Assembly (NCBI RefSeq): GCF_000383975.1
Contig: NZ_KB913017.1
Coordinates: 503,133-567,132, forward strand
From: Natronorubrum tibetense GA33
GTDB lineage: Archaea > Halobacteriota > Halobacteria > Halobacteriales > Natrialbaceae
DNA: 64,000 nt
Direction: 5' to 3'
Position 1 is the first letter of the stretch, and every line of letters begins with the position of its first letter. Positions 1-64,000 of the stretch are shown piece by piece. The notes under the pieces were generated by a model. That model did no database searches, had not been told where the DNA came from, and was given only the letters and a program-made list of their open reading frames with translations. The position numbers and the translations under genes are program-made.

Positions 1-845
1 GGGAAGATCACCGCCTGATCGAGGTTCGTGTTCTCGAGGGTGACGTCGGCCATCACGTGGACGTTGTCGCCGATCGAGGCGTTCTCGAGGGTCGCCGAGT
101 CGTCGACCAGCGAGTCGCCGTCTAAGTGCCAGGCGACGGCGTCGAGATAGCTCTCGGGGGTTCCGATGTCGAACCACGCGTCCTCGAAGGTGTACGCGTA
201 GGTTGCCTCGCGCTCTTGGAGCCACTGGACGAACCAGCCGGGCTCGTCGGGGTTGTTCCCGTCCTCGAGGTACGTCGAGAGCAGGGAGAGCGAGTCGGCG
301 GGGAACGCATAGCAGGCGATCGAGACGAGCGTACTCTTTGGGTCGTCGGGTTTCTCCTGAAAATTGACGACCCGCTCGCCGTCGAGTTCGACCAGCCCGT
401 AGGATTTGGCTTTCTCGCGCGAGCCGACGTCGTAGGCGGCCAACGTCGGTGCCCTTCGTTGCTCGAAGTCGTCGATAAAGTCGCTCACGTCGAAACTGAT
501 CAGGTTGTCACCCGCGATGACCAGCAGATCGTCGGTGACGTTCTCGCGGTCGATCAGCTGTGCGAGCGCTCCCACGACGCCGAACTTATCGTCTTCCTCG
601 CTCGTCTCCTCGATCGACAGCGTCGGCTTTTCGAACTCGCTGTCGGCGAGGTGAGCCTCGAAGTCGGGCGCAAACCGCTCGTTCGTGCTGACGTAGACCT
701 CGTCGATTCGTCCGTCCGCCTCGAGTTCGGCGAAGATACGATCGATGACGGTCGACTCACCGATCGGGAGGAACATCTTCGGCCGATGCTTCGTGATCGG
801 CCACATGCGGGTCGCGTATCCGCCGGCAAGGACGACGGCCTTCAT
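1..845 (-). CDS. Sugar nucleotidyltransferase, 3' end beyond window
   Basis: Likely transfers a nucleotidyl group to a sugar 1-phosphate, giving an activated sugar for surface glycans. The start codon is at 843-845 and about 281 codons are visible before the left edge. Residues 7-23 hold the N-terminal NTP-binding signature, with GG at 8-9, T12-R13, P16 and P22-K23. An AGDN stretch further on is the usual metal/substrate Asp site. The last visible residues begin an LbetaH-like hexapeptide pattern (SATLENASIGDNV), as in acetyltransferase-fused or regulatory tails of this family. Glucose-1-phosphate uridylyl- and thymidylyltransferases both fit; the sugar cannot be told. GlmM, a sugar-phosphate mutase, lies 23 kb away. 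Confidence 0.85.
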   Translation of the reverse strand, partial: MKAVVLAGGYATRMWPITKHRPKMFLPIGESTVIDRIFAELEADGRIDEVYVSTNERFAPDFEAHLADSEFEKPTLSIEETSEEDDKFGVVGALAQLIDRENVTDDLLVIAGDNLISFDVSDFIDDFEQRRAPTLAAYDVGSREKAKSYGLVELDGERVVNFQEKPDDPKSTLVSIACYAFPADSLSLLSTYLEDGNNPDEPGWFVQWLQEREATYAYTFEDAWFDIGTPESYLDAVAWHLDGDSLVDDSATLENASIGDNVHVMADVTLENTNLDQAVIF

Positions 846-1032
846 GTCACGGTGTTCACCTGCGTGGGGTAAGTGGTTTGTCCTTTCATGCGGTTTGCTG
901 TACCGATGTACCGGTGGGACCGCAGGACGGTCGCGGTCGCACCGGAAATGACTCACAGCAGACAGTATCAGTAGTTCTCGAGTCGCCGGACGCGAGCGGG
1001 ACATGTAAGGGCTCGACGCTCGTGTCTCGAGT

Positions 1033-1329
1033 ATGCGCGAGGCCGACGAAACGACGCGACAGCGACTTGCCGACGCCCTCCGTGAGGAACCCGCAACGCC
1101 GAGCGAACTCGCCGTCGAGCTCGATCTTACGCCCCACTCGGTGCTCCGACACGCCGAACACGTGTTCCGGTCGGTAGACAGCGCGGAGACGGATGAACAG
1201 CTACTCGTCGCACCGCCGACGTGTCGCGACTGCGGTTTCGACGACTTCGACGACCTGTTGAATTTACCGTCCCGATGCCCCAGCTGCAAGAGTGAGGCCG
1301 TCTCAGAGCCGACGCTGACGATCGAGTGA
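1033..1329 (+). CDS. HTH plus zinc-ribbon predicted transcriptional regulator
   Basis: A 98-residue protein. Its first half (about 10-45) reads as a helix-turn-helix: RQRLADALREEPATPSELA followed by a helix that could be the recognition helix. Its second half has two CxxC knuckles (CRDC and CPSC, about residues 64-84) that should bind one zinc. This layout matches the archaeal COG3357-type group of HTH proteins fused to a zinc ribbon. It is probably a DNA-binding regulator or accessory transcription protein; no target is visible. The gene stands alone, with a 9-bp inverted repeat starting 20 bases after its stop. Confidence 0.75.
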   Translation: MREADETTRQRLADALREEPATPSELAVELDLTPHSVLRHAEHVFRSVDSAETDEQLLVAPPTCRDCGFDDFDDLLNLPSRCPSCKSEAVSEPTLTIE

Positions 1330-1349
1330 GACGTACCGGTCGACGGGAC

Positions 1350-1381
1350 AATCCGTTTTCGCTGACAACCTGAAACGGATT
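1350..1381. terminator. 9-bp inverted repeat after the HTH/zinc-ribbon gene
   Basis: AATCCGTTT at 1350-1358 and AAACGGATT at 1373-1381 are perfect complements around a 14-base loop. It lies 20 bases past the upstream stop codon and about 150 bases before the next gene. It could be a terminator-type hairpin, or an operator for the downstream gene. There is no strong T tract after it, so the terminator reading is uncertain. Confidence 0.35.
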
Positions 1382-1532
1382 CGATACTAATATTTACTGT
1401 GGAGGCGAGAAATCGGTACGAACCCTCGAGCGACGGACGGTCGACCCCGACGGTCCGACCGATCGTTCCCCCACCTCTCGTCTTCACGTTACGGGGGCTC
1501 GTTCGTTCCGAGCGGTCTCACGGAATATACAC

Positions 1533-1895
1533 ATGACTGCCACACCCCCTACCGAGTCCGACTGTGTCGAGTTCGTGCTGGCGGTCCTCGACAACCTGGA
1601 ATCCTGTGAGGCGTCGGCACCGACGGTCAACCGGGCGTTCGGGCTACTCTCCGACCAGCGCAGACGGCTCCTCCTCGAGGTGATGCGTACGTACGGCGAA
1701 TCGCTGACCCTCCCGGACGCCGCCGAGGAGGTCGCCGTTCGCGAAACCGGTTGCAAGGTGACGAACATCTCGGCCGAGCGCGTCCACGAGGTCTATATCT
1801 CGCTCTACCACGATCACCTTCCCCGACTGGTCGATGCGGGACTGCTCGAGTACGATCAGGAACGGGATCTGGTCTCCCCCGCCGCACTCCGCTGA
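1533..1895 (+). CDS. DUF7344-type winged-helix protein
   Basis: A 120-residue protein. Its core (about 33-115) matches the haloarchaeal DUF7344 pattern: an LLSDQRRRLLLEVM helix, a second helix with DAAEEVA, then the family-typical VYISLYHDHLPRLVDAGLLEYD segment, which forms a wing and recognition region. Such proteins are thought to be DNA-binding regulators specific to haloarchaea, with unknown targets. Unlike many members it has a 32-residue leader before the domain. It is a single gene, convergent with the Rieske gene only 7 bases beyond its stop. Confidence 0.75.
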   Translation: MTATPPTESDCVEFVLAVLDNLESCEASAPTVNRAFGLLSDQRRRLLLEVMRTYGESLTLPDAAEEVAVRETGCKVTNISAERVHEVYISLYHDHLPRLVDAGLLEYDQERDLVSPAALR

Positions 1896-1902
1896 CCAGA
1901 AC

Positions 1903-2400
1903 CTAGATTTTGACGTTTGAGGTCGACGTGAGATCGCCGTCGTCCTCGATCGGTCCCTCGCCGACGAACGAGTACTCGTCGTCAGTCAGATAGACGTCGC
2001 CGCCGTCGACGGTGATCTCGAGGGCTGTCAGGTACGCTCCCTCGCAGGGCCCGTGCGTACACTCGCCCGAGCCGCTATCGAAGTACGCACCGTGGTTAGC
2101 ACAAACGAGTTCGCCGTCTCGCATTGGGGCACCCGATCCCTTGTCGATCTTGATGTGGGTGAGGTGCTGACAGTAGTTCAACCAGCAAGAGAGCCGCGTG
2201 CCACCGGTACGTTCGGCGGACCGATCGTCCCCACAGCCGTCGTGTGGGCCGTCGTCGCAGTCGCTGGACGAACCGTCAGCGCCGTCGCTCGCGACGAGAA
2301 TCGCCTCCCACGTTTCGCCCTCGTCGTTCGTCACTCGAAAGAGCAGCGTCGACTCCGTCGGCACCTCCTCGAGCGCGGCGATCCGCTCTGAGACATCCAT
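1903..2400 (-). CDS. Rieske [2Fe-2S] domain protein
   Basis: A 165-residue soluble protein with one Rieske fold. Cluster ligands are visible as C77-x-H79 and C100-x-x-H103, the C-x-H/C-x2-H arrangement that binds a 2Fe-2S cluster. No transmembrane anchor or Tat signal is present, so it is probably a cytoplasmic ferredoxin-like electron carrier rather than a bc1-type subunit. Residues 38-70 are a low-complexity insertion rich in Ser, Asp and Gly with two extra cysteines (C48, C56). The start at 2398-2400 is the only well-placed ATG. The gene is divergent from the reductase at 2493, with a 92-base gap. An electron-transfer partner is not evident. Confidence 0.85.
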   Translation of the reverse strand: MDVSERIAALEEVPTESTLLFRVTNDEGETWEAILVASDGADGSSSDCDDGPHDGCGDDRSAERTGGTRLSCWLNYCQHLTHIKIDKGSGAPMRDGELVCANHGAYFDSGSGECTHGPCEGAYLTALEITVDGGDVYLTDDEYSFVGEGPIEDDGDLTSTSNVKI

Positions 2401-2492
2401 TGGCGCCCCGGTTATTGACCGGCGATCCTGAACGTTTCGATACGGTACCCGTCTGACGCAAGTTTAACACCCTGAGAACCAAACGACGGGCA

Positions 2493-3611
2493 ATGGACTC
2501 CCTTCTCATCTACGGCTCGTACGGCTACACCGGTCGGCTAATCGCCCGCGAAGCCGTCTCTCGAGGAGGATCGCCGGCTATCGCCGGTCGTGACGGACGC
2601 GCCGTCGCGCGTCAGGCGGACGAACTCGGCGTGGAAGGACGCACGTTCGGCCTCGGTGACGATGTCACCTCCCATATCCGGAATTTCGACGCCGTCTTGA
2701 ACTGTGCGGGCCCGTTCGTGAAGACGGTCGATCCGCTCGTCGAGGCCTGTCTCGAGACCGAAACCGATTACCTCGACATCACCGGCGAGTTCCGCGTCTT
2801 CGAGCGGTTGCGTCGCCGCGATGAGGCGGCTCGAGACGCGAACGTGACGCTGCTTCCCGGCGTCGGTTTCGAGGTCGTCCCGTCGGACTGTCTAGCGTCG
2901 TTTTTACACGAGCAGGTTCCGTCGGCGACCGAGCTCTCGTTGGGCGTCAAGGGTAACGGGCCCCTCTCGCGGGGAACCGCCCGGACGTTCGTCGAACAGC
3001 TCGGAACCGACGGCGTCGTTCGCCGGAACGGTCGGCTGATCAAGGTGCCAGTAGGCTTTCGGACGCGCGAGATCGATTTCGGTACCGGTCCCGAGCACGC
3101 CGTCTCAGTCCCGTGGGCCGACGTCGTCACCGCCGCACACAGTACGGGAATCGACTCGATCGAGGTGTACGCGGCCGTGCCGTCGTGGGCGACCCGTGGA
3201 ATGGCTGCCGTCGACTCGCTAAGCTGGCTGCTCGAGCGACGCCCGGTCAAACGCGGACTGAAACGGCTGGTGGATTCGCAGGCGAGCGGCCCCACGGAAC
3301 GCGACCTTGCAACCGATTCGGCAACGATCTGGGGCGAAGCGATCGACCCCTCGACCGGCCGTCGCGCACGCGCTCGAGTCCGAACGCCGAACCCCTACGC
3401 GCTCACAGCCGAGAGCGCGGTGACCGCCGCCGAACGGCTCCTCAACGGGCACGACCGGTCCCGGAAACGGGTTCCGGCCGGGTTCCAGACGCCGGCGTCG
3501 GCGTTCGGCAGCGAGTTCGTCCTCGAACTGACGGGAACGGACCGCGAACTCCTCGCGGCGCCGAGCGAATCCGGCAAACCCGAGCGGTCGGCGCTCGAGT
3601 CCGACCACTGA
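2493..3611 (+). CDS. Saccharopine dehydrogenase-like / trans-acting enoyl reductase family protein
   Basis: A 372-residue NAD(P)-binding protein. Residues 5-14 (LIYGSYGYTG) form the Rossmann glycine loop typical of the saccharopine-dehydrogenase superfamily, followed by a C-A-G-P segment near residue 70 and YLDITGE near 91, both hallmarks of the family. Members reduce enoyl groups in lipid or polyketide synthesis, or are of unknown activity; the exact substrate here cannot be told. A TATA-like TTTAAC at about 2462-2467 sits about 26 bases before the ATG, suggesting a leaderless transcript. It stands alone and is convergent with the MATE gene 29 bases downstream. Confidence 0.8.
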   Translation: MDSLLIYGSYGYTGRLIAREAVSRGGSPAIAGRDGRAVARQADELGVEGRTFGLGDDVTSHIRNFDAVLNCAGPFVKTVDPLVEACLETETDYLDITGEFRVFERLRRRDEAARDANVTLLPGVGFEVVPSDCLASFLHEQVPSATELSLGVKGNGPLSRGTARTFVEQLGTDGVVRRNGRLIKVPVGFRTREIDFGTGPEHAVSVPWADVVTAAHSTGIDSIEVYAAVPSWATRGMAAVDSLSWLLERRPVKRGLKRLVDSQASGPTERDLATDSATIWGEAIDPSTGRRARARVRTPNPYALTAESAVTAAERLLNGHDRSRKRVPAGFQTPASAFGSEFVLELTGTDRELLAAPSESGKPERSALESDH

Positions 3612-3640
3612 TTTCGACGAACGGGGCCGCGGCGAGCGAT

Positions 3641-5023
3641 TCAGTCCTTACTGGGCGTGCTGCCGCGCTCGTCCATCATCGTTTGCGTTCGCTCGATCCA
3701 GGCACCGCGATAGAAGCCGACGGCGACGTAGACCGTCGCCCAGACGTAGTAGACGACGATCGAAGCGTAGATCGCCGGTACGCCGTAGCCCAGATAGATG
3801 CCACCCACGGCGGAGACGCCGAGCATCCCGACGAACATTCCCGAGACGCGAGCGATGAGCGGCGTCTGCGTGTCGCTGCCGCTCGTGAGCGCGCCCGCGA
3901 GGACGATGTACAGGGCGGTGACCGGCGCGGCGAGCGCGTAGGCACGGGCGAAGCCGCTCGCGTAGGACAGCGTCTCCGGATCGTCGGTGAACAGCGCGAC
4001 CAGCGATTCGGCGGCCACAAAGAGGATCGCGCCGAGCGAACCGATGGTCACGACGGCGAGCGCGGCGGCGGCCCAGCCGTTGTACCGCGCGCCGGCGGGG
4101 TCGCCGTCCCCCAGCGTCTGGCCGACGACGATGCTCGTTCCGGTGCGATAGCCCCGGGAGAGCGGCCCCGTGAGTTGCTGGTAAACCCGGCGTCCGATCT
4201 GGTAGGCCGCGTTGACCTCCGTCCCGAAGTACAGCAGGATCGAGTTGAACGGGAACTCGATGATGGTCGTCGCCAGCCCCTCCGCGATTCGCGGCGCGCT
4301 GATCGCGAGCAGTTGTCTCGTGATCGTCCACTGGCGCGGGCGGACGAATCCCGCGGGCGTCCACGACCGCTGGATGGCCGCGACGAGCACGAGCGCGGAG
4401 AAGACGTTTCCGAAGGCGGTCGCGATGCCGACGCCGACGATCTGTAGCTCCGGGGCGGGTCCGAGTCCCAGTCCGAGCACGAGCGTTCCGACGATGTTGA
4501 GCGCGTTCGAAACGCCGTTGACGTACATCGGGGTCCGCGTGTCGCCGGCCCCCTGGATCGACCGCGCGGCGACCAGCGTGACGTGTCTGGCCGGGCTCGT
4601 CGCGAAGATGATCGCCAGATAGAGCCCGCCCATACGGGCGACCTCCGACTCGGCCCCCAGTACGTCGATCGCCCACCGACCGAAGAGGAAGCCGAACAGG
4701 ACGAACGGCACCCCGGCGAGCGCGCCGATCAGGATCGCCTGCGTGATCGCCTCGTCCCGGTTCGTCGTCGCGCCGCTGCCCGTGTCCTGACTCGAAAGCG
4801 CGATGACGCCGCTACCGAGCCCCAACCCGATCCGGAGCGGCAGTCGAGCGTAGAGGTCTGCGAGGCCGACGGCTGCGACCGCCGCGGGAGAGAACAGCGC
4901 CGTCACGACGATATCCGTCGTCCGCATCAGCGTCCGGAGGAACTGCTCCACCATCACCGGCCACGAGAGGTCGAAGATGCGCCGCCAGACCGCGAACAGC
5001 CGTCGTCGTCCGCCGGGAAACAC
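3641..5023 (-). CDS. MATE family multidrug/Na+ antiporter (first copy)
   Basis: An integral membrane exporter of about 460 residues with roughly twelve hydrophobic segments, using an ion gradient to expel organic cations or metabolites. The N-terminal region WPVMVEQFLRTLMRTTDIVV and the following SPAAVAAVGLADLYARLPLR fit the haloarchaeal MATE pattern. The frame is open back to an ATG at 5152, but that adds 43 Arg/Ser-rich residues with no membrane or signal character. I chose the GTG at 5021-5023, which gives VFPGGRRRLFAVW and a family-typical length. A GTG start and the competing ATG leave the exact N-terminus uncertain. It is divergent from the small membrane gene at 5159. Confidence 0.85.
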   Translation of the reverse strand: MFPGGRRRLFAVWRRIFDLSWPVMVEQFLRTLMRTTDIVVTALFSPAAVAAVGLADLYARLPLRIGLGLGSGVIALSSQDTGSGATTNRDEAITQAILIGALAGVPFVLFGFLFGRWAIDVLGAESEVARMGGLYLAIIFATSPARHVTLVAARSIQGAGDTRTPMYVNGVSNALNIVGTLVLGLGLGPAPELQIVGVGIATAFGNVFSALVLVAAIQRSWTPAGFVRPRQWTITRQLLAISAPRIAEGLATTIIEFPFNSILLYFGTEVNAAYQIGRRVYQQLTGPLSRGYRTGTSIVVGQTLGDGDPAGARYNGWAAAALAVVTIGSLGAILFVAAESLVALFTDDPETLSYASGFARAYALAAPVTALYIVLAGALTSGSDTQTPLIARVSGMFVGMLGVSAVGGIYLGYGVPAIYASIVVYYVWATVYVAVGFYRGAWIERTQTMMDERGSTPSKD

Positions 5024-5158
5024 ACGAAGATGTCGACTCCTCCGACGCTTGAAACTAGTGAAGGCGGCACTCGAGGCGAACCGCGGTCGTCGGATCGGAG
5101 ACTGGGAGCACGGTCTCGATACGACTATCCGCTCGCTCTCCGAACGATTCACGAATAA

Positions 5159-5359
5159 ATGAGTCAGTGGATCGTCCGCAATATCGTTCTCTCGTTCGTG
5201 CTGTGGGCCGTCTTCGCCTACGTCGCGATCGCGTGTTTCGAACTGTTCGTCTTGGGTCGGTTCGAGCGGACGAGATACCTCCCGGCCGCGATCGGAATGG
5301 GGATCGGATTCACCTTCGGAGTGCCGCTGCTCCCGATTCGCTCCGCCGACTCGACGTGA
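5159..5359 (+). CDS. Small two-TM membrane protein
   Basis: A 66-residue protein with two hydrophobic stretches, about residues 8-30 (IVLSFVLWAVFAYVAIACF) and 42-58 (AAIGMGIGFTFGVPLLP), separated by a positively charged loop (GRFERTRY). It is not recognised. It lies between the divergent MATE gene and another membrane gene and has typical halophile codon use. The rival frame over the same bases is Arg-rich and unlikely to be coding. Confidence 0.55.
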   Translation: MSQWIVRNIVLSFVLWAVFAYVAIACFELFVLGRFERTRYLPAAIGMGIGFTFGVPLLPIRSADST

Positions 5360-5403
5360 TCACCGGTCCGGAGCGAATCGGTTCGGTTGCGTCCTCGAGT
5401 GGA

Positions 5404-5410
5404 TTTATAT
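5404..5410 (+). promoter_or_regulatory. TATA box for the membrane gene at 5438
   Basis: TTTATAT preceded by a GGA that could be part of a BRE. It lies 27 bases before the ATG at 5438, the spacing expected of a haloarchaeal promoter giving a leaderless or very short leader. Confidence 0.5.
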
Positions 5411-5437
5411 CCGCCCCCGTCATTTCAGTAATTCACA

Positions 5438-5824
5438 ATGTCTTCCGAACAGGTGACGCTCCGTGATCGGTTTCGGGAGGATCTCCGATCCGGATCGTTG
5501 CCGGTCATCCTCACGGCAGTTCCGCTCGCGATGGCGGTCGGTCTCGGGAGCGGCTGGTACTGGGACCAGTTCGCCGCCGGTTTCTTGCTGCTCCTGACGA
5601 TCGGCGTACTCGTCCCCTACGCCCACGAAACGTACTGTTCACAGAATCAAAGCTGGAAGCGAGACGTACTGTGGACCGTCGGCGCGTCGGCGGTCGCCTG
5701 CGGGCTGTTCGCCAGCAGTTACCTGCTCGCCGGTACGCTGGTCACCGATCCGACCCACAACGCCGCGGCCGCGTTCGTAGCGACGTTCCTCAGTGGCGCG
5801 GTACTGCTACGATTCCTTCGGTAG
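5438..5824 (+). CDS. Membrane protein, four predicted TM segments
   Basis: A 128-residue integral membrane protein. After a charged N-terminus (LRDRFREDLRSG) there are hydrophobic segments at about 24-40, 45-62, 78-98 and 108-127. It is not recognised; many haloarchaea carry short polytopic proteins of this kind with no known role. A clear TATA box stands 27 bases upstream, so it has its own promoter. It is convergent with the class IV aminotransferase gene, 26 bases away. Confidence 0.65.
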   Translation: MSSEQVTLRDRFREDLRSGSLPVILTAVPLAMAVGLGSGWYWDQFAAGFLLLLTIGVLVPYAHETYCSQNQSWKRDVLWTVGASAVACGLFASSYLLAGTLVTDPTHNAAAAFVATFLSGAVLLRFLR

Positions 5825-5850
5825 TGCGCTGAACCCTCGACCGAACTCGA

Positions 5851-6750
5851 TTACTCGTAACAGGTTTGCTCGACGCGCTCGTCGTACAGCCTCGAGAGTC
5901 GCTCCGTGATCGGGCCGCTCCCGATCATCCCTCCGTCGAGCGTCGCGATCGGCCGCAGTTCCCAGGTGCGGTTCGTCAGGAACGCCTCGTCGGCCGCGAG
6001 CACGTCCGCGAGTTCGTACCGCCCCTCTCGGACCGGAATATCGGCTTCGGCGGTCAACTCGAGCACGATTCGACGGGTGATCCCCGGCAACACGTCGGCG
6101 TCGGTCGTCGGCGTGTGCAGGACGCCCTCTTGGACAAAACACAGGTTGCTCGTCGCGCCTTCGGCGACGTATCCGTCGAGGTCAAACATGAGCGCTTCGT
6201 CCGCCTCACCGGCCCCGTCCTCGCTCTCGGCTCGCAGTTCCGCACGCGCCAGAATCCCGTTGAGGTAGTTGTGCGTCTTCGCCGCAGCCGGAATCGCTTC
6301 TTCGGGGATTCGGCGGGTTTCGACCGTCCGGACGGTCGCCAAGTCGTCCCAGACGGGGTCGCCGTCGACTCCCCCGCGCGGAAGCGGTTTGACGTAGATC
6401 ACGACCGTCGGGTCGACCTCGGGCCGGGGAGTCAGTTTGCCCGGCTGTACGCCCCGCGTGATCGAGAGTCGGACATAGGCGTCCTCGAGGTCGTTCGCCG
6501 CGAGCGTCTCGTCGATACGGCCCCGGAGGTCGTCGCCGGAGAGACCGTGTGCAAGCGAGAGCGCCTCGCAGGTAGCCTCGAGTCGCTCGAGGTGAGCCCC
6601 CCACTCGAAAACCGTCCCGCCGTAGGCCCGCAGCGTCTCGAAGGCGGCGTCGCCGTACCGAAAGCCGCGGTCGTCGACGCTCACCGTCGCCTCGCTTGCG
6701 GGGACGAGGTCGCCGTCAACGTGGTAGATCGAGTCGCGCTCGTCAGCCAC
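5851..6750 (-). CDS. pabC: Class IV aminotransferase, probable aminodeoxychorismate lyase
   Basis: A PLP enzyme of 299 residues. The Schiff-base lysine is K158 in AAAKTHNYLN and E197 in YVAEGATSNL contacts the cofactor nitrogen, as in class IV (branched-chain aminotransferase / ADC lyase) enzymes. RGFRYGDAAFETL near residue 28 is the substrate-side signature. It is the third gene of an operon with PabB and PabA homologues and overlaps PabA by 8 bases, which points to 4-amino-4-deoxychorismate lyase, the step that yields p-aminobenzoate for folate. The start is GTG at 6748-6750 with GGAGGA just upstream. A branched-chain aminotransferase role is the alternative. Confidence 0.85.
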   Translation of the reverse strand: MADERDSIYHVDGDLVPASEATVSVDDRGFRYGDAAFETLRAYGGTVFEWGAHLERLEATCEALSLAHGLSGDDLRGRIDETLAANDLEDAYVRLSITRGVQPGKLTPRPEVDPTVVIYVKPLPRGGVDGDPVWDDLATVRTVETRRIPEEAIPAAAKTHNYLNGILARAELRAESEDGAGEADEALMFDLDGYVAEGATSNLCFVQEGVLHTPTTDADVLPGITRRIVLELTAEADIPVREGRYELADVLAADEAFLTNRTWELRPIATLDGGMIGSGPITERLSRLYDERVEQTCYE

Positions 6751-7444
6751 GCTGTTCCTCCGCGGCGAACCGACAGAAGTTCGCGATCATCCGCTTGCCG
6801 ACCTCGAGCGAGATGCCGTCCCCGTCCGCGGCCTCGTCGTGACTGCGCGTGAGGATGCTCTCGGGGTGGAACTGGACGCCGATATGGGGCTTCTCGCGGT
6901 GGCGAACTGCCATCAACACGCCGCGCTCGTCGGTCGTCCGGGCCGTCTCGAGCAGTTCGTCGGGGAGGTCCTGCCGGTCGACCGCCAGCGAGTGGTAGCG
7001 TCCGACCTGAAACGTCTCGGGGAGTCCGTGGAAAAGCCCCTCGCCGTCGTGGTCCACCGTCGAGGGCTTGCCGTGGACGACGTGGGGAGCGTGGACGACC
7101 GGCGCTCCGTTTGCCGCACAGAGGGCCTGGTGGCCGAGACAGACGCCGAGAATCGGGTACTCGGTCTCGGCAAACAACGGAATCGAGATCCCCGCCTCCT
7201 CCGGTGTCCCCGGACCCGGCGAAACGACGATACCGGTCGGATCGATCGCCTCGAGGTCCGCGAGATTGATCTCGTCGTTGCGCCGGACCACGACCCGGTC
7301 CCCGACCTCGCCGGCGTCCTGGGACGGCGTCGCAGGGCCCGCCGAAGCGATCGCTTCGGCGACGTACTGGACGAGGTTGTACGCGAAGGAGTCGTAGTTG
7401 TCGATAACGAGAATTCGGGTCACGGGGCCCGTCGTATCACTCAT
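6743..7444 (-). CDS. pabA: Aminodeoxychorismate/anthranilate synthase glutamine amidotransferase
   Basis: A class I glutamine amidotransferase of 233 residues that releases ammonia from glutamine for the chorismate-converting partner. The nucleophile Cys102 lies in [11 protein letters not shown], with the His/Glu pair in [10 protein letters not shown] near the C-terminus and the oxyanion loop [10 protein letters not shown]. An upstream ATG at 7457-7459 exists, but I chose 7444 because GGAGGTGA ends 5 bases before it. The gene overlaps pabB by 8 bases and pabC by 8, so the three are translationally coupled. Placement with pabC favours p-aminobenzoate synthesis over tryptophan synthesis. Confidence 0.9.
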
Positions 7445-9089
7445 CTGCTTCACCTCCATCGGTATCGAGGGCCATCCCTGCCCGCTCGCCGAGCGCCTCG
7501 TCGACGGCGGTGATCAGCGCGCGAGCCTTGTCCAGCGTTTCGTCGTACTCGAGGTCAGGGTCCGAATCGTGGACGATACCCGCGCCGACGCGGAGGTGGT
7601 ACTCCTCGGCGTGGCGGACCAGCGTCCGGATGACGATGTTGAGCGTCGCCCGGCCGTCGAAGCCGAAGATCCCCATACTCCCCGTGTAGGGGCCGCGCCG
7701 GGTCGCCTCGAGTTCGTCGATGATCTCCATCGTTCGGGGTTTCGGCGCACCCGTGATCGTCCCGCCGGGGAACACCGCGGCGACCGCGTCGGCCAGCGTC
7801 TCCTCCGGTCGAAGACGCCCCGTCACGTTCGAGACGAGGTGCATCACCTCGGAGTAGCGGTCGATCCGACGGTACTCCTCGACCTCGACGGAGCCGTACT
7901 CGCTGACCTTTCCGAGATCGTTTCGCTCGAGATCGACCAGCATCGCGTGCTCGGCGCGTTCTTTCTCGTCGGTCCGGAGGTCCTCCTCGAGCGCCGCGTC
8001 TTCCGCGGCCGTCTCGCCGCGCGGTCGCGTGCCCGCAATCGGTTCCGTACGGAGGAACTCGCCGCCGCGCGCTCGCGGATCGCGAGCGGAATCCGGGGCG
8101 CGTGGCTCCCCGAGCCCGAGCAGCAGTTCGGGGCTGGCGCTCACCAGATCGGCCGCACGCAACTCGAGCAGTCCGGAGTAGGGGGCCGGGTTGACTCGCC
8201 TGAGCGCGTCGTAGGCCGCCACGGGGTGAACCGCGGCGGGGGCGACCAGCCGTTGGGAGATGTTCGCCTGGAAGGTGTCTCCGTCGCGTATGTACCCTTT
8301 GACCTTCCGGACGCGGTCAGCGAACGCCTCGCGGCCGCAATCGCTTTCGAAGGTCGCTTCCGGGGTCTCGAGCGGCGGCTCGCCGATGGCCGGATCGCCC
8401 TCGAGGGCGGCCCGCGCGAGTTCGAGCGCGCGCTCCCGACCGCGTTCGTAGGCCGTTTCGATCGTTTCGTCGTCGGGAACAGCCACGTCGCCATCAGCCT
8501 CGAGTGCGAGTCGCGGACAGGCCGTCACCCGGAGCGTCACCTCTTCGGCCCGCTCGTCGCCCGTAGGTGCCTCCCAGGCGGCCAACCGGTCGTAGACGCC
8601 GACCTCGAGTCGCGGCAGGTCGCGGTCGTCGACGGCCGACTCAGGGAGGGCTTCGAGTTCTCGGGCGACGTCGTAGGAGAGCCAGCCGACTGCGCCGCAG
8701 GGGTAGGGGACGTTACAGTCGCCGCGAACCAGTTCGTCTCGCTCGAGGAGCGCCTCGAGCGCCTCGAGCGTCGGCGAGCCGTCATCAGTTCGCGGGTACG
8801 TAACCGCGTCGGGTCCAACCCTCAGTCGATCGATGGGGTCGACGCCGAAATAACCCCAGCCGGGCTGCCCGCCGGTCGTCTCGAGAAAGACGCCGCCGTG
8901 GCTCTCGGGCACGCGTGCTCGACGGTAGGCGAGAAACGGATCGTCGACGGAGACTCGAAGTTCGACGGGAACGCGGATTCCACTGCTGTGCGTCGTCGCC
9001 TCAGGTGCTCCTCGAGTTTCTGTCTCGAGCCGATCACCGAGGGCGGCTCGAAACGACTCGAGCGAGGTGACGACGCGCGAATCGCTCAT
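7437..9089 (-). CDS. pabB: Aminodeoxychorismate synthase component I (chorismate-binding)
   Basis: A 550-residue chorismate-utilising enzyme of the anthranilate synthase / ADC synthase / isochorismate synthase fold. It aminates chorismate using ammonia from the PabA-like partner. The C-terminal catalytic half shows [22 protein letters not shown] and [12 protein letters not shown], the substrate- and Mg2+-binding core. The N-terminal half carries the family's [11 protein letters not shown] region. The frame stays open to 9545, but upstream residues are Arg/Thr/Ser-rich shadow. The ATG at 9087-9089 ([13 protein letters not shown]) gives the normal length. It is the first gene of the pabB-pabA-pabC operon. 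Confidence 0.9.
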
Positions 9090-9243
9090 GTGCTTCGAGA
9101 GGGAGTGGGAGCCTAATCTTCTTGCGGTTCGGACGCGGAATCCGCGCGCAGCAGAAACAGAAGTAATCGACCGTCCTCGTGACGGCCGGTGAATCGCTGG
9201 AGGAGAGACGAGTGTGATGGAGCGACTCGAGACGCGAGAATCG

Positions 9244-10092
9244 TTATCGGACTTCCGCGCGGTCGATCCAGCCCTGCAGGCGCTTCTCGGAGATATCGGT
9301 CTGTCCGGACAGTTCGGCCGCGTCCGCGCTGGCGAGGTCGGCGACGGTCTCGACGCCCGCGCTTGCGAGGCGGTCGGCGTAGGCAGGTCCGATGCCCTTG
9401 ATCGAATCGACCGGCTCCTGACTGCCAGCGTCGTCCGCCGGCTCGTCCGGTTCCGCGTCGGACTCCGTCTCCGTTTCCTGCTCTGAGTCCGCGTCCGTCT
9501 CGTCTGCGTCGTCGACATCGGTCTCCGGTTCGGTCTCGTCGACATCGGTCTCCGGTTCGGTCTCGTCGACGTCGGTCTCGGATTCGGTCTCAGCTTCGTC
9601 TTCGGTTTCAGCTTCGTCTTCGTCGACCGATTCCGTGTCGGAGTCGTCCGACTCGAGTTCGTCGGCCAGCACTTCGGGCTCGGCCTCCTCGACCGGCACC
9701 TCCTCCTCGGAGAGATCGGGGGTCTTCTCGTCCTCCGGCGTCGCGTCCGCCGAGGACGGGCCGGTCGCCTCGGCGGGCTCGGCGGCTTCCTCGGGTTCGT
9801 CCGTCGGTTCCGTCATCGAGCCCGTCGACGCGGCAGCGGTCGTCTCGGCGGCTGCCGATTCGTCTGCGTCAGCGTCCACGTCGCCATCGTCGTTGGATTC
9901 GGTCTCCGTAACGTCAGCGGGACTCGACGGTGCCGCCGGTTCCGACTCCGGTTCGGTCTCGGTCGTCGAGTCGGATCCGTCCTCCTGTGCCCCTTCCCGC
10001 TCGACTGTTACCCCGACCTCTCGACTGCGCCCTCGCTCCGGATCCGAGTCACCGAACCCCAGCAGCGATTTTATCTTCTGGAGGATTGCCAT
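9244..10092 (-). CDS. Helix-hairpin-helix protein with long acidic linker
   Basis: A 282-residue protein in three parts. Residues 1-15 ([15 protein letters not shown]) form a short amphipathic/hydrophobic helix. About residues 30-225 are a low-complexity acidic linker of Asp, Glu, Thr and Ser. The last 55 residues are a helix-hairpin-helix fold ([25 protein letters not shown]), as in the Rad51/RNA-polymerase alpha-like HhH group that binds DNA non-specifically. It may tether DNA or a DNA-protein complex. The linker includes a nine-residue tandem repeat. It sits alone downstream of aroE on the same strand. Confidence 0.75.
9511..9591. repeat. 27-bp tandem repeat, three units, within the HhH gene
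   Basis: Three 27-base units start at 9511, 9538 and 9565. The first two are identical (GTCGACATCGGTCTCCGG...) and the third differs at a few positions. On the coding strand they encode the acidic nine-residue repeat TDVDETEPE. They are in frame, so unit number can change without breaking the gene. Confidence 0.85.
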
Positions 10093-10172
10093 TGTGCCGA
10101 TATAGTTGGTTCCATCACTTAAATTCGCCTGATACGATCCACCACCGGGTCGATACGGGTCGATTCACCGGT

Positions 10173-10979
10173 TTAGAGGTGTGCACGGAGGGTCTCGTTC
10201 ATCGCGTCGACCGGCGCATCCCGCCCCGTCCATCGTTCGAGCGCCTCGACGCCCTGGTAGAGCAACATCCACGCGCCGTCGACGGTCGTTGCGCCCACGC
10301 CGGCTGCGTCCCGGAGAAGTCGCGTCTCGAGCGGCCGGTAGACCGCGTCCAGAACCGCAAGCTCCCCGTGAAGGGCCTCGGCGGGCACCGGCGTCGCATC
10401 TTCTTCCATCCCGACGCTGGTGGCGTTGACCAGCACGTCGGCGTCCGCGAGCAGGTCGGTGAGTTCGTCCGTTTCGAGTCCGTGACCCGTCGCGTTTGGC
10501 ACCTCCGCAGCGAGGTCGTGGGCCGTCGACTCGGTTCGGTTGGCGATCGCGACTGTCGCGCCCGCGTCGGCGAGCCCGAAGGCGACCGCCCGGCCGGCTC
10601 CACCCGCGCCGACGACGACCGCGCGCGCGTCCTCGACCGTCACGTCGTGGTCCCGGAGGGCGCGGAGCGCGCCGATCGCGTCGGTGTTGTGACCCGTCGG
10701 CGTCTCTCCCGTAAAGTCGATCGTGTTGACCGCGCCGATTCGGGTCGCGAGTTCGTCCGCCTCGACGCACTCGAGGACGTCCTGTTTAAAGGGGATCGTC
10801 ACGTTCAGCCCCGTGATTCCGAGCGCCTCGGCTCCGTCGATCGCGGCCGCGATATCCGCGGGGTCGGGTTCGAAGGTAACGTACCGGGCCTCGAGCCCCA
10901 GTTCGTCGTAGGCCGCTTCGTGCATCGGCGGTGACAGCGAGTGACCGACCGGGTTGCCGAGCAACCCGAAGACGTCCAT
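10173..10979 (-). CDS. aroE: Shikimate dehydrogenase
   Basis: A 268-residue NADP-dependent enzyme that reduces 3-dehydroshikimate to shikimate, the fourth common step of aromatic amino-acid synthesis. Substrate-binding residues are visible: SLSP at 14-17, K65 in [10 protein letters not shown]85 in GAVNTI and D100 in GHNTDAIG. The NADP glycine loop GAGGAGR is at 124-130 and NATSVGM follows. The start was placed at the ATG of [10 protein letters not shown] (10977-10979). An ATG two codons upstream (10985) and an open frame to 11153 are alternatives without support. Chorismate made downstream would feed the pab operon 2 kb away. Confidence 0.93.
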
Positions 10980-11096
10980 AGCCATACGGGACAGTCGATT
11001 CGGCGGGGATATAACGGGTGTGACTTCGCGAGACGAGACAACCAGAGTGCGGGAGTTAGTCCCGTCACTTATGATGGCATGCGCCGAACTACCAGT

Positions 11097-11513
11097 ATGA
11101 ATCTCCTCGTTCCCATCGACGATTCGGAGCCGGCCCGCGCGGCACTCGAACATGCGGTCCGCGAGTATCCGGACGCATCGATCACGGTGTTACACGTCGT
11201 CGACGCGAACATGTCGCGGTACGGAGAAGGCGGAATCTACGCCTACGAGTCGCTGATCGAGTCCGGCCAAGAGGCCGCGGAGGACCTGTTCGCGGACGCT
11301 GCTGAGGTCGCAGCGGCTCACGACGCGTCGATCACGACCGAGTCCGTCGTCGGCCAGCCCGCTCGAGAAATCGTCGACTACGCGGACGAACACGAGATCG
11401 ATCACATCGTCATCGGGAGTCAGGGCCGAGACGGCGCGAGCCGCGTCCTGCTCGGCAGCGTCGCCGAGCGCGTCGTCCGTCGGGCGGCCGTTCCGGTGAC
11501 GATCGTCCGGTAA
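11097..11513 (+). CDS. Universal stress protein (UspA family)
   Basis: A 138-residue single-domain Usp. The N-terminal [21 protein letters not shown] has the conserved Asp at residue 8 that contacts adenine. Near the C-terminus the ATP-loop pattern G-x2-G-x9-G-(S/T) is present as [15 protein letters not shown]. This places it among the ATP-binding Usp proteins, which are cytoplasmic stress or energy-state sensors with unknown partners. The reading frame extends upstream, but the ATG at 11097 is the family start. It is divergent from aroE. Confidence 0.9.
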
Positions 11514-11632
11514 CCGCGTATGACAATCGCGATCGGTAGCCGAGTGAACGAGTCCGGAGAGTGCCGATCGATCGCCGGACGGTCGCACCCGGTTCCGGGC
11601 CGCTTTTACGCTGTTCGGGTGTAGCCGCCGCC

Positions 11633-12577
11633 ATGCTCTCCGGCATTCCGCTCTATCTTGTGCTCCTCGCCGCCGGCGTCGTCGCGCTGTACGGTGGTGC
11701 CGAGTTGCTCGTCGCCGGTGCCGGACGACTCGCGCTGGGAATCGGCCTTCGGGCGGCGACCGTCGGCGTGACCGTGATCGCGTTCGCGACGACCGCGCCC
11801 GAACTGTTCGTCGCGACCATCGGCGCGCTGGACGTCTCGACCGATATCGGTCTCGGCGCGGTGATCGGCTCGAACATCGCCAACATCGGGCTGGTGTTGG
11901 GCCTGGCCGCACTCATCAAACCGCTGCGAATCAGCTCGATCGTCATGCGTCGGCACGTCCCGTTCATGATGTTTTCGGCCCTCCTGCTCGTCGCCCTCGG
12001 CGCCGACGGCACAATCGGGCGGCTCGAGGGCGCGATACTCCTCCTCGTTCTCGCCGGTTTTACGGGGTATCTGGTCTACTCCGTTAACGCGGATCCAGCA
12101 CCGATGGCCGACGATCCCGACGCTGGCGACGGGATCGCACCCCGGGACATCGCGCTCGTCGGCGGCGGCCTGCTCGCGCTCGTCATCGGCTCTCGCTGGC
12201 TGGTCTCGGGCGGTACCGGCCTGCTCTCGGCGTTCGGCTTTTCGGACCTCTTCATCGGGCTCACCGTGCTCGCACTCGGCACCTCGCTGCCGGAACTGGC
12301 GGCCTCGGTCGTCGGCGCCCTCCGCGGCGAGACCGGATTCGCCATCGGTAACGTCGTCGGCTCGAACATATACAATATCCTCGCCGTCCTCGGCATCGTC
12401 GCGCTGATCACGCCGATCGAAATCGCGACGAGTACGCTCCGACTCGAGCTCCCGGTGCTGGTCGTCTTTACGATCGTTCTGGTCGCGATGATGGGCTACG
12501 GTCGCCGACTCACGCGCCTCGATGGGGCTGGGCTCGTTTTCGGCTACGCCGTCTTTCTCTACTTGTTGTATCCGTGA
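11633..12577 (+). CDS. Sodium/calcium exchanger (CaxA/YrbG family)
   Basis: A 314-residue integral membrane antiporter with ten to eleven hydrophobic segments and two inverted Na_Ca_ex halves. Each half carries the ion-binding loop: GSNIANIGLVLG in the first and GSNIYNILAVLG in the second, along with TAPELFVA and TSLPELAAS, the paired alpha-repeat motifs. It would extrude Ca2+ in exchange for Na+, which fits a high-salt lifestyle. The in-frame ATG at 11561 would add 24 mostly polar residues, so I chose MLSGIPLYLVL at 11633. Confidence 0.88.
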   Translation: MLSGIPLYLVLLAAGVVALYGGAELLVAGAGRLALGIGLRAATVGVTVIAFATTAPELFVATIGALDVSTDIGLGAVIGSNIANIGLVLGLAALIKPLRISSIVMRRHVPFMMFSALLLVALGADGTIGRLEGAILLLVLAGFTGYLVYSVNADPAPMADDPDAGDGIAPRDIALVGGGLLALVIGSRWLVSGGTGLLSAFGFSDLFIGLTVLALGTSLPELAASVVGALRGETGFAIGNVVGSNIYNILAVLGIVALITPIEIATSTLRLELPVLVVFTIVLVAMMGYGRRLTRLDGAGLVFGYAVFLYLLYP

Positions 12578-12637
12578 GAAGGAAGCTCGTCATCCGTTCG
12601 AAGGAGCAGTCCTCATCCGACTACCAGTCGTCGGGTG

Positions 12638-14008
12638 TCAGTCGTCGAGATGCTGCGACGCCTGCGACGGCGGTCCGCCGTGGGGTTCTGCGGCCGGCTG
12701 GTCGGCCTGCTCCGGCGTGTCGCTCTCGACGACCGCTCTCGAGTCCTCGCTCTCGACCCCCTCGTCGTCGGTCGGTGTCGCTGATCTACTCGCCCGCCAC
12801 GCCTGCACGAGGTTCAGCCCGTCCTGGAAGAACGGCGCTGGATCGTCGGCGACCGCGTAATCGAATCGCGGCTCGCGCACGAGCGACGTCGCGACATCGC
12901 GCAGCGCGCCGAGGAAGGATGGCCGTTCGACCATGGGGTACTCCTCCGTCACAACGCTGTGGAGGTAGCTCAGCTCGCCCCGAAGCAGGTGGCCGCCCAT
13001 CCCGGGCTCGTACGTCGCATCCGACTCGACCGACTGGCCGGTCGCCTGCTGCCAGTAATAGTGCGGAAAGTCCGCGCCCGCGGTGACGGAAAACGGGAGC
13101 GACGACCAGAAGCGGGGGTTGATCTCCATGAGTTTGTACTCCTCCTCGTCGGTGTCGCGCAGGAACTCGACCATCGCGAGCCCGTGCCACTCGAGTTCGT
13201 CGAGGAGATCCCGCCCAGCGGTCTCGAGTTCTGGGTCGTAAACGGCCTCTCGGTACGCGCTCGGGCCGCCGCAGTACTTCCAGCCGCGGTGCTGGCAGTG
13301 CTGAAAGGTGGCGACCGGTTCGCCCTCGTCGTAGAGGGCGAAGAAGCCAAACTCCCGTGAGTCGGGGATCCGCTCCTGGACGAGCGGCATGTGGCCGCGT
13401 CGTTCGACGGCGGCCTGCGGATCGGGCGGCGAACCGGGCGTCTGGTACTCCGTCGAGCCGATCTCGACGCGTCCGGCATCAGCTGCGAGGTAATTGGGCG
13501 CGGCGACCGTATACCGCGGTTTGACGATCGTCTCGCTGTCCCAGTCGTCCCACTGGTCGAGCAGCGCCGTTTCGGGAACCGCCACGTCGGCCGCGTCGGC
13601 CGCGGCGAAGAGTTCGACGCGGTCTTGAACCTGTCGCAGCGTCTCGAAATCGGGCCAGTTCGTGTCGACGACCTCGGCGAACGCGGCCTTGCGGTCGGCG
13701 AGTACGTAGACGTCCTCCTCCCGGACCGGAATGATCGTTCGAACGTCAGGCCGCTCGGCGAGCTCGAGCAGCGCGTCACCGTACGCGGTGATATCGTCCG
13801 CCGGATCCGGCACGCGGACGAACTCGTCGCAGTACTTCGAGGCTGCCGCGGGCGTCGCCGGCGAGTCGGAGGCAACGACGGTGTGGACGCCGCGCGGCCG
13901 GAGCGACCGCAGACAGGCCACAGTGCTCGGCGCGTCGATCCCGGGGACGAGGACGCCTGCATCATCTTTGTCTCGTTGCATGCTTGAAGAATGCTGATCG
14001 ACTGTCAT
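12638..14008 (-). CDS. ATP-grasp carboxylate-amine ligase-like protein
   Basis: A 456-residue ATP-grasp enzyme. It begins with a Rossmann-like pre-ATP-grasp region (LVPGIDAPSTVACLRSL) and has the ATP-grasp core from about residue 110 to 340, with ETIVKPRY (ATP Lys) and LMEINPRFWSSLP carrying the metal-binding Glu/Asn. The C-terminal 100 residues are acidic and probably a regulatory or disordered tail (VRASRSATPTDDE...). The family joins a carboxylate to an amine or thiol through an acyl phosphate; the substrate here is unknown. The start could also be the M at 13981 (MQRDKDDAG). It has no operon partner. Confidence 0.8.
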   Translation of the reverse strand: MTVDQHSSSMQRDKDDAGVLVPGIDAPSTVACLRSLRPRGVHTVVASDSPATPAAASKYCDEFVRVPDPADDITAYGDALLELAERPDVRTIIPVREEDVYVLADRKAAFAEVVDTNWPDFETLRQVQDRVELFAAADAADVAVPETALLDQWDDWDSETIVKPRYTVAAPNYLAADAGRVEIGSTEYQTPGSPPDPQAAVERRGHMPLVQERIPDSREFGFFALYDEGEPVATFQHCQHRGWKYCGGPSAYREAVYDPELETAGRDLLDELEWHGLAMVEFLRDTDEEEYKLMEINPRFWSSLPFSVTAGADFPHYYWQQATGQSVESDATYEPGMGGHLLRGELSYLHSVVTEEYPMVERPSFLGALRDVATSLVREPRFDYAVADDPAPFFQDGLNLVQAWRASRSATPTDDEGVESEDSRAVVESDTPEQADQPAAEPHGGPPSQASQHLDD

Positions 14009-14071
14009 CGGTATGAGGTGGATACTTCGGATCGGGGGTCGGAGTTCGAGTGTGATATCATGGGGCTGTCG

Positions 14072-14506
14072 TTATCGATCGAACGTCTCTCGTTCGAGCG
14101 CGCTGTCGGTGTACGCCCGACAGCGTTGGACCGTTTCGTCGTTGAGTTCGTAGACGTGGACGAACGCGATATCGAACGGGGTACCGTCGGCCGTCCCGAC
14201 GTATGCTCCCTCTACTACGACGGTTTCACCCGCCTCCGTGAACCGCTCCGGAAGGGCTTGTATGTGATCCGCCCTCTCACGGAGTCCGGCGGCGACGGTT
14301 TCGACAACGTCGTCGACACCTGTATAGGTTTGTTCCGTCTCCCTGCCGCTCGTCATTGTCGTCCAGGTGACGTCGTCGGCGAACACCGTGGACACATCCG
14401 CACGCCCACCACGGTTCGTGACGAAGTGGTTAAACCGGGCGTAAAAGTCGGTGAGCAGTTCCCGGTTCGTCGTCTCCTCCGCCGCTCGATGCGTATTCGT
14501 CTCCAT
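14072..14506 (-). CDS. SnoaL-like / NTF2-fold protein
   Basis: A 144-residue protein with the cone-shaped NTF2-like pattern: helix RELLTDFYARFNHFV, then VSTVFADDVTW, a central helix (ETVAAGLRERADHIQALPERF) and three beta strands ending in DIAFVHVYELND. SnoaL-like proteins act as small-molecule isomerases, cyclases or binding proteins, and the substrate cannot be inferred. It is a single gene following the ATP-grasp gene on the same strand, with a 63-base gap. Confidence 0.7.
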   Translation of the reverse strand: METNTHRAAEETTNRELLTDFYARFNHFVTNRGGRADVSTVFADDVTWTTMTSGRETEQTYTGVDDVVETVAAGLRERADHIQALPERFTEAGETVVVEGAYVGTADGTPFDIAFVHVYELNDETVQRCRAYTDSALERETFDR

Positions 14507-14838
14507 CGTCCTGATATCTCACGTCGATAACGCGAGCACACAAAATAGCTCACTCCGTTCACACGGTATGAAAATACGCAGTTCGAAGACAGTATACGAC
14601 GTGGACGTATCTGGCGGTGAGTACCGGGCTCTCACTCCGTCCCGCGTCCCGGTGTCCACGGCTGCAGCCTACCGACGGTCGCTGCACCCGGCGTTGGTAG
14701 CTGTAGTCGCCACTGACAGTCGGTGTCGTCCGTCAATGCCTACAGTTCCGGCCAGCGATAGCTACGGACGGTGTCTCGAGACGCTGCGCGGTCTAGAAAC
14801 GAGAGAAAACTGCAACTGCGCCGGTAGACGAGATCGAC
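14507..14838. other. Gene-free stretch between SnoaL-like and coiled-coil genes
   Basis: These 332 bases hold no ORF that I can support. The one open frame across it (plus strand) is Ser/Arg-rich and overlaps real genes on both sides. The promoter of the SnoaL-like gene should lie at its left end. I see no clear repeat, RNA or mobile-element signal. Confidence 0.4.
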
Positions 14839-15720
14839 CTAGAGCAGCCCCGTCTTCTGGAGCTTCATCAGGTCCTCGGTGTCGAGGGTTTCGCCTTCCT
14901 TGAACTTCTGGTAAATCTCCTCGGCCTCCTCCTTGGCCTCCTCTTTCTTCTTGTCGCGCTCGGACTTGCGCTCTTGCTCTTCTTCCTTGTCCAGTTCGCG
15001 CAGACGCTTCTGGACGCGGACGAAGTCCTCGTGGTGCTGGTCGGCGGCCTCCTGGGCCTCGACGAAGGACTCGTGCATGTCGTCGGCGTCGTCGCGGATG
15101 TCGTCGGCCTCGCGATAGGCCTCGATCATCTGGTTGTGGTGCTCCTGGGCCTTGTCAGCGAGCTCCGTCACTTTCTGGTGGTGCTGGGAGGCGTCCGATC
15201 GCACTTCCTCGGCTTCCTCGACGAGCTCCTCGAGATCCTCGTTCTGATCGAGTTTTCCCTTCCGGTCTTCGTACTCCTCGCGTTTGCCCTCGATCTTCTC
15301 GATGAGCTCCTTTTCTTCCTCGCTCGAGAGGACTTCGGTCTGCTGTTTGAACTCGAGTTGCTCGATCTCTTCTTTGAGCTTGTCGAGGTCCTTGCCCTCG
15401 TCGAGTTCCATGTCCGATTTGAGCTTCTCGACCTTGTCGAACAGTTCGTTGGCCTCGGCGTTGAGCTCGTTACGCTTGTCCTTGTGCTCTTGGACCTTCT
15501 CGTTGAGCTCGTCGCGTTTCTCGCGGTGTTCCTGGGCTTCGTCGACTTTCTCTCGCGTCTTGGCGTTGAGATCGTCGCGTTTGGAAGCCCGGTCGGAGGC
15601 CATCTGGTTCAGCTCGTTTCGCCGGTCTCGCAGCTGTCCGGCCATTTTGATGAGCTGTCCTTTCGATTTGTTTGCTAGGTCGTCTTCTGTCAGTTCGATG
15701 TTTTTCGATTCGTCTACCAT
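14839..15720 (-). CDS. Long coiled-coil protein (COG1340-like)
   Basis: A 293-residue, highly charged protein that is almost entirely predicted coiled coil. Lys/Glu/Arg-rich heptads run from about residue 20 to 275 without Pro breaks. It matches the archaeal COG1340/DUF7121-type coiled-coil group, sometimes mislabelled as phosphoserine phosphatase. The role is unknown; a structural or scaffold function is the usual guess. There is no catalytic motif or membrane segment. The start ATG at 15718-15720 gives MVDESKNIELTEDDLANKSK, the family N-terminus. It stands alone with 315 bases of upstream sequence. Confidence 0.8.
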   Translation of the reverse strand: MVDESKNIELTEDDLANKSKGQLIKMAGQLRDRRNELNQMASDRASKRDDLNAKTREKVDEAQEHREKRDELNEKVQEHKDKRNELNAEANELFDKVEKLKSDMELDEGKDLDKLKEEIEQLEFKQQTEVLSSEEEKELIEKIEGKREEYEDRKGKLDQNEDLEELVEEAEEVRSDASQHHQKVTELADKAQEHHNQMIEAYREADDIRDDADDMHESFVEAQEAADQHHEDFVRVQKRLRELDKEEEQERKSERDKKKEEAKEEAEEIYQKFKEGETLDTEDLMKLQKTGLL

Positions 15721-16035
15721 GTGTTAGTCAAACCTCTGTGCCATACCCGCACCGGAGCGCCGGTCGACCGCCTCAAGTACGACCCGTACCCGTCGGTCGG
15801 GTGCGTGTCGTAGGGAAGAGACGAGTAACCGTGTACAGCGTCCGCTCAGGATCTGCGAAACCTCGGTGAATAAGTTTCCTGTCATCGATCGTCGAGCGAT
15901 ACGCGCCCCGGTGGCGTTCTGGTAGCTACACCTACTGTCGCCTTCAATTTAAATGTACCGGTAGGGCAACCCCTGAAAACCGTTAGCAGGGGCCTCCTCG
16001 GACTGTGTCGGCCTGTAACATGGTTTCCGAGACGC
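15721..16035. other. Intergenic region upstream of coiled-coil gene
   Basis: These 315 bases separate two minus-strand genes. They would hold the coiled-coil gene promoter at the left and the 3' end of the GH2 gene at the right. A TTTAAAT (15948-15954) and a TTATAAA near the right end are TATA-like, but neither is well placed for a start codon. I see no ORF or RNA that I can support. Confidence 0.4.
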
Positions 16036-17967
16036 TTATAAACGATATCGGTTACGAACCCGTCGATCACCGGCCACGACGGTCAGTTCGATTCGGGTCG
16101 CCGTCCCGGGAATCCGGGCCGTTCCAGCGGCCGTCGTCTCGAGGGGATCGACCGCGACCGTCGTCTCGCCCTCGTCGTCGCCGGCCACCCAGGTGACGGT
16201 CGCCTCGAGCGCGTCGTGTGTGTCGTTACAGAGCGTGATCCCGGTGGGTCCGGATGTCGGCGGGCCGTCGAGGACGGCCTGCACCGGCTCGAGCGACTGA
16301 GCGAGCGCGCGATACGCCGTTTTCTCGTCGCCGCCGCGGCTCAGGACACCCATCCCCCCGCCGGGAGCCGCGTCGCGAATGGGGGCCGCGGTCAACAGCG
16401 CCGACTTGTGGCGACGGAGCGTCTCAACGACCGTCTTCAGCGTCTCCGTCTGATAGCGCTGGCTCTCCTCGAGACCGGCGTCGCTCCCGACGCGTCGCTC
16501 GAGTACCGCCGCGTCGAGCCCCGGGATCTCGGCAGGGTCGACGTTGTCCGCGGCCAGCGATCCCGCGCCGAACTCCGCGATGAGCCGTCCCAGCGTGGGG
16601 TCGCGCTCGAGCAGCCACTCGAGATCTGCGGCCGCGAGGTACTCCCAACCGGGCGAGAGGCGTGTCGCGTCGGGATCGGTTCCCGGTGGTCCAGTACTCG
16701 AAATAACCGGGCGCTGCTCCGGCATCGGCTCGACGGTCGATTCGGCAGCCGACTCGGTGACCCGTTCAGCGATCCGCGTTGCGACCGCTTCGGCGATCGA
16801 TTCCGCCGTACTGCGATCGGCGTTCGCTCGCCACGCGCGATAGCGGAATCGAAGTTTCGTCAGGAATCCGCTTCCGTACAGCCCGTCGAACGGATCGCGT
16901 GACTCGTCGGAAACGCCGTATATCGCGGCACTTGGACGGTGGGCGTGCCGTTTCGCGAGCGTCGCTGCGAGCGCGCCGGCTTCGTCGGCCGACGGCTCAT
17001 CGTTCGATCCGACTCCCGCAACGTCCTGCCAAACGAGGAGTCCCGCCTCGTCACAGGCAGCGTACAGTGACTCCGGGGGCACGTGCTCTTTCGCGCGCAC
17101 GAACGTCGCGTTCGCGGCGGCGGCACGTTCGACATCCGCAACCGGATCCCCACCCGGGAGCCGCACGAACCCGCGGAGCCGAATCGGCCGGCCGTTAACC
17201 CGGAACTCATCGCCCTCGCGAAAGACATCGCAGAAGCCGACCGTCTTCGAAATCACGTCGTCGCCGAGTTTCGCCCGCACCGCATACCGGTGTTGGGGAC
17301 CGTACCCTCGTGGCCACCACGGCGACGGCTCGCGTATCTCGAGCGTATCTGACACCGTCACCCGCTCGCTCTCGGCCGCCTGCACCGGTACGCGTTGCAT
17401 CGCCGCGCTCCCGCGAAACCCCTCGGGCCGCAGCGAGAGCGTGATCGCGTCGTCGACCGCCTCGCCCGCGTCGACCTCGCACTCGAGGTCGATGACGCCG
17501 CCGTCCTCGGTGAACCGGGGACGGGCCTCGAGGCGTCGACAGAACGTCTGCGGCCGGGCTTCGACGTCGACCTCCCAGGGGACGCCGGACGTCGCGTGTT
17601 CGGTCCCATCGATGGTCCCGCCAGTGCCGACCACCGCACCCGGCCGCTCACAGACGACGATCAACTCGTTCTCCGGTTGCGGGTCGAATGCGGTTCGAAA
17701 CGGACCGACGAACGGGGTGCAGTCACCGACCTTGGCTCCGTTCAACCAGATCTCGACTCGAGTGGCGCTTCCGTGAAGCTCCAGCAGTGTGCGCTCGCGC
17801 TCGTCCGTTCGCGGATCCGCGACCGTCGTTCGGTAGGCGATCGGTTCCGTCGCGTCCGCGAACGCCGCCTCCGAACCGGGGACGGCGACCGACCGCCATT
17901 CCTCGACCGTCGGCGGGCTATCGTCGGTGCGTCGGTCGACGACGCCGCCGGTCCACTCGCTACTCAT
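16036..17967 (-). CDS. GH2 beta-mannosidase-like glycoside hydrolase
   Basis: A 643-residue protein with GH2-like architecture. It has an N-terminal sugar-binding jelly roll (TLLELHGSATRVEIWLNGAKVG), an Ig-like segment ending in PSPWWPRGYGPQHRYAV, then a TIM-barrel region starting at FRVNGRPIRLRGF and containing YAACDEAGLLVWQDV, as in beta-mannosidases. The acid/base Glu is in GVSDES (the family normally has NNE) and the probable nucleophile Glu is in LIAEFGAGS (family SEFG). No Tat or Sec signal is seen, so it is probably cytoplasmic. The substrate and even catalysis are inference. The ATG at 17965-17967 was chosen. Confidence 0.75.
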   Translation of the reverse strand: MSSEWTGGVVDRRTDDSPPTVEEWRSVAVPGSEAAFADATEPIAYRTTVADPRTDERERTLLELHGSATRVEIWLNGAKVGDCTPFVGPFRTAFDPQPENELIVVCERPGAVVGTGGTIDGTEHATSGVPWEVDVEARPQTFCRRLEARPRFTEDGGVIDLECEVDAGEAVDDAITLSLRPEGFRGSAAMQRVPVQAAESERVTVSDTLEIREPSPWWPRGYGPQHRYAVRAKLGDDVISKTVGFCDVFREGDEFRVNGRPIRLRGFVRLPGGDPVADVERAAAANATFVRAKEHVPPESLYAACDEAGLLVWQDVAGVGSNDEPSADEAGALAATLAKRHAHRPSAAIYGVSDESRDPFDGLYGSGFLTKLRFRYRAWRANADRSTAESIAEAVATRIAERVTESAAESTVEPMPEQRPVISSTGPPGTDPDATRLSPGWEYLAAADLEWLLERDPTLGRLIAEFGAGSLAADNVDPAEIPGLDAAVLERRVGSDAGLEESQRYQTETLKTVVETLRRHKSALLTAAPIRDAAPGGGMGVLSRGGDEKTAYRALAQSLEPVQAVLDGPPTSGPTGITLCNDTHDALEATVTWVAGDDEGETTVAVDPLETTAAGTARIPGTATRIELTVVAGDRRVRNRYRL

Positions 17968-18020
17968 TGACACACCCACGGAACCCGAGCGAAAAAGCCC
18001 TTCCGACGTATCGACGGGAG

Positions 18021-19109
18021 CTAGAAGAGGTTCTCGAGGCGGTCGTCCGCGAACTGCTCCGCGGGATCGGATCGCTCTTCGTCGCGTTCCTGGGCCTTTT
18101 TCGCCTCGCGTGCGCGATTCATGAACTCCTGGATGCGATCGGAGCGTTCGGCCCCGCCGAGCAGGACCAGTGCGCCGAGTCGATCGCTGTCGAGCGGGAA
18201 GTCCCCGCCGCGGACCTGCATGCTGCCGGTCTCGTCCTCGAGCCAACGGCGCGCGCGTTCGACACCTTTGCGGGGAATTCGGTCGGGTTCGCCGGCGATG
18301 ACCAGCAGCGCCGAATCGGCCGTCGTCGCGTCGGGGAGGCTCGTCCCCGTCAGAAGCGCCTGTCGCGAGACGCTCATCGCCGTGTTGATGTTCTCGCCGC
18401 TGTCCTCGCTCGCGATCTCGGTCGCGTAGCCGAGGACTGAGACGCCGCCTGATCGGAGGGTATTGATAACTTCACTCGAGTCGACGACACTCTCTCCGAC
18501 GCCTTCGACGGCCTCACCCGAGGCGAAAAGCAAGCCGACTCGTTGGGCGATCTTGCCGTTGATCGTCTCGAACGCACCCTCGACGCTTTCGCCCTGTTCG
18601 TGCCACGCATCGTTGTCGATCAGCAGCGTCGAGTCGGCCTCCCGGATGATGGTCTTCAGGGACCGACCCGCGTTGGCCTGATAGAGCGCGCCTTCGTTGC
18701 GCCCCGGGAGGACCCCGAGCGCGTAGACGGGTACGTCGTAGACCTGCTGGAGGTGGTGGACAAGCACCGGCGCGCCGCCGCTGCCCGTTCCGCCGCCGAG
18801 CCCCGCCACGACAAAGATCGCTTCGGCGCTCGAGGTGACGCGTCCGTCGAGCGCGCCGAGCACCTGCTGGATGTCCGACTGCATGACTTCGGTGCCGAGT
18901 TCGTTATCGCCGCCGACGCCGTGTCCGTTGACGCGATCCGCGCCGATCAACAGGGTGTCGGCGAACTCGAGCGATTGGAGGTCTGCTTCCGCGGAGTTGA
19001 CGGCCAGTGCGCCCTGGACGGCTCCGTAACCCATCTCCGCGTCGAAGCGGGTGAGCCGTTCAGTGACCTTGCCACCGGCCTGACCAACGCCGATCAGGGC
19101 AACTTTCAT
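18021..19109 (-). CDS. cetZ: CetZ/FtsZ-family tubulin-like GTPase
   Basis: A 362-residue tubulin-superfamily protein that should polymerise with GTP and affect cell shape in haloarchaea. The GTP tubulin signature GGGTGSG is present in VAGLGGGTGSGGAPVLVHH near residue 107, with GVGQAGGKV at 7-15 as the first phosphate loop. The C-terminal third lacks the FtsZ tail, and the body resembles the CetZ (archaeal tubulin-like) branch rather than FtsZ1 or FtsZ2. Start at the ATG 19107-19109. It is divergent from the DUF5791 gene, with 177 bases between them. Confidence 0.85.
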   Translation of the reverse strand: MKVALIGVGQAGGKVTERLTRFDAEMGYGAVQGALAVNSAEADLQSLEFADTLLIGADRVNGHGVGGDNELGTEVMQSDIQQVLGALDGRVTSSAEAIFVVAGLGGGTGSGGAPVLVHHLQQVYDVPVYALGVLPGRNEGALYQANAGRSLKTIIREADSTLLIDNDAWHEQGESVEGAFETINGKIAQRVGLLFASGEAVEGVGESVVDSSEVINTLRSGGVSVLGYATEIASEDSGENINTAMSVSRQALLTGTSLPDATTADSALLVIAGEPDRIPRKGVERARRWLEDETGSMQVRGGDFPLDSDRLGALVLLGGAERSDRIQEFMNRAREAKKAQERDEERSDPAEQFADDRLENLF

Positions 19110-19286
19110 ACGGATTTCATGTAAGTACGGGTAATTGAACGTTCCGGTGGACAATTGCATCGAGGGTGGACGAACGTACTCGTTCGCGGACGGGGTGGTC
19201 AATCGATGGGGTGTCAGTGCCCGCACACGGACGGCCCCAGCACCGCAATAACAATCCCTTTCAGCGAGATTCCCGTTTCGTCGCGT

Positions 19287-19712
19287 ATGTTCTACGACCA
19301 GCGGATGACCGCCCCCGACTCGCCCGCCGACCTCCGCGCCGAGTACGAGGACGATCTGCGGGCCGTCGTCGACCAGCACGGTGTCGACGCCGTCGCCGAG
19401 CAGACCGACGTGGACCGTGAGACCGCCGACGCGCTCCTCGAGTCCGAGTCGCCCGACCTCACACTCCCGGAAGTCGCCCAGATCCAGTCGCTCGAAGCGG
19501 GCGAACCCGAGCCGGACGAGATGGTGACCATCGCCTGCGACCACCTCCTGTTGGGGATGTCGACGGCCGTCCTCGACGTCGATTCCATCGAAAGCGAACT
19601 CGAGATCGAACTGGACGCCAAGGAAGTACAGCAGAAACTCGAACGGCGCGCGCCGATGTCGCTCGAGGAGTTCGTCCATATCCAGTACGTGATCGCCGAC
19701 GGCGCGCCCTGA
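19287..19712 (+). CDS. DUF5791 family haloarchaeal protein
   Basis: A 141-residue acidic protein with no transmembrane segment. It begins MFYDQRMTAPDSPADLRAEYEDDLR and has a HTH-like helix stretch (VAEQTDVDRETADALLESE) followed by two helices with LTLPEVAQIQSLEAG. Length and pattern match the haloarchaeal DUF5791 family, which has no assigned function. The start at 19287 is the ATG nearest the homology; the reading frame is open upstream to 19155. Confidence 0.7.
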   Translation: MFYDQRMTAPDSPADLRAEYEDDLRAVVDQHGVDAVAEQTDVDRETADALLESESPDLTLPEVAQIQSLEAGEPEPDEMVTIACDHLLLGMSTAVLDVDSIESELEIELDAKEVQQKLERRAPMSLEEFVHIQYVIADGAP

Positions 19713-19795
19713 TTTATCCGGTCTGGTGTGAATCATCTCCGGTGTAACCGCGACCATCCTGTGGTTGCACCGGTAAACCGTTACAGCAAACCGTA

Positions 19796-20206
19796 TTAGT
19801 ACTCGTGCCAGTCGACGACATCCACGTCGTCGATTCGATCGAAGCGGTCGACGTTTGCCGTCAAGACAGGGAGTTGCTCAGTCCGCGCCGTGGCCGCAAT
19901 ATATACGTCGTGAAGATCGTGTAACGGATTTCCCTGACGCTCGAGCGCCGAGATGATATCGGCGGCTGCGGTCGCGACTGGCCGACTCACGTCGACGACA
20001 TCGAACCGGGCGAGGAGTCGGTCGAGGTCGTCCATCGCATCGGATCGACTGGATTCCGACTCGTACTTTTTGTTCACCTCGAGTCGAAGTTCCGTCACCG
20101 TAACCGTGCTGATGACGTGACGGCCCTCGTCGTCCAAGCGCTCGACGCGTCGACCGACACCGCCGCGATCGATATCGACGAGGACCGATGAATCACAGAG
20201 CTTCAT
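19796..20206 (-). CDS. vapC: VapC-type PIN-domain toxin (first pair)
   Basis: A 136-residue PIN ribonuclease. The acidic metal cluster is visible: D5 in LCDSSVLVDID, E in TVTELRLEV, D in LHDVYIAATA and a final Asp in TANVDRFDRID. Such toxins cleave tRNA or rRNA when unbound by antitoxin. It overlaps the VapB gene by 14 bases, so both come from one transcript. All catalytic acids are intact, so it should be functional. Confidence 0.88.
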   Translation of the reverse strand: MKLCDSSVLVDIDRGGVGRRVERLDDEGRHVISTVTVTELRLEVNKKYESESSRSDAMDDLDRLLARFDVVDVSRPVATAAADIISALERQGNPLHDLHDVYIAATARTEQLPVLTANVDRFDRIDDVDVVDWHEY

Positions 20207-20420
20207 CGTCGAGCCTCGAGAGCGTGCCGCGGCTCAGCCGTTCGATCTCGTCCGTCACCTCAGCGTGTGTCTCGGGATCGAGTACCCCGACTCCCGTTAC
20301 GTCGGCGAGCTGTCGGCCGTCGTCGAGCGTCTCGCTGATCACCTCGCTGAAGCTCCGATCCCCCTTCTCGCGCTTTAGCTCCCGGTAGACATCGTCCGAG
20401 ATGGCGATATTCTTGCTCAT
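20193..20420 (-). CDS. vapB: VapB-type antitoxin (DUF217/CopG-like)
   Basis: A 75-residue antitoxin. The N-terminal MSKNIAISDDVYRELKREKG matches the archaeal VapB family (COG1753), a ribbon-helix-helix type DNA-binding head with an acidic neutralising tail. The frame extends 9 residues further (start 20447), but those codons read through the promoter palindrome, so I chose the ATG at 20418-20420. It overlaps vapC by 14 bases. A perfect 16-bp palindrome lies 8 bases upstream and probably serves for autorepression. Confidence 0.85.
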   Translation of the reverse strand: MSKNIAISDDVYRELKREKGDRSFSEVISETLDDGRQLADVTGVGVLDPETHAEVTDEIERLSRGTLSRLDDEAL

Positions 20421-20795
20421 ATGTAATGTATGGGTACCCATACGCAAAATACTGTCGCCGATCGATAGTATCGAGTCTTCGCTCGCTCCGAATCGTTCGG
20501 GCGTCGGCTAGGAGCAAATGGGATACTCAGGCGGAGCCGCCAACGGACAACCGACGGCTACTATCGTCGATCGGAACGTGGACGGCGTGCGATCGACCAA
20601 CTTCGCCGACGGTACCGACGGAATCCTCGGGCAAACCACCCGAGAGAGTCGCTCTCGACGCCAGGATATTCTACACGATCGATAATGCTCATTTATTATC
20701 TGAGATGACGTAGTACTCTCGATTACGATGGAATCAACAGCACGTATCGAGCAGCAGGTATCGGTAGTGAACGCGCGTCTCAGCGCGGTGGGACG
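20421..20795. other. Upstream region of vapBC and of the membrane gene
   Basis: These 375 bases begin with the vapBC control region, including the palindrome at 20428-20443. In the middle, a 55-codon frame runs from ATG 20518 to TAA 20683 after an AGGAG at 20511-20515, but its Arg/Ser/Gly content and lack of family resemblance leave it unconvincing as a gene. The right end holds the probable promoter of the membrane protein at 20796. I see no RNA gene. Confidence 0.4.
20428..20443. promoter_or_regulatory. Perfect 16-bp palindrome at the vapBC promoter
   Basis: GTATGGGTACCCATAC reads identically on both strands. It starts 8 bases upstream of the vapB ATG. On the minus strand it falls between a TATA-like AGTATTTTG (about 20444-20452) and the start codon. 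It is a strong candidate operator for VapB or the VapBC complex. Confidence 0.75.
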
Positions 20796-21656
20796 ATGAG
20801 TTTCGCCAGGTCGACGAGGGCTGCCGGCGACCGAGTTCGGGGCACCGTCGAAGACGGTACGCACCGGGCGCGAAAGCCAGTCTTCTATCTCGTCACGGTC
20901 GCCTTCGTCGCGTTTCTCCTGTTCGCGCTGCGCGAATCGATGGTAATGGTCGGAACCGCCTGGACCGACGGCTACGCGTTCCCAGTCCACCGCGTACACC
21001 ACATGATGATCGGCGGGATGCTGACGGTGTTCGCCGCGACGGTCGCCGTCCAGCTCTATCGTCCGGCGAAGCGAGTGGGGGCGCTCCAGGCCGCGATCGC
21101 GTTCGCGATTTCGGCGTTCGTCCTCACGGTCGTCGCCTCCGGTCTCGCAGCGGCCGGCGAGATCCTCGTCTTCGTGATTCCGGTTCTACTCATCGCGCTG
21201 TTGCATCCGGCTCGCCGACAGCTCGTCCCGACCCTCGAGCGGATGGACGCTCGCCTGATCGCACTCGCCGCCGTCGGCGCGCTCGGCATGGCGACCGTCG
21301 CCGTCGGCGAGTACGCGAGCCACACGACGCTCACCAACGAACACGTCGCATTCGGTCACTTCGAGTTCATGCTGTTCGCGACCGTCTCGATCGGTCTCTT
21401 CGCGCTACTGGGTGCCCTTCGGCCGACCGGCTGGCGCGCGCTCGTCTATGCCGCCGCCGCGTTGGCCGTCCTCTTCGCCGCCGGCTCGCTCGCGTTCCCC
21501 GGAATCGAGCAGGGCTCGAGCCTCGGTACCGCCGGCGCGCTCGCCACCGTCGTGTGGGCCGTCGCGTTCGTCGGGCTCGCGGAGTACGTCGACCGAGCCG
21601 ACTCGACCGAGTCGGAATCGATCAACGCCGAACCGACGCCCGCAGAATCGGTCTGA
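20796..21656 (+). CDS. Polytopic membrane protein, about eight TM segments
   Basis: A 286-residue integral membrane protein. After a basic leader (RSTRAAGDRVRG) it has about eight hydrophobic segments from residue 29 to 270, with few charged residues between them, and a hydrophilic acidic tail (DSTESESINAEPTPAES). It is not recognised; no transporter or enzyme motif is clear. It runs in the same direction as the epimerase gene, 107 bases upstream of it. Confidence 0.65.
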   Translation: MSFARSTRAAGDRVRGTVEDGTHRARKPVFYLVTVAFVAFLLFALRESMVMVGTAWTDGYAFPVHRVHHMMIGGMLTVFAATVAVQLYRPAKRVGALQAAIAFAISAFVLTVVASGLAAAGEILVFVIPVLLIALLHPARRQLVPTLERMDARLIALAAVGALGMATVAVGEYASHTTLTNEHVAFGHFEFMLFATVSIGLFALLGALRPTGWRALVYAAAALAVLFAAGSLAFPGIEQGSSLGTAGALATVVWAVAFVGLAEYVDRADSTESESINAEPTPAESV

Positions 21657-21763
21657 GTGGCATCGAACCGGCTCGGCCGACTCGACTCCGAGCGATTACC
21701 GAAATACCAGTTACGTTTCGCTTCGAACGCCGAAATTATGTGCGCACGACCCGGAGTCGGCGT

Positions 21764-22654
21764 ATGAACGTCGCAATTCTGGGCTGTGGCCACGTCGGTC
21801 TCGAACTCGGTCGCCAACTCGCCGAGCGCGGTCACGAGGTGATCGGCGTGCGTCGCTCCGACGACGGCGTCGAAGCGATCGACGCCGCCGGATTCGACGC
21901 CGTACAGGCTGATGTCACCGACCGCGAGGCGCTCGGGGCCGTCCCCGACGTCGACGCCATCGTCTTCGCGGCCAGCAGCGGCGGCCGGGGTGCGGACGCA
22001 GCCCGCGAGGTCTACGTCGAAGGCCTGCGGACCGCCATCCGGCACTTCGGCGAGCGCGAACAGAACCCCGACAGGCTGGTCTACACCTCCTCGACGGGCG
22101 TCCACGGCGACCACGACGGCGACTGGGTGGACGAGGATACCGAACTCGATCCGACCACCGAGAAGACCGAGGTGCTCGCCGAGGCCGAACGGATCGCCCT
22201 CGAACTCCCCACCGAGTACGGCTTCGAGGGCACCGTCGCGCGCTACGCGGGCCTCTACGGCCCCGGTCGGTACCGCCTCGAGCGCTATCTCGAGGGGCCG
22301 GTCACCGAGGGCTACCTGAACATGGTCCACCGCGACGACGCGGCGGGAGCCGTCCGCTACCTTCTGGAAGAGGATCTCGCACGCGGTGAGGTGGTACAGG
22401 TCGTCGACGACGAACCCGCCCCCAAGTGGACGTTCGCCGACTGGCTCGCCGAACAGTGCGGTGTCGAACAGCCGCCGAAACAGACGAAAGCCGAGCGACT
22501 CGAGGACGGAGACGTCTCCGAGGCCGGCAAACGCCGCATTCTGACCAGTAAACGCTGTTCTAACGAGAAGCTTCGCGACCTCGGCTACGAGTTCGCGTAC
22601 CCGACGTATCGGGAGGGGTATCGAGAGGCGATCGACGCCTATCGCGGTCGCTGA
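21764..22654 (+). CDS. NAD-dependent epimerase/dehydratase family protein
   Basis: A 296-residue Rossmann protein of the extended SDR type. The NAD loop GCGHVGLELG is at residues 7-16. It has VYTSSTGVHG (the usual Ser site) and YGFEGTVARYAGLYGPGRY, which mark the family. The classical Tyr-x3-Lys active site is not evident, so it may be an atypical SDR that binds NAD(P) without normal catalysis. The start was set at ATG 21764; the frame is open back to 21554. No sugar-pathway gene is adjacent. Confidence 0.8.
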   Translation: MNVAILGCGHVGLELGRQLAERGHEVIGVRRSDDGVEAIDAAGFDAVQADVTDREALGAVPDVDAIVFAASSGGRGADAAREVYVEGLRTAIRHFGEREQNPDRLVYTSSTGVHGDHDGDWVDEDTELDPTTEKTEVLAEAERIALELPTEYGFEGTVARYAGLYGPGRYRLERYLEGPVTEGYLNMVHRDDAAGAVRYLLEEDLARGEVVQVVDDEPAPKWTFADWLAEQCGVEQPPKQTKAERLEDGDVSEAGKRRILTSKRCSNEKLRDLGYEFAYPTYREGYREAIDAYRGR

Positions 22655-22742
22655 CGGCGCTATCGTGCCGTACGCGCGGATACCGACGAAAAACGGTCAC
22701 CAGAGGGGGAAATTTATTGAGGATTCACTTTGATTGTCGGGT

Positions 22743-23930
22743 ATGAGCGACCGGGACCCCTCGACCAGCAGCGTCTTTTTCGAGCCCGACACCTTGCTGG
22801 TCGAGAGCGTCGTCGACGAACTCCAGGCCCTCGAGCCGCTGGTGCTCTCCCTGCTCGTCCTCGCGACCGTGGCCGTCGTCGTCGGCGGCTGGTGGGTCGT
22901 CCGCTGGTTTCGTCGACCGCCCGGCGTCCGCATCCAGCGCTTGCTGGGAAACTACGACGAGATTGTGGTGTTGATGCACCCGAACCCGGACCCCGATGCC
23001 ATGTCCTGTGCGATGGGGATCGCCCGCATCGCCGAGGCCGTCGACACCGAGACGACGCTGCAGTACGCCGGCGAGATCCGCCACCAGGAGAATCGCGCGT
23101 TCCGAACCGTTCTCGATCTTGAACTCGAGTCGATCGAATCGAGCTCACAGCTCGCCGCCGACGCCGTCGTCCTCGTCGATCACAACACGCCGCGCGGGTT
23201 TGCGGGCTCACAAACCGTCGAACCGATCGCGGTCGTCGACCACCATCCCGGCAACGGGGCTGGGACGGAGTTTACCGACGTTCGGACCGACTACGGTGCC
23301 GCGTCGACGATCCTCGTCGAGTACCTGGACGAACTCGGTGCGACGATGGCGGCGGAGGGCGGCAACGGGTTTGAGATTTCCCAGGAGCTCGCAACGGGAC
23401 TGCTCTACGGCATTCAGTCGGATACGAACCAGTTGACGAACGGCTGCTCGCGGGCCGAGTTCGACGCCTGCGCCTCGCTGTTTTCGGGTATCGACGAGGA
23501 CCTCCTCGACCGGATCGCCAACCCGCAGGTCAGCGACGACGTTCTCCGGGTCAAAGCGACGGCCATCACCGAGAAACGCGTCGAAGGTCCCTTTGCCGTT
23601 TGTGACGTCGGCACGCTCTCGAACACCGACGCGATTCCCCAGGCCGCGGACGAACTCATGCATCTCGAGGGCGTCACGGCGGTCGTCGTTTACGGTCAGA
23701 ACGACAATACGATCCACCTCTCGGGTCGCTCGCGCGACGACCGGGTCCACATGGGCGAAACCCTGCGCCACGCCATCAGCGACATCCCGATGGCCAACGC
23801 TGGCGGCCACGCCCGGATGGGTGGCGGACAGGTGTCCGTCGACCACATGGAGGGAATCGGTCCCTCCGACGGCGTCAGCAAACCCGAGTTCGAGGAGCGG
23901 CTCTTTTCGGCGATGGCCGGCGAACGGTAG
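22743..23930 (+). CDS. Membrane-anchored DHH/DHHA1 phosphoesterase
   Basis: A 395-residue protein with one transmembrane segment near residues 33-54 and then a cytoplasmic DHH-DHHA1 phosphoesterase. Motif I is H79-PNPD83-PD85, the DHH motif is in VVDHHPGNGA near residue 165, and the DHHA1 glycines appear in NAGGHARMGGG near the C-terminus. It may hydrolyse a cyclic di-nucleotide or nanoRNA at the membrane. A TTG 9 bases upstream is an alternative start. A TATA-like TTTATTG at about 22712-22718 lies about 25 bases before the ATG. Confidence 0.83.
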   Translation: MSDRDPSTSSVFFEPDTLLVESVVDELQALEPLVLSLLVLATVAVVVGGWWVVRWFRRPPGVRIQRLLGNYDEIVVLMHPNPDPDAMSCAMGIARIAEAVDTETTLQYAGEIRHQENRAFRTVLDLELESIESSSQLAADAVVLVDHNTPRGFAGSQTVEPIAVVDHHPGNGAGTEFTDVRTDYGAASTILVEYLDELGATMAAEGGNGFEISQELATGLLYGIQSDTNQLTNGCSRAEFDACASLFSGIDEDLLDRIANPQVSDDVLRVKATAITEKRVEGPFAVCDVGTLSNTDAIPQAADELMHLEGVTAVVVYGQNDNTIHLSGRSRDDRVHMGETLRHAISDIPMANAGGHARMGGGQVSVDHMEGIGPSDGVSKPEFEERLFSAMAGER

Positions 23931-24032
23931 TCGACTGGTCCGAAGAGTACGAAGAAGAGGCGGGACAGCGAACGCTCGAGCGTATCGCTCCCGTTCGAAT
24001 CAGCGGGCGCGAACTCGAGTCGCAACCGCGCG

Positions 24033-25391
24033 CTACTCAGCGGACGGCGTTTCGGTGGTTCCGCGCGTCTCGCCCCCGTCAGTCGCCGCGAGCACGATCT
24101 CGCGAGCCTCATCGAACAGTTCCTCCGCACGGTCCGGGTCGCGCGCCTCGGCCGTGATTCGGACGACCGATTCGGTCCCGCTGGGGCGGACGAGCGTCCA
24201 GCCGTCGCCGTGATCGATTCGAACGCCGTCGAGGGCGTCGACCTCGAGGTCGCGCTCCCGAACCGTCGTCTCGACGCGCTCCATGACGGCCGCCTTGTCC
24301 GTCACGTCGATCGAGGTTCGTCGAATGGGGTAGGTCTCGAGGTCGTCGACCAGCTCGGCGAGCGAGCCCGCGCGTTTGGTCATTGCGGCGAGTTTCGCGG
24401 CTGCGAGCGGGCCGTCCGGACAGAGCGTCTCGTCGGGCCAGATCCACGCGCCGCTGGGTTCGCCGCCGAAGACGACGTCGGGTTCGGTCGCCCGTTCCGC
24501 GACGTAGACGTCACCGACGGCGGTTCGCGTCACCGAGGCGCCGACGGTCGCCACCGCGTCGTCGACGGCGAGGCTCGTATCCACCGGCGCGGCGATCCGG
24601 TCGCCGTCGCCGGCCTCCTCGCGGGCGAAGAGCGCGAGCAAGAGGTCCTTCGGAACGAACCGGCCGCGTTCGTCCACGGCCACCATCCGATCCCCGTCGC
24701 CGTCGTGGGCGATGCCGAGGTCGGCGTCCGTCGCGCCGACCAGTCGCTGGAGGTCCTCGAGCGTCTCCTCGTTCGGTTCGCTCGGCCGGCCCGGGAAGCG
24801 GCCGTCCTGCTGGGCGTTCAGCGTTCGCACCTCACAGCCGAGGTCGACCAGCGCCTCCGCCGTCACGCTGCCCGCGCCGTTGCCGACGTCGATCACGACG
24901 TCCAGTCCGGAGGGATCGTCGACGGTGTCCGTGATCGTCTCGGCGTGTCGCTCGAGCAGTCCTTCGTGTCGTTTCCGGTCGCCGACCCCGTCCCAGGGCT
25001 CGAGGTCGTAGCGCTCGTTCTCGACTCGGTCGGTGATCGCCGCGCGGCGCTCCGTGTCGAAGGCCTGACCGGAGGGCGACCAGAGTTTGATCCCGTTGTC
25101 CGTCTTCGGGTTGTGCGAGGCGGTGATCACGACGCCTGCGTCCGCGTCGAGCCAGTCGACGCCGCGGGCGACGGTCGGGGTCGGCGCGATCCCGATCTCG
25201 AACACGTCGCCGCCACACTCTCTGATCCCGGCGCTGAGCGCGTCGACCAGCATCGTCCCGCTCTCGCGGACGTCGCGGCCGACGACGACGCGTTCGTACC
25301 CTTCGGACGCCAGCGCACGGCCGACCGAAAGCGCCAGTTCGGCCGTTACCTCCTCGCCCACCGCGCCACGAATTCCGCTCGTTCCGAACAT
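24033..25391 (-). CDS. glmM: Phosphoglucosamine mutase-like phosphohexomutase
   Basis: A 452-residue alpha-D-phosphohexomutase that interconverts sugar 6- and 1-phosphates, probably glucosamine. All four loops are visible: catalytic S92 in TASHNPKTDNG, Mg2+ loop DGDGDR in AHDGDGDRMVAV, sugar loop GGEPSGAWIWP, and phosphate loop RPSGTESVVRI near the C-terminus. The N-terminus MFGTSGIRG is typical of archaeal GlmM. A TATA box, TTTTTATATA on the minus strand, lies about 23 bases upstream. GlmM versus phosphomannomutase cannot be separated by eye. The product would suit the nucleotidyltransferase at the left edge. Confidence 0.85.
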   Translation of the reverse strand: MFGTSGIRGAVGEEVTAELALSVGRALASEGYERVVVGRDVRESGTMLVDALSAGIRECGGDVFEIGIAPTPTVARGVDWLDADAGVVITASHNPKTDNGIKLWSPSGQAFDTERRAAITDRVENERYDLEPWDGVGDRKRHEGLLERHAETITDTVDDPSGLDVVIDVGNGAGSVTAEALVDLGCEVRTLNAQQDGRFPGRPSEPNEETLEDLQRLVGATDADLGIAHDGDGDRMVAVDERGRFVPKDLLLALFAREEAGDGDRIAAPVDTSLAVDDAVATVGASVTRTAVGDVYVAERATEPDVVFGGEPSGAWIWPDETLCPDGPLAAAKLAAMTKRAGSLAELVDDLETYPIRRTSIDVTDKAAVMERVETTVRERDLEVDALDGVRIDHGDGWTLVRPSGTESVVRITAEARDPDRAEELFDEAREIVLAATDGGETRGTTETPSAE

Positions 25392-25413
25392 AGCCGGGGC
25401 TACCACGACCGGG

Positions 25414-25423
25414 TATATAAAAA
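25414..25423 (-). promoter_or_regulatory. TATA box of glmM
   Basis: TATATAAAAA on the plus strand reads TTTTTATATA on the minus strand. It ends 23 bases before the glmM start at 25391, a typical haloarchaeal promoter spacing for a leaderless transcript. Confidence 0.6.
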
Positions 25424-25597
25424 TCGGAACATCGTCCTGCGTTCTGAGATCGGCTCCCACGGGGGTCGACACTCGAGTGCCAGAGTGAGTTCGCTCGCTC
25501 GCGTTCACAACTGCGAGTGCGAACGTGTTCGCCCCGCCTCCGCCGGTGGCTCCAAACGGGTCGCTTAAGTCTCTCGGCCGACGTAGCCCGGACACTG

Positions 25598-25906
25598 ATG
25601 GAATTTTGCGACGAATGCGGTTCGATGATGAAAGCCGACGACGGGCGCTGGGAGTGTGGCAGCTGTGGCTTTACGAAGCCGAAAGGTGACGCGGACGAGT
25701 ACATCGTGACGGACGATCAGGAGGCGAGCGAGATTATCGAGTCCTCCGGCGAGACCTCCCTGCCGGAGACCGACGCGCTCTGTCCCGAGTGCGGTCACGA
25801 CCGGGCCTACTGGTACATGCAACAGATCCGGTCGGCCGACGAGAGCGAGACGCGCTTTTTCATCTGTTCGGAGTGTGAACACAAGTGGCGCGAAGACGAC
25901 AACTAA
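25598..25906 (+). CDS. tfs: Transcription factor S (TFS), RNA polymerase cleavage factor
   Basis: A 102-residue two-zinc-ribbon protein. The N-terminal ribbon uses C4, C7, C20, C23 and the C-terminal ribbon C62, C65, C90, C93. The catalytic loop QIRSADESETR carries D81-E82, which enter the polymerase secondary channel and stimulate cleavage of backtracked RNA, as in archaeal TFS and eukaryotic TFIIS. A TATA-like CTTAAG lies about 30 bases upstream. The gene is divergent from glmM and followed by the small coiled-coil gene and smc. Confidence 0.93.
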   Translation: MEFCDECGSMMKADDGRWECGSCGFTKPKGDADEYIVTDDQEASEIIESSGETSLPETDALCPECGHDRAYWYMQQIRSADESETRFFICSECEHKWREDDN

Positions 25907-26046
25907 CCGACTCACCCGTTCTCACCGCCCGTCCACAACGGTAGCGTCGACCGGACGGCGCTCCGACCGTCACTCAGACAGAATGTACCAGACGAATTAA
26001 TTTTGTCTGACGTACGTTTATGTGGCCGGACGGACCCCTAGGAGAT

Positions 26047-26355
26047 ATGTCGAAAAATCGCGTCGAGAAACTCGAGTCGACGGTTGCGGAACTCGAGTCG
26101 ACGGTAGACGGGCTGACGGACGAACTTATCGAATCCAAGGAACGCATTCGCGTGCTCGAGGCCGAACTCGACACCGAGTCGCCGACGCGCGTGCCAGACC
26201 GGCGCGGTGGCGAGGAAGTGGAGTCGGAAGACGAAGTGACACAGGAAGCCGCACCGGACGAGGTCGCAGAGGCCGCAGCCGATGCCGACGGCGAGGAGAC
26301 GACGGCTCAGGACGAAGCGGAAGACTCAGGTAGCGACGACATTATTGTCGCATAA
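26047..26355 (+). CDS. Small coiled-coil protein with acidic tail (DUF7518-like)
   Basis: A 102-residue protein. Residues 1-45 form a heptad coiled coil (VEKLESTVAELESTVDGLTDELIESKERIRVLEAEL); the rest is an acidic, probably disordered tail ending in DDIIVA. It matches a small haloarchaeal family of unknown role. The chosen start at 26047 follows AGGAG. A TATA-like CGTTTATG lies about 25 bases upstream. It stands 108 bases before smc on the same strand, and no promoter is evident in between, so the two may be co-transcribed. Confidence 0.65.
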   Translation: MSKNRVEKLESTVAELESTVDGLTDELIESKERIRVLEAELDTESPTRVPDRRGGEEVESEDEVTQEAAPDEVAEAAADADGEETTAQDEAEDSGSDDIIVA

Positions 26356-26463
26356 CTGCGTGGTGACGGCGCGGCCGCGGTCGACCGTCGGCGGTATCGA
26401 CGGCAGCCGACCCCGCGACGACAGCCGCCACGATCCCCGGGAGACGGAGGGCTCGAGAAGAGA

Positions 26464-29400
26464 ATGTATATCAAGGCACTCGTTCTGGACAATTTCAAGA
26501 GCTTCGGCCGAAAGACGAAGATCCCCTTTTACGAGGACTTTACGGTCGTCACGGGACCGAACGGTTCCGGGAAATCGAACATCATCGACGCCGTCCTCTT
26601 CGCGCTCGGACTGGCCCGCACGCGCGGGATCCGCGCGGAGAAACTGACCGACCTCATTTACAACCCCGGTCACGAGGACGGCAACGACTCCGGCGGCCCC
26701 CGCGAGGCGACCGTCGAAGTGATTTTAGACAACTCCGATCACACCCTCGAGCGGACGCAGGTCGTCAACGCCGCCGGTAGCGACGACGTCGGCGACGTCG
26801 ACGAGATTCGCATCCGCCGGCGGGTCAAAGAGACCGAGGACAACTACTACTCCTACTACTACCTCAACGACCGCTCTGTCAATCTCTCTGACATTCAGGA
26901 CCTGCTCGCACAGGCCGGCGTCACGCCGGAGGGCTACAACGTCGTCATGCAGGGTGACGTGACCGAGATCATCAACATGACGCCCCACGCACGCCGGGAA
27001 ATCATCGACGAGATCGCGGGCGTCGCCGAGTTCGACGCGAAAAAGGAGGACGCGTTCGGTGAACTCGAGGTCGTCGAGGAGCGCATCGACGAGGCCGAGT
27101 TGCGCATCGAGGAGAAGCGAGACCGACTCGCCCAGCTCGAGGACGAACGCCGGGAGGCGTTGCGATACCGTCGGCTCCGCCGCGAGAAGGAGGAGTACGA
27201 GGGGTACAAGAAGGCCAGCGAACTCGAGGAGAAGCGTGCGGATCTCGAGTCAGCCCAGTCGAAGGCCGAGGGACTCGCCGAGGACTTAGAAGAGCTCCAG
27301 CGCGAACTCGACGAACGCGAAGGAACGGTGCTTCGCCTCCAGGAAGATCTCGAGGACTTAAACGCCGAAATCGAGCGCAAGGGTGAGGACGAACAGCTCC
27401 GAATCAAAAGCGAGATCGAGGAGATCAAAGGCGAGATCTCGCGACTCGAGGACAAGATCGAAGCCAGCGAGGAGGCGATCGAAGAGGCTGAATCCAACCG
27501 TCGCGAGGCGTTCGTCCAGATCGACCGCAAACAGGAGACGATCGAGGAGCTCGACGGCGAGATGCGCGAGCACAAACTCGAGAAGGCCTCGATCACAAGC
27601 GAGATTCAGGAACGGGAGGCAGAACGCGACGAGCTCGAGGCCGAGATCGACGCCGTCGACACCGAGTTCGACGAGCTCAAGGCGGATCTCGCCGAGCGAA
27701 AGGACGATCTCGAGGAAGCCAAAACGAGCAAGAACGACCTCCAGCGCGAGCAGGATCGGCTGCTGGACGAAGCCCGGCGACGGTCGAACGAGATCAGCGA
27801 GAAAGAGGAGACGATCGAGCAGCGCCGTGAAGAGATTCCCGAGATCGAGAGCAAGCGCTCGGAGCTCGAGCGAGAGCTCGAGAAGGCCGAGAAAAACCGC
27901 GCGAACATCGCGGGCGTCGTCGACGACCTCAAGGGGGAGAAGCGACGCCTCCAGTCGGATGTCGACGACGTCGACGACGATATTCAGGCGAAACAACAGG
28001 AGTACGCCGAACTCGAGGCCAACGCGGGCGAAAGCGGTGACTCCTCGTTCGGTCGCGCGGTGACGACGATCCTCAACGCGGGGATCAACGGCGTCCACGG
28101 TGCGGTCGCCCAGTTGGGCAACGTCGCCGGCGAGTACGCCGTGGCCTGCGAGACTGCGGCGGGCGGTCGGCTCGCGAATGTGGTGGTCGACGACGACATC
28201 ATCGGCCAGCAGTGTATCGACCACCTCAAGTCGCGCAACGCGGGCCGGGCGACGTTCCTGCCGATGACGGACATGAACCAGCGTCGACTGCCCAACGCGC
28301 CGAGCGATCCCGGCGTCGTCGACTTCGCGTACAACCTGGTCGAGTTCGATGGGCAGTACAGCGGCGTCTTCTCCTACGTACTCGGCGACACGTTGGTCGT
28401 GGAGGACTTAGAGACCGCTCGCTCCTATATGGGCGACTACCGGATGGTCACCCTCGACGGCGACTTAGTCGAGAAAAGCGGCGCGATGACCGGCGGTTCC
28501 GGCGGCGGTTCGCGCTACTCCTTCACCGGCGGCGGCGAGGGCCAACTCGAGCGCGTCGCGAAACAGATCACGGAATTACAGGAGGAACGGGAGGAGTTGC
28601 GTGATGAGCTACGCGACGTTGAGGAACGGCTCGATAACGCCCGCGACCGCAAGACCGACGCGGCCGACGAGGTGCGCTCGATCGAGAGCAGCCTCGAGAG
28701 CCTCGCGGACAAACGTGAGTCCGTCGAGGACGAAATCGAGACGCTCGAGGACGACCTCGCCGATCTCGAGGACGAACGCGAGTCAGTCGACGAGCGGATG
28801 ACCGAAATCTCGGGCGAGATCGAGGAGAAGACCGCCGCAGTCGAGGCAATCGAGGCGGATATCGACGAACTCGAGACCGAACTCGCGGACTCGAAGATTC
28901 CGGAACTCACGGAACAGATCGAAGAGTTAGAGGCCGAGATCGACGAACGCGAGGACCGCATCTCGGACATCGACAGCAAACTCAACGAGCTGAGCTTAGA
29001 GAAGGAGTACGCCGAGGACGCCATCGAGGACCTCCACGACGACATTGAGACGGCACAGAACCGCAAAGCGGAGCACGAAGACCGGATCGAGGAGTACGAG
29101 ACAAAGATCGAGGGGAAACGCGAGACACTCGAGGACAAACACGAGGCCGTCGCGGACTTAGAAGACGAACTCGCCGAGTTGAAAGACGAGCGCGGCGACC
29201 TCAAGGAGGAGCTTTCCGAGGCCCGGACGAACCGCGACCAGCAACAGGACCGCGTCAACGCCGTCGAAAGCAAACTCGAGGACACCCGCAACACCGTCGG
29301 CGACCTCGAGTGGGAGATCGAGAGCCTCGAGAGCGAGGTCGGGGAGTACGACCCCGAGGACGTGCCGGACCACGAGACGGTCCTCGAGATGATCGAGTAT

Positions 29401-30054
29401 CTCACCGCGGACATGGAGGCGATGGAGCCGGTGAACATGCTGGCGATCGACGAGTACGACGACGTCCGGAGCGATCTCGAGGAACTCGAGGACGCGCGGG
29501 CGACGCTGGTCGAGGAGGCCGAAGGAATCCGCGACCGGATCGAGCAGTACGAGACTCAGAAGAAGCGGACGTTCATGGACTCCTACGACGAGATCGCCGC
29601 CCAGTTCACCGAAATCTTCGAGAAGCTCTCGGAGGGAACCGGGACGTTGCACTTAGAGGACGAGGCCGATCCGTTCGACGGCGGGCTGACGATGAAGGCC
29701 CAGCCGGGCGACAAGCCGATCCAGCGACTCGACGCGATGTCCGGGGGGGAGAAGTCGCTGACGGCCCTCGCCTTTATTTTCGCCATCCAACGGCACAACC
29801 CGGCCCCGTTCTACGCGTTAGACGAGGTCGACGCCTTCCTCGATGCGGTCAACGCCGACCGGATCGGCGAGATGGTCGACGAACTCTCCGAGAAGGCCCA
29901 GTTCGTCGTGGTCTCTCACCGCAGCGCGATGCTCGATCGCTCCGAGCGAGCGATCGGTGTCACGATGCAACAGGACAACGTCAGCGCGGTGACCGGCATC
30001 GATCTGAGCGACGACGGCGCAGGTGATGGCGAGGAGGTGCCAGCGAGTGACTAA
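26464..30054 (+). CDS. smc: Chromosome segregation ATPase Smc
   Basis: A 1,196-residue SMC protein that forms V-shaped dimers and extrudes or bridges DNA loops. Walker A is GPNGSGKSN at 31-39. Two long coiled-coil arms surround a hinge at about 523-690, which starts with SSFGRAVTTILNAGINGVHG. The C-terminal head has the signature SGGEKS near residue 1092 and the Walker B/D loop ALDEVDAFLD near 1117. Length and layout are normal. The scpA gene overlaps its last 8 bases, so kleisin and Smc are co-translated. Confidence 0.97.
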   Translation: MYIKALVLDNFKSFGRKTKIPFYEDFTVVTGPNGSGKSNIIDAVLFALGLARTRGIRAEKLTDLIYNPGHEDGNDSGGPREATVEVILDNSDHTLERTQVVNAAGSDDVGDVDEIRIRRRVKETEDNYYSYYYLNDRSVNLSDIQDLLAQAGVTPEGYNVVMQGDVTEIINMTPHARREIIDEIAGVAEFDAKKEDAFGELEVVEERIDEAELRIEEKRDRLAQLEDERREALRYRRLRREKEEYEGYKKASELEEKRADLESAQSKAEGLAEDLEELQRELDEREGTVLRLQEDLEDLNAEIERKGEDEQLRIKSEIEEIKGEISRLEDKIEASEEAIEEAESNRREAFVQIDRKQETIEELDGEMREHKLEKASITSEIQEREAERDELEAEIDAVDTEFDELKADLAERKDDLEEAKTSKNDLQREQDRLLDEARRRSNEISEKEETIEQRREEIPEIESKRSELERELEKAEKNRANIAGVVDDLKGEKRRLQSDVDDVDDDIQAKQQEYAELEANAGESGDSSFGRAVTTILNAGINGVHGAVAQLGNVAGEYAVACETAAGGRLANVVVDDDIIGQQCIDHLKSRNAGRATFLPMTDMNQRRLPNAPSDPGVVDFAYNLVEFDGQYSGVFSYVLGDTLVVEDLETARSYMGDYRMVTLDGDLVEKSGAMTGGSGGGSRYSFTGGGEGQLERVAKQITELQEEREELRDELRDVEERLDNARDRKTDAADEVRSIESSLESLADKRESVEDEIETLEDDLADLEDERESVDERMTEISGEIEEKTAAVEAIEADIDELETELADSKIPELTEQIEELEAEIDEREDRISDIDSKLNELSLEKEYAEDAIEDLHDDIETAQNRKAEHEDRIEEYETKIEGKRETLEDKHEAVADLEDELAELKDERGDLKEELSEARTNRDQQQDRVNAVESKLEDTRNTVGDLEWEIESLESEVGEYDPEDVPDHETVLEMIEYLTADMEAMEPVNMLAIDEYDDVRSDLEELEDARATLVEEAEGIRDRIEQYETQKKRTFMDSYDEIAAQFTEIFEKLSEGTGTLHLEDEADPFDGGLTMKAQPGDKPIQRLDAMSGGEKSLTALAFIFAIQRHNPAPFYALDEVDAFLDAVNADRIGEMVDELSEKAQFVVVSHRSAMLDRSERAIGVTMQQDNVSAVTGIDLSDDGAGDGEEVPASD

Positions 30055-31168
30055 CGAGGGCCCCGAGGAGCCGAAGGCGACGAAGGGGGCCTCGAATACG
30101 CGAACGGAGAGCGAAGCGAACCGTGAGCGAGGCGACCGGCCCGAGAACGAGTTCTATACGGACGGCGGGAAGGACGATATCCCGCTGAACATCGCGGGTC
30201 ACGAGGATCGGGAGCCGCCGGGTGATCCGTCGGACCAAACATCGAACTCGAGCACCGGTCACCGAGCGCCGGACGCCGGCGAATCAGTTCTCGAGTTCTC
30301 CGAAGACGGCGAAATCTCCGCGAGCGGTGAAGACGAATCCGGTGCGGATTCTGACGACGAAGTCGAGCCCGTCGAACTGCTGGTCCAACTCGCCAAGGAC
30401 GGCGAGATCGACCCGTGGGATATCGATATCGTCGCGGTGACGGACAAGTTCCTCGAGGCGCTCGACGACGCCGACCTGCGCACCTCGGGTCGGGCGCTGT
30501 TCTACGCGAGCGTCCTCCTGCGGATGAAAAGCGACGAACTGTTCGCGCCGGACGAACCCGAAGAGGACGAACTCCCACCGTGGGAAGCGCCCTTCGCGGA
30601 CGAAGGGCCGATGGACGGCGGCGACCCCGACGCCGATGGCGGGCCGCCCGGCTTTGACCCCGTCGAGGGCCTCGAGGCGGAGATGGAACGCCGCCTCGAG
30701 CGCAAACAGGCCCGCGGGAAGCCCGAAACGCTCGACGAACTGGTGCGGGAACTGCGCGGGGCCGAACGTGGAACCTGGTGGAAGGAGTCCCGAACCTACG
30801 ACACGAGCGACTCGCCGAAGGGCTACGACCGCGGAATGCAGGAGCTGAACTACCACTCGGGCGACGACTTCCGGGTGGACGACGAGCCGACGAGCGACGA
30901 CGTCACGCACACGACCCACGAGGAGGACATCGAGGCCGTCATCGACGATGTCGAGTCGGAACTCGAGTCCCAGTACGAGCAGGGCCGCGAGGAGGTGCTG
31001 TACGCCGAAATCGATGGTATCGGTGGTACGCGCGTGATGACCTACCTGGCGCTGCTCTTTCTCGCCCACCGGGGCCGGGTGCGCCTCGAGCAGGACGAAC
31101 TGTTCGGCGACCTCTGGGTCCAGGATGCAACGGTCGAGACGGAAGCGAGCGAAGCGATTGCGGATTGA
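30047..31168 (+). CDS. scpA: Segregation and condensation protein A (kleisin ScpA)
   Basis: A 373-residue kleisin that bridges the two Smc heads. The N-terminal 95 residues are an acidic, low-complexity extension. The kleisin domain starts near residue 100 with VEPVELLVQLAKDGEIDPWDIDIVAVTDKFLEAL and the C-terminal winged helix ends in FLAHRGRVRLEQDELFGDLWV, both family hallmarks. The start is GTG at 30047-30049, with a GGAGGTG at 30033-30039 ending 7 bases before it, and overlaps the smc stop. ScpB is not in the window. Confidence 0.9.
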   Translation: MTNEGPEEPKATKGASNTRTESEANRERGDRPENEFYTDGGKDDIPLNIAGHEDREPPGDPSDQTSNSSTGHRAPDAGESVLEFSEDGEISASGEDESGADSDDEVEPVELLVQLAKDGEIDPWDIDIVAVTDKFLEALDDADLRTSGRALFYASVLLRMKSDELFAPDEPEEDELPPWEAPFADEGPMDGGDPDADGGPPGFDPVEGLEAEMERRLERKQARGKPETLDELVRELRGAERGTWWKESRTYDTSDSPKGYDRGMQELNYHSGDDFRVDDEPTSDDVTHTTHEEDIEAVIDDVESELESQYEQGREEVLYAEIDGIGGTRVMTYLALLFLAHRGRVRLEQDELFGDLWVQDATVETEASEAIAD

Positions 31169-31340
31169 TTGGGGACGAAGACGGCACAGATCACACAGGT
31201 ACGGACCGACCGAGTGCGAAACTGCCACAAACGTTTACCGAGCACTGTTCGAACGTCGGACCGATGTCCAGGCCAACTGATGGCGGCCGGATGACGCGGC
31301 GTTTCGCGTCCGCGTCGAGACGTTCGCGCTCCTGCGGCGA

Positions 31341-31931
31341 GTGCTCCCGGTCGGGGTCCTCGCGGGATCGCTCGTCGGTCCGCTCTTCGTCGTCGACTCG
31401 AGTACCGCAGCCTGGCTCTCGATGGGGTGCTTTTTCGGGACGCTGTTCGTCCTCTGGACGCTCCGGGGACTGCCACTGTATCCTGCCCACACGTTCGGAA
31501 TCGAATACCGATTCGAAGACGACGGGTTCGAATCGGATCGTCGCCGATGCGTTCGCTGTGAGGCGGTGATCGAGGACGGAACGCACCGCCGCTACGCGCG
31601 CCAGTTCGTCGTTCTCGGCGTGCCGATTCATACGCTCGCCTGGGGGCACAACGATTTTTGTCCGGATTGTCTCGACGTCGGTCCGCATGGGGCGAGCGGC
31701 TCCGAATCGCGGGAGACGCGCGAGTCGGCGCCCGGATCGACCGTCGACAGAGCGGACGGGTCGATGGACTCGAGGAAAGGGAAAGAAAGGGCAGATCCGA
31801 TCGGTGATACCGCATACAGCCAGCAACCCGGTGACACACCCGGAACTGAGATCGTCCGCCGCGTCGCTCTCCACGATGAGCGGACGGCACTCGAGGTCGA
31901 GCGGGCCTTCGACGACGGCGACTCGTATTAG
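31341..31931 (+). CDS. Membrane protein with cytoplasmic zinc-ribbon
   Basis: A protein of about 196 residues if started at the GTG 31341. Two hydrophobic segments come first (LPVGVLAGSLVGPLFV and LSMGCFFGTLFVLWTL), then a zinc-ribbon formed by CVRC near residue 70 and CPDC near 110, then an acidic, disordered tail. The upstream codons in the same frame (DAAFRVRVETFALLRR) read like protein but no in-frame start precedes them; a stop sits at 31278. The true N-terminus may therefore have been lost or shifted. Function unknown. Confidence 0.55.
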   Translation: MLPVGVLAGSLVGPLFVVDSSTAAWLSMGCFFGTLFVLWTLRGLPLYPAHTFGIEYRFEDDGFESDRRRCVRCEAVIEDGTHRRYARQFVVLGVPIHTLAWGHNDFCPDCLDVGPHGASGSESRETRESAPGSTVDRADGSMDSRKGKERADPIGDTAYSQQPGDTPGTEIVRRVALHDERTALEVERAFDDGDSY

Positions 31932-32005
31932 TGTGTGTGTACGATAGTGGTTGTCGATATCACACCTCACGAGAAAACAAGTAAGTCGAGCGATAGGCAG
32001 GTAGT

Positions 32006-33469
32006 ATGTCCTCCGGCGAGTCGCCGGACGAGAGCAATCTCACGGAGGGATCGCTTGTCCGGCCGATGTTCAAGTTGGCGTGGCCGCTCGTGGTCATCCA
32101 GCTCCTGCAGGTCGCCTACAACGTCGGCGACACCTTCTGGCTCGGCGCGCTCTCGCCCGACGCCGTGGGCGCGGTGAGCCTCGCCTTTCCGCTGCTCTTT
32201 CTGGTGATCGCGGTCGGTGCCGGGTTCACGACGGCCGGCGCGATCCTGATCGCCCAGCACACGGGTGCCGACAGCGGAAAGGGCGGCCTGATCGCCGGCC
32301 AGACGATCTCGTTCATCTCGATCGTCGCGGTCGTCCTCGGCATGATCGGCTACTTCGCCACCCAGCCGATGCTCGATATCCTCCCGGCCGACAGCGACAC
32401 CCAAGAGGCGATCCTCCCGCTGGCGGCCGACTACCTCCAGATCTTCTTCCTGGGGGTGCCCTTCGTCTTCGGCTTCTTCGTCTTCGCCGCGCTCATGCGG
32501 GGCTACGGCAACACCCGCGCGCCGATGCGGGTGATGTTCATCAGCGTCGTCATCAACCTCGTGATCGACCCGCTGCTCATCTTCGGCGTCGGCCCGCTTC
32601 CCCGCCTCGAGATCGCCGGCGCCGCCGTCGCGACCGTCATTTCCAGAGGGATCGCAACGCTGATCGGGTTCTACCTGCTGTACTACACGGACGTCGGTCC
32701 CGACATCGAGTTCGGCCACCTCCGCCCGCGCCTCGAGTACGTCTCCGAGATCACCCGGCTGGGCGTCCCGACGGCGCTCGAGCAGTCGATGACGGCGCTG
32801 GCGCTGGTCGGTATGACCGCGATGGTCGTCACCTTCCCGCCGGCGGTCGTCGCGGCCTACGGGTTGGGTAACCGGCTGATCTCGCTTGCGTTCCTACCAG
32901 CCATGGGGGTGGGACAGGCGACGGACTCGATCGTCGGCCAGAACCTGGGTGCTGGCAAGGCCGGTCGTGCCGAGAAGGCGACGTGGATCGCCTCGGGCGT
33001 GGTCGCCGGGATCATGTTCGTCGCCGGCGCACTCGCCTTCCTCTTCCCGGAGCCGTTCGTCGCGGTGTTCCTCACGGCCGAGGAGGCGGGGCGAGCCGAG
33101 ACGCTCGACTACGGCGTCACCTACCTCCAGTTCGCCGCGTTCGCGTTCGTCTTCATGGGCGTCATGCAAGTGATTCAGGGCGCGTTCCGTGGCGCGGGCA
33201 ACACGAAGACGGCGCTGGCGTTCGCCGTGATCGGCCTGTGGATCGTCCGCGTCCCAGTCACCTACTACCTCATCTTCGTCGCCGGTTGGGGGACGACGGG
33301 GATCTGGACGGGCGTTGTCATCGGCGATGTCGTCGGTGCGACCGCCGCCGTCGCGTGGTTCACGCGCGGCACGTGGAAGGAGTCGCTGCTCGACGAGGAA
33401 GGCGACGAAGGGTCGGATTCGACGACAGGAGCGCCCGACTCGAGCGAGGCCGAATCTGTCGCCGAGTAA
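32006..33469 (+). CDS. MATE family efflux transporter (second copy)
   Basis: A 487-residue MATE antiporter with about twelve hydrophobic segments, homologous to but clearly different from the protein at 3641. The N-terminal LVRPMFKLAWPLVVIQLLQVAYNVGDTFWLG has the conserved membrane-1 Asp (here GDT) found in MATE proteins. The C-terminal 40 residues are hydrophilic and acidic. It would export a drug-like or organic cation by Na+ or H+ antiport. It runs with the small protein gene at 33634, with 164 bases between. Confidence 0.88.
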   Translation: MSSGESPDESNLTEGSLVRPMFKLAWPLVVIQLLQVAYNVGDTFWLGALSPDAVGAVSLAFPLLFLVIAVGAGFTTAGAILIAQHTGADSGKGGLIAGQTISFISIVAVVLGMIGYFATQPMLDILPADSDTQEAILPLAADYLQIFFLGVPFVFGFFVFAALMRGYGNTRAPMRVMFISVVINLVIDPLLIFGVGPLPRLEIAGAAVATVISRGIATLIGFYLLYYTDVGPDIEFGHLRPRLEYVSEITRLGVPTALEQSMTALALVGMTAMVVTFPPAVVAAYGLGNRLISLAFLPAMGVGQATDSIVGQNLGAGKAGRAEKATWIASGVVAGIMFVAGALAFLFPEPFVAVFLTAEEAGRAETLDYGVTYLQFAAFAFVFMGVMQVIQGAFRGAGNTKTALAFAVIGLWIVRVPVTYYLIFVAGWGTTGIWTGVVIGDVVGATAAVAWFTRGTWKESLLDEEGDEGSDSTTGAPDSSEAESVAE

Positions 33470-33633
33470 CGAACGCGTCGGACTCGGTATCTGTCCGTTC
33501 GAAACGGTGTCGAAACCGATAGCAAGAACCGATTCGATGGATCCACCTCTCAATCGCGAACACCTACTGGTTTTCGTTCAACCCTAATCTGTTTGGAAAA
33601 TCCCTCAAGCAGTGTGGCGGTGTACGAGAGCGT

Positions 33634-33825
33634 ATGCTCACGAACAGGGAGTCAACCGACGGGGACGACGGACCGAAGCAGTTCCTAGTGACGTGCGAGG
33701 GCTGTTCGTTCGAACACGCGGTCGACGGGCGCGAGCGTGCGACGGTAATCGGCACCGATCACCGCCGGGAGACCCACCATGAGGTCGTCGCCTTCGAGGT
33801 CCCGCCCTCGCTCGGGTCGTCGTAA
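33634..33825 (+). CDS. Small CxxC/HH protein, possible zinc finger
   Basis: A 63-residue protein with CEGC near residue 22-25, and a His-rich segment (GTDHRRETHHEVVAF) near 42-54 that could complete a zinc site. Short haloarchaeal proteins of this pattern are common and unassigned. It lies between two genes of unrelated roles and is convergent with the phosphoribosyltransferase gene. Length and start are supported by an ATG; function is unknown. Confidence 0.5.
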   Translation: MLTNRESTDGDDGPKQFLVTCEGCSFEHAVDGRERATVIGTDHRRETHHEVVAFEVPPSLGSS

Positions 33826-33903
33826 GCGCGGTTCGGTTTCGAGCGACGTCCATGAATCGCGATCAATGCGGCGACAGCCCGCCAGCCGGCAGTGACCGGC
33901 CGT

Positions 33904-34602
33904 TCAGTCGTCTGCAAGCAGCCACTCGCCCGGGCCGGCGGACTCGAGGACGTTCCGCCGTTCCATCTCGTTCAGTACTTCCGGAATCCGGTCCGGCTGA
34001 GCGATCTCCATTTCGATCCGGTCGATGCCGTGGAACTCGGCGAGATAGTGCCGGATCTCTTCCTGCGTAAACGACTCCTGGTCGGCCTGATCCATCACGC
34101 TCGAGACGAGATCGACCATATCCTCGATGAAGTTCCAGGGGTAGACGATCCAGGTCCACTCGTCTAGGTGTTCGCCAACGTAGTCGGGTTGGTACTCGCT
34201 GGTTCCGAGCAACTGGAGCGTCGCCGTTCGAACCTCGCCGGCGTCGCGGTCGGTGACGTACTCGTAGGCCCGTTCGATGGAGCCGCCGGTGTCGGCGATA
34301 TCGTCGATGATGAGGACGTCCTTCCCTTCGACGCTGCCCTCCGGCATGGGGTAGCGAACGGTCGGTTCGCCGCTCTTCTCGGCGGTTCCGACGTAGTGTT
34401 CCATCTTCAGGCTCGTCAGGTCGTCCAGTCCGAGGAAATCACAGAGACACCGGCCCGCAAACCAGCCCCCACGGGCGAGCGCGACGACGACGTCGGGTTC
34501 GAACGCGTCGTCGCGAACCTCGTCGCTGACATCGCGACAGAGGCCGTAGATGTACTCCCAGGTAGTGATCGTACAGTCGAAATCGTCCGGTAGATCGGAC
34601 AT
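33904..34602 (-). CDS. Phosphoribosyltransferase, possible C-terminal winged helix
   Basis: A 232-residue protein. The PRPP loop VLIIDDIADTGGS is at 96-108, with VVVALARGGWFAGR near 38-51, as in purine phosphoribosyltransferases of the archaeal HPRT/XGPRT type. Residues 175-232 (FTQEEIRHYLAEF...LNEMERRNVLESAGPGEWLLADD) read like a winged helix, so it might bind DNA as well as a purine. A 7-5-7 inverted repeat lies 5 bases upstream of the start. An ATG is chosen at 34600-34602. The substrate base cannot be told. Confidence 0.8.
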   Translation of the reverse strand: MSDLPDDFDCTITTWEYIYGLCRDVSDEVRDDAFEPDVVVALARGGWFAGRCLCDFLGLDDLTSLKMEHYVGTAEKSGEPTVRYPMPEGSVEGKDVLIIDDIADTGGSIERAYEYVTDRDAGEVRTATLQLLGTSEYQPDYVGEHLDEWTWIVYPWNFIEDMVDLVSSVMDQADQESFTQEEIRHYLAEFHGIDRIEMEIAQPDRIPEVLNEMERRNVLESAGPGEWLLADD

Positions 34603-34606
34603 CTGA

Positions 34607-34625
34607 TGGCACCTACTCGGTGCCA
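34607..34625. promoter_or_regulatory. Inverted repeat at the phosphoribosyltransferase promoter
   Basis: TGGCACC at 34607-34613 and GGTGCCA at 34619-34625 pair perfectly across TACTC. It begins 5 bases upstream of the PRT start, and on that strand it sits downstream of a TATA-like ACTTATGG (about 34638-34645). It is a candidate operator, perhaps for the PRT protein itself, or a leader hairpin. Confidence 0.5.
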
Positions 34626-34839
34626 GGATGGCGACGCCCATAAGTGGGCTGAAACCCGCCGCGCTCTGTGCGTGTCAGACCCGATTACTGTCAGTACACG
34701 GCAGACGTAGTTCGCCGCGATCCGTAGCGCGATGTGAATTGCCGTCCGAAACCGCTATCGATGCTGAACTGATCACCAGCCTCCTTTTGGCGACGTCTAC
34801 TGACCGTGACTTCGGTCTCCTCTCGAGTAACACAACCAC

Positions 34840-34861
34840 TATATAATTTGGTTGTACAACC
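34840..34861 (+). promoter_or_regulatory. thiC promoter: TATA box with 12-bp palindrome
   Basis: TATATAA at 34840-34846 stands 24 bases before the thiC ATG, giving a leaderless transcript. Between them, 34850-34861 is the perfect palindrome GGTTGTACAACC. Its position suits a repressor that blocks polymerase. Haloarchaeal thiC is reported to be controlled by ThiR, an HTH-ThiN repressor; whether this is its site is inference. Confidence 0.65.
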
Positions 34862-34870
34862 TAGTTATTG

Positions 34871-36304
34871 ATGGCACGGACACAGATCGAAGCCGCCCGC
34901 GAGGGGACGGTTACGGACGCGATGAAACGGGTAGCCGAACGCGAGAACCGCGAACCGGAGTTCGTTCGAAAGCAGGTCGCCGAGGGACAGGCGGTGATTC
35001 CGGCGAACGTCAATCACGACACGGTCGATCCGATGATTATCGGTCGTGAGTTCGCGACGAAAGTCAACGCGAACATCGGCAACAGCGAGACGACGAGCGA
35101 CCTCGAGGAGGAGTTGCGAAAGCTCCACACCGCGGTCCACTACGGCGCGGATACGGTGATGGATCTCGGGACCGGCAGCGATCTCGACGAGATCCGCGAG
35201 ACACACGTCGAACACTCGCCGGTGCCGATCGGCACGGTGCCGCTCTACGAGGCGGTGAAGCAAGCGGGGGGTCCAGAAGAGATCACGACGGAGTTGCTCC
35301 TCGAGGTCATCGAGAAACAGGCCGAGCAGGGCGTCGACTACATGACGATCCACGCCGGTATTCTGGCGGAGCATCTGCCCCTAACCGACGGTCGCAAAAC
35401 GGGAATCGTCTCCCGGGGCGGCTCGATCATGGCCTCGTGGATGGAGACGCATGGCGAACAGAACCCGCTGTTTCAGGTGTACGACGAGATCTGCGAGATC
35501 TTCGCCGAACACGACGTCACCTTTAGTTTGGGCGACAGTCTCCGGCCCGGCTGTCTGGCCGACGCCTGCGACGAGGCCCAGTACGCCGAACTGGATACGC
35601 TGGGCGAACTGACCCGTCGTGCCTGGGAGCACGACGTGCAGGTGATGGTCGAAGGGCCGGGCCACGTCCCGATGCACAGAGTCGCCGAGAACGTCGAGCG
35701 CCAGCAGGAGGTCTGTGACGGCGCGCCGTTCTACGTCCTCGGGCCGCTCGTGACGGATATCGCGCCGGGCTACGACCACATCACGAGCGCCATCGGGGCC
35801 GCGATGGCGGCCGAGGCCGGCGCGTCGATGCTGTGTTACGTCACGCCGAAAGAGCACCTCGGGCTCCCCGACGAGGAAGACGTTCGCGATGGCCTCGCGG
35901 CGTACCGGATCGCCGCCCACTCCGGCGACGTGGCGAACGAACGACCCGGCGCGCGCGACTGGGACGACGCGCTCTCGGAGGCCCGTTACAATTTCGAGTG
36001 GCGCGAGCAGTTCGGCCTCGCGCTCGATCCCGACCGCGCCCGCAACTACCACGACCAGACGCTCCCCGAGGACAACTACAAGGAGGCCCGCTTCTGCTCG
36101 ATGTGCGGCGTGGAGTTCTGTTCGATGCGGATCGATCAGGACGTACGGGAGGGCGGGGAAATGGAGCGACTCGAGTCGACCACCGATCTCGAGACCTCCC
36201 CCGCAGCCGAGGTGAACCGTCCGCCGGTCGGAACGCACGAATCGAGTGATCTGCCGACAGTCGGGGACGACAACCATTCCCTCGAACAGGTCGGCGACGA
36301 CTGA
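34871..36304 (+). CDS. thiC: Phosphomethylpyrimidine synthase ThiC
   Basis: A 477-residue radical SAM enzyme that rearranges aminoimidazole ribotide to HMP-phosphate for thiamine. The cluster motif CSMCGVEFC has C409, C412 and C417 (C-x2-C-x4-C). Substrate-site segments GPGHVPMH and [13 protein letters not shown] are intact, so the enzyme should work. The start chosen is ATG 34871; an in-frame TTG sits just before it. A 50-residue acidic tail follows the core. Its promoter holds a palindrome that may respond to thiamine. Confidence 0.95.
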
Positions 36305-36396
36305 GGACCGGTCGACGTACTGTGCCGTCCGGAGCCGACGATCACGACGATACCGAGGACAGCAGATTGATACGTCGTTCGTCCCACGGAGGTGGT

Positions 36397-37296
36397 ATGG
36401 ACTCGATTCGAATCGTACAGGTCGACGCCTTCACGGACGAGCCGCTGGCCGGGAACCCGGCCGGCGTCGTCCCCGAGGCCGACGGACTCTCCGACGACCA
36501 GATGCAACAGATCGCCGCCGAGATGGCCGTCAGCGAGACGGCGTTCCTTCGCTCGAGCGAGACCGCCGACTATCGCATTCGGTACTTCACCCCCACTCAG
36601 GAGGTCGACCTCTGCGGGCACGCGACGATCGGCAGCTTCGCCCACCTCCGCGATGAGGGGCTCGAGGCCGGGACGTACACCCTCGAGACGAACGTCGGCG
36701 AACTCGAGATCGAACTCGAGTCAGACGGCGCGGTCTGGATGACACAGGACACTCCGCAGATCCGTGAGGTCGATGTCGGCTACGACCGCGTCGCCGACGC
36801 GCTCGGCGTCGGTCAGGCGGCCCTCGAGGGTGCGAGCGACGACATTCCGCTCGCGGTGTCCTCGACTGGACTCCCCTTCCTGATCGTCCCTATTACCTAC
36901 CTCTCGGATCTCGGGAGCGCCGATCCCGATATGCACGCGATCGAAGAGCTCACCGAAGAGGTCGACGCCACCGGCGTCTACCTCTTTACGTTTGACGCGC
37001 TCGACCGCGAGTCGACGCTCCACGGCCGAATGTTTGCACCGGGAGCCGGCGTGCCGGAGGACCCGGTCACCGGAACCGCGAGCGGCTCCGTCAGTGCGTA
37101 TCTCGACCGATTCGGCGCGTTCGACGACGACTTCCCCGACGAACTCCGCCTCGAGCAGGGCCACTACGTCGACCGCCCGGGGCTGGTTCGGGCTCGCGTC
37201 GGAAGCGCCGTACAGGTCGGCGGCCGCGGCGTGACCGTTCTGGACGGCTCGCTGGTCGTCCCCGAGGACGACGAGGACGAGATTCTCGAGGCCTGA
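36397..37296 (+). CDS. PhzF-family isomerase
   Basis: A 299-residue PhzF-like enzyme (diaminopimelate-epimerase fold). Key segments are GNPAGVV at 19-25, AVSETAF near 48 with the catalytic Glu, DLCGHATIG near 75, and EDPVTGTASGSVSAYL near 220. PhzF proteins catalyse proton shifts on small acids; the substrate of the haloarchaeal form is unknown. A very strong SD, GGAGGTG at 36388-36394, precedes ATG 36397 by 2 bases, too close for an ideal site, so a leadered transcript is likely. Confidence 0.85.
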   Translation: MDSIRIVQVDAFTDEPLAGNPAGVVPEADGLSDDQMQQIAAEMAVSETAFLRSSETADYRIRYFTPTQEVDLCGHATIGSFAHLRDEGLEAGTYTLETNVGELEIELESDGAVWMTQDTPQIREVDVGYDRVADALGVGQAALEGASDDIPLAVSSTGLPFLIVPITYLSDLGSADPDMHAIEELTEEVDATGVYLFTFDALDRESTLHGRMFAPGAGVPEDPVTGTASGSVSAYLDRFGAFDDDFPDELRLEQGHYVDRPGLVRARVGSAVQVGGRGVTVLDGSLVVPEDDEDEILEA

Positions 37297-37314
37297 ATCG
37301 GTCGCGTGGTCTGA

Positions 37315-37926
37315 CTACTCTCCCTCCTCGCGTTCGGAACCGTCGTCACGACTCGTGTCGGGAGCAACGCTCGAGGACGGGGGTGCCGAAACCGGATCGG
37401 ACGCGGATCGGTCGCTCGAGTCGCCCGTCGATTCATCGCGTTTCTGCTCGGCTCTCGACGCATCGGGGACAGCGTCCGACTCGAGGTGATCGCGTTCGTC
37501 GAACTGCGTGCTCGTCTCGCTGCGTTCAAGCGCTTGAATCTCCCGTCTCATCTCCGTGATTTCGGCCTCCATGCCGGCGAGTCGCTCGTCGAGTTTCCTG
37601 AGAGTCACGCGCGAACGTCCCTTGGAGCCGAGTCGCCGTGCAGCGGCTCGGCCGGATGCGCGCGGAAGCGTGAAAAAGAGCGCGTAGGCCCTGCCGAACC
37701 GCCAGACGACGACTCCGAGCAGACAGAACAGCAGCGTGATCGAGGGGTTCGCCTGCTCGATCGCGGGTCCCGGATTCATTGGCTCCGCGACGAGCAGGAC
37801 GATCGCCGTTCGAAAGCCGGCGAGAAAACCGAAGACGGCGATCCCCACACCGACCAGGAGTGAACCGATCGTGAGCGCTCGGTAGATAATCGCCCACCGG
37901 ACGGGATGGCTGAGATCGAGATCCAT
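37315..37926 (-). CDS. Membrane protein with coiled-coil and acidic tail
   Basis: A 203-residue protein. Residues 12-45 and 60-85 are hydrophobic segments (RALTIGSLLVGVGIAVFGF and ITLLFCLLGVVVWRFG), followed by a coiled coil (LDERLAGMEAEITEMRREIQAL) and a Ser/Asp-rich, disordered tail. Not recognised. The ATG at 37924-37926 is used; upstream codons in frame are Arg-rich and unlikely. It is divergent from the first LIV operon, across a 354-base control region. Confidence 0.65.
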   Translation of the reverse strand: MDLDLSHPVRWAIIYRALTIGSLLVGVGIAVFGFLAGFRTAIVLLVAEPMNPGPAIEQANPSITLLFCLLGVVVWRFGRAYALFFTLPRASGRAAARRLGSKGRSRVTLRKLDERLAGMEAEITEMRREIQALERSETSTQFDERDHLESDAVPDASRAEQKRDESTGDSSDRSASDPVSAPPSSSVAPDTSRDDGSEREEGE

Positions 37927-38280
37927 ACCGGTGACAGTCACTAGATCGGCATAATCTCTGTGACTGATACGGTCAGGCGGTGACTGTCGCGTTCCATAGC
38001 GCTTCGAACGCCACAGCGTCGACGGCGGTGGGATAATCAGTGTATCTCGCCGTCGTCGATGTTTTGGAAGCCCATCAACGTCGCCTTCAGAACCGTTCGC
38101 TGCGCGGAGGGTCATCGAGGCGGTCGTCTTCGAACTGTCGAACTGAGCGGACAGTTGCTCGAGCGTCCGTCGCGTCGGCGGTGATACTGATTGATGTTAA
38201 CATGTACACGACCTCCTATTAGGAGTATTATCGTTTAATATGTATATGATGTGCAGGCCACGAGAGGATGACACTCAATT
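37927..38280. other. Control region upstream of the first LIV-type operon
   Basis: These 354 bases contain no gene. Toward the operon they become AT-rich and carry ATGTTAACAT at 38194-38203 (a perfect 10-bp palindrome), CTCCTA-T-TAGGAG at 38213-38225 (an inverted repeat), and a TATA-like TTTAATA at 38234-38240. The left part serves the divergent membrane gene. The low-GC composition contrasts with neighbouring coding DNA. Confidence 0.6.
38194..38225. promoter_or_regulatory. Two palindromic elements before the first LIV operon
   Basis: ATGTTAACAT (38194-38203) and CTCCTA-T-TAGGAG (38213-38225) lie 9-40 bases upstream of the probable TATA box. The first shares nine bases with an element at 44321-44329 before the short-chain dehydrogenase. 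They are candidate sites for a common regulator. Confidence 0.5.
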
Positions 38281-39618
38281 ATGACATCTGAACCGACCGC
38301 AGACACGAAATCCGGGGGAATGAACCGACGAACCGCGCTGAAAGTCGCCGGTGGATCAGCGATCGCTGTTGCACTCGCCGGCTGTGGTGACCTGTTCCAG
38401 GACGATGATGATCCGCTCGAGGACGCCGACGTACCGGACGAACCGATCGAAGCTGGGCTCCAGACGTTCCTCGAGGGTGCACCAGCGGTCCTCGGGGTCC
38501 AGGCCGAAATGGGTGCCGAGGTCGCCGTCGATCGAATAAACGAAAACGACGGTATCGCCGGACGTGAGATCGAACTGGACGTCATCGAGGAAGGCGAAGA
38601 GGCCCTCGAGAACTACCAGCAGTTCGTTAACGACGGCAAAGACGTTACGTTCGGGCCGATCTCGAGCGGGAACCACGAGGCGATGGTCCCGGAAATCAAC
38701 GATCAAGGCGTTATCAACGTCGCGACCGACGGGACGGTAACGACCCTCTACGAGGAGGACCACCCGCCGGAGGATAACCAGTACTCGTTCCGCTTCCAGA
38801 ACCACGATGTGATGGAAGCGATGGCGGCTGCCGTCGAGGCGGTCGAACTGCTCGGTGCTGACGAGATCGAGACTGCCGCGGGTATCAACCCTGGCTACGC
38901 GTTCGGGTTCGACGAACAGGAGATTTTCGCGGCGAGCATCGAGCAACTGGCCGACGCAGAGATCGTCTACGAAGGAGAACCGGATCTCGGCACTGACGAC
39001 ATGTCGACGCACATCGAACAGGTCAATAGCGAAGAACCCGACGTGCTCTTCTCGAGTTGCTGGGGCGGTGACGCGACCCTACTGCTCGAGCAGGGCCATG
39101 GGGCCGGGATGTTCGACAACATCGAACTCATGGTTGGACCTGTGCTGTACGGCTCCGCGAACGATCTAGACGAAGGACTCACCGACGGACCGATCCGATC
39201 GGGGTCGCGCAACTTCTACTGGGACCAGCCGAGCATGGAGCGATGGGATCCGGGTCAGGAACTGTTCGACGAGGTCGTAAACGAGTACGACGAGGTCCCG
39301 ACAGCCCACTTTATGAGCGGGTACGGGGCAGTGACCGCGTGGGCGACGGCCGCCGAGAAAGCCGTCCGAATCCTCGGTCGTTGGCCCGAGCAGGACGAAC
39401 TCGCTGAAGTCCTCACCAACCACGGCTTCTACACGCCGGCCGGCTACCACACGATCGGTCCAGACCATCAGGGCTACTCGAACGCCCACTTCGGTGAACT
39501 CGCCTGGGACGACGACATGGATGTCGCTGTCCTCGAGGACGTAAACGTCTACGCGCCGGAGAACGTGTCGCCGCCACAGGGCCAGGTGTCACTGGAGTGG
39601 ATCGAGGGCTGGGAATGA
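38281..39618 (+). CDS. LIV-type ABC transporter substrate-binding lipoprotein (first)
   Basis: A 445-residue type I periplasmic-binding-like protein that captures the ligand outside the membrane. Twin arginines R16-R17 precede a hydrophobic stretch and the lipobox ALAGC with lipid Cys35, so it is a Tat-exported lipoprotein. The mature part shows AEMGAEVAVDRINENDGIAGREI, the family signature of amino-acid or organic-acid binders, and VNSEEPDVLFSSCWGGDA. The ligand cannot be inferred from sequence alone. It heads a five-gene operon with permeases and ATPases. Confidence 0.85.
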   Translation: MTSEPTADTKSGGMNRRTALKVAGGSAIAVALAGCGDLFQDDDDPLEDADVPDEPIEAGLQTFLEGAPAVLGVQAEMGAEVAVDRINENDGIAGREIELDVIEEGEEALENYQQFVNDGKDVTFGPISSGNHEAMVPEINDQGVINVATDGTVTTLYEEDHPPEDNQYSFRFQNHDVMEAMAAAVEAVELLGADEIETAAGINPGYAFGFDEQEIFAASIEQLADAEIVYEGEPDLGTDDMSTHIEQVNSEEPDVLFSSCWGGDATLLLEQGHGAGMFDNIELMVGPVLYGSANDLDEGLTDGPIRSGSRNFYWDQPSMERWDPGQELFDEVVNEYDEVPTAHFMSGYGAVTAWATAAEKAVRILGRWPEQDELAEVLTNHGFYTPAGYHTIGPDHQGYSNAHFGELAWDDDMDVAVLEDVNVYAPENVSPPQGQVSLEWIEGWE

Positions 39619-39705
39619 GTCGAGCGTACCGATTCAACTCACCACAATGAGTAACACACCCTACACTCGAATCGAGGATGGCCCGCCATATGGTGGGTAA
39701 TACCG

Positions 39706-40638
39706 ATGGTCGAATCGTTAATCACCCACACGTTAAACGGGCTCTACTACGGGTTCATCCTGTTCATGATCGCGTCGGGATTGACGATCATCTTCGGCGT
39801 GCTGGGGATCCTAAACCTCGCCCACGGCGAACTATATGCGCTCGGGGCGTTCTTGACGTTCACCGTCGTCGGATACGCAACCGGGCTCGTCGCGAGTCCA
39901 ACCGGTCCGGTTTCGGCGCTCATCTTCGGCCTGGTAGTCTTGGCCGGGGCGCTGGCAGCCGCCGCAATCTTGCTCCCGATCGGTGCCGTCGTCGAGTCCG
40001 TCTTCGTCAGGCCGATCTACGAGCGCGACGAGGTCTATCAGTTACTGTTAACCTACGCGCTCCTGTTGATCCTCGTCGACGTGATGAAGGTCAGCTGGGG
40101 CGCGACACCGGTCGATCCCGGCGTCTACAGCTCCCTCAACCAGATTCCCACGACGGAACTGGTCGGTTTCGGCTACCCGAGTTACAACGTTATGGTGATG
40201 TTGGTCGGTTTGGGAGTGTTCCTCTGGCTCGTCTGGTTCTTCGATCGCTCGAAGACCGGACGGATCGTCCGTGCGACCGCGATCAACCGCGATATGGCGA
40301 CGGCGATCGGTGTGAGTACCGATCGAACGTTCACGCTGGTGTTCGCAATGGGCGCGTTCTTCGCCGGCTTCGGCGGCGCAATGGTCAGCATCGGTCCGGG
40401 GACGGCGTTCCTCGAGATGGGGCTGGATCCGCTGGTACTGTCGTTCGTTGTCATCGTCATCGGCGGGCTCGGCAGTCTGAAAGGAGCGTTCGTCGGAGCA
40501 CTGCTCGTCGGCGTCATCAGCCGATGGGCGATCTGGCAGTACCCGGCCATCGAACTGGCCGCGCCCTTCGCGGTCATGCTGATCATCCTGCTAATCAAAC
40601 CCGAAGGATTGTTCGGCACGTGGGGTGAGATCGAATGA
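39706..40638 (+). CDS. LIV-type ABC permease (LivH-like, first operon)
   Basis: A 310-residue membrane permease with about eight hydrophobic segments. The segment LNLAHGELYALGAFL near residue 42 and RATAINRDMATAIGVSTDRTFTLVFAMG in the middle are the LivH coupling region. It pairs with the LivM-like gene, which starts inside its last codons (a 4-base ATGA overlap). ATG 39706 is 87 bases after the binding-protein stop. Confidence 0.85.
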   Translation: MVESLITHTLNGLYYGFILFMIASGLTIIFGVLGILNLAHGELYALGAFLTFTVVGYATGLVASPTGPVSALIFGLVVLAGALAAAAILLPIGAVVESVFVRPIYERDEVYQLLLTYALLLILVDVMKVSWGATPVDPGVYSSLNQIPTTELVGFGYPSYNVMVMLVGLGVFLWLVWFFDRSKTGRIVRATAINRDMATAIGVSTDRTFTLVFAMGAFFAGFGGAMVSIGPGTAFLEMGLDPLVLSFVVIVIGGLGSLKGAFVGALLVGVISRWAIWQYPAIELAAPFAVMLIILLIKPEGLFGTWGEIE

Positions 40639-41786
40639 GTTCTCTCCCATTCGTCGAGGAACGCGACGGCCAGACGATCGTTCGCGTGCCACTAATGCGG
40701 GGACTCGGCCTGACGCTCACGCAGACCGTGTTGACGCTCGTCGGGGTCGTAGCCCTGTTGGGACTCCCGTTTCTGGCCGGCCTCGTCGGCCTGAACTGGG
40801 AACGACTGTTCAGAGGGCTCATGTTCGGCCTCGCTGCGGTTGGGCTGAACCTGCTCTTGCGTCACACCGAACTCGTCTCGTTCGGGCATGCAGCGTTCTT
40901 CGGCTCCGGTGCGTACGCGGTCGCGGTACTGGCCGCACACTACGACGTGTCCGAGGGACTCCTGTTATTGCTCGGGGCCGTGGTTGCCGGGACATTCGTC
41001 GCACTGGTCATCGGCTACTTCGTCGCGGGCTACGTGGACATCTACTTCGCACTGTTGACGCTCGCGTTCAACCAGGTGATATTCGCGACCGTCTTCCGCA
41101 GTGGCTACTTCAACTACAACGACGGACTCCCGATCCGGGTCGGCGGCGACAGACCGACGCTGTACGGTTTCGAACTGACGACGCACGGCTACAATCTCTT
41201 CCTCTACTACACGGCGATCGTCATAATGCTCGTCATGTTGCTCGCGATGTGGAAACTCATCAACTCGCCGTTCGGACGGGCACTCGACGCGATCGGGCAG
41301 GATCGAACGCGAGCGCGGTTCATCGGTATCCCGGTCGAAAAGTACGTCTGGATCTCCTTTACCATCTCGGGGCTCTACGGGGCTTTCGCCGGCGGCGTCT
41401 ACGCCCTGCTCCGGCTCCACGTCCAGCCTGAACCCGTGCTGTACGTGTTCGTCTCGGGGGAGATTCTGTTCATGGCGATCCTCGGCGGGTTCACGACGCT
41501 CATCGGGCCGCTCGTGGGCGGGATCCTCCTCGTCTATCTGCTCGAAACGGCGCGGTTCTGGGTCGACTACTACCACGCGCTAACCGGACTCGTCTTGCTG
41601 GCGATCGTCTTCTTCATGCCGAAGGGGATCGTCGGCTCGCTCCCGGATTTCGGCACGTGGCTTTCGACGAGACGTCGTGACCCTGGACTCCTACAAGAGG
41701 ACGTTCGGGGAGCTGGAACTACCGTCAGACAAGCAGTCGACCGCGCCAGGACGACGCTGCGGATCATCATATTCGGGGTGAACTGA
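40635..41786 (+). CDS. LIV-type ABC permease (LivM-like, first operon)
   Basis: A 383-residue permease with about nine hydrophobic segments. HTELVSFGHAAFFGSGAYAVAVLA near residue 78 and GRALDAIGQDRTRARFIGIPVEKYVW are characteristic of LivM. It has a 40-residue hydrophilic tail (STRRRDPGLLQEDVRG). It overlaps LivH by 4 bases and is followed 1 base later by the first ATPase, so they are one transcript. Confidence 0.85.
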   Translation: MSSLPFVEERDGQTIVRVPLMRGLGLTLTQTVLTLVGVVALLGLPFLAGLVGLNWERLFRGLMFGLAAVGLNLLLRHTELVSFGHAAFFGSGAYAVAVLAAHYDVSEGLLLLLGAVVAGTFVALVIGYFVAGYVDIYFALLTLAFNQVIFATVFRSGYFNYNDGLPIRVGGDRPTLYGFELTTHGYNLFLYYTAIVIMLVMLLAMWKLINSPFGRALDAIGQDRTRARFIGIPVEKYVWISFTISGLYGAFAGGVYALLRLHVQPEPVLYVFVSGEILFMAILGGFTTLIGPLVGGILLVYLLETARFWVDYYHALTGLVLLAIVFFMPKGIVGSLPDFGTWLSTRRRDPGLLQEDVRGAGTTVRQAVDRARTTLRIIIFGVN

Positions 41787-41787
41787 A

Positions 41788-42561
41788 ATGCTCGAAGCAC
41801 GCAACCTACGGAAAGAATTCGGAGAACTCCGCGCCACCGACGACGTCTCGCTCCAGTTCGGGAAGACCGAGGGCGAGATGGTGTTCATCGTCGGGCCCAA
41901 CGGCGCCGGAAAGACCACGCTCATCAACCTGCTGACGGGGCTGCTGGAGCCCGACCGGGGCTCGGTCGTCATCCACAGCGAGGAGAACGGCACCTCCGTT
42001 GAGGACGAAATCACCGACATGGCACCCGAGGACCGTGTCAAGACTGGCCTCGTCAGGAGCTTCCAGATCGTCCACGTCTTCGAGGAGATGACGGTCCGGG
42101 AGAACGTTCGCACCGCGGCGCTGTCTCGCTACGATCGGACGCTGAGCATGCGATCGCTCGACGACGGGCACGAAGATGTCGAGCAGACGATCGACGACCT
42201 CCTCGTCCAGTTTCGGCTGGAGGACATCGAACACGAGGTCGCGGAAACGCTGCCTCACGGCGATCGGAAACTGCTCGACGTGGCGATGTCGTTCGCGCTC
42301 GACCCGCAGTACCTGTTGCTTGACGAACCGACCTCGGGCGTCGCCACCCAGGAGAAGGAGTACGTCATCGAGACGATCGTCGAGGCCAGCGAGGCAGAGG
42401 GCGTGACGACGGTGACGATCGAACACGACATGGATCTGGTCAAGGAGTACGCGGATCGACTCGTCGTCCTCCACGAGGGGAGCGTCTTTCGGGAGGGCGA
42501 GCCGGAGTTGCTCGAGACCGATTCCGAACTCCGACGGGTCCTGCTGGGGGTGGACGAATGA
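41788..42561 (+). CDS. LIV-type ABC ATPase (LivG-like, first operon)
   Basis: A 257-residue ATPase. Walker A GPNGAGKTT is at 36-44, Walker B is LLLDEPTSGV, and the H-loop His is in TIEHDMDLVK. The signature reads LPHGDRK in place of LSGGQ, the LivG variant. It powers uptake with LivF, whose gene overlaps by 4 bases. Confidence 0.88.
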   Translation: MLEARNLRKEFGELRATDDVSLQFGKTEGEMVFIVGPNGAGKTTLINLLTGLLEPDRGSVVIHSEENGTSVEDEITDMAPEDRVKTGLVRSFQIVHVFEEMTVRENVRTAALSRYDRTLSMRSLDDGHEDVEQTIDDLLVQFRLEDIEHEVAETLPHGDRKLLDVAMSFALDPQYLLLDEPTSGVATQEKEYVIETIVEASEAEGVTTVTIEHDMDLVKEYADRLVVLHEGSVFREGEPELLETDSELRRVLLGVDE

Positions 42562-43346
42562 GCGAACCCGACACCGATTTCGACGACACGGACACCGACG
42601 CCAACGCTGCTCGTACTGGCGACCCCCTGCTCGAGGTCTCGAACCTCTCGGCGACGGTCCAAGGGTTCGAGGTTACCCACGGACTCGACCTCGAGGTCCG
42701 GGAGGGTGAGGCGGTCGCCCTCGTCGGCCGCAACGGCGCGGGAAAGACCTCGACGTTCCGATCGATCATGGGGCTAACACCAGTCGCAAACGGCTCGATC
42801 CGGTTCAAGGGCGAGGAACTGCTGGATCTGCGACCGGAACTGATCCCGCATCGAGGCATCGGCTACCAGCCGGAGAATCGCGATCTCTTCACCGGAATGA
42901 CCGTCGAGGAGAACTTCCGTCTCCCGATCTGGACGGCCGGATCGGCCAGGGGAATCGAGGACGAAGATGCGGCCGTTGAAGACATCTTCGACTTGTTCAC
43001 GGAACTCGATAACCGGCGCAACGCCGAAGTCCAGAACTTGAGCGGGGGGCAAGGGAAAATGACCGCGGTCGGCCGTGCGCTCGCGCTCAAACCGGATCTG
43101 CTCATCCTCGACGAACCGCTCGAGGGGCTGGCGCCGGTCGTCGTCGAGAACCTCAAAAGCTACATCCACGAGATTATCGATCGAGACATCTCGGTGCTAA
43201 TCGCGGAGTCAAACGCGAGTCACGTTCCCGAGATGGTCGATCGGATGTACGTGATCGAACGCGGCGAGATCGTCGACAGCGGCGATCCCGAGGTACTCGC
43301 GGAAGACGACGAGATCCAGATGCTGATGCAGGGCGGCGGCGAGTAG
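42558..43346 (+). CDS. LIV-type ABC ATPase (LivF-like, first operon)
   Basis: A 262-residue ATPase, partner of the LivG-like gene. Walker A GRNGAGKTS at 57-65 lies after a 25-residue acidic extension. The signature LSGGQGKM is canonical and Walker B is LILDEPLEGL. The H-loop reads AESNASH, as in LivF, where His is not conserved. Last gene of the operon; a T-rich hairpin follows. Confidence 0.88.
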   Translation: MSEPDTDFDDTDTDANAARTGDPLLEVSNLSATVQGFEVTHGLDLEVREGEAVALVGRNGAGKTSTFRSIMGLTPVANGSIRFKGEELLDLRPELIPHRGIGYQPENRDLFTGMTVEENFRLPIWTAGSARGIEDEDAAVEDIFDLFTELDNRRNAEVQNLSGGQGKMTAVGRALALKPDLLILDEPLEGLAPVVVENLKSYIHEIIDRDISVLIAESNASHVPEMVDRMYVIERGEIVDSGDPEVLAEDDEIQMLMQGGGE

Positions 43347-43363
43347 CCGCTGGCGACGGCGAT

Positions 43364-43380
43364 CACGCATTTTTGCGGTG
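43364..43380. terminator. T-rich hairpin after the first LIV operon
   Basis: CACGCA-TTTTT-GCGGTG forms a short imperfect stem with a T5 run, 18 bases beyond the LivF stop. It lies between convergent genes and may end transcription from either side. Confidence 0.4.
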
Positions 43381-43455
43381 CCACTAACCCGATCAGCGAC
43401 GCGAGAAATCGCACTGTCGGTTTCCCTGCCAGAAAGAATGGGTTATCCGCCGATC

Positions 43456-44172
43456 TTAGCGTTCTTCGGTGCCGTTTAGCTGTTCCAGGGCAGTTAGTGC
43501 CGCCTGGAGGATCTTCCGTTCGCTTCGCCGAAGGTTCATCGAGACGGCGGTTTTCGAAATCTCGAAGTGCTCTGCGAGGTCGTCGAGGGTCGTTCCGCGC
43601 GGCGTTTCGTAGTAGCCGTTCCGGGAGGCGACCTCGAACGTCTCGCGTTCCGTCGGAGTCAGCGAGCGACAGCCCTCGAGGAGGTCCATCGCGCTGTCCG
43701 AGTTCTCGAGGAGATCGAACAGCATCGTCGGTCCGAACTGGTCGCGATCCTCGACGGTGTACTCGTTGTGGCGCTCAAGCTCAGCGAGCGCTCGGTCCTC
43801 GTCGTCGTCTTCGTCGAAGCCGACGTGCCACCGTTCTCGGCCGTCCTCGATCTGGAAGGGGCCAGTGATGTAGCCGCCGTTTTGCTGGATCGTCCGCATC
43901 GCGTTTGTTACCTCGATTTTCGTCCCGATCTCGGCGATATTATCGCGCTTCGAGAGGATATAACACTCCGTCATGTTCCGATGCTCCTGAAGCTCGTGGA
44001 GCCCCTTCTCGAGGACGCCCATCGACTCCCCCTTTGCGATGAGTCTGGTCTCAAGTTTCTCGTCGTTGGTGTCCAGTTGCCATTGGATAGCCGAGAACGC
44101 GATATCGACGTCATCAGTCGTGTCGATAAACGGACAGTCGTACTGTCGCATGTCGATATCGAGGTCGATCAT
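43456..44172 (-). CDS. HTH-10 (Bat-like) transcriptional regulator
   Basis: A 238-residue regulator. The C-terminal HTH-10 domain (LTPTERETFEVASRNGYYETPRGTTLDDLAEHFEISKTAVSMNLRRSE) is the bacterio-opsin-activator type. The N-terminal 150 residues have no recognised sensor domain. The ATG at 44170-44172 is chosen; the open frame to 44307 is low-complexity. It sits between the first LIV operon and the dehydrogenase and could control either. Confidence 0.8.
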   Translation of the reverse strand: MIDLDIDMRQYDCPFIDTTDDVDIAFSAIQWQLDTNDEKLETRLIAKGESMGVLEKGLHELQEHRNMTECYILSKRDNIAEIGTKIEVTNAMRTIQQNGGYITGPFQIEDGRERWHVGFDEDDDEDRALAELERHNEYTVEDRDQFGPTMLFDLLENSDSAMDLLEGCRSLTPTERETFEVASRNGYYETPRGTTLDDLAEHFEISKTAVSMNLRRSERKILQAALTALEQLNGTEER

Positions 44173-44176
44173 TACT

Positions 44177-44211
44177 AGGTATTGGGTCACATACCAGGTA
44201 TTAATATTTAT
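44177..44211. promoter_or_regulatory. Promoter of the HTH-10 regulator with repeated AGGTATT
   Basis: AGGTATT occurs at 44177-44183 and 44196-44202, 19 bases apart, and GGTAT (44178-44182) pairs with ATACC (44191-44195). On the minus strand an ATAAATATT at 44203-44211 would be the TATA box. The repeats sit between it and the start codon, suitable for autorepression. Confidence 0.5.
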
Positions 44212-44320
44212 CATCAGTAATCGCCGACATACTCTCAGAAACATTATATTATCGGCCAGTATCGGGAAGCCGGTCGATACCGCCGACCACTGAGACGCAC
44301 CGGACAAAACCGCTGTGAAT

Positions 44321-44340
44321 ATGTTAACAAACGTATTTTA
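44321..44340 (+). promoter_or_regulatory. Probable promoter of the short-chain dehydrogenase gene
   Basis: ATGTTAACA at 44321-44329 lies just upstream of a TATA-like TATTTTA (44334-44340), which is 35 bases before ATG 44376. The ATGTTAACA also occurs before the first LIV operon (38194-38202). Confidence 0.5.
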
Positions 44341-44375
44341 GCGTGTTCCAAGATAACGTATATCGAGTGCAAGAC

Positions 44376-45233
44376 ATGTCTCAGGACCAGGTTACGCCGC
44401 CGACGGTGACGGAAGACGATATTCAATCGATCGACGACGACGCGTTTACGGGTCGAAACGTCTGTCTCGTAACGGGCGGCGGATCGGGGATCGGCCGGGC
44501 GACGGCTCTTGCCGCCGCTGGAAACGGACTCACGGTCGCCGCGACGGACATCGACGAAGACGGCCTCCAGGGAACGATCGAACGCGGCGAGGAACTCGGT
44601 CTCGAGGGCGAGATCGAGTCTATCGCTGGGGATCTGACCGACGACGACGATCTCGAGCGAATCGTCGAGGAGGCCGCAGAGTACGGCGACCTCAAGTATC
44701 TCGCGAATATCGCGGGGATGCAACACATCGACTCGATCGAGAACTTCCCGATGGACATGTACGATCGGATGCACGAGATCATGCTTCGAGCCCCGCTTTA
44801 CCTCTCGAAGCTCTGCATGCCACACTTCCGGGAGACCGAGGACGGACGGGGCTGTATCGGCAACATGAGCTCGGTTCACGGCCACTACGTCACCAGCGAC
44901 AAGGTGGGGTACAACGTCTCGAAGTTCGGCCTGCGCGGACTCACGCAATCGATCGCCGCTGAAGGCGACGGCGACATTCGTGCGTTCTCGATCAGTACCG
45001 GCTACGTGAAAACGCCGCTCGTGACGGACCAGCTCGCGGACACCGCCGAACAGCGCGGCATTTCCGTCGACGAGGTGGTCGAAGACGTGATGCTCGGCCA
45101 GTCCCGCGTCACGGAGATGATGGAACCGGTCGACGTCGCCAACCTCTACATGATCGGGTTCTCGGATCTCGGTCGACACCTCGACGGCGGCGACCTGTTG
45201 TTTGATGGCGGCATGACCCTAACGTACGAGTAA
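44376..45233 (+). CDS. Short-chain dehydrogenase (3-hydroxybutyrate-dehydrogenase-like)
   Basis: A 285-residue classical SDR. The cofactor loop is TGGGSGIG at 33-40, N111-AG follows, and the catalytic set S166 (NMSSVHGHY), Y179 and K183 is intact. The NMSSVHG and the C-terminal DGGMTLTYE resemble 3-hydroxybutyrate dehydrogenases, but the match is partial. It may oxidise a hydroxyacid before activation by the synthetase 3 bases downstream. Start ATG 44376 was preferred; an earlier GTG at 44343 would add 11 residues. Confidence 0.85.
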   Translation: MSQDQVTPPTVTEDDIQSIDDDAFTGRNVCLVTGGGSGIGRATALAAAGNGLTVAATDIDEDGLQGTIERGEELGLEGEIESIAGDLTDDDDLERIVEEAAEYGDLKYLANIAGMQHIDSIENFPMDMYDRMHEIMLRAPLYLSKLCMPHFRETEDGRGCIGNMSSVHGHYVTSDKVGYNVSKFGLRGLTQSIAAEGDGDIRAFSISTGYVKTPLVTDQLADTAEQRGISVDEVVEDVMLGQSRVTEMMEPVDVANLYMIGFSDLGRHLDGGDLLFDGGMTLTYE

Positions 45234-45235
45234 CG

Positions 45236-47263
45236 ATGACGGGGAACACTACCGACCCGAGCCTCGAGGACGTCGATACAATCGTTCACGAACCGAGTCA
45301 GGAGTTCGTCGAGTCGACCAACGTCTACGAGTTCATGGAGACGTACGGGATCGACGACTACGACGATCTCATCGAGCGAACGACGAGCGAGGTCGACGGC
45401 GAACCCGAGAGCGGCGTCGACTGGTTCTGGGACGAACTCGTCGACTACCTCGACATCGAGTTCTACGAGGGCTACGACGAGGTTAGAGATGACAGCAAGG
45501 GGCCGCAGTTCACCGACTGGTATCCCGGCGGGGAGCTCAACGTCGCCCACAACGTCGTGGATCGTCACGCCGCCGTCGACGAGGAGCGCCGGAACAAGGT
45601 CGCGACCATCTGGGAGGGCGAAGACGGCGAGGTCCGCGAAGTCACGTATCACGAACTCCACCGGCAGTCGAATCAGGTCGCGAACGCACTCGAGGAACGC
45701 GGCATCGAGACGGGCGACACGGTCGGGCTCTACATGCCGATGGTGCCGGAGGTCGTTTCGATCCTCTATGGCTGTTTCAAGGTCGGTGCGATCGCGGTCC
45801 CCATCTTCTCGGGCTTCGGCGTCGACGCAGCTGCAACCCGAATCGCGGACTCCGGATGTTCAGTGCTGTTTACGGGCGACGGCTTCTACCGGCGCGGCAA
45901 GCCGATTTTCCTCAAGTCGGCGGCCGACGAGGCCATCGCGGAGGCCGGCCACGTCGAAGATACGATCGTCTTCGACAGACTCGGTTCCAGTGACACGGCC
46001 AGCGAGCACGAAATCCCGTGGAACGACGGCCGCGACGAGTGGTGGACCGACGCCGTCGAAACGCAGGACGACGCCTACGAGTCGAAGTCGCTCGACTCGA
46101 GTCAGGAGTCGATGCTGCTGTACTCTTCGGGGACGACGGGCAAGCCGAAGGGGATCGTCCACACCCACGCGGGCGTGCAGGTCCAGTGCGCCAAGGAGGT
46201 CTACTTCGGGATGGATCTCAAGCCCTCCGATCGCTTCTTCTGGGTCTCCGACATCGGCTGGATGATGGGCCCGTGGACCCTCATCGGCACCCACACCTTC
46301 GGTGGCACGGCCTTCATGTACGAGGGCGCGCCGGACCACCCCGAGCCGGATCGGTTCTGGGAGATGATCGACCGCCACAAACTCACGCAGTTCGGCATCT
46401 CGCCGACCGCGATTCGGGCGCTACGAAAGCACGGGGACGAGTGGCTCTCCGGCCACGACCTCTCCTCGCTCCGCCTGCTGGGCTCGACCGGCGAACCCTG
46501 GGACCCCGAATCCTGGCTGTGGTTCTACGAGAACGTCGGCGGCGGCGAGGCACCGATCATCAACATCTCCGGCGGCACCGAAATCTGTGGCTGCTTCCTG
46601 ATGCCGATGCCGAACCAGCCGCTCAAACCCTGTACGCTCGGCGGACCGGGGCTCGGCATGGACATCGATATCGTCGATCAGCAGGGCAATTCGGTAACGG
46701 AGGACCACGAGCGCGGCTTCCTCGTCGCGCGGGATTCCTGTCCGTCGATGACCAAGTCGCTCTGGTCGGGCGACGAGCGCTACCTGAACGAGTACTGGTC
46801 GACGTTCGAGGACATGTGGAACCACGGCGACTGGGCCCAGCAGGACGAGGACGGCTTCTGGTACCTCCACGGCCGGGCCGACGACGCGCTCAACGTGGCG
46901 GGACGGAAGGTCGGTCCCGCGGAGGTCGAGGGTGCGCTGATCGACCACGAAGCCGTCAATCAGGCCGCGGCGATCGGGGCCCCCGACGACACCACCGGAA
47001 CCGCCGTCGTCACCTACGTGATCCTCGAGGACGGCTTCGAGGAGACCGACGAGTTGCGCGAAAAACTGCGCGCACAGGTCGGCGAGGAACTCGGAAAGCC
47101 GTTCCGCCCGCGCGAGATTCTGTTCGTCGACCAGTTCCCCAAGACCCAGTCGGGCAAGATCATCCGCCGAGCCATCGAGGCCACCTACACCGGCGAGGAT
47201 CTGGGCGACATGAGCAGCATCGAGAATCCGGAGGCGCTCGAGGAACTCGAGGACGCGCGGTAG
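45236..47263 (+). CDS. AMP-forming acyl-CoA synthetase (acetyl-CoA-synthetase-like)
   Basis: A 675-residue ANL enzyme that activates a carboxylate with ATP and CoA. YSSGTTGKPKG near residue 295 is the phosphate loop, and QSGKIIRRAI near 640 carries the catalytic lysine. The body (LNVAHNVVDRHAAVDEERRNKVA, YRRGKPIFLK) resembles acetyl-CoA synthetase, but the ACS pocket Trp-Thr-Gly-His motif is replaced by IGWMMGPW, so the acyl group is probably not acetate. Translation is coupled to the SDR gene (2 bases between). Confidence 0.88.
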   Translation: MTGNTTDPSLEDVDTIVHEPSQEFVESTNVYEFMETYGIDDYDDLIERTTSEVDGEPESGVDWFWDELVDYLDIEFYEGYDEVRDDSKGPQFTDWYPGGELNVAHNVVDRHAAVDEERRNKVATIWEGEDGEVREVTYHELHRQSNQVANALEERGIETGDTVGLYMPMVPEVVSILYGCFKVGAIAVPIFSGFGVDAAATRIADSGCSVLFTGDGFYRRGKPIFLKSAADEAIAEAGHVEDTIVFDRLGSSDTASEHEIPWNDGRDEWWTDAVETQDDAYESKSLDSSQESMLLYSSGTTGKPKGIVHTHAGVQVQCAKEVYFGMDLKPSDRFFWVSDIGWMMGPWTLIGTHTFGGTAFMYEGAPDHPEPDRFWEMIDRHKLTQFGISPTAIRALRKHGDEWLSGHDLSSLRLLGSTGEPWDPESWLWFYENVGGGEAPIINISGGTEICGCFLMPMPNQPLKPCTLGGPGLGMDIDIVDQQGNSVTEDHERGFLVARDSCPSMTKSLWSGDERYLNEYWSTFEDMWNHGDWAQQDEDGFWYLHGRADDALNVAGRKVGPAEVEGALIDHEAVNQAAAIGAPDDTTGTAVVTYVILEDGFEETDELREKLRAQVGEELGKPFRPREILFVDQFPKTQSGKIIRRAIEATYTGEDLGDMSSIENPEALEELEDAR

Positions 47264-47266
47264 CGT

Positions 47267-47701
47267 TCAACGGGGGTCGTACGGATTCGTCGCCGTCCCG
47301 AGACGGGAGATGTCTCCTATTCGATCGAAATCGTCGTCGAACGCGTAGAGATACTTGAGTTCGTTCGATTGGAGATAGGCGACGATACAGGCATCAACGA
47401 ACGAGAGCCCTGCATACCGCCGAAACATCGATTTTGCAGTCGCCAGTTCGTCCGACGATAGCGTGTCGATGTGAAAGCGGGCGTTTTCTTCGATGCGATC
47501 GAGAAAATCAACAGCAGGATCGTGACCTGCGTGCGTCGTGAGGCCGTTGAGCGTCTCCGCAAGAACGTAATCGAGCACGACGGCTTCGGGAAGGGATTGA
47601 TCGTCTATGCCACGGAGGATCGGGAGTGCATCCTCGTGCGCTGCGTCCCGACGATAGCTCGCCGCGAACAACACCGACGTATCGACGACCGCGCGTGGCA
47701 T
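47267..47701 (-). CDS. vapC: VapC-type PIN-domain toxin (second pair)
   Basis: A 144-residue PIN ribonuclease. Metal-binding acids are D7 in VVDTSVLFAAS, E in LAETLN, D in FVDACIVAYL and D in FDDDFDRIG. The gene abuts the AbrB-like antitoxin with no gap. Its 3' end is 3 bases from the acyl-CoA synthetase stop, in convergent orientation. Catalytic residues intact. Confidence 0.88.
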   Translation of the reverse strand: MPRAVVDTSVLFAASYRRDAAHEDALPILRGIDDQSLPEAVVLDYVLAETLNGLTTHAGHDPAVDFLDRIEENARFHIDTLSSDELATAKSMFRRYAGLSFVDACIVAYLQSNELKYLYAFDDDFDRIGDISRLGTATNPYDPR

Positions 47702-47947
47702 CTACTCGAGTCCCCACGCGTCGTGATCCGTCGTTCCGTCAGCTTCTTCGTTACCCTCGTATCCCGTGAAGTCGGCAAACGAGCCGCCGCAACGATGTAC
47801 GACTTCGATCTGTACCGTTCCATCGTCTTTGACACTCCAGCGTAGCTGATCTCCGTCGTCGATATCGAGTTGGCGGCGAATCTGAGCGGGAATATTTGCT
47901 TGATTCCCGGACACCTTACTTTCCGCATCGACTCGATCGGTACTCAT
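47702..47947 (-). CDS. vapB: AbrB/SpoVT-type antitoxin
   Basis: An 81-residue protein with an AbrB-like swapped-hairpin head (VDAESKVSGNQANIPAQIRRQLDIDDGDQLRW), the DNA-binding part, and an acidic tail. This head differs from that of the first VapB. The ATG at 47945-47947 was chosen over an upstream ATG at 47974. Its promoter has a TATA box overlapping an inverted repeat. Confidence 0.8.
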   Translation of the reverse strand: MSTDRVDAESKVSGNQANIPAQIRRQLDIDDGDQLRWSVKDDGTVQIEVVHRCGGSFADFTGYEGNEEADGTTDHDAWGLE

Positions 47948-47971
47948 AGTTCCAGTGAGAACCTGCAGAGA

Positions 47972-47995
47972 CAAATATAGTGTGGTAGCACACTA
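47972..47995. promoter_or_regulatory. vapBC promoter with inverted repeat (second pair)
   Basis: On the minus strand, CTATATTT at 47972-47979 is a TATA box 24 bases from the start. TAGTGTG (47978-47984) and CACACTA (47989-47995) pair across GTAG, abutting the TATA box. It is a candidate operator for the AbrB-like antitoxin. Confidence 0.55.
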
Positions 47996-48057
47996 CTAGC
48001 GAGTCGCCTCGAGGCCGTCCCGTTACGTTTTACCCCCACGGGCCCGAATCGCCTCCA

Positions 48058-49554
48058 ATGACTGCCCAGACCGTCCAGCAGGGCGACCTCGTCACCGTCA
48101 TCGGGCTCGAGGTCCACGTCCAGCTGGAGACCGACACGAAGATCTTCTGTGGCTGTTCGACTGACCAGACCGACGAACCCAACGAGAACGTCTGTCCGGT
48201 CTGTCTCGGCCTGCCCGGCGCGCTCCCGGTCCTGAACGAGGCTGCCGTCGAGGGAGCCGTCAAGATCGGCAAAGCGATCGACGCCGACATCCCCGAAGAG
48301 ACCCGGTTCCACCGGAAGAATTACTACTACCCCGACCTGCCCAAGAACTTCCAGATTACCCAGTACGACGAACCGATCTGTCAGGAGGGCGAACTCGAGG
48401 TCTCCGTCGAGGGCGAGCGCCGGACGGTCTCGATCGAACGCGCCCACTTAGAGGAGGACCCGGGCAGCCTCCAGCACGTCGGCGGCGGTGGCGGTATCGA
48501 CTCGGCGGAGTACACCCTCGTCGACTACAACCGCGCGGGGACGCCGCTGATGGAGATCGTTACGGCCCCCGACTTCCGCAGTCCGAGCGAGGTTCGGGCC
48601 TTCCTCGCGAAACTCGAGGAGGTCCTCGAGTACCTGGGCGTCTTCGACGCCGAACGGGACGGCAGCCTGCGAATCGACGCCAACCTCTCGATCATCTCCG
48701 AAGACGAGATCGAAAGCGGCGATGTGACCGACATCGGCGCGGAGGCGCTCGCAGCCGCCAACCGCACCGAAGTGAAGAACATCTCGAGTCACAAGGGCGC
48801 AGAGAAGGCCTTAGCCTACGAGGAGACGCGCCAGAAGAACGCGATCCAGCGCGGGCGCGCGGTCGAACAGGAGACCCGCCACTGGGACGAGTCCCGCGGG
48901 ATCACGGTCTCGATGCGCTCGAAAGAAGAGGAGAAAGACTACCGCTACTTCGAGGAGGCCGACCTGCCGCCGCTGCGGGTCGCAGGCTGGAAAGACGAGA
49001 TCTCGATTCCGGAACTCCCCTCGGCACGACGCGAGCGCTTTCAGGAGGAGTACGGGCTGAACGAGGAGGCTGCTTCGAAACTGACCTCGACGAAGCAGGT
49101 CGCGGACTTTTACGAGGACATCGCGAGCGAGTTCGATCCCGACCTCGCGGCGACGTGGGTTGCGGACAACTTGCTGGGCGAACTCAACTACCGCGACATG
49201 GCAATTACGGACCTCGAGGGGCGTTTCGAGGAGGTGACGCGACTCGTCGAGCTCGTCTCGGAGGGGGAGATTACGGCGAAAAACGCCCACGAGACGGTTC
49301 TGCGATCGATGCTCGACGACGAGAAGGCGCCGGACGAGATCGTCGAGGACGAAGGGCTGGGCAAGACCGACGAGGACGAAGTCCAGCAGGCCGTTGTCGC
49401 GGCCATCGACGAGAATCCCGACGCCGTCGACGACTACGAGTCGGGAGACGACGGGGCGATCAACTTCCTCGTCGGACAAGTCATGCAAAAGACTGGCGGG
49501 AGTGCGGATCCCGGTGACGTGAACCAGTTGCTCCAGGCCGAACTCGAGGGCTGA
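48058..49554 (+). CDS. gatB: Glu-tRNA(Gln)/Asp-tRNA(Asn) amidotransferase subunit B
   Basis: A 498-residue GatB that, with GatA and GatC, converts Glu-tRNA(Gln) and Asp-tRNA(Asn) to the amides. The catalytic region has GLEVHVQLETDTKIFC and VDYNRAGTPLMEIVT, and zinc-type cysteines C28 and C30 near the start with CPVCLG further on. The C-terminal YqeY-like tail (AVVAAIDENPDAVDDYESGD) binds tRNA. gatA and gatC are not in the window. Confidence 0.96.
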   Translation: MTAQTVQQGDLVTVIGLEVHVQLETDTKIFCGCSTDQTDEPNENVCPVCLGLPGALPVLNEAAVEGAVKIGKAIDADIPEETRFHRKNYYYPDLPKNFQITQYDEPICQEGELEVSVEGERRTVSIERAHLEEDPGSLQHVGGGGGIDSAEYTLVDYNRAGTPLMEIVTAPDFRSPSEVRAFLAKLEEVLEYLGVFDAERDGSLRIDANLSIISEDEIESGDVTDIGAEALAAANRTEVKNISSHKGAEKALAYEETRQKNAIQRGRAVEQETRHWDESRGITVSMRSKEEEKDYRYFEEADLPPLRVAGWKDEISIPELPSARRERFQEEYGLNEEAASKLTSTKQVADFYEDIASEFDPDLAATWVADNLLGELNYRDMAITDLEGRFEEVTRLVELVSEGEITAKNAHETVLRSMLDDEKAPDEIVEDEGLGKTDEDEVQQAVVAAIDENPDAVDDYESGDDGAINFLVGQVMQKTGGSADPGDVNQLLQAELEG

Positions 49555-49686
49555 ACGCGGGCACGCACAGTATTCGACTGGGTAGCGAGGCCGTTCGATT
49601 TCTCTCAGCAATCGACGTTCCCTGAGTTCGGAGTCGGTGTTCCGCTACCAGTACAGTTACCAACGGACGACCTGTGCAGTGTCGAC

Positions 49687-50634
49687 ATGGACCGTATCAC
49701 GCTGGGAAACGACGAGTTCGAGGGGCGTAACAATACGTACGTTCTCGCCGACGAGACGACCGACGAAATCGCGCTCGTCGACACCGGACTCGCGACGGAA
49801 GGGATTCGAGCGGAACTGCGGGAAGGACTGGCCGAACGCGGCTACGCGTTTTCCGACGTCGACGACATCGTTCTGACGCACTTCCACGTCGATCACGCGG
49901 GACTGGCCGGCGAGATTCAGGCCGAAAGCGGCGCGACGGTGTACGCTCACGAGGCCGACGCACCGCTGATCGAGCAAGATCCCGACGCAGTGGCTGCCTT
50001 AGAGGAGCGGCGACAGGAGTACCTCGAGCGGTGGGGCGTCCCCGACGACGCCCAGGAGACGTTGCTGGGGTTCTTCGAGCAGGCCGCCCACCTCGAGGGC
50101 GAACCGGCCGAGGTCACGCCGATCGAGGACGGCGAGGTGCTCGAGGTCGGTGGCCGGACGCTCGAGGCAATCCACGCACCGGGCCACGCGGCGGGGCTCT
50201 GCGGGTTCGAAATCGAAACGAGTGGGAGATCGGAAGCGTTCGTCGGTGACGCCGTCCTCCCCGTCTACACGCCGAACGTCGGGGGTGCGGATGTCCGCGT
50301 CGAGCGGCCGCTCGAGACGTACCTCACGACCCTCAGACGACTCGCCGACCGCGAGTACGACCGGCTCTGGCCCGGCCACCGCGATCCGATCGACGACCCG
50401 CGGGATCGTGCGCTCGAGATCGTCGACCACCACCGCGAGCGAAGCGAAAAGATTCTCGGGATCCTCGAAGAGCACGGCCCAGCAAATGCGTGGGAGGTGA
50501 GCGCACACCTGTTCGGAGAGCTAGAGGGGATTCACATCGTCCACGGGCCGGGTGAGGCGTTCGCGCATCTCGATCACCTGCGTCACGAAGGGACTCTCTC
50601 GGTTCGGGAGAAAAAATACCGATTCGGTGAGTAA
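49687..50634 (+). CDS. Metallo-beta-lactamase-fold hydrolase with C-terminal winged helix
   Basis: A 315-residue zinc hydrolase. The active-site motif is HFHVDH in VLTHFHVDHAGLAG near residue 60-70, with further metal ligands in APGHAAG, VGDAVLP and WPGHRDPI. The C-terminal 70 residues (ERSEKILGILEEHGPANAWEV) form a winged helix, as in the LACTB2/glyoxalase II-like group. The substrate is unknown; its placement near a carboxylate uptake and activation cluster suggests lactone or thioester cleavage. It has no partner overlap. Confidence 0.85.
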   Translation: MDRITLGNDEFEGRNNTYVLADETTDEIALVDTGLATEGIRAELREGLAERGYAFSDVDDIVLTHFHVDHAGLAGEIQAESGATVYAHEADAPLIEQDPDAVAALEERRQEYLERWGVPDDAQETLLGFFEQAAHLEGEPAEVTPIEDGEVLEVGGRTLEAIHAPGHAAGLCGFEIETSGRSEAFVGDAVLPVYTPNVGGADVRVERPLETYLTTLRRLADREYDRLWPGHRDPIDDPRDRALEIVDHHRERSEKILGILEEHGPANAWEVSAHLFGELEGIHIVHGPGEAFAHLDHLRHEGTLSVREKKYRFGE

Positions 50635-50725
50635 TTGGCTCAGAGAGAATTTCCGTTTCGCGAGCGATTAGGAATCTCGTACCACGTTTGTAAACCAGGC
50701 CCTGTTCGTTATCATCCCGCTCCTG

Positions 50726-50745
50726 TGTGTCGATTTTACGACACA
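50726..50745. promoter_or_regulatory. Inverted repeat upstream of the second LIV operon
   Basis: TGTGTCG at 50726-50732 and CGACACA at 50739-50745 pair across ATTTTA. It lies between the MBL gene stop (50634) and the direct repeats. It could be an operator, or a terminator of the upstream gene, although no T tract follows. Confidence 0.45.
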
Positions 50746-50750
50746 TATTC

Positions 50751-50814
50751 ATTGGTAACTTTAAACGGGAAAATTGGTAACAACCCTCAGAGTTAAGGTG
50801 ACATGATTAATATA
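50751..50814 (+). promoter_or_regulatory. Direct repeats and TATA box of the second LIV operon
   Basis: ATTGGTAAC occurs at 50751-50759 and 50773-50781, 22 bases apart (two helical turns). A TTAATATA at 50807-50814 is a plausible TATA box 28 bases before the ATG at 50843. The repeats end about 25 bases upstream of it, the usual place for an activator. The alternative TTTAAA (50760-50765) lies between the repeats. Confidence 0.55.
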
Positions 50815-50842
50815 CCAAGATGGATGTCCTAAGTGGTATATA

Positions 50843-52189
50843 ATGGATAACGATAATCAACAGAGCGGATCTGACAGTGGTGGGCGGTTTGGGATCGGAC
50901 GACGGAACTTCCTCGGAGCGGCCGGGGCAACAGCAGTAACGACTTCGCTTGCCGGCTGTTTTGGCGGAATCACTGGGGACGACGATGTCTTCCGGATTGG
51001 TCATCTCGGCCCGACTCAAATGGAGATGGGTATCGGCGCTGACCGAAGTGCCGAACTCGCCGTGGAGGAGTTACAGGACAATGGTGGGATCCTCGACCAG
51101 GAAGTCGAGTTTATTTCGGCAGACACCGGGGGCCAGCCGGCGGAGGGTGAACGAGTGACCGAGAGCCTGATCAACGAAGATCAGGTTGATTTGCTGGTGG
51201 GAACGTTCGTCAGTGAAGTTACCCAGGGAATCATCGGGCTGGTCGCGGAGATGGACGTTCCATTCGTTATTACTGGCTCCGCCGACCCCGACACCGTCAC
51301 CGACAACCACGGTCAAGATTACGAGGAGTACAAGAACATCTTCCGTACGGGACCGATCAATTCGGATCTCCAGGCCGCGGGGATGGCCGACTACGCGAAC
51401 TATCTCAACGAGGAGTACGGCTGGGACAACTTCTCCATTCTGGGCGACGACGCCGCCTGGACCACCTCGTTCAGGGATGTTCTCCCCGACCTGATCGAGG
51501 AGAACGACGACCTCTCCGTCGTCCACCAGGACGAGATGTCGCTCGAGACCGACAACTTCAGTCCATTCCTCGATGACGCCGAGGACGCGGACGCCGACGT
51601 TGTCTTCCGTTTCATCGCACACGGCGGCGCGGGGGCGATGACCGCGACGTGGGCGTCGAACGAGTATCCGTTCGCACTCGAGGGCGTGAGCGTTCCGGGG
51701 ATGTCCCCGGAGTTCTGGGACGCGACGGAAGGCGCGTGTCTGTACGAAACGACGTCTCAGTCCGGTGCCGGAGGCGTTGCCGAGTTGACCGGTCGAACGA
51801 TGGACTTCGTCGATGCGTACGAAGCGGAGTACGGAGACGAAGGGGCCCCGAGCAAACCGATGTACATGGGGTTCAACTCGTACGATGCGATCCTCTTCTA
51901 CGCGGAGGCCGTCGAAAACGCCGGGACTGCGGATTACGAGGGCGACCTCGACGATATCGTCGACGCGATGCTTGACCTCGAGTTCGAGGGCGCCGCCGGA
52001 GATATCTCCCTCTACGGCGAAGACGACGAGTTCCCACACGACGTTCGAGAAACCAGGACTGACGACGACGTCATTTCGAACTTCCCTGTGACTCAGTGGC
52101 ATCCGGACGGGGACGACGATGGCGTCGTCGAGTGTGTCTACCCGCAGGAGGACGCAACTGCAGAACACATGGAACCGGATTGGCTCTAA
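50843..52189 (+). CDS. LIV-type ABC transporter substrate-binding lipoprotein (second)
   Basis: A 448-residue binding protein exported by Tat: R20-R21 in GIGRRNFLG, hydrophobic core, and lipobox SLAGC with Cys39. The mature part has MGIGADRSAELAVEELQDNGGILDQEV, the family pattern, but differs clearly from the first binding protein, so the ligands probably differ. It is first in a five-gene operon. A TATA-like element and direct repeats precede it. Confidence 0.85.
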   Translation: MDNDNQQSGSDSGGRFGIGRRNFLGAAGATAVTTSLAGCFGGITGDDDVFRIGHLGPTQMEMGIGADRSAELAVEELQDNGGILDQEVEFISADTGGQPAEGERVTESLINEDQVDLLVGTFVSEVTQGIIGLVAEMDVPFVITGSADPDTVTDNHGQDYEEYKNIFRTGPINSDLQAAGMADYANYLNEEYGWDNFSILGDDAAWTTSFRDVLPDLIEENDDLSVVHQDEMSLETDNFSPFLDDAEDADADVVFRFIAHGGAGAMTATWASNEYPFALEGVSVPGMSPEFWDATEGACLYETTSQSGAGGVAELTGRTMDFVDAYEAEYGDEGAPSKPMYMGFNSYDAILFYAEAVENAGTADYEGDLDDIVDAMLDLEFEGAAGDISLYGEDDEFPHDVRETRTDDDVISNFPVTQWHPDGDDDGVVECVYPQEDATAEHMEPDWL

Positions 52190-52204
52190 AGATCTTCGCA
52201 AGGA

Positions 52205-53089
52205 ATGTTAGGACAACTAGCTACGATACTGGTACTGGGGGCCATGATCAGTGCCGTCTACGCGCTGATCGCGATCGGATTCACCATGATCTTCGGCGTC
52301 GGAGGCGTGTTGAACCTCGCACACGGGGCCTTGATCATGATCGGTGCGTTCGCCTACCTTGCGGTCACCTCGAGCGCTGGCGGGATCGCCCTTCCGCCCG
52401 TGGTCGGACTCGTTGTCGCCGTAGCGATTACGGCGGGAGCATCCTACGTCCTGTACGCCGGCCTCGTCAAATACATCGAGGACAACGTCGTGATTACGTT
52501 TCTCGCGACGGTCGTCCTCGCGCTCTTGCTTACCGAACTGGTCATTATTCAGTTCGGCGCGGAGCCGTCACAGCTCATCCCCGTGGTTGCGGGTTCGTTC
52601 TACATCGAATCCGTGGGAACTCGGATTCGATACGTCGAGATCGTCGCCTTCGTCGTCTCGTGGATCGCGATCGGGCTGCTGTGGTACTACGTGACGAAAA
52701 CCGACGAGGGACGGTCGATTCTCGCGACGTCGATGAGCACCCGCGGTGCGGAACTCACCGGGGTCGATCTCGAGAAGGTTAAGTCCCGAACCTGGCTGAT
52801 CGCCGGCGCGTTCGCCGGCATCGCGGGCGTGTTCATCGGAACGCTACAGTCGACCTACCCGGAGATGTGGCTCAACCCGCTCGCACTGGCGTTTATCATC
52901 GTCGTGATTGGTGGTATCGGGAGTATCAAGGGATCCGTCGTCGCGGCGTACCTCATCGGCTATCTCGAGACAGCGTCGATCGAACTCCTCGGACCGAGTT
53001 TCCAAGGAGTGTTGTCGCTGATCGTCCTCGCGATAGTCTTGCTCATCTTACCACACGGTCTCTACGGGAGGGAGCTCGTCCATGAGTAG
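52205..53089 (+). CDS. LIV-type ABC permease (LivH-like, second operon)
   Basis: A 294-residue permease with about eight hydrophobic segments. GGVLNLAHGALIMIGAFAYLA near residue 36 and the ATSMSTRGAELTGVDLEKVKSRTW segment fit LivH. It starts 15 bases after the binding-protein stop and overlaps the LivM-like gene by 8 bases. A different-frame ORF over the same bases is Arg-rich and spurious. Confidence 0.85.
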   Translation: MLGQLATILVLGAMISAVYALIAIGFTMIFGVGGVLNLAHGALIMIGAFAYLAVTSSAGGIALPPVVGLVVAVAITAGASYVLYAGLVKYIEDNVVITFLATVVLALLLTELVIIQFGAEPSQLIPVVAGSFYIESVGTRIRYVEIVAFVVSWIAIGLLWYYVTKTDEGRSILATSMSTRGAELTGVDLEKVKSRTWLIAGAFAGIAGVFIGTLQSTYPEMWLNPLALAFIIVVIGGIGSIKGSVVAAYLIGYLETASIELLGPSFQGVLSLIVLAIVLLILPHGLYGRELVHE

Positions 53090-54173
53090 CGCTCGAGAAC
53101 GAGTGAGTGCGTCGATGAGCACCGCAACGGATCGGTTGAGCACCGTTACGGAACCGCTCGACAACGCACTCCACCCGATCGCAAAGCTCTACAACCGAAC
53201 GCTGGGTGGCTACTTCGGCGAAATGAACGGGCTGCAGTTCCTGTTGATCGTCGGCTCGCTGGTCGCGATGTTGACGGTCCCGTTCTGGGGCACGTTCGGC
53301 CTCGTCAGAGCGATGACGTTGGCGTCGATCTGGGCCATCTTCGCGATGAGCTGGGACATCCAGAGCGGATACACCGGCTACATCAGCTTCGGCCACTCGG
53401 TTCTCTCCGGCGCCGCGGCGTACACGACGGCGATGCTCATCCACAACGTCAACCCCGAGATGTCGATGGCCGTGACGATTCCGGTGTCGATTCTCGCCTC
53501 CCTCATCGTTGGGTTGCTCATCGCACTCCCGTCACTCCGGCTCTCGGGACCGTATTTCTCGTTGATCACGTTCGTGGCCGTGTTGATCTTCTACCGCCTG
53601 ATCCCCTCGTTCAGCCAGTACACTGGCGGTGAAACGGGGATTCAGGCCGTGGACGTTTTCACGTACGATCCGCTCGCGCGGTACTACTACATGCTGATCC
53701 CGATGCTCGTCGTCGCTGTTGGATTGACGTTCATCGCGCGCTCGAACATCGGACTGATCCTCATGTCGATCCGTGAAAACGAAGACGCAGTCAACGCTGC
53801 AGGGATCAACGCGACGAAATTCAAAGTCTTCTCGTTCGCCCTGAGTTCGATCCCGATGGGGATCGGTGGGGTGATGTTGGTTCACTTCTACGGCGGCGTC
53901 GATCCCACGACGTTCATCGTGGTGGACCGGAGTATCGAGATGATTGCGATGGCAGTACTCGGCGGTATGAGTTCCATTCTCGGTCCGCTCGGTGGGGCCT
54001 TCTTCCTCATCGTGTTGCGGGACTTCATCCTGACGGATATCGCGGGACTCTCGTCGCCGGCGCGCTGGACGATCTTCTGGGGGCTGGTTCTCGCGGTGCT
54101 CGTGTTCGCCCGCGACGGACTGTTCCGAAAGCTCTGGCACGGCCTCGACCGCATCGGAGGTGACAGATCGTGA
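53082..54173 (+). CDS. LIV-type ABC permease (LivM-like, second operon)
   Basis: A 363-residue permease with about eight hydrophobic segments. GYTGYISFGHSVLSGAAAYTTAML and NEDAVNAAGINATKFKVFSFALSS are LivM hallmarks. The N-terminal 45 residues are hydrophilic. It overlaps LivH by 8 bases and the LivG-like gene by 4 bases (GTGA). Confidence 0.85.
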   Translation: MSSARERVSASMSTATDRLSTVTEPLDNALHPIAKLYNRTLGGYFGEMNGLQFLLIVGSLVAMLTVPFWGTFGLVRAMTLASIWAIFAMSWDIQSGYTGYISFGHSVLSGAAAYTTAMLIHNVNPEMSMAVTIPVSILASLIVGLLIALPSLRLSGPYFSLITFVAVLIFYRLIPSFSQYTGGETGIQAVDVFTYDPLARYYYMLIPMLVVAVGLTFIARSNIGLILMSIRENEDAVNAAGINATKFKVFSFALSSIPMGIGGVMLVHFYGGVDPTTFIVVDRSIEMIAMAVLGGMSSILGPLGGAFFLIVLRDFILTDIAGLSSPARWTIFWGLVLAVLVFARDGLFRKLWHGLDRIGGDRS

Positions 54174-54901
54174 GCCTCCTCGAAATCGACGGTGTGACGA
54201 AGCGCTTCGGTGGCCTCGTCGCCGTCGACGACGTTTCGTTCGACGTCAACCGCGGTGAGATCGTCGGCTTGATCGGACCGAACGGCTCTGGGAAATCGAC
54301 GGTGTTCAACTGTATCATGAGCATCTACAAGGTCACCGACGGTTCGATTCACTTCGACGAGAACGATATCACCGACCACCAAACCCACGAGGTCGTCAAC
54401 AGCGGGCTCTCTCGAGTCTCACAGGAGTCGAACCCGATCACGGCAATGTCCGTCGCCGGCAATATTCAGCTGTTTACGCTGCCGAACAGTCTATTCTCCC
54501 TTCGCGGCGGTGCCAGCGAAGCGGAGATCTACGAGTACGCGGCACGCGTCGACATCGAGGACAAACTACAGGAGATGCCGGACGAACTTCCACACGCGGA
54601 TATCCGTCGTCTCGAAATCGCCAAAGCGTTGGCGACCGAGCCCGATCTGTTGTTGCTCGACGAGCCGTTTGCCGGAATGAATCAGGCCGAAATCACCGAA
54701 CTCGCGGAGACGTTCCGAGCGTTCAGCGAAGCCGGGATTACGATGGTTATCGTCGATCACAACATGGGGGGTCTGATGGACCTCGTCGATCGGGCCGTCG
54801 TCCTCAACAACGGTGAAAAACTCATGGAAGGAACACCCGACGAGGTCACGAGTGACGAACGCGTTCAGAAAGCGTACCTCGGTACCGCGGAGGAGAGCTA
54901 G
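54170..54901 (+). CDS. LIV-type ABC ATPase (LivG-like, second operon)
   Basis: A 243-residue ATPase. Walker A GPNGSGKST is at 36-44, Walker B is LLLDEPFAGM and the H-loop VDHNMGG is intact. The signature reads LPHADIRR near residue 141: the Gly of the LivG variant LPYGD is Ala. GTG start at 54170 with GGAGGTG 7 bases upstream, inside the LivM-like gene. Confidence 0.87.
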   Translation: MSLLEIDGVTKRFGGLVAVDDVSFDVNRGEIVGLIGPNGSGKSTVFNCIMSIYKVTDGSIHFDENDITDHQTHEVVNSGLSRVSQESNPITAMSVAGNIQLFTLPNSLFSLRGGASEAEIYEYAARVDIEDKLQEMPDELPHADIRRLEIAKALATEPDLLLLDEPFAGMNQAEITELAETFRAFSEAGITMVIVDHNMGGLMDLVDRAVVLNNGEKLMEGTPDEVTSDERVQKAYLGTAEES

Positions 54902-55612
54902 ATGTCGTATCTCGAACTCGAAGACGTCCACGTCCGGTACGGCAAAGCACACGCGTTGAAAGGGATCTCGCTATCGGTCGAACGGGGCGAGATCTACGGC
55001 GTCATCGGTCCGAATGGCGCCGGGAAGACGACCATGTTGAACGCAATCGCCGGCTTCGTCGAGTACGAAGGCGACATTGGCTACGACGGGGTCGACCTCG
55101 CAACGGTAAGTCCACAGCAGATCGTCCAGAACGGCCTGGTCTACTGTACCGAGGATCGGGATCTGTTCCCGTTCTTTTCGGTCCACGATAACCTGTTGAT
55201 GGGAGCACAGTTCCGTGACGACCGCGACGCGGTCCAGGAGGACCTCGACATGGTCTACGACCTGTTCCCGCGGCTGGACGAACGCCGAACGCAGGAGGCC
55301 GAAACCATGAGCGGCGGCGAACAGCAGATGCTCGCCATCGGCCGAGCGCTGATGAGCGATCCCGATATGCTCATGCTCGACGAACCGACGATCGGACTCG
55401 CGCCCGTGATCATTCAGGACATCAGCGACGCCATCGAAACGTTACAAGAAGAGGGTCTGACGATTCTCCTGGCCGAGCAGAACTCGACGTTCGCGCTGCG
55501 CCACGCCGAGCGACTCTCGTTGATCGAAACCGGCGAGATCGAACTCGCGGGAACGTCCGAAGAGTTCCACGACAACGAGTACGTCCGAGAAGCTTACGTG
55601 GGCATCCACTAA
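54902..55612 (+). CDS. LIV-type ABC ATPase (LivF-like, second operon)
   Basis: A 236-residue ATPase with a canonical signature MSGGEQQM, Walker A GPNGAGKTT at 36-44 and Walker B MLMLDEPTIGL. The H-loop reads AEQNST, as usual in LivF. It abuts LivG (stop 54901, ATG 54902). It is the last gene of the operon; a T-rich hairpin follows at 55613. Confidence 0.88.
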   Translation: MSYLELEDVHVRYGKAHALKGISLSVERGEIYGVIGPNGAGKTTMLNAIAGFVEYEGDIGYDGVDLATVSPQQIVQNGLVYCTEDRDLFPFFSVHDNLLMGAQFRDDRDAVQEDLDMVYDLFPRLDERRTQEAETMSGGEQQMLAIGRALMSDPDMLMLDEPTIGLAPVIIQDISDAIETLQEEGLTILLAEQNSTFALRHAERLSLIETGEIELAGTSEEFHDNEYVREAYVGIH

Positions 55613-55635
55613 CGCCGCGCGATTATTTTTCGGCG
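55613..55635. terminator. T-rich hairpin between convergent genes
   Basis: CGCCG at 55613-55617 and CGGCG at 55631-55635 pair around a loop that includes TTATTTTT. It starts directly after the LivF stop codon and is a likely terminator for the second LIV operon; from the thioesterase side the corresponding A tract makes bidirectional use less certain. Confidence 0.45.
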
Positions 55636-55665
55636 GTACGGGCTCGACTGACTCGAGCGGTCGCG

Positions 55666-56136
55666 CTACGGATCGGCGCTCGCGAGACCACCCTGAAACG
55701 CCGCGACGGCCTCCCGGAAGGCATCGGGGACGGCGATCGGTTCCTCGGTCTCGAGGTCGACGGCGACCTGCGTGACGGTGCCGTCGGCGAGCGTTCGGTC
55801 GTCGGATTTTCGTCTCACGCGGTACTCGAACGTGATGCTTGCCGTGCCCATCTCGGCAACGCGCAGTTCGTTGACGAGCACGTCGCCGAACTCGGCCGCG
55901 TCGCGGTAGTTCAGTTCCGCGTTGACGACGTGGACCTGCCAGCCGTCAGCTTCCATCTCCTCGTAGCTGTAATCGATCTCTCGGAAGAACTGGGAGACGG
56001 TCTCGTCCTGAAAGGTGAAATACTCGCCGTAGAAGACGATCCCCTGCTGGTCGGTCTCGGCGAATCGGACGCGATTCTCGAAGACTGGCTGGAAGTCGGG
56101 CTCGCCGGCATCATCGGTATTGTCAACGGTATCCAT
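55666..56136 (-). CDS. Hot-dog acyl-CoA thioesterase (4HBT-like)
   Basis: A 156-residue hot-dog protein. RVRFAETDQQGIVFYGEYFTFQDE at about 23-46 has the D-x-x-G-I-V-F-Y core of the 4-hydroxybenzoyl-CoA thioesterase family, with the catalytic Asp (in ETD). It should hydrolyse an acyl-CoA. ATG 56134-56136 was chosen. With the acyl-CoA synthetase 9 kb away it may balance CoA esters, but that link is inference. Confidence 0.85.
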   Translation of the reverse strand: MDTVDNTDDAGEPDFQPVFENRVRFAETDQQGIVFYGEYFTFQDETVSQFFREIDYSYEEMEADGWQVHVVNAELNYRDAAEFGDVLVNELRVAEMGTASITFEYRVRRKSDDRTLADGTVTQVAVDLETEEPIAVPDAFREAVAAFQGGLASADP

Positions 56137-56193
56137 ACCACCTACCGTTGTCGCGACGAGCAAAATCGTACCGGACTCGGCAACCGGTCGCCG

Positions 56194-56985
56194 CTACAGG
56201 GACTCGAGCGTCTCGAGGTCGTCACCATCGTGTCCACAAATAACGGTCGCGTCGTGCCGTCGCTCGAGGGCTTTGACCGTCCGGAGGCTCTCGAGCCAGT
56301 GGCGTTTGCTCCAGAGTAACTGCCCACCCATCGGCTGTTCGTCGTGATAGTTCGCCCGCGTGTAGGCCTGGTCGCCGGCGAGGACGACGGTGCCGGTGTC
56401 CTCGAGTTCCAGTTGGACGCCGAGCAATCCGGGCGTGTGGCCCGGAAGGTGGACGAACTCGAGGTCCTCGACGAAGTACTCCCGGTTGCCGTGAACGATC
56501 TCCCAGTTCAGGTCGCGGTCGAAATCACCCGCCACATAGGCCCCGTCGCCCGCGTCGGTCTTGGCGCTGTAGTAGGCGAACTTCAGTTCTTCCTCATGGA
56601 CGTAGACCGGCGTGTCAGTCTCCTCGAACGCGTAGAGCCCGCCGGCGTGGTCGAGGTGGAGGTGCGTCTGGATCACGCAGTCGATATCGTCGAGGGCGTA
56701 GCCCGCGTCTGCGAGGTCGTCCTCGAGCGGCCGTAACCCCGTGTGTTCGAACGCAGCGTAGAGCTCCGGCGGCCAGTGGCCCGAGTCGGCTTCCGGATGC
56801 GAGCCGGTGTCCCAGAGGATCGTCGCCTCGGGGTGGTCGATAACAAGGTTGTAGACGGGACCATCGCCCATCACCGTCTCCGGATTCGGCTCGTCGGTCG
56901 TCCCCAGCGCGAATCCCTCGATGATGTTGTTGACGTCGGTGGTGATCGTGCCGCGCTCGATCGGCGTCACGGTCGCAGAAACCAT
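56194..56985 (-). CDS. Metallo-beta-lactamase-fold hydrolase (AHL lactonase-like)
   Basis: A 263-residue zinc hydrolase. QTHLHLDHAGG near residue 105-115 is the HxHxDH motif, and HLPGHTPG, LAGDQAYT and ICGHDGD supply the remaining ligands. Spacing and length (about 260) resemble AttM/AiiA-type N-acyl-homoserine-lactone lactonases. The ligand may be any lactone. ATG 56983-56985; same direction as the thioesterase gene 57 bases away, so they may be co-transcribed. Confidence 0.85.
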   Translation of the reverse strand: MVSATVTPIERGTITTDVNNIIEGFALGTTDEPNPETVMGDGPVYNLVIDHPEATILWDTGSHPEADSGHWPPELYAAFEHTGLRPLEDDLADAGYALDDIDCVIQTHLHLDHAGGLYAFEETDTPVYVHEEELKFAYYSAKTDAGDGAYVAGDFDRDLNWEIVHGNREYFVEDLEFVHLPGHTPGLLGVQLELEDTGTVVLAGDQAYTRANYHDEQPMGGQLLWSKRHWLESLRTVKALERRHDATVICGHDGDDLETLESL

Positions 56986-57110
56986 GGTTGACACTGTGGC
57001 CGGTCGAGCATAATTCCGGCGGCGAGAGTCCGCGCCCGAGCGTCGGCCTCGAGGATGCTTGCTGTGCATGCCTGCCGCAGGCCTACCCGACAGTTCGTCG
57101 TACCTATCGT

Positions 57111-57245
57111 ATGGTTCGCATTTCGACGATCGTGATCATCGCCGGTATCGTCCTCCTTCCCGTCCCGATTCCGCCGTTCGCGACTATCGCCGGACTCCTC
57201 CTGATCGCCGTGGGAGTGGCGCTCCGGCTGTTGACAGATCTGTAG
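57111..57245 (+). CDS. Small membrane protein, 44 residues
   Basis: A 44-residue protein that is nearly all hydrophobic (ISTIVIIAGIVLLPVPIPPFATIAGLLLIAVGVALRLL), with two membrane spans split by a Pro-rich turn. ATG at 57111. Not recognised. It lies between the MBL gene and the FAD oxidoreductase. Confidence 0.45.
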   Translation: MVRISTIVIIAGIVLLPVPIPPFATIAGLLLIAVGVALRLLTDL

Positions 57246-57379
57246 CCCGCAGTCGAAGCGGCCTTGCGTGACCAGCGAGCGCAGCGAATCGGCTGGGAGA
57301 CCATCGAGCGCCGCGACCGCCGAATCGGTTGCATGGGTAGGTCCACGGTTTTTATCTCTCTCGGCGTGACGGGGTCTGT

Positions 57380-58714
57380 ATGCAGACGACTCCACGGGTG
57401 CTCGTCGTCGGTGGTGGACTCGCGGGACTCGTCGCCGCACGCCACCTCGCCGGCGGCGGGACCGACGTGACGCTGCTCGAGCACCGCGAGACGGTCGGCG
57501 GCCGCGTCCGAACGCTCGAGCGGGACGGTTACCGATTCGATCGCGGCTTTCAGGTGCTCTTTCCCGCCTATCCCGCAGTGCGGCGGGAACTGGACCTCGA
57601 GGCCCTCGACCTTCGCCGATTCACCTCGGGTGCGACCATCGCGCGACCGGGCCGACGGTCGGTACTCGCGGATCCGCGCCAGCAGCCACGTACGATACCC
57701 GCGACGCTGTTCAATCGCGATATCACGATGGGCGACCGGCTTCGCGTCGCTCGCCTCTGGTGGGCGTTGCGGGGAACCGATCCGGATCGCGTCTTCGGCG
57801 ATACTCGCGAGGAAGACGTCTCGATCGAACGCTATCTGCGCGACCGCGGCTTCTCCGACGGCTTTATCGAGGAGTTCGTCGCGCCGTTCTATGGAGGGAT
57901 CACCCTCGATCGAACGCTCTCGACCTCGAGTCGAGTCTTCGAGTACACGTTTGCGACGCTCGCGGCGGGCGGTGCTGCAGTTCCAGCGGAGGGAATGGAA
58001 GCGATACCGACGCAGCTCGCCCAGCGCGTCCGGAATGTCGGCGGCGCGATCGAGACCGGTATCGCGGTCGAGTCGGTCTCGAGCGACGAGTCGACGGCGA
58101 CCGTCGAAACGGCCGACGGGGAGACCCACGACGCGGACGCCGTCGTCGTCGCCACCGATCCGCCGGCTGCACGAGAGTTGACCGGCCTCGAGTCGATTCC
58201 GACCGAGGCGCGAGGCTGTGTCACCCAGTACTACGCGCTGCCGGACGAGACGGGGCTCGAGACCGGAAAGCGGCTGCTGCTCAATGCGACCGAAGACGAG
58301 GGACCGAACCACGTCGTCCCGCACAGCGCAGTCGTTCCCGAGTACGCGCCCGACGATACGACGCTTGTCAGCGCGACGTACCTCGGATGCGAGGTCCAGC
58401 GGACCTCGAAGCGAAGCGACGCCAGCCGCGGAGCAGAGGCGAACGACGCGGAACTGGCCGAACGAACGCGACAGGCGCTCGAGTCGTGGTATCCGGAGCA
58501 GCGGTTCGACGGCCTCGAGACGCTGCACACCGATCGAATCCCGTTCGCCCAGTTCGACCAGCCGCCGGGGATCTACGACCGGTTGCCGGACGCTCGCGAT
58601 CCGGACGGCCCGGTCTACCTGGCGGGCGACTACACCCGCTGGTCGTCGATTCAGGGCGCAATGCGCAGCGGACAGGACGCAGCGCAGGCGGTGCTCGAGG
58701 ATCTCTCCCGGTAG
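57380..58714 (+). CDS. FAD-dependent amine-oxidase/phytoene-desaturase-like oxidoreductase
   Basis: A 444-residue flavoprotein. The dinucleotide-binding loop VVGGGLAGLVAARHLA is at 8-23, GGRVRTLERDGYRFDRGFQVLF is the second FAD motif, and GPVYLAGDYTRWSSIQGAMRSG near the C-terminus contacts FAD ribityl phosphate. The family covers amine oxidases, phytoene desaturases and protoporphyrinogen oxidases; without neighbours of a pathway the substrate is unknown. Confidence 0.85.
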   Translation: MQTTPRVLVVGGGLAGLVAARHLAGGGTDVTLLEHRETVGGRVRTLERDGYRFDRGFQVLFPAYPAVRRELDLEALDLRRFTSGATIARPGRRSVLADPRQQPRTIPATLFNRDITMGDRLRVARLWWALRGTDPDRVFGDTREEDVSIERYLRDRGFSDGFIEEFVAPFYGGITLDRTLSTSSRVFEYTFATLAAGGAAVPAEGMEAIPTQLAQRVRNVGGAIETGIAVESVSSDESTATVETADGETHDADAVVVATDPPAARELTGLESIPTEARGCVTQYYALPDETGLETGKRLLLNATEDEGPNHVVPHSAVVPEYAPDDTTLVSATYLGCEVQRTSKRSDASRGAEANDAELAERTRQALESWYPEQRFDGLETLHTDRIPFAQFDQPPGIYDRLPDARDPDGPVYLAGDYTRWSSIQGAMRSGQDAAQAVLEDLSR

Positions 58715-58803
58715 CCCGTCGTGTCCTCGAGCGATACCAGTGTCGCGAGGGTGCAGTCGATCAGGCACGGTTGCTATCCGTTTCCGGACGATACGCTCAC
58801 GCA

Positions 58804-58962
58804 ATGGCACGCAGCGGCACACAGCGACCCGAGGCGGTGGACCGACGGCTTGCCCGGCTGTTCGTCGCCGTGGTGAGCATCTCGCTCACGGTCGGCGCGC
58901 TGGCCGTTCTAGCGGCTCATCGATTCGGTGCCGCGTTGATCGAACGGCTCCGTCGGCGCTAA
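58804..58962 (+). CDS. Small single-TM protein, 52 residues
   Basis: A 52-residue protein with one hydrophobic span (ARLFVAVVSISLTVGALAVLAAHRFGAALI) between basic ends. ATG at 58804. Unrecognised. It ends 20 bases before the convergent phosphoesterase gene. Confidence 0.45.
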   Translation: MARSGTQRPEAVDRRLARLFVAVVSISLTVGALAVLAAHRFGAALIERLRRR

Positions 58963-58982
58963 TCAGTACTCAGCGGTCACAG

Positions 58983-59690
58983 TCACAGGAGCCGCCGACA
59001 CTCCCCCAGCGGCGGAAACCACAGCGGCTCCTCGCTCGAGTCGTCCCAGACTGCCGGGTGAAACTGGCCGGGGTCGGTGACCAGCGGCGACTGGAAGTCG
59101 CGGCCGTACATGCCGTTGACCGTGGCACCCGACGCTAGCCTCGTAAACGCCGGGCAGACGACCACGTCGGCTCCCTCGTAGACCCCCGGTCCGTAGAGGA
59201 AACACGGCAGTTTGCGCCCCTCGACGGAGAGTGCAGGGTGGTCGTGGCCGACGACGTACCGGTCGGCCTCAAGAGTGGGTGCCTCGTGACCGTGGCAGAC
59301 GACCGTCTCGTCGTCCCCGAGACGATACTCCGGGCTCGTTTCGCCGTCGAACGCGCCCTCGAGCTTCGTGTCGTGATTCCCGGGCGTGACGACGAGGGAC
59401 GCGCCAGCATCGTCGACGACCGTCTCGAGACGGGCCAGATCGCGTTCGACGCCGCGCGGGAGCCGGCTGAAGGAGTGGAGGAGATCGCCCGCGACGACGA
59501 CGGTTTTCGGCTCGGTGCGAGCGAGCAGTGACTCGAGTCGCTGGCGGACGTCGCTCCCGTCGTCGATAGGGGCATCGACGCTCGAATCGGCGGCTTTGCC
59601 GAGGTGAACGTCCGCAACGACGAGCGCGTCGGCTTCCGGGACGGCGAGTGCGCGCTCGACGGGCGAGACGGGGAGGTCGACGGTGGTCAC
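58983..59690 (-). CDS. Metallophosphoesterase (PdeM/COG1407-like)
   Basis: A 235-residue calcineurin-type phosphoesterase. Metal motifs are intact: DVHLGK near residue 26, GDLLHSF, GNHDTKL, CHGHEA and GHDHPAL. Length and order match the COG1407/PdeM group, which acts on DNA ends or nucleotides. It starts with GTG at 59688-59690, overlapping the archaeosortase stop by 4 bases (GTGA), so it is co-translated with artA. No helicase or ligase partner is nearby. Confidence 0.87.
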   Translation of the reverse strand: MTTVDLPVSPVERALAVPEADALVVADVHLGKAADSSVDAPIDDGSDVRQRLESLLARTEPKTVVVAGDLLHSFSRLPRGVERDLARLETVVDDAGASLVVTPGNHDTKLEGAFDGETSPEYRLGDDETVVCHGHEAPTLEADRYVVGHDHPALSVEGRKLPCFLYGPGVYEGADVVVCPAFTRLASGATVNGMYGRDFQSPLVTDPGQFHPAVWDDSSEEPLWFPPLGECRRLL

Positions 59691-60703
59691 TGCTGATCGG
59701 GACCGCCGTCGGCGCGAACCTCGTCCTTGCCGAGCGCCTCGAACAGGTCGTACTCGTTGCCGGTGAGGACGAAGAGGACGTCCTCGAGCGGTTCGAGGAT
59801 CTCGGGGAGGATCTTGACGAGGAGGTAGGTGATCCCGACGAGGGCGACGATCGACAGCGACTGGGCGATGTAGTTGTGGGCGACGAGGAAAGAGACGCGG
59901 CTCTCCTCGGCCCCCATGTAGGTGGTCATGAACGAGACGAGCCACTCCTGCTGGAACCAGCCCCACGGGGAGGCCAGCCCGATGAAGACGTTGCGCACGA
60001 GGTTGAGAAACCAGATGACGCCGATAGCCATCGCGAAGGCGATCGCCTTCCGCTTGAACGGCGCCTTCACGGCGGCGACGAGCCCGCCGAAGATGGCCAT
60101 ACTCCCGAGTCCGGTACAGGCGAGGATGATGTAGGTGGTCCGCCCGGTCACCGTCTCGTCGGAGTCGAAGTCGAACCGACTCTGGTAGCCGTTCGCGCCC
60201 TCGTTGATGCCGGGGCTGTGGCCGAGCAGTTCCATCCCGTAGTGGGTCTGGACCGCGGTCGTCTCGATCAGCCACGTGCGAACGACGGGAATCGTCTCCG
60301 CGGGGAGGTAGATGAGCCCCATGAACGCGACCGCTTTCGTCAGGAGGAACAGTGAGTCGCGGCCGTCCCAGAGGAGATAGCCCGTGTACGCACACAGCGG
60401 AAGCGCCGCGAGCGCCAGCACCGTCTGGAGGGGACTCTGGACGTCGTAGTAGTAGTACGGCACCATCGTCAGCCAGAAGACGCCGAAGGTGAGCCAGGCC
60501 CCCATCGCGAGGTGTCTGGCTGGCTCGGGGACGCCCTGCCATCGGAGGATCAAGGCCACGAGAAACGCCGCAATCGCGACCCACGCGAGCAGATCCGTCA
60601 ACCCCATCGAACCGACGACTGCCGGGGTCAGCGTCGCGCCTGCGGCCTCGAGACCGGCGACCGAGACGGCGTCGATCGCGGCTGAAGCGGGCGACATATT
60701 CAT
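59687..60703 (-). CDS. artA: Archaeosortase A
   Basis: A 338-residue integral membrane protease-transpeptidase with about eight hydrophobic segments. Catalytic residues are visible: C196 in LACTGLGSM, R237 in LVRNVF, and H276 in FLVAHNYIA. ArtA cleaves the C-terminal PGF-CTERM tail of S-layer and other surface proteins and couples them to lipid. ATG at 60701-60703; M33 is an alternative start. The gene overlaps the phosphoesterase by 4 bases. No PGF-CTERM substrate is in the window. Confidence 0.93.
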   Translation of the reverse strand: MNMSPASAAIDAVSVAGLEAAGATLTPAVVGSMGLTDLLAWVAIAAFLVALILRWQGVPEPARHLAMGAWLTFGVFWLTMVPYYYYDVQSPLQTVLALAALPLCAYTGYLLWDGRDSLFLLTKAVAFMGLIYLPAETIPVVRTWLIETTAVQTHYGMELLGHSPGINEGANGYQSRFDFDSDETVTGRTTYIILACTGLGSMAIFGGLVAAVKAPFKRKAIAFAMAIGVIWFLNLVRNVFIGLASPWGWFQQEWLVSFMTTYMGAEESRVSFLVAHNYIAQSLSIVALVGITYLLVKILPEILEPLEDVLFVLTGNEYDLFEALGKDEVRADGGPDQQ

Positions 60704-61089
60704 GGAAGACTGAAGGAGGGCGTCGTTATCAACCTGACGCCCTGTATCAGATCGTTCGGACGGGAGTCCAGTAGCCGCTGACCGTCATTTCACACCCGGT
60801 TGAACGACGGGTGCGTGGTTCGGAGCGGATGCGGTTCGGAGCGAACGAAGTGAGCGAGAACCACGACGCGAACGGGAAACGAATGTGACCCGTGAACTGA
60901 ACAGAACGAGCGAAAACCGCGAACTGTACGATCCGTGTGGAACTCGATTCGGTTGTTACCAATGGTTAGTAGTGCGTATTCAGAGTTGGGTGTGAAACTC
61001 GCGAAGCGTACAGCTGAAATACCGAACAAGTGAATTAGAGATAATTTCTGAATGAGCCGTCAGTTCAGGTATCTACCTCATGAGTCAGT
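60704..61089. other. AT-richer gene-free stretch after artA
   Basis: These 386 bases carry no supported gene. The left end would hold the artA promoter. The middle has haloarchaeal low-complexity runs such as GAGCGAACGAAGTGAGCGAG. The stretch from about 60900 to 61090 is clearly lower in GC than the surrounding genes. Open frames on both strands are Arg/Ser-rich shadows. Confidence 0.4.
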
Positions 61090-61347
61090 TTACACGCCTT
61101 TCCCTTCGAGATAGGCGTCGATGCCACGGAACAGAATCTGACACCAGAACCGCGTCGCGATAATCACGACAAACGCTACTACGAAACCGCTGCTAAACGG
61201 TCCGAGCAGGTCCCTTGCAAAGAGTGCTCCATAAAACGCAAACACGAATATAAGCACGCTTCGCGTAAACACCCAATTTACGACTTTTTCTCTTGATTGT
61301 GTCGGCTCCAGATTAAATGCGTTCATCTCGTTCACATAACTCTTCAA
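61090..61347 (-). CDS. Small membrane protein, AT-rich gene
   Basis: An 85-residue protein with two hydrophobic spans (VFTRSVLIFVFAFYGALFARDLL and GFVVAFVVIIATRFWCQILF). Its codons use A and T more than its neighbours, suggesting a different origin. ATG at 61345-61347. Not recognised. Confidence 0.55.
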   Translation of the reverse strand: MKSYVNEMNAFNLEPTQSREKVVNWVFTRSVLIFVFAFYGALFARDLLGPFSSGFVVAFVVIIATRFWCQILFRGIDAYLEGKGV

Positions 61348-61502
61348 TACATATTTACGTTATTGGATTATTCATCGCGACTATTTCAGAGATTGTCTCG
61401 TTGAAATGCATCTTCTACGCAACAGCGCTACATTCGAATCTATAAGTACCGAACACCTCCGATCCAGTTTCAGACGTGAGCTTGAGTAAAGGAACCGTGC
61501 TA

Positions 61503-61859
61503 CTATCTACTGTTGCTATAGACGGCACCGGCGTCGATCGCCGTCCGCGCGTAGAGGTCGATCGTCGAGAGCGCGATGATCGTCAGCGGAAACGCCACGT
61601 CGGCGAAGCTGATCGCCTCGAGTCGGAGGGCGGTCACGACGATCGGTTCGGTGAGCGTTCCGGCGACGAGGAGCGTACCGGGGCTGAGAAACACGAGCGC
61701 GAGCCCGCACAGCGCGGCCCAGCTGCACCCGCGTTTCCACTGTCCGTTGTAGAGGTGGCCGGTGCCCGGGAAGCAGACGGCCAGGAGGTACGCCGGCCAC
61801 GCTCGCGCGCGGTGGCCGAGTCGCCGCGGCAGGCGTACCGTCACCTGTGGAAGCGTCAT
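61503..61859 (-). CDS. Membrane protein, 118 residues
   Basis: A membrane protein with about three hydrophobic spans: AYLLAVCFPGTGHLYNG, AALCGLALVFLSPGTLLVAG and FADVAFPLTIIALSTIDLY. The first resembles the PGxGHLYxGxxxxG loop seen in short TM2-like or DUF6677-like proteins. Start M at 61857-61859 was preferred to one six codons earlier. Function unknown. Confidence 0.65.
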   Translation of the reverse strand: MTLPQVTVRLPRRLGHRARAWPAYLLAVCFPGTGHLYNGQWKRGCSWAALCGLALVFLSPGTLLVAGTLTEPIVVTALRLEAISFADVAFPLTIIALSTIDLYARTAIDAGAVYSNSR

Positions 61860-62115
61860 CGGTGTCGCCTCCCGCAAGCCGTGGCTCGGTGTGCGACGAG
61901 GACCGGTTCGACTGTTCGTGGTGTATCCATACTAGCCGGCTCCACACTCTCCCTGAAAAACGTCAGTCAGACGGCTGTGCGACACGACGCTGTCGCCAGC
62001 CCCTGGCAGGTTCCACAACCTCTCGCCGACGAACGGTGCGGCGTTTCACTAGCCGCATATAATAGTTCACAAGATTCACCACCTCGCTTTTATAATCCGG
62101 ACACAGAACACGTTC

Positions 62116-62316
62116 ATGGACGACCAGTACGCCGGACCGCCTCGTCCATCGAGCCACCACCGGGTCGACGAGCCGACCGCGTGTTGTACCTGCGGATCCG
62201 AGATCGGACCGGACGAACGCCGCCTGACGTGGCGGGTCCGCGACGGCGACGACCGTTTTCGGTACCACTACTGCAGCGAGGACTGTCTCCCGACCCCCGA
62301 TATCGAACTGGGATAG
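62116..62316 (+). CDS. Small zinc-finger protein (DUF7576-like)
   Basis: A 66-residue protein with CCTCGSEIGPDERR and a second site HYCSEDCL that can hold one zinc. Matches a haloarchaeal family of short zinc-finger proteins. The start is at ATG 62116. Function unknown, perhaps RNA or protein binding. Confidence 0.65.
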   Translation: MDDQYAGPPRPSSHHRVDEPTACCTCGSEIGPDERRLTWRVRDGDDRFRYHYCSEDCLPTPDIELG

Positions 62317-62391
62317 CTCGAGGGCGGACCGGTCCCCGGCCAGGCCACAACCATATCAATTAAATCCTGTTACCACTTCATCCCGGCCAGT

Positions 62392-62946
62392 ATGTGGCCA
62401 CTCGGACACGTCGCCGTCGCCTATCTCTGCTACGCGTTCGCGACGCGAGCTCGCTTCGACGCGCCGCCGGCGCAAATCCCCGTACTCGTGCTCGTCGTCG
62501 GGAGCCAGTTTCCGGATCTCGTGGACAAGCCGCTCGCGTGGTATCTGGGCGTCATCCCGACAGGGCGGACACTTGCGCACTCGCTGTTTCTGATCGTCCC
62601 GCTCTCGATCGCCCTCTACGCGCTCGCCAGTCACTACGACCGCCGCGAGTACGGCATCGCCTTCGCGATCGGTACGCTCTCGCACGTGCTCGTCGACGCA
62701 CTCCCCGTACTCTGGGGCGTCGAGGGGAGTGCGAACCACCTCCTCTGGCCGGCGATTCCCGTCGAGGAGTACGAACAGGGACCACCGACCGTCCTCGGCC
62801 TCCTGCGGGAGTCGATGGGCGATCCGTACTTCCTCTCGGAGTTCGTCCTCGCGGCCATCGCCGTCGTACTCTGGCGGCGTCACGGCTATCCCGGTCTCGA
62901 GCCGCTCCACGCCGCACTCGAGCGAGTGCGGCCGACCGCAGGATAA
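62392..62946 (+). CDS. DUF457-type membrane-bound metal-dependent hydrolase
   Basis: A 184-residue polytopic membrane protein. H6 in LGHVAVAYL, FPDLVDKP, RTLAHSLF and SHVLVDALP are the conserved His/Asp sites of the YdjM/DUF457 group, thought to act on a membrane substrate. The C-terminal half has a final hydrophobic span and a basic end. ATG at 62392. Physiological role not known. Confidence 0.83.
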   Translation: MWPLGHVAVAYLCYAFATRARFDAPPAQIPVLVLVVGSQFPDLVDKPLAWYLGVIPTGRTLAHSLFLIVPLSIALYALASHYDRREYGIAFAIGTLSHVLVDALPVLWGVEGSANHLLWPAIPVEEYEQGPPTVLGLLRESMGDPYFLSEFVLAAIAVVLWRRHGYPGLEPLHAALERVRPTAG

Positions 62947-63020
62947 CAGCTATTGGCCCTCGATAGCCGACGGCCGATGGTGAGTCGCCAACCGTCCGCA
63001 GCGTGGACAGACTGAGACGA

Positions 63021-63191
63021 TTACCGGATCTCCTTGTACTCCGCGGCACAGTCCGGACAGATCCGGACGGTTTTGATCTCGTCCGGGTCGTTTTCGGTCT
63101 TCAGGGGCTTTTCGCAGTCACCACAGACGAGCCGATCGTAGGTGTCCTTCTCGAGTTCGCCTTTGCGGAGTGCCTTCCGAACTGATTTCAT
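63021..63191 (-). CDS. HVO_0758-family small zinc-finger protein
   Basis: A 56-residue protein encoded on the minus strand, short enough to be missed by length cut-offs. It starts MKSVRKALRKGELEKDTYDR and has two zinc knuckles, CGDC (23-26) and CPDC (45-48), with an intervening KTENDPDEIK segment. The pattern matches the haloarchaeal HVO_0758-type zinc-finger family, of unknown function. Start ATG at 63189-63191, stop TAA at 63021-63023. Confidence 0.8.
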   Translation of the reverse strand: MKSVRKALRKGELEKDTYDRLVCGDCEKPLKTENDPDEIKTVRICPDCAAEYKEIR

Positions 63192-63334
63192 GTTCGCCCC
63201 CTACGAAGGTGGGGGAGAAAAAGACCGGTGCTTATTTCGAGTACGTGTCGTCACTGATCCAACAGTTTCCCTGCAGTGAGTTTCGGTCCGAAAGAAGCAA
63301 CCGAGATCACGAGACGGGAGAGACGAACGAGTCG

Positions 63335-64000
63335 ATGGAGGTTCGCAGTACTCTCGCGGTCTATCTGGCCGGAGCCGTGGGCGTTTTACCGATCCGGCCG
63401 AACACTTTACCGATGGAGTACGTACAGGAGCGGATCGCGACGCTCCACGCCTTCGGTGGAACGGGCGGGGAATCGGGCCACGGTCTCGCCCGCACGACCA
63501 CCGATTCGGTCGCCGAGACGTCCGTCGTCGTTCCGATGACCGCCCGGGAACACGAAAATCCCGCCGCCGAGCGCGTCCTCTCGGAACTCGAGACCCTCGA
63601 GCCCGCCCCGGCCGCCGTTATCGTCCCCGTTCGAGCCGACGCCGACGAGATCGGTCCGTTTCGGCGGTGGCTCGAGTCGTTCGCCCTGCCGATTCGGGTC
63701 TGTTGGTGTACCGCACCCGGAGTCGAGACGCTCCTCGCGGACGCGGGACTGGCGAACGGCTTCGGCAAGGGACGGGACGTCTGGCTTGCGCTCGGCCCCG
63801 CCGCCGAATTGGGCGAGTACGTCGTCGTCCACGATGCAGACGCCCGGAGCTACGAGGCCGCACACGTTCGCCGGCTGCTCGCGCCGCTGACGATGGAGTT
63901 CGAGTTTTCGAAGGGGTACTACGCCCGCGTCGAGGACGGACAGCTCTACGGGCGACTGTTCCGCTTGTTCTACGAGCCCCTGATCCGAACGCTGTCGGCC
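63335..64000 (+). CDS. Glycosyltransferase-like protein, 3' end beyond window
   Basis: About 222 codons are visible from ATG 63335 to the right edge. A pattern VVVHDADARSYEAAHVRRLLAPL near residue 165 has the D-x-D site of a GT-A glycosyltransferase, and the order of segments resembles glucosyl-3-phosphoglycerate synthase-like enzymes of haloarchaea. The product is uncertain until the rest is seen. The N-terminal region MEVRSTLAVYLAGAVGVLPIRP is moderately hydrophobic. Confidence 0.65.
   Translation, partial: MEVRSTLAVYLAGAVGVLPIRPNTLPMEYVQERIATLHAFGGTGGESGHGLARTTTDSVAETSVVVPMTAREHENPAAERVLSELETLEPAPAAVIVPVRADADEIGPFRRWLESFALPIRVCWCTAPGVETLLADAGLANGFGKGRDVWLALGPAAELGEYVVVHDADARSYEAAHVRRLLAPLTMEFEFSKGYYARVEDGQLYGRLFRLFYEPLIRTLSA

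Follow-up and report, generated by a model that had tools for sequence, protein, structure and literature searches.

The thiC promoter and its palindrome

The window analysed here is a whole stretch of 64 kb of Natronorubrum tibetense GA33 DNA, and the open reading frame at 34871 within it encodes ThiC (NCBIfam PRK13352, E 2.2e-209). A TATA box is placed 24–31 nt before the thiC ATG, and the promoter is probably leaderless. The features of this region are as follows.

34840..34847, plus strand: TATA box (tatataat; TATATAAT) of thiC, read directly
34843..34855, plus strand: putative operator unit 1, ATAATTTGGTTGT; matches the consensus at 9 of 10 positions and shares bases with the TATA box
34856..34868, plus strand: putative operator unit 2, ACAACCTAGTTAT; matches the consensus at 10 of 10 positions and leaves 2 nt to the thiC ATG
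34850..34861: palindrome, formed by the right part of unit 1 and the left part of unit 2; exact
34871..36304, plus strand: thiC (phosphomethylpyrimidine synthase); three NCBIfam ThiC equivalog models above their cut-offs

A sequence-only reading of this region had drawn attention to a perfect palindrome between the TATA box and the start of thiC, and direct comparison with the sequence confirmed this: the 12-bp GGTTGTACAACC occupies exactly 34850–34861, flanked by TATATAAT at 34840–34847 and the ATG at 34871. The palindrome has a single exact copy in the window and two in the genome (an assembly of 4.93 Mb in 5 contigs), the second falling inside an open reading frame that, read by eye, resembles a peptide ABC transporter binding protein. 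With up to two mismatches allowed, the 12-mer had 112 matches genome-wide versus 90 for its reversed control. The window contained 46 perfect 12-bp palindromes, versus 28–51 in each of 20 dinucleotide shuffles, and as a palindrome by itself GGTTGTACAACC is not beyond chance. The same reading had proposed, as a check, to look for the 12-mer before thi4 and other thiamine genes, its absence from other thiamine promoters counting as refutation. A genome-wide exact scan found it in no other thiamine promoter of this genome, and GGTTGTACAACC and the hexamers GGTTGT and ACAACC are all absent from the 3.8-kb thi4 locus. By this check the literal 12-mer is refuted, and we rejected it as the operator, since it is missing before thi4 and shows no special conservation.

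GGTTGT and ACAACC are, respectively, the right end of one 13-bp unit and the left end of the next. The putative operator consists of two such units, each of the form AYNACYNRGTNRT, that abut to span 34843–34868 (26 bp). Each unit is an inverted repeat, AYNAC-YNR-GTNRT, and the units are arranged head to tail. This 26-mer scored 19 of 20, versus 15 for the next best place in the window, and the 26-bp pattern around the palindrome is far beyond chance. In the genome, ACMACCTAGTTRT has exactly two perfect matches, before thi4 and thiC; the 13-mer ACCACCTAGTTGT abuts the thi4 ATG and ACAACCTAGTTAT stands 2 nt before that of thiC. In the scored thiC leaders, A+T content is 68–100% over the four bases preceding the operator and the two that begin it. 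We also noted an extra ACAACC half-site at 34832–34837, just upstream of the thiC TATA box, of which no regular counterpart was seen by eye in other leaders.

Control of thiC by thiamine status is also a property of the bacterial TPP riboswitch (RF00059), which differs from the element described here in being an RNA element. TPP riboswitch control of thiC was rejected, as RF00059 gave no covariance match at E ≤1 in 33500–36500, where two sub-threshold matches belonged to unrelated families. The thiC start codon stands so near the TATA box that a leader RNA would hardly fit. Scans of 34600–34900 for sigma-70 promoters and intrinsic terminators found none, as expected given that the host is an archaeon.

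Conservation of the tandem element in thiC and thi4 leaders

Back-to-back units were seen in 12 haloarchaeal thiC leaders from named records, in the corresponding thi4 leaders of these genomes, and in the thi4 leader of N. tibetense. The larger sample comprised 116 genomes of the class, with 72 thiC and 103 thi4 leaders, those of N. tibetense included; one thiC gene (G021) appeared as two matches, of which the 5' one was used. Leaders were scored for the best 26-mer within 100 nt of the family match against two successive copies of AYNACYNRGTNRT, with 20 scored positions. A score of at least 17 was reached by 71 of 72 thiC and 94 of 103 thi4 leaders, and a score of at least 16 by 71 and 101, respectively. 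No far-upstream control window reached 17 (0/72 for thiC, 0/103 for thi4), one of the 103 thi4 controls reached 16, and shuffled leaders (20 per leader) reached at least 17 in 0.2% of cases for thiC and 0% for thi4. The lowest scorers were the thiC leader of G033 and the thi4 leaders of G079 and G085, at 15 each, and nine of the 103 thi4 leaders scored below 17.

The two units keep a fixed distance from one another and from the start codon. The top offset for a second unit was exactly −13 from the best single unit in both sets of leaders, the mean score of that unit being 8.4 of 10 in thiC and 8.2 in thi4, against a background of 3.5. Among leaders scoring at least 16, the gap between operator and start is 0–3 nt in 69 of 71 thiC and 96 of 101 thi4 cases. 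For thiC the distance is mostly 2 nt (51 leaders), with 1 nt in 14, 3 nt in three and 0 nt in one, the remaining two operators ending 12 and 15 nt before the start; for thi4 the operator directly abuts the start codon in 85 of the 101. Six thi4 leaders (G033, G049, G059, G061, G085, and G111) had a best 26-mer that runs over the start codon. This is because the upstream unit, unit 1, is degenerate in them.

The consensus was drawn by eye from part of the scored leaders, and the bacterial leaders and the regulon are for that reason the more independent tests. The 12 haloarchaeal thiC leaders from named records all scored 18–20. As a negative control from the same search, all 67 bacterial thiC leaders that were scored (of 68, one at a contig end being dropped) reached 14 or less; ThiR is presumably not to be expected in those bacteria.

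The element at other thiamine genes, a DUF7001 gene and an NRAMP-like gene

In the N. tibetense genome, the 26-letter pattern with up to three mismatches was found at 13 places versus none for the reversed control. Five of these had at most two mismatches and stood before thiC (one mismatch), thi4, tenA, thiB, and an NRAMP-like gene (two each); the sites before thiDN and a DUF7001/DUF6775 gene had three each. The thiamine genes of this genome with the motif upstream are thus thiC, thi4 (C1:422108–422881, minus strand), thiDN, tenA, and thiB, the last of which takes its name from a wider NCBIfam model for thiamine-binding transport proteins, its match to the stricter thiB model being below cut-off. 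Six of the 13 sites, all with three mismatches, had no visible link to thiamine. The specificity of the pattern rests on the tandem, because a single 13-mer at up to two mismatches was not enriched in this genome (50/47 versus 107/83 for the reversed control) and the tandem was.

Across the 116 genomes, the pattern with up to two mismatches occurred at 308 sites versus 22 for the control, with at least one site in 113 genomes. Of the three genomes lacking a site (G048, G098, and G121), no thiC or thi4 match was found in G048 and G121. We inspected 14 site regions from other genomes (L461–L474), picked by hand among the matches listed, two of them for their NRAMP-like genes. Ten of the other 12 lie at thiamine genes, namely tenA in three, thiB in six (that of L473 named by reading only), and a thiamine-binding protein in one; two lie elsewhere. 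The thiamine-binding protein (L465) was above the Pfam cut-off and just under that of NCBIfam. The gene is at L465:1022–1321 (G035, minus strand), its product matches Pfam Thiamine_BP, and an operator-like 26-mer stands shortly before its start. The operator-like 26-mers of L466 and L474 score 18 of 20 and have no obvious thiamine gene adjoining them. Nine of the 13 thiDN leaders looked at scored at least 16. At the DUF7001, tenA, thiB, and NRAMP-like genes the offset of the 26-mer varies, from overlapping the start to 35 nt upstream of it.

Two poorly characterised genes also carry the element in N. tibetense.

C1:419789–420547, minus strand: DUF7001/DUF6775 gene (L358), between thiR and thi4, with an operator-like site at 3 mismatches
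C1:1217036–1218409, plus strand: NRAMP-like gene (L354; Pfam Nramp PF01566, E 3.7e-65), with a putative ThiR-type operator 25 nt before its start

The DUF7001/DUF6775 family was found in 47 of the 116 genomes, in 35 of which thi4 is no more than 5 kb away; a 20-kb limit takes in 45. Thirty of the 47 leaders were examined. Ten of these genes start ~0.9–1.1 kb from thi4 on the same strand, and none of the ten has an operator scoring at least 16; such genes probably lie in the thi4 operon. The other 20 leaders include 16 with an operator of their own, mostly 2–3 nt before the start. This complementary pattern argues that DUF7001 needs ThiR control, as it would otherwise be hard to explain. In 12 aligned members, C218, C223, C245, and H248 are invariant and no HExxH motif was seen by eye. 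The best match to solved structures, at E 0.67, was not credible. All 30 Thi4 loci inspected retain the active-site cysteine (26 identified by pattern and 4 by reading), which makes these Thi4 proteins of the single-turnover kind.

NRAMP proteins bind metal through the motifs DPGN and MPH. In an alignment to a solved NRAMP, L354 has GPAT opposite DPGN and lacks MPH, and the 14 homologues inspected all carry GPAT or GPAS and likewise lack MPH. Relatives of L354 at E ≤1e-60 occur in 51 of 116 genomes. The best 26-mer in the 30 leaders fetched scored at least 17 in nine, at least 16 in 18, and at least 14 in all 30; the weaker leaders are indistinguishable from background, because the control window for these leaders reaches a maximum of 14. 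At least five genomes from three genera (G033, G053, G061, G071, and G126) have a ThiN gene no more than 0.7 kb from the NRAMP-like gene, and in the four cases read (L425, L494, L495, and L497) this ThiN neighbour is of the ThiR2 type described below. A carrier with these properties, apparently under thiamine control and lacking metal ligands, makes a plausible candidate for thiamine or precursor uptake. Alternatively, it might be a metal carrier serving the iron-dependent ThiC and Thi4.

The candidate repressor and its mode of action

A ThiN domain was found in 116 of 116 genomes. The N. tibetense genome encodes three ThiN proteins, ThiDN and two HTH-ThiN proteins, ThiR1 and ThiR2; the HTH-ThiN protein L025 matched both HTH_3 (E 9.6e-7) and ThiN (E 5e-51) above cut-off. 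The ThiR1 gene (C1:418018 region) ends ~3.5 kb from thi4. ThiR2 is the second HTH-ThiN paralogue (L026, C1:3440382, plus strand). Autoregulation of ThiR was considered and rejected, as neither HTH-ThiN gene of this genome was seen by eye to be preceded by an operator. In the literature, ThiR is identified in all studied species of Haloarcula and Natrinema (PMC12029414) and a predicted ThiR regulon is named for Pyrococcus (PMC10746257).

Considering the motif, its position and conservation, the shared regulon, and the presence of ThiR, we conclude that 34843–34868 is very probably an operator of the archaeal thiamine repressor ThiR, which has an N-terminal HTH and a C-terminal ThiN domain. ThiR is most likely the binder, with one dimer per unit and thiamine phosphates as the co-repressor, and would most likely act by occlusion. 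When thiamine phosphates are plentiful, one ThiR dimer would occupy each 13-bp unit, and the two dimers would block TBP/TFB or RNA polymerase and turn thiC off; when thiamine is scarce, ThiR would leave and thiC would be made. The last bases of the TATA box and the probable transcription start both fall within the 26-bp site, and because of this coverage bound ThiR would be expected to block initiation. Operators of HTH_3 repressors are close in size to the 13-bp inverted repeat, which favours one dimer per unit and hence two adjacent dimers. The operators of HTH_3 (XRE-type) repressors such as that of phage 434 are likewise short inverted repeats for dimers, with adjacent operators at one promoter; in contrast to those, the 13-bp units here abut without a spacer and the predicted regulator carries a domain derived from a vitamin enzyme.

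We weighed this reading against several others. One is that the palindrome itself is the core operator, with a single dimer bound to the dyad GTNRT–AYNAC at the junction, the outer half-sites being auxiliary. The TA step at the junction (positions 13–14) does stand out as one of the most strongly conserved parts of the 26-mer for thiC and thi4 alike, and thiC leaders retain the inner bases of unit 1's junction half (G ~81%, T ~98%) more often than its outer C (~63%). However, thi4 leaders, in which no TATA box overlaps, retain the outer bases of unit 1 (A 95, A 96, C 85) better than the inner ones on its junction side (G 72, T 79). The conservation of unit 1 in these alignments therefore cuts both ways, the outer half being better kept in thi4 and the reverse holding for the C/G bases of thiC, where the TATA box overlaps. 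Perfect junction palindromes also count against a core operator at the junction, as they occur in 4 of 71 thiC leaders versus 3.1 expected from re-paired halves, and in 3 of 101 thi4 leaders versus 5.0 expected. Because they are no commoner than re-paired halves predict, their perfection is not selected, and we consider this alternative unlikely. By this comparison, the perfect palindrome in the window is an accident atop a real symmetric element. It is a far step from there to a chance palindrome devoid of function: such 12-bp palindromes are frequent, with 46 in the window, but the cross-genome conservation of the surrounding 26-mer already refutes that view, to which we give practically no weight.

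Another possibility is that ThiR2, and not ThiR1, is the repressor at this site. The two have similar HTH domains and share 39% identity when ThiR2 is compared without its first 16 residues, and a ThiR2-type gene adjoins thiC in L496 and the NRAMP-like gene in the four loci already named. A single ThiN match was found in 44 genomes, and all 19 of these that were examined have a protein of the ThiR1 type (10 by a strict pattern, 9 by reading); those of the 19 that have thiC or thi4 keep an operator scoring at least 16. ThiR1 seems sufficient for control on account of these 19 genomes, and a role for ThiR2 in place of ThiR1 is quite improbable. The conserved bases might also reflect constraint on the core promoter and start site of thiamine genes, with no repressor involved, since the TATA box of thiC runs into unit 1 and unit 2 nearly abuts the start codon. 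The recurrence of the 26-mer at the DUF7001, tenA, thiB, and NRAMP-like genes at such varied offsets, and the restriction of pattern matches to 308 in 116 genomes, make this explanation very hard to sustain.

The preferred reading, a ThiR operator of two units, leaves part of the sequence-only reading in place. The palindrome belongs to a repressor-type operator, as had been proposed, and ThiR is the best candidate for controlling thiC; the part that did not stand is the 12-mer as the operator, since it marks the place where two 13-bp units join. The palindrome is real, but it is the joint of a larger element of a known kind.

Control of thi4 and thiC by ThiR is itself already known from Haloferax volcanii, where Hwang et al. 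in 2017 reportedly found that ThiR represses both genes with thiamine. The ThiR of another archaeon is said, in a study of the same year, to bind with thiamine phosphates. Rodionov et al., also in 2017, reportedly described archaeal ThiR regulons of thiamine biosynthesis and transport genes with palindromic, lineage-specific motifs, Halobacteria included. The element described here resembles the H. volcanii system in its haloarchaeal, probably leaderless thi4 and thiC, candidate HTH-ThiN repressor and predicted thiamine-dependent repression via a conserved operator, and differs from it in species; with the regulons of Rodionov et al. it shares putatively ThiR-regulated thiamine biosynthesis and transport genes and palindromic motifs.

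The fresher leads are the NRAMP-like protein and DUF7001. The literature searched, which did not extend to the two key 2017 ThiR papers, named in its available portions no haloarchaeal operator and no DUF7001 or NRAMP-like thiamine gene. Within the same limit, it gave no match for DUF6775/DUF7001, nor for Nramp together with thiamine transport and archaea.

Overall, a single palindrome has led to a precise, class-wide operator definition of 26 bp, made of two 13-bp units and fixed relative to the start codon, that is testable base by base. As a search tool, this definition recovers thiamine pathway and salvage genes and flags two further ones as likely thiamine genes, an NRAMP-like carrier lacking the metal-binding motifs and a DUF that is still uncharacterised. 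We tentatively suggest, as a possibility that we hold at somewhat less than even, that the operator marks the motif-less NRAMP-fold protein as a carrier for thiamine or one of its precursors, which would be a new substrate class for the fold, and DUF7001/DUF6775 as a functional component of thiamine metabolism, perhaps connected with Thi4, which is single-turnover and consumes its cysteine. How haloarchaea take up thiamine and what becomes of a suicide-type Thi4 are the testable questions that arise.
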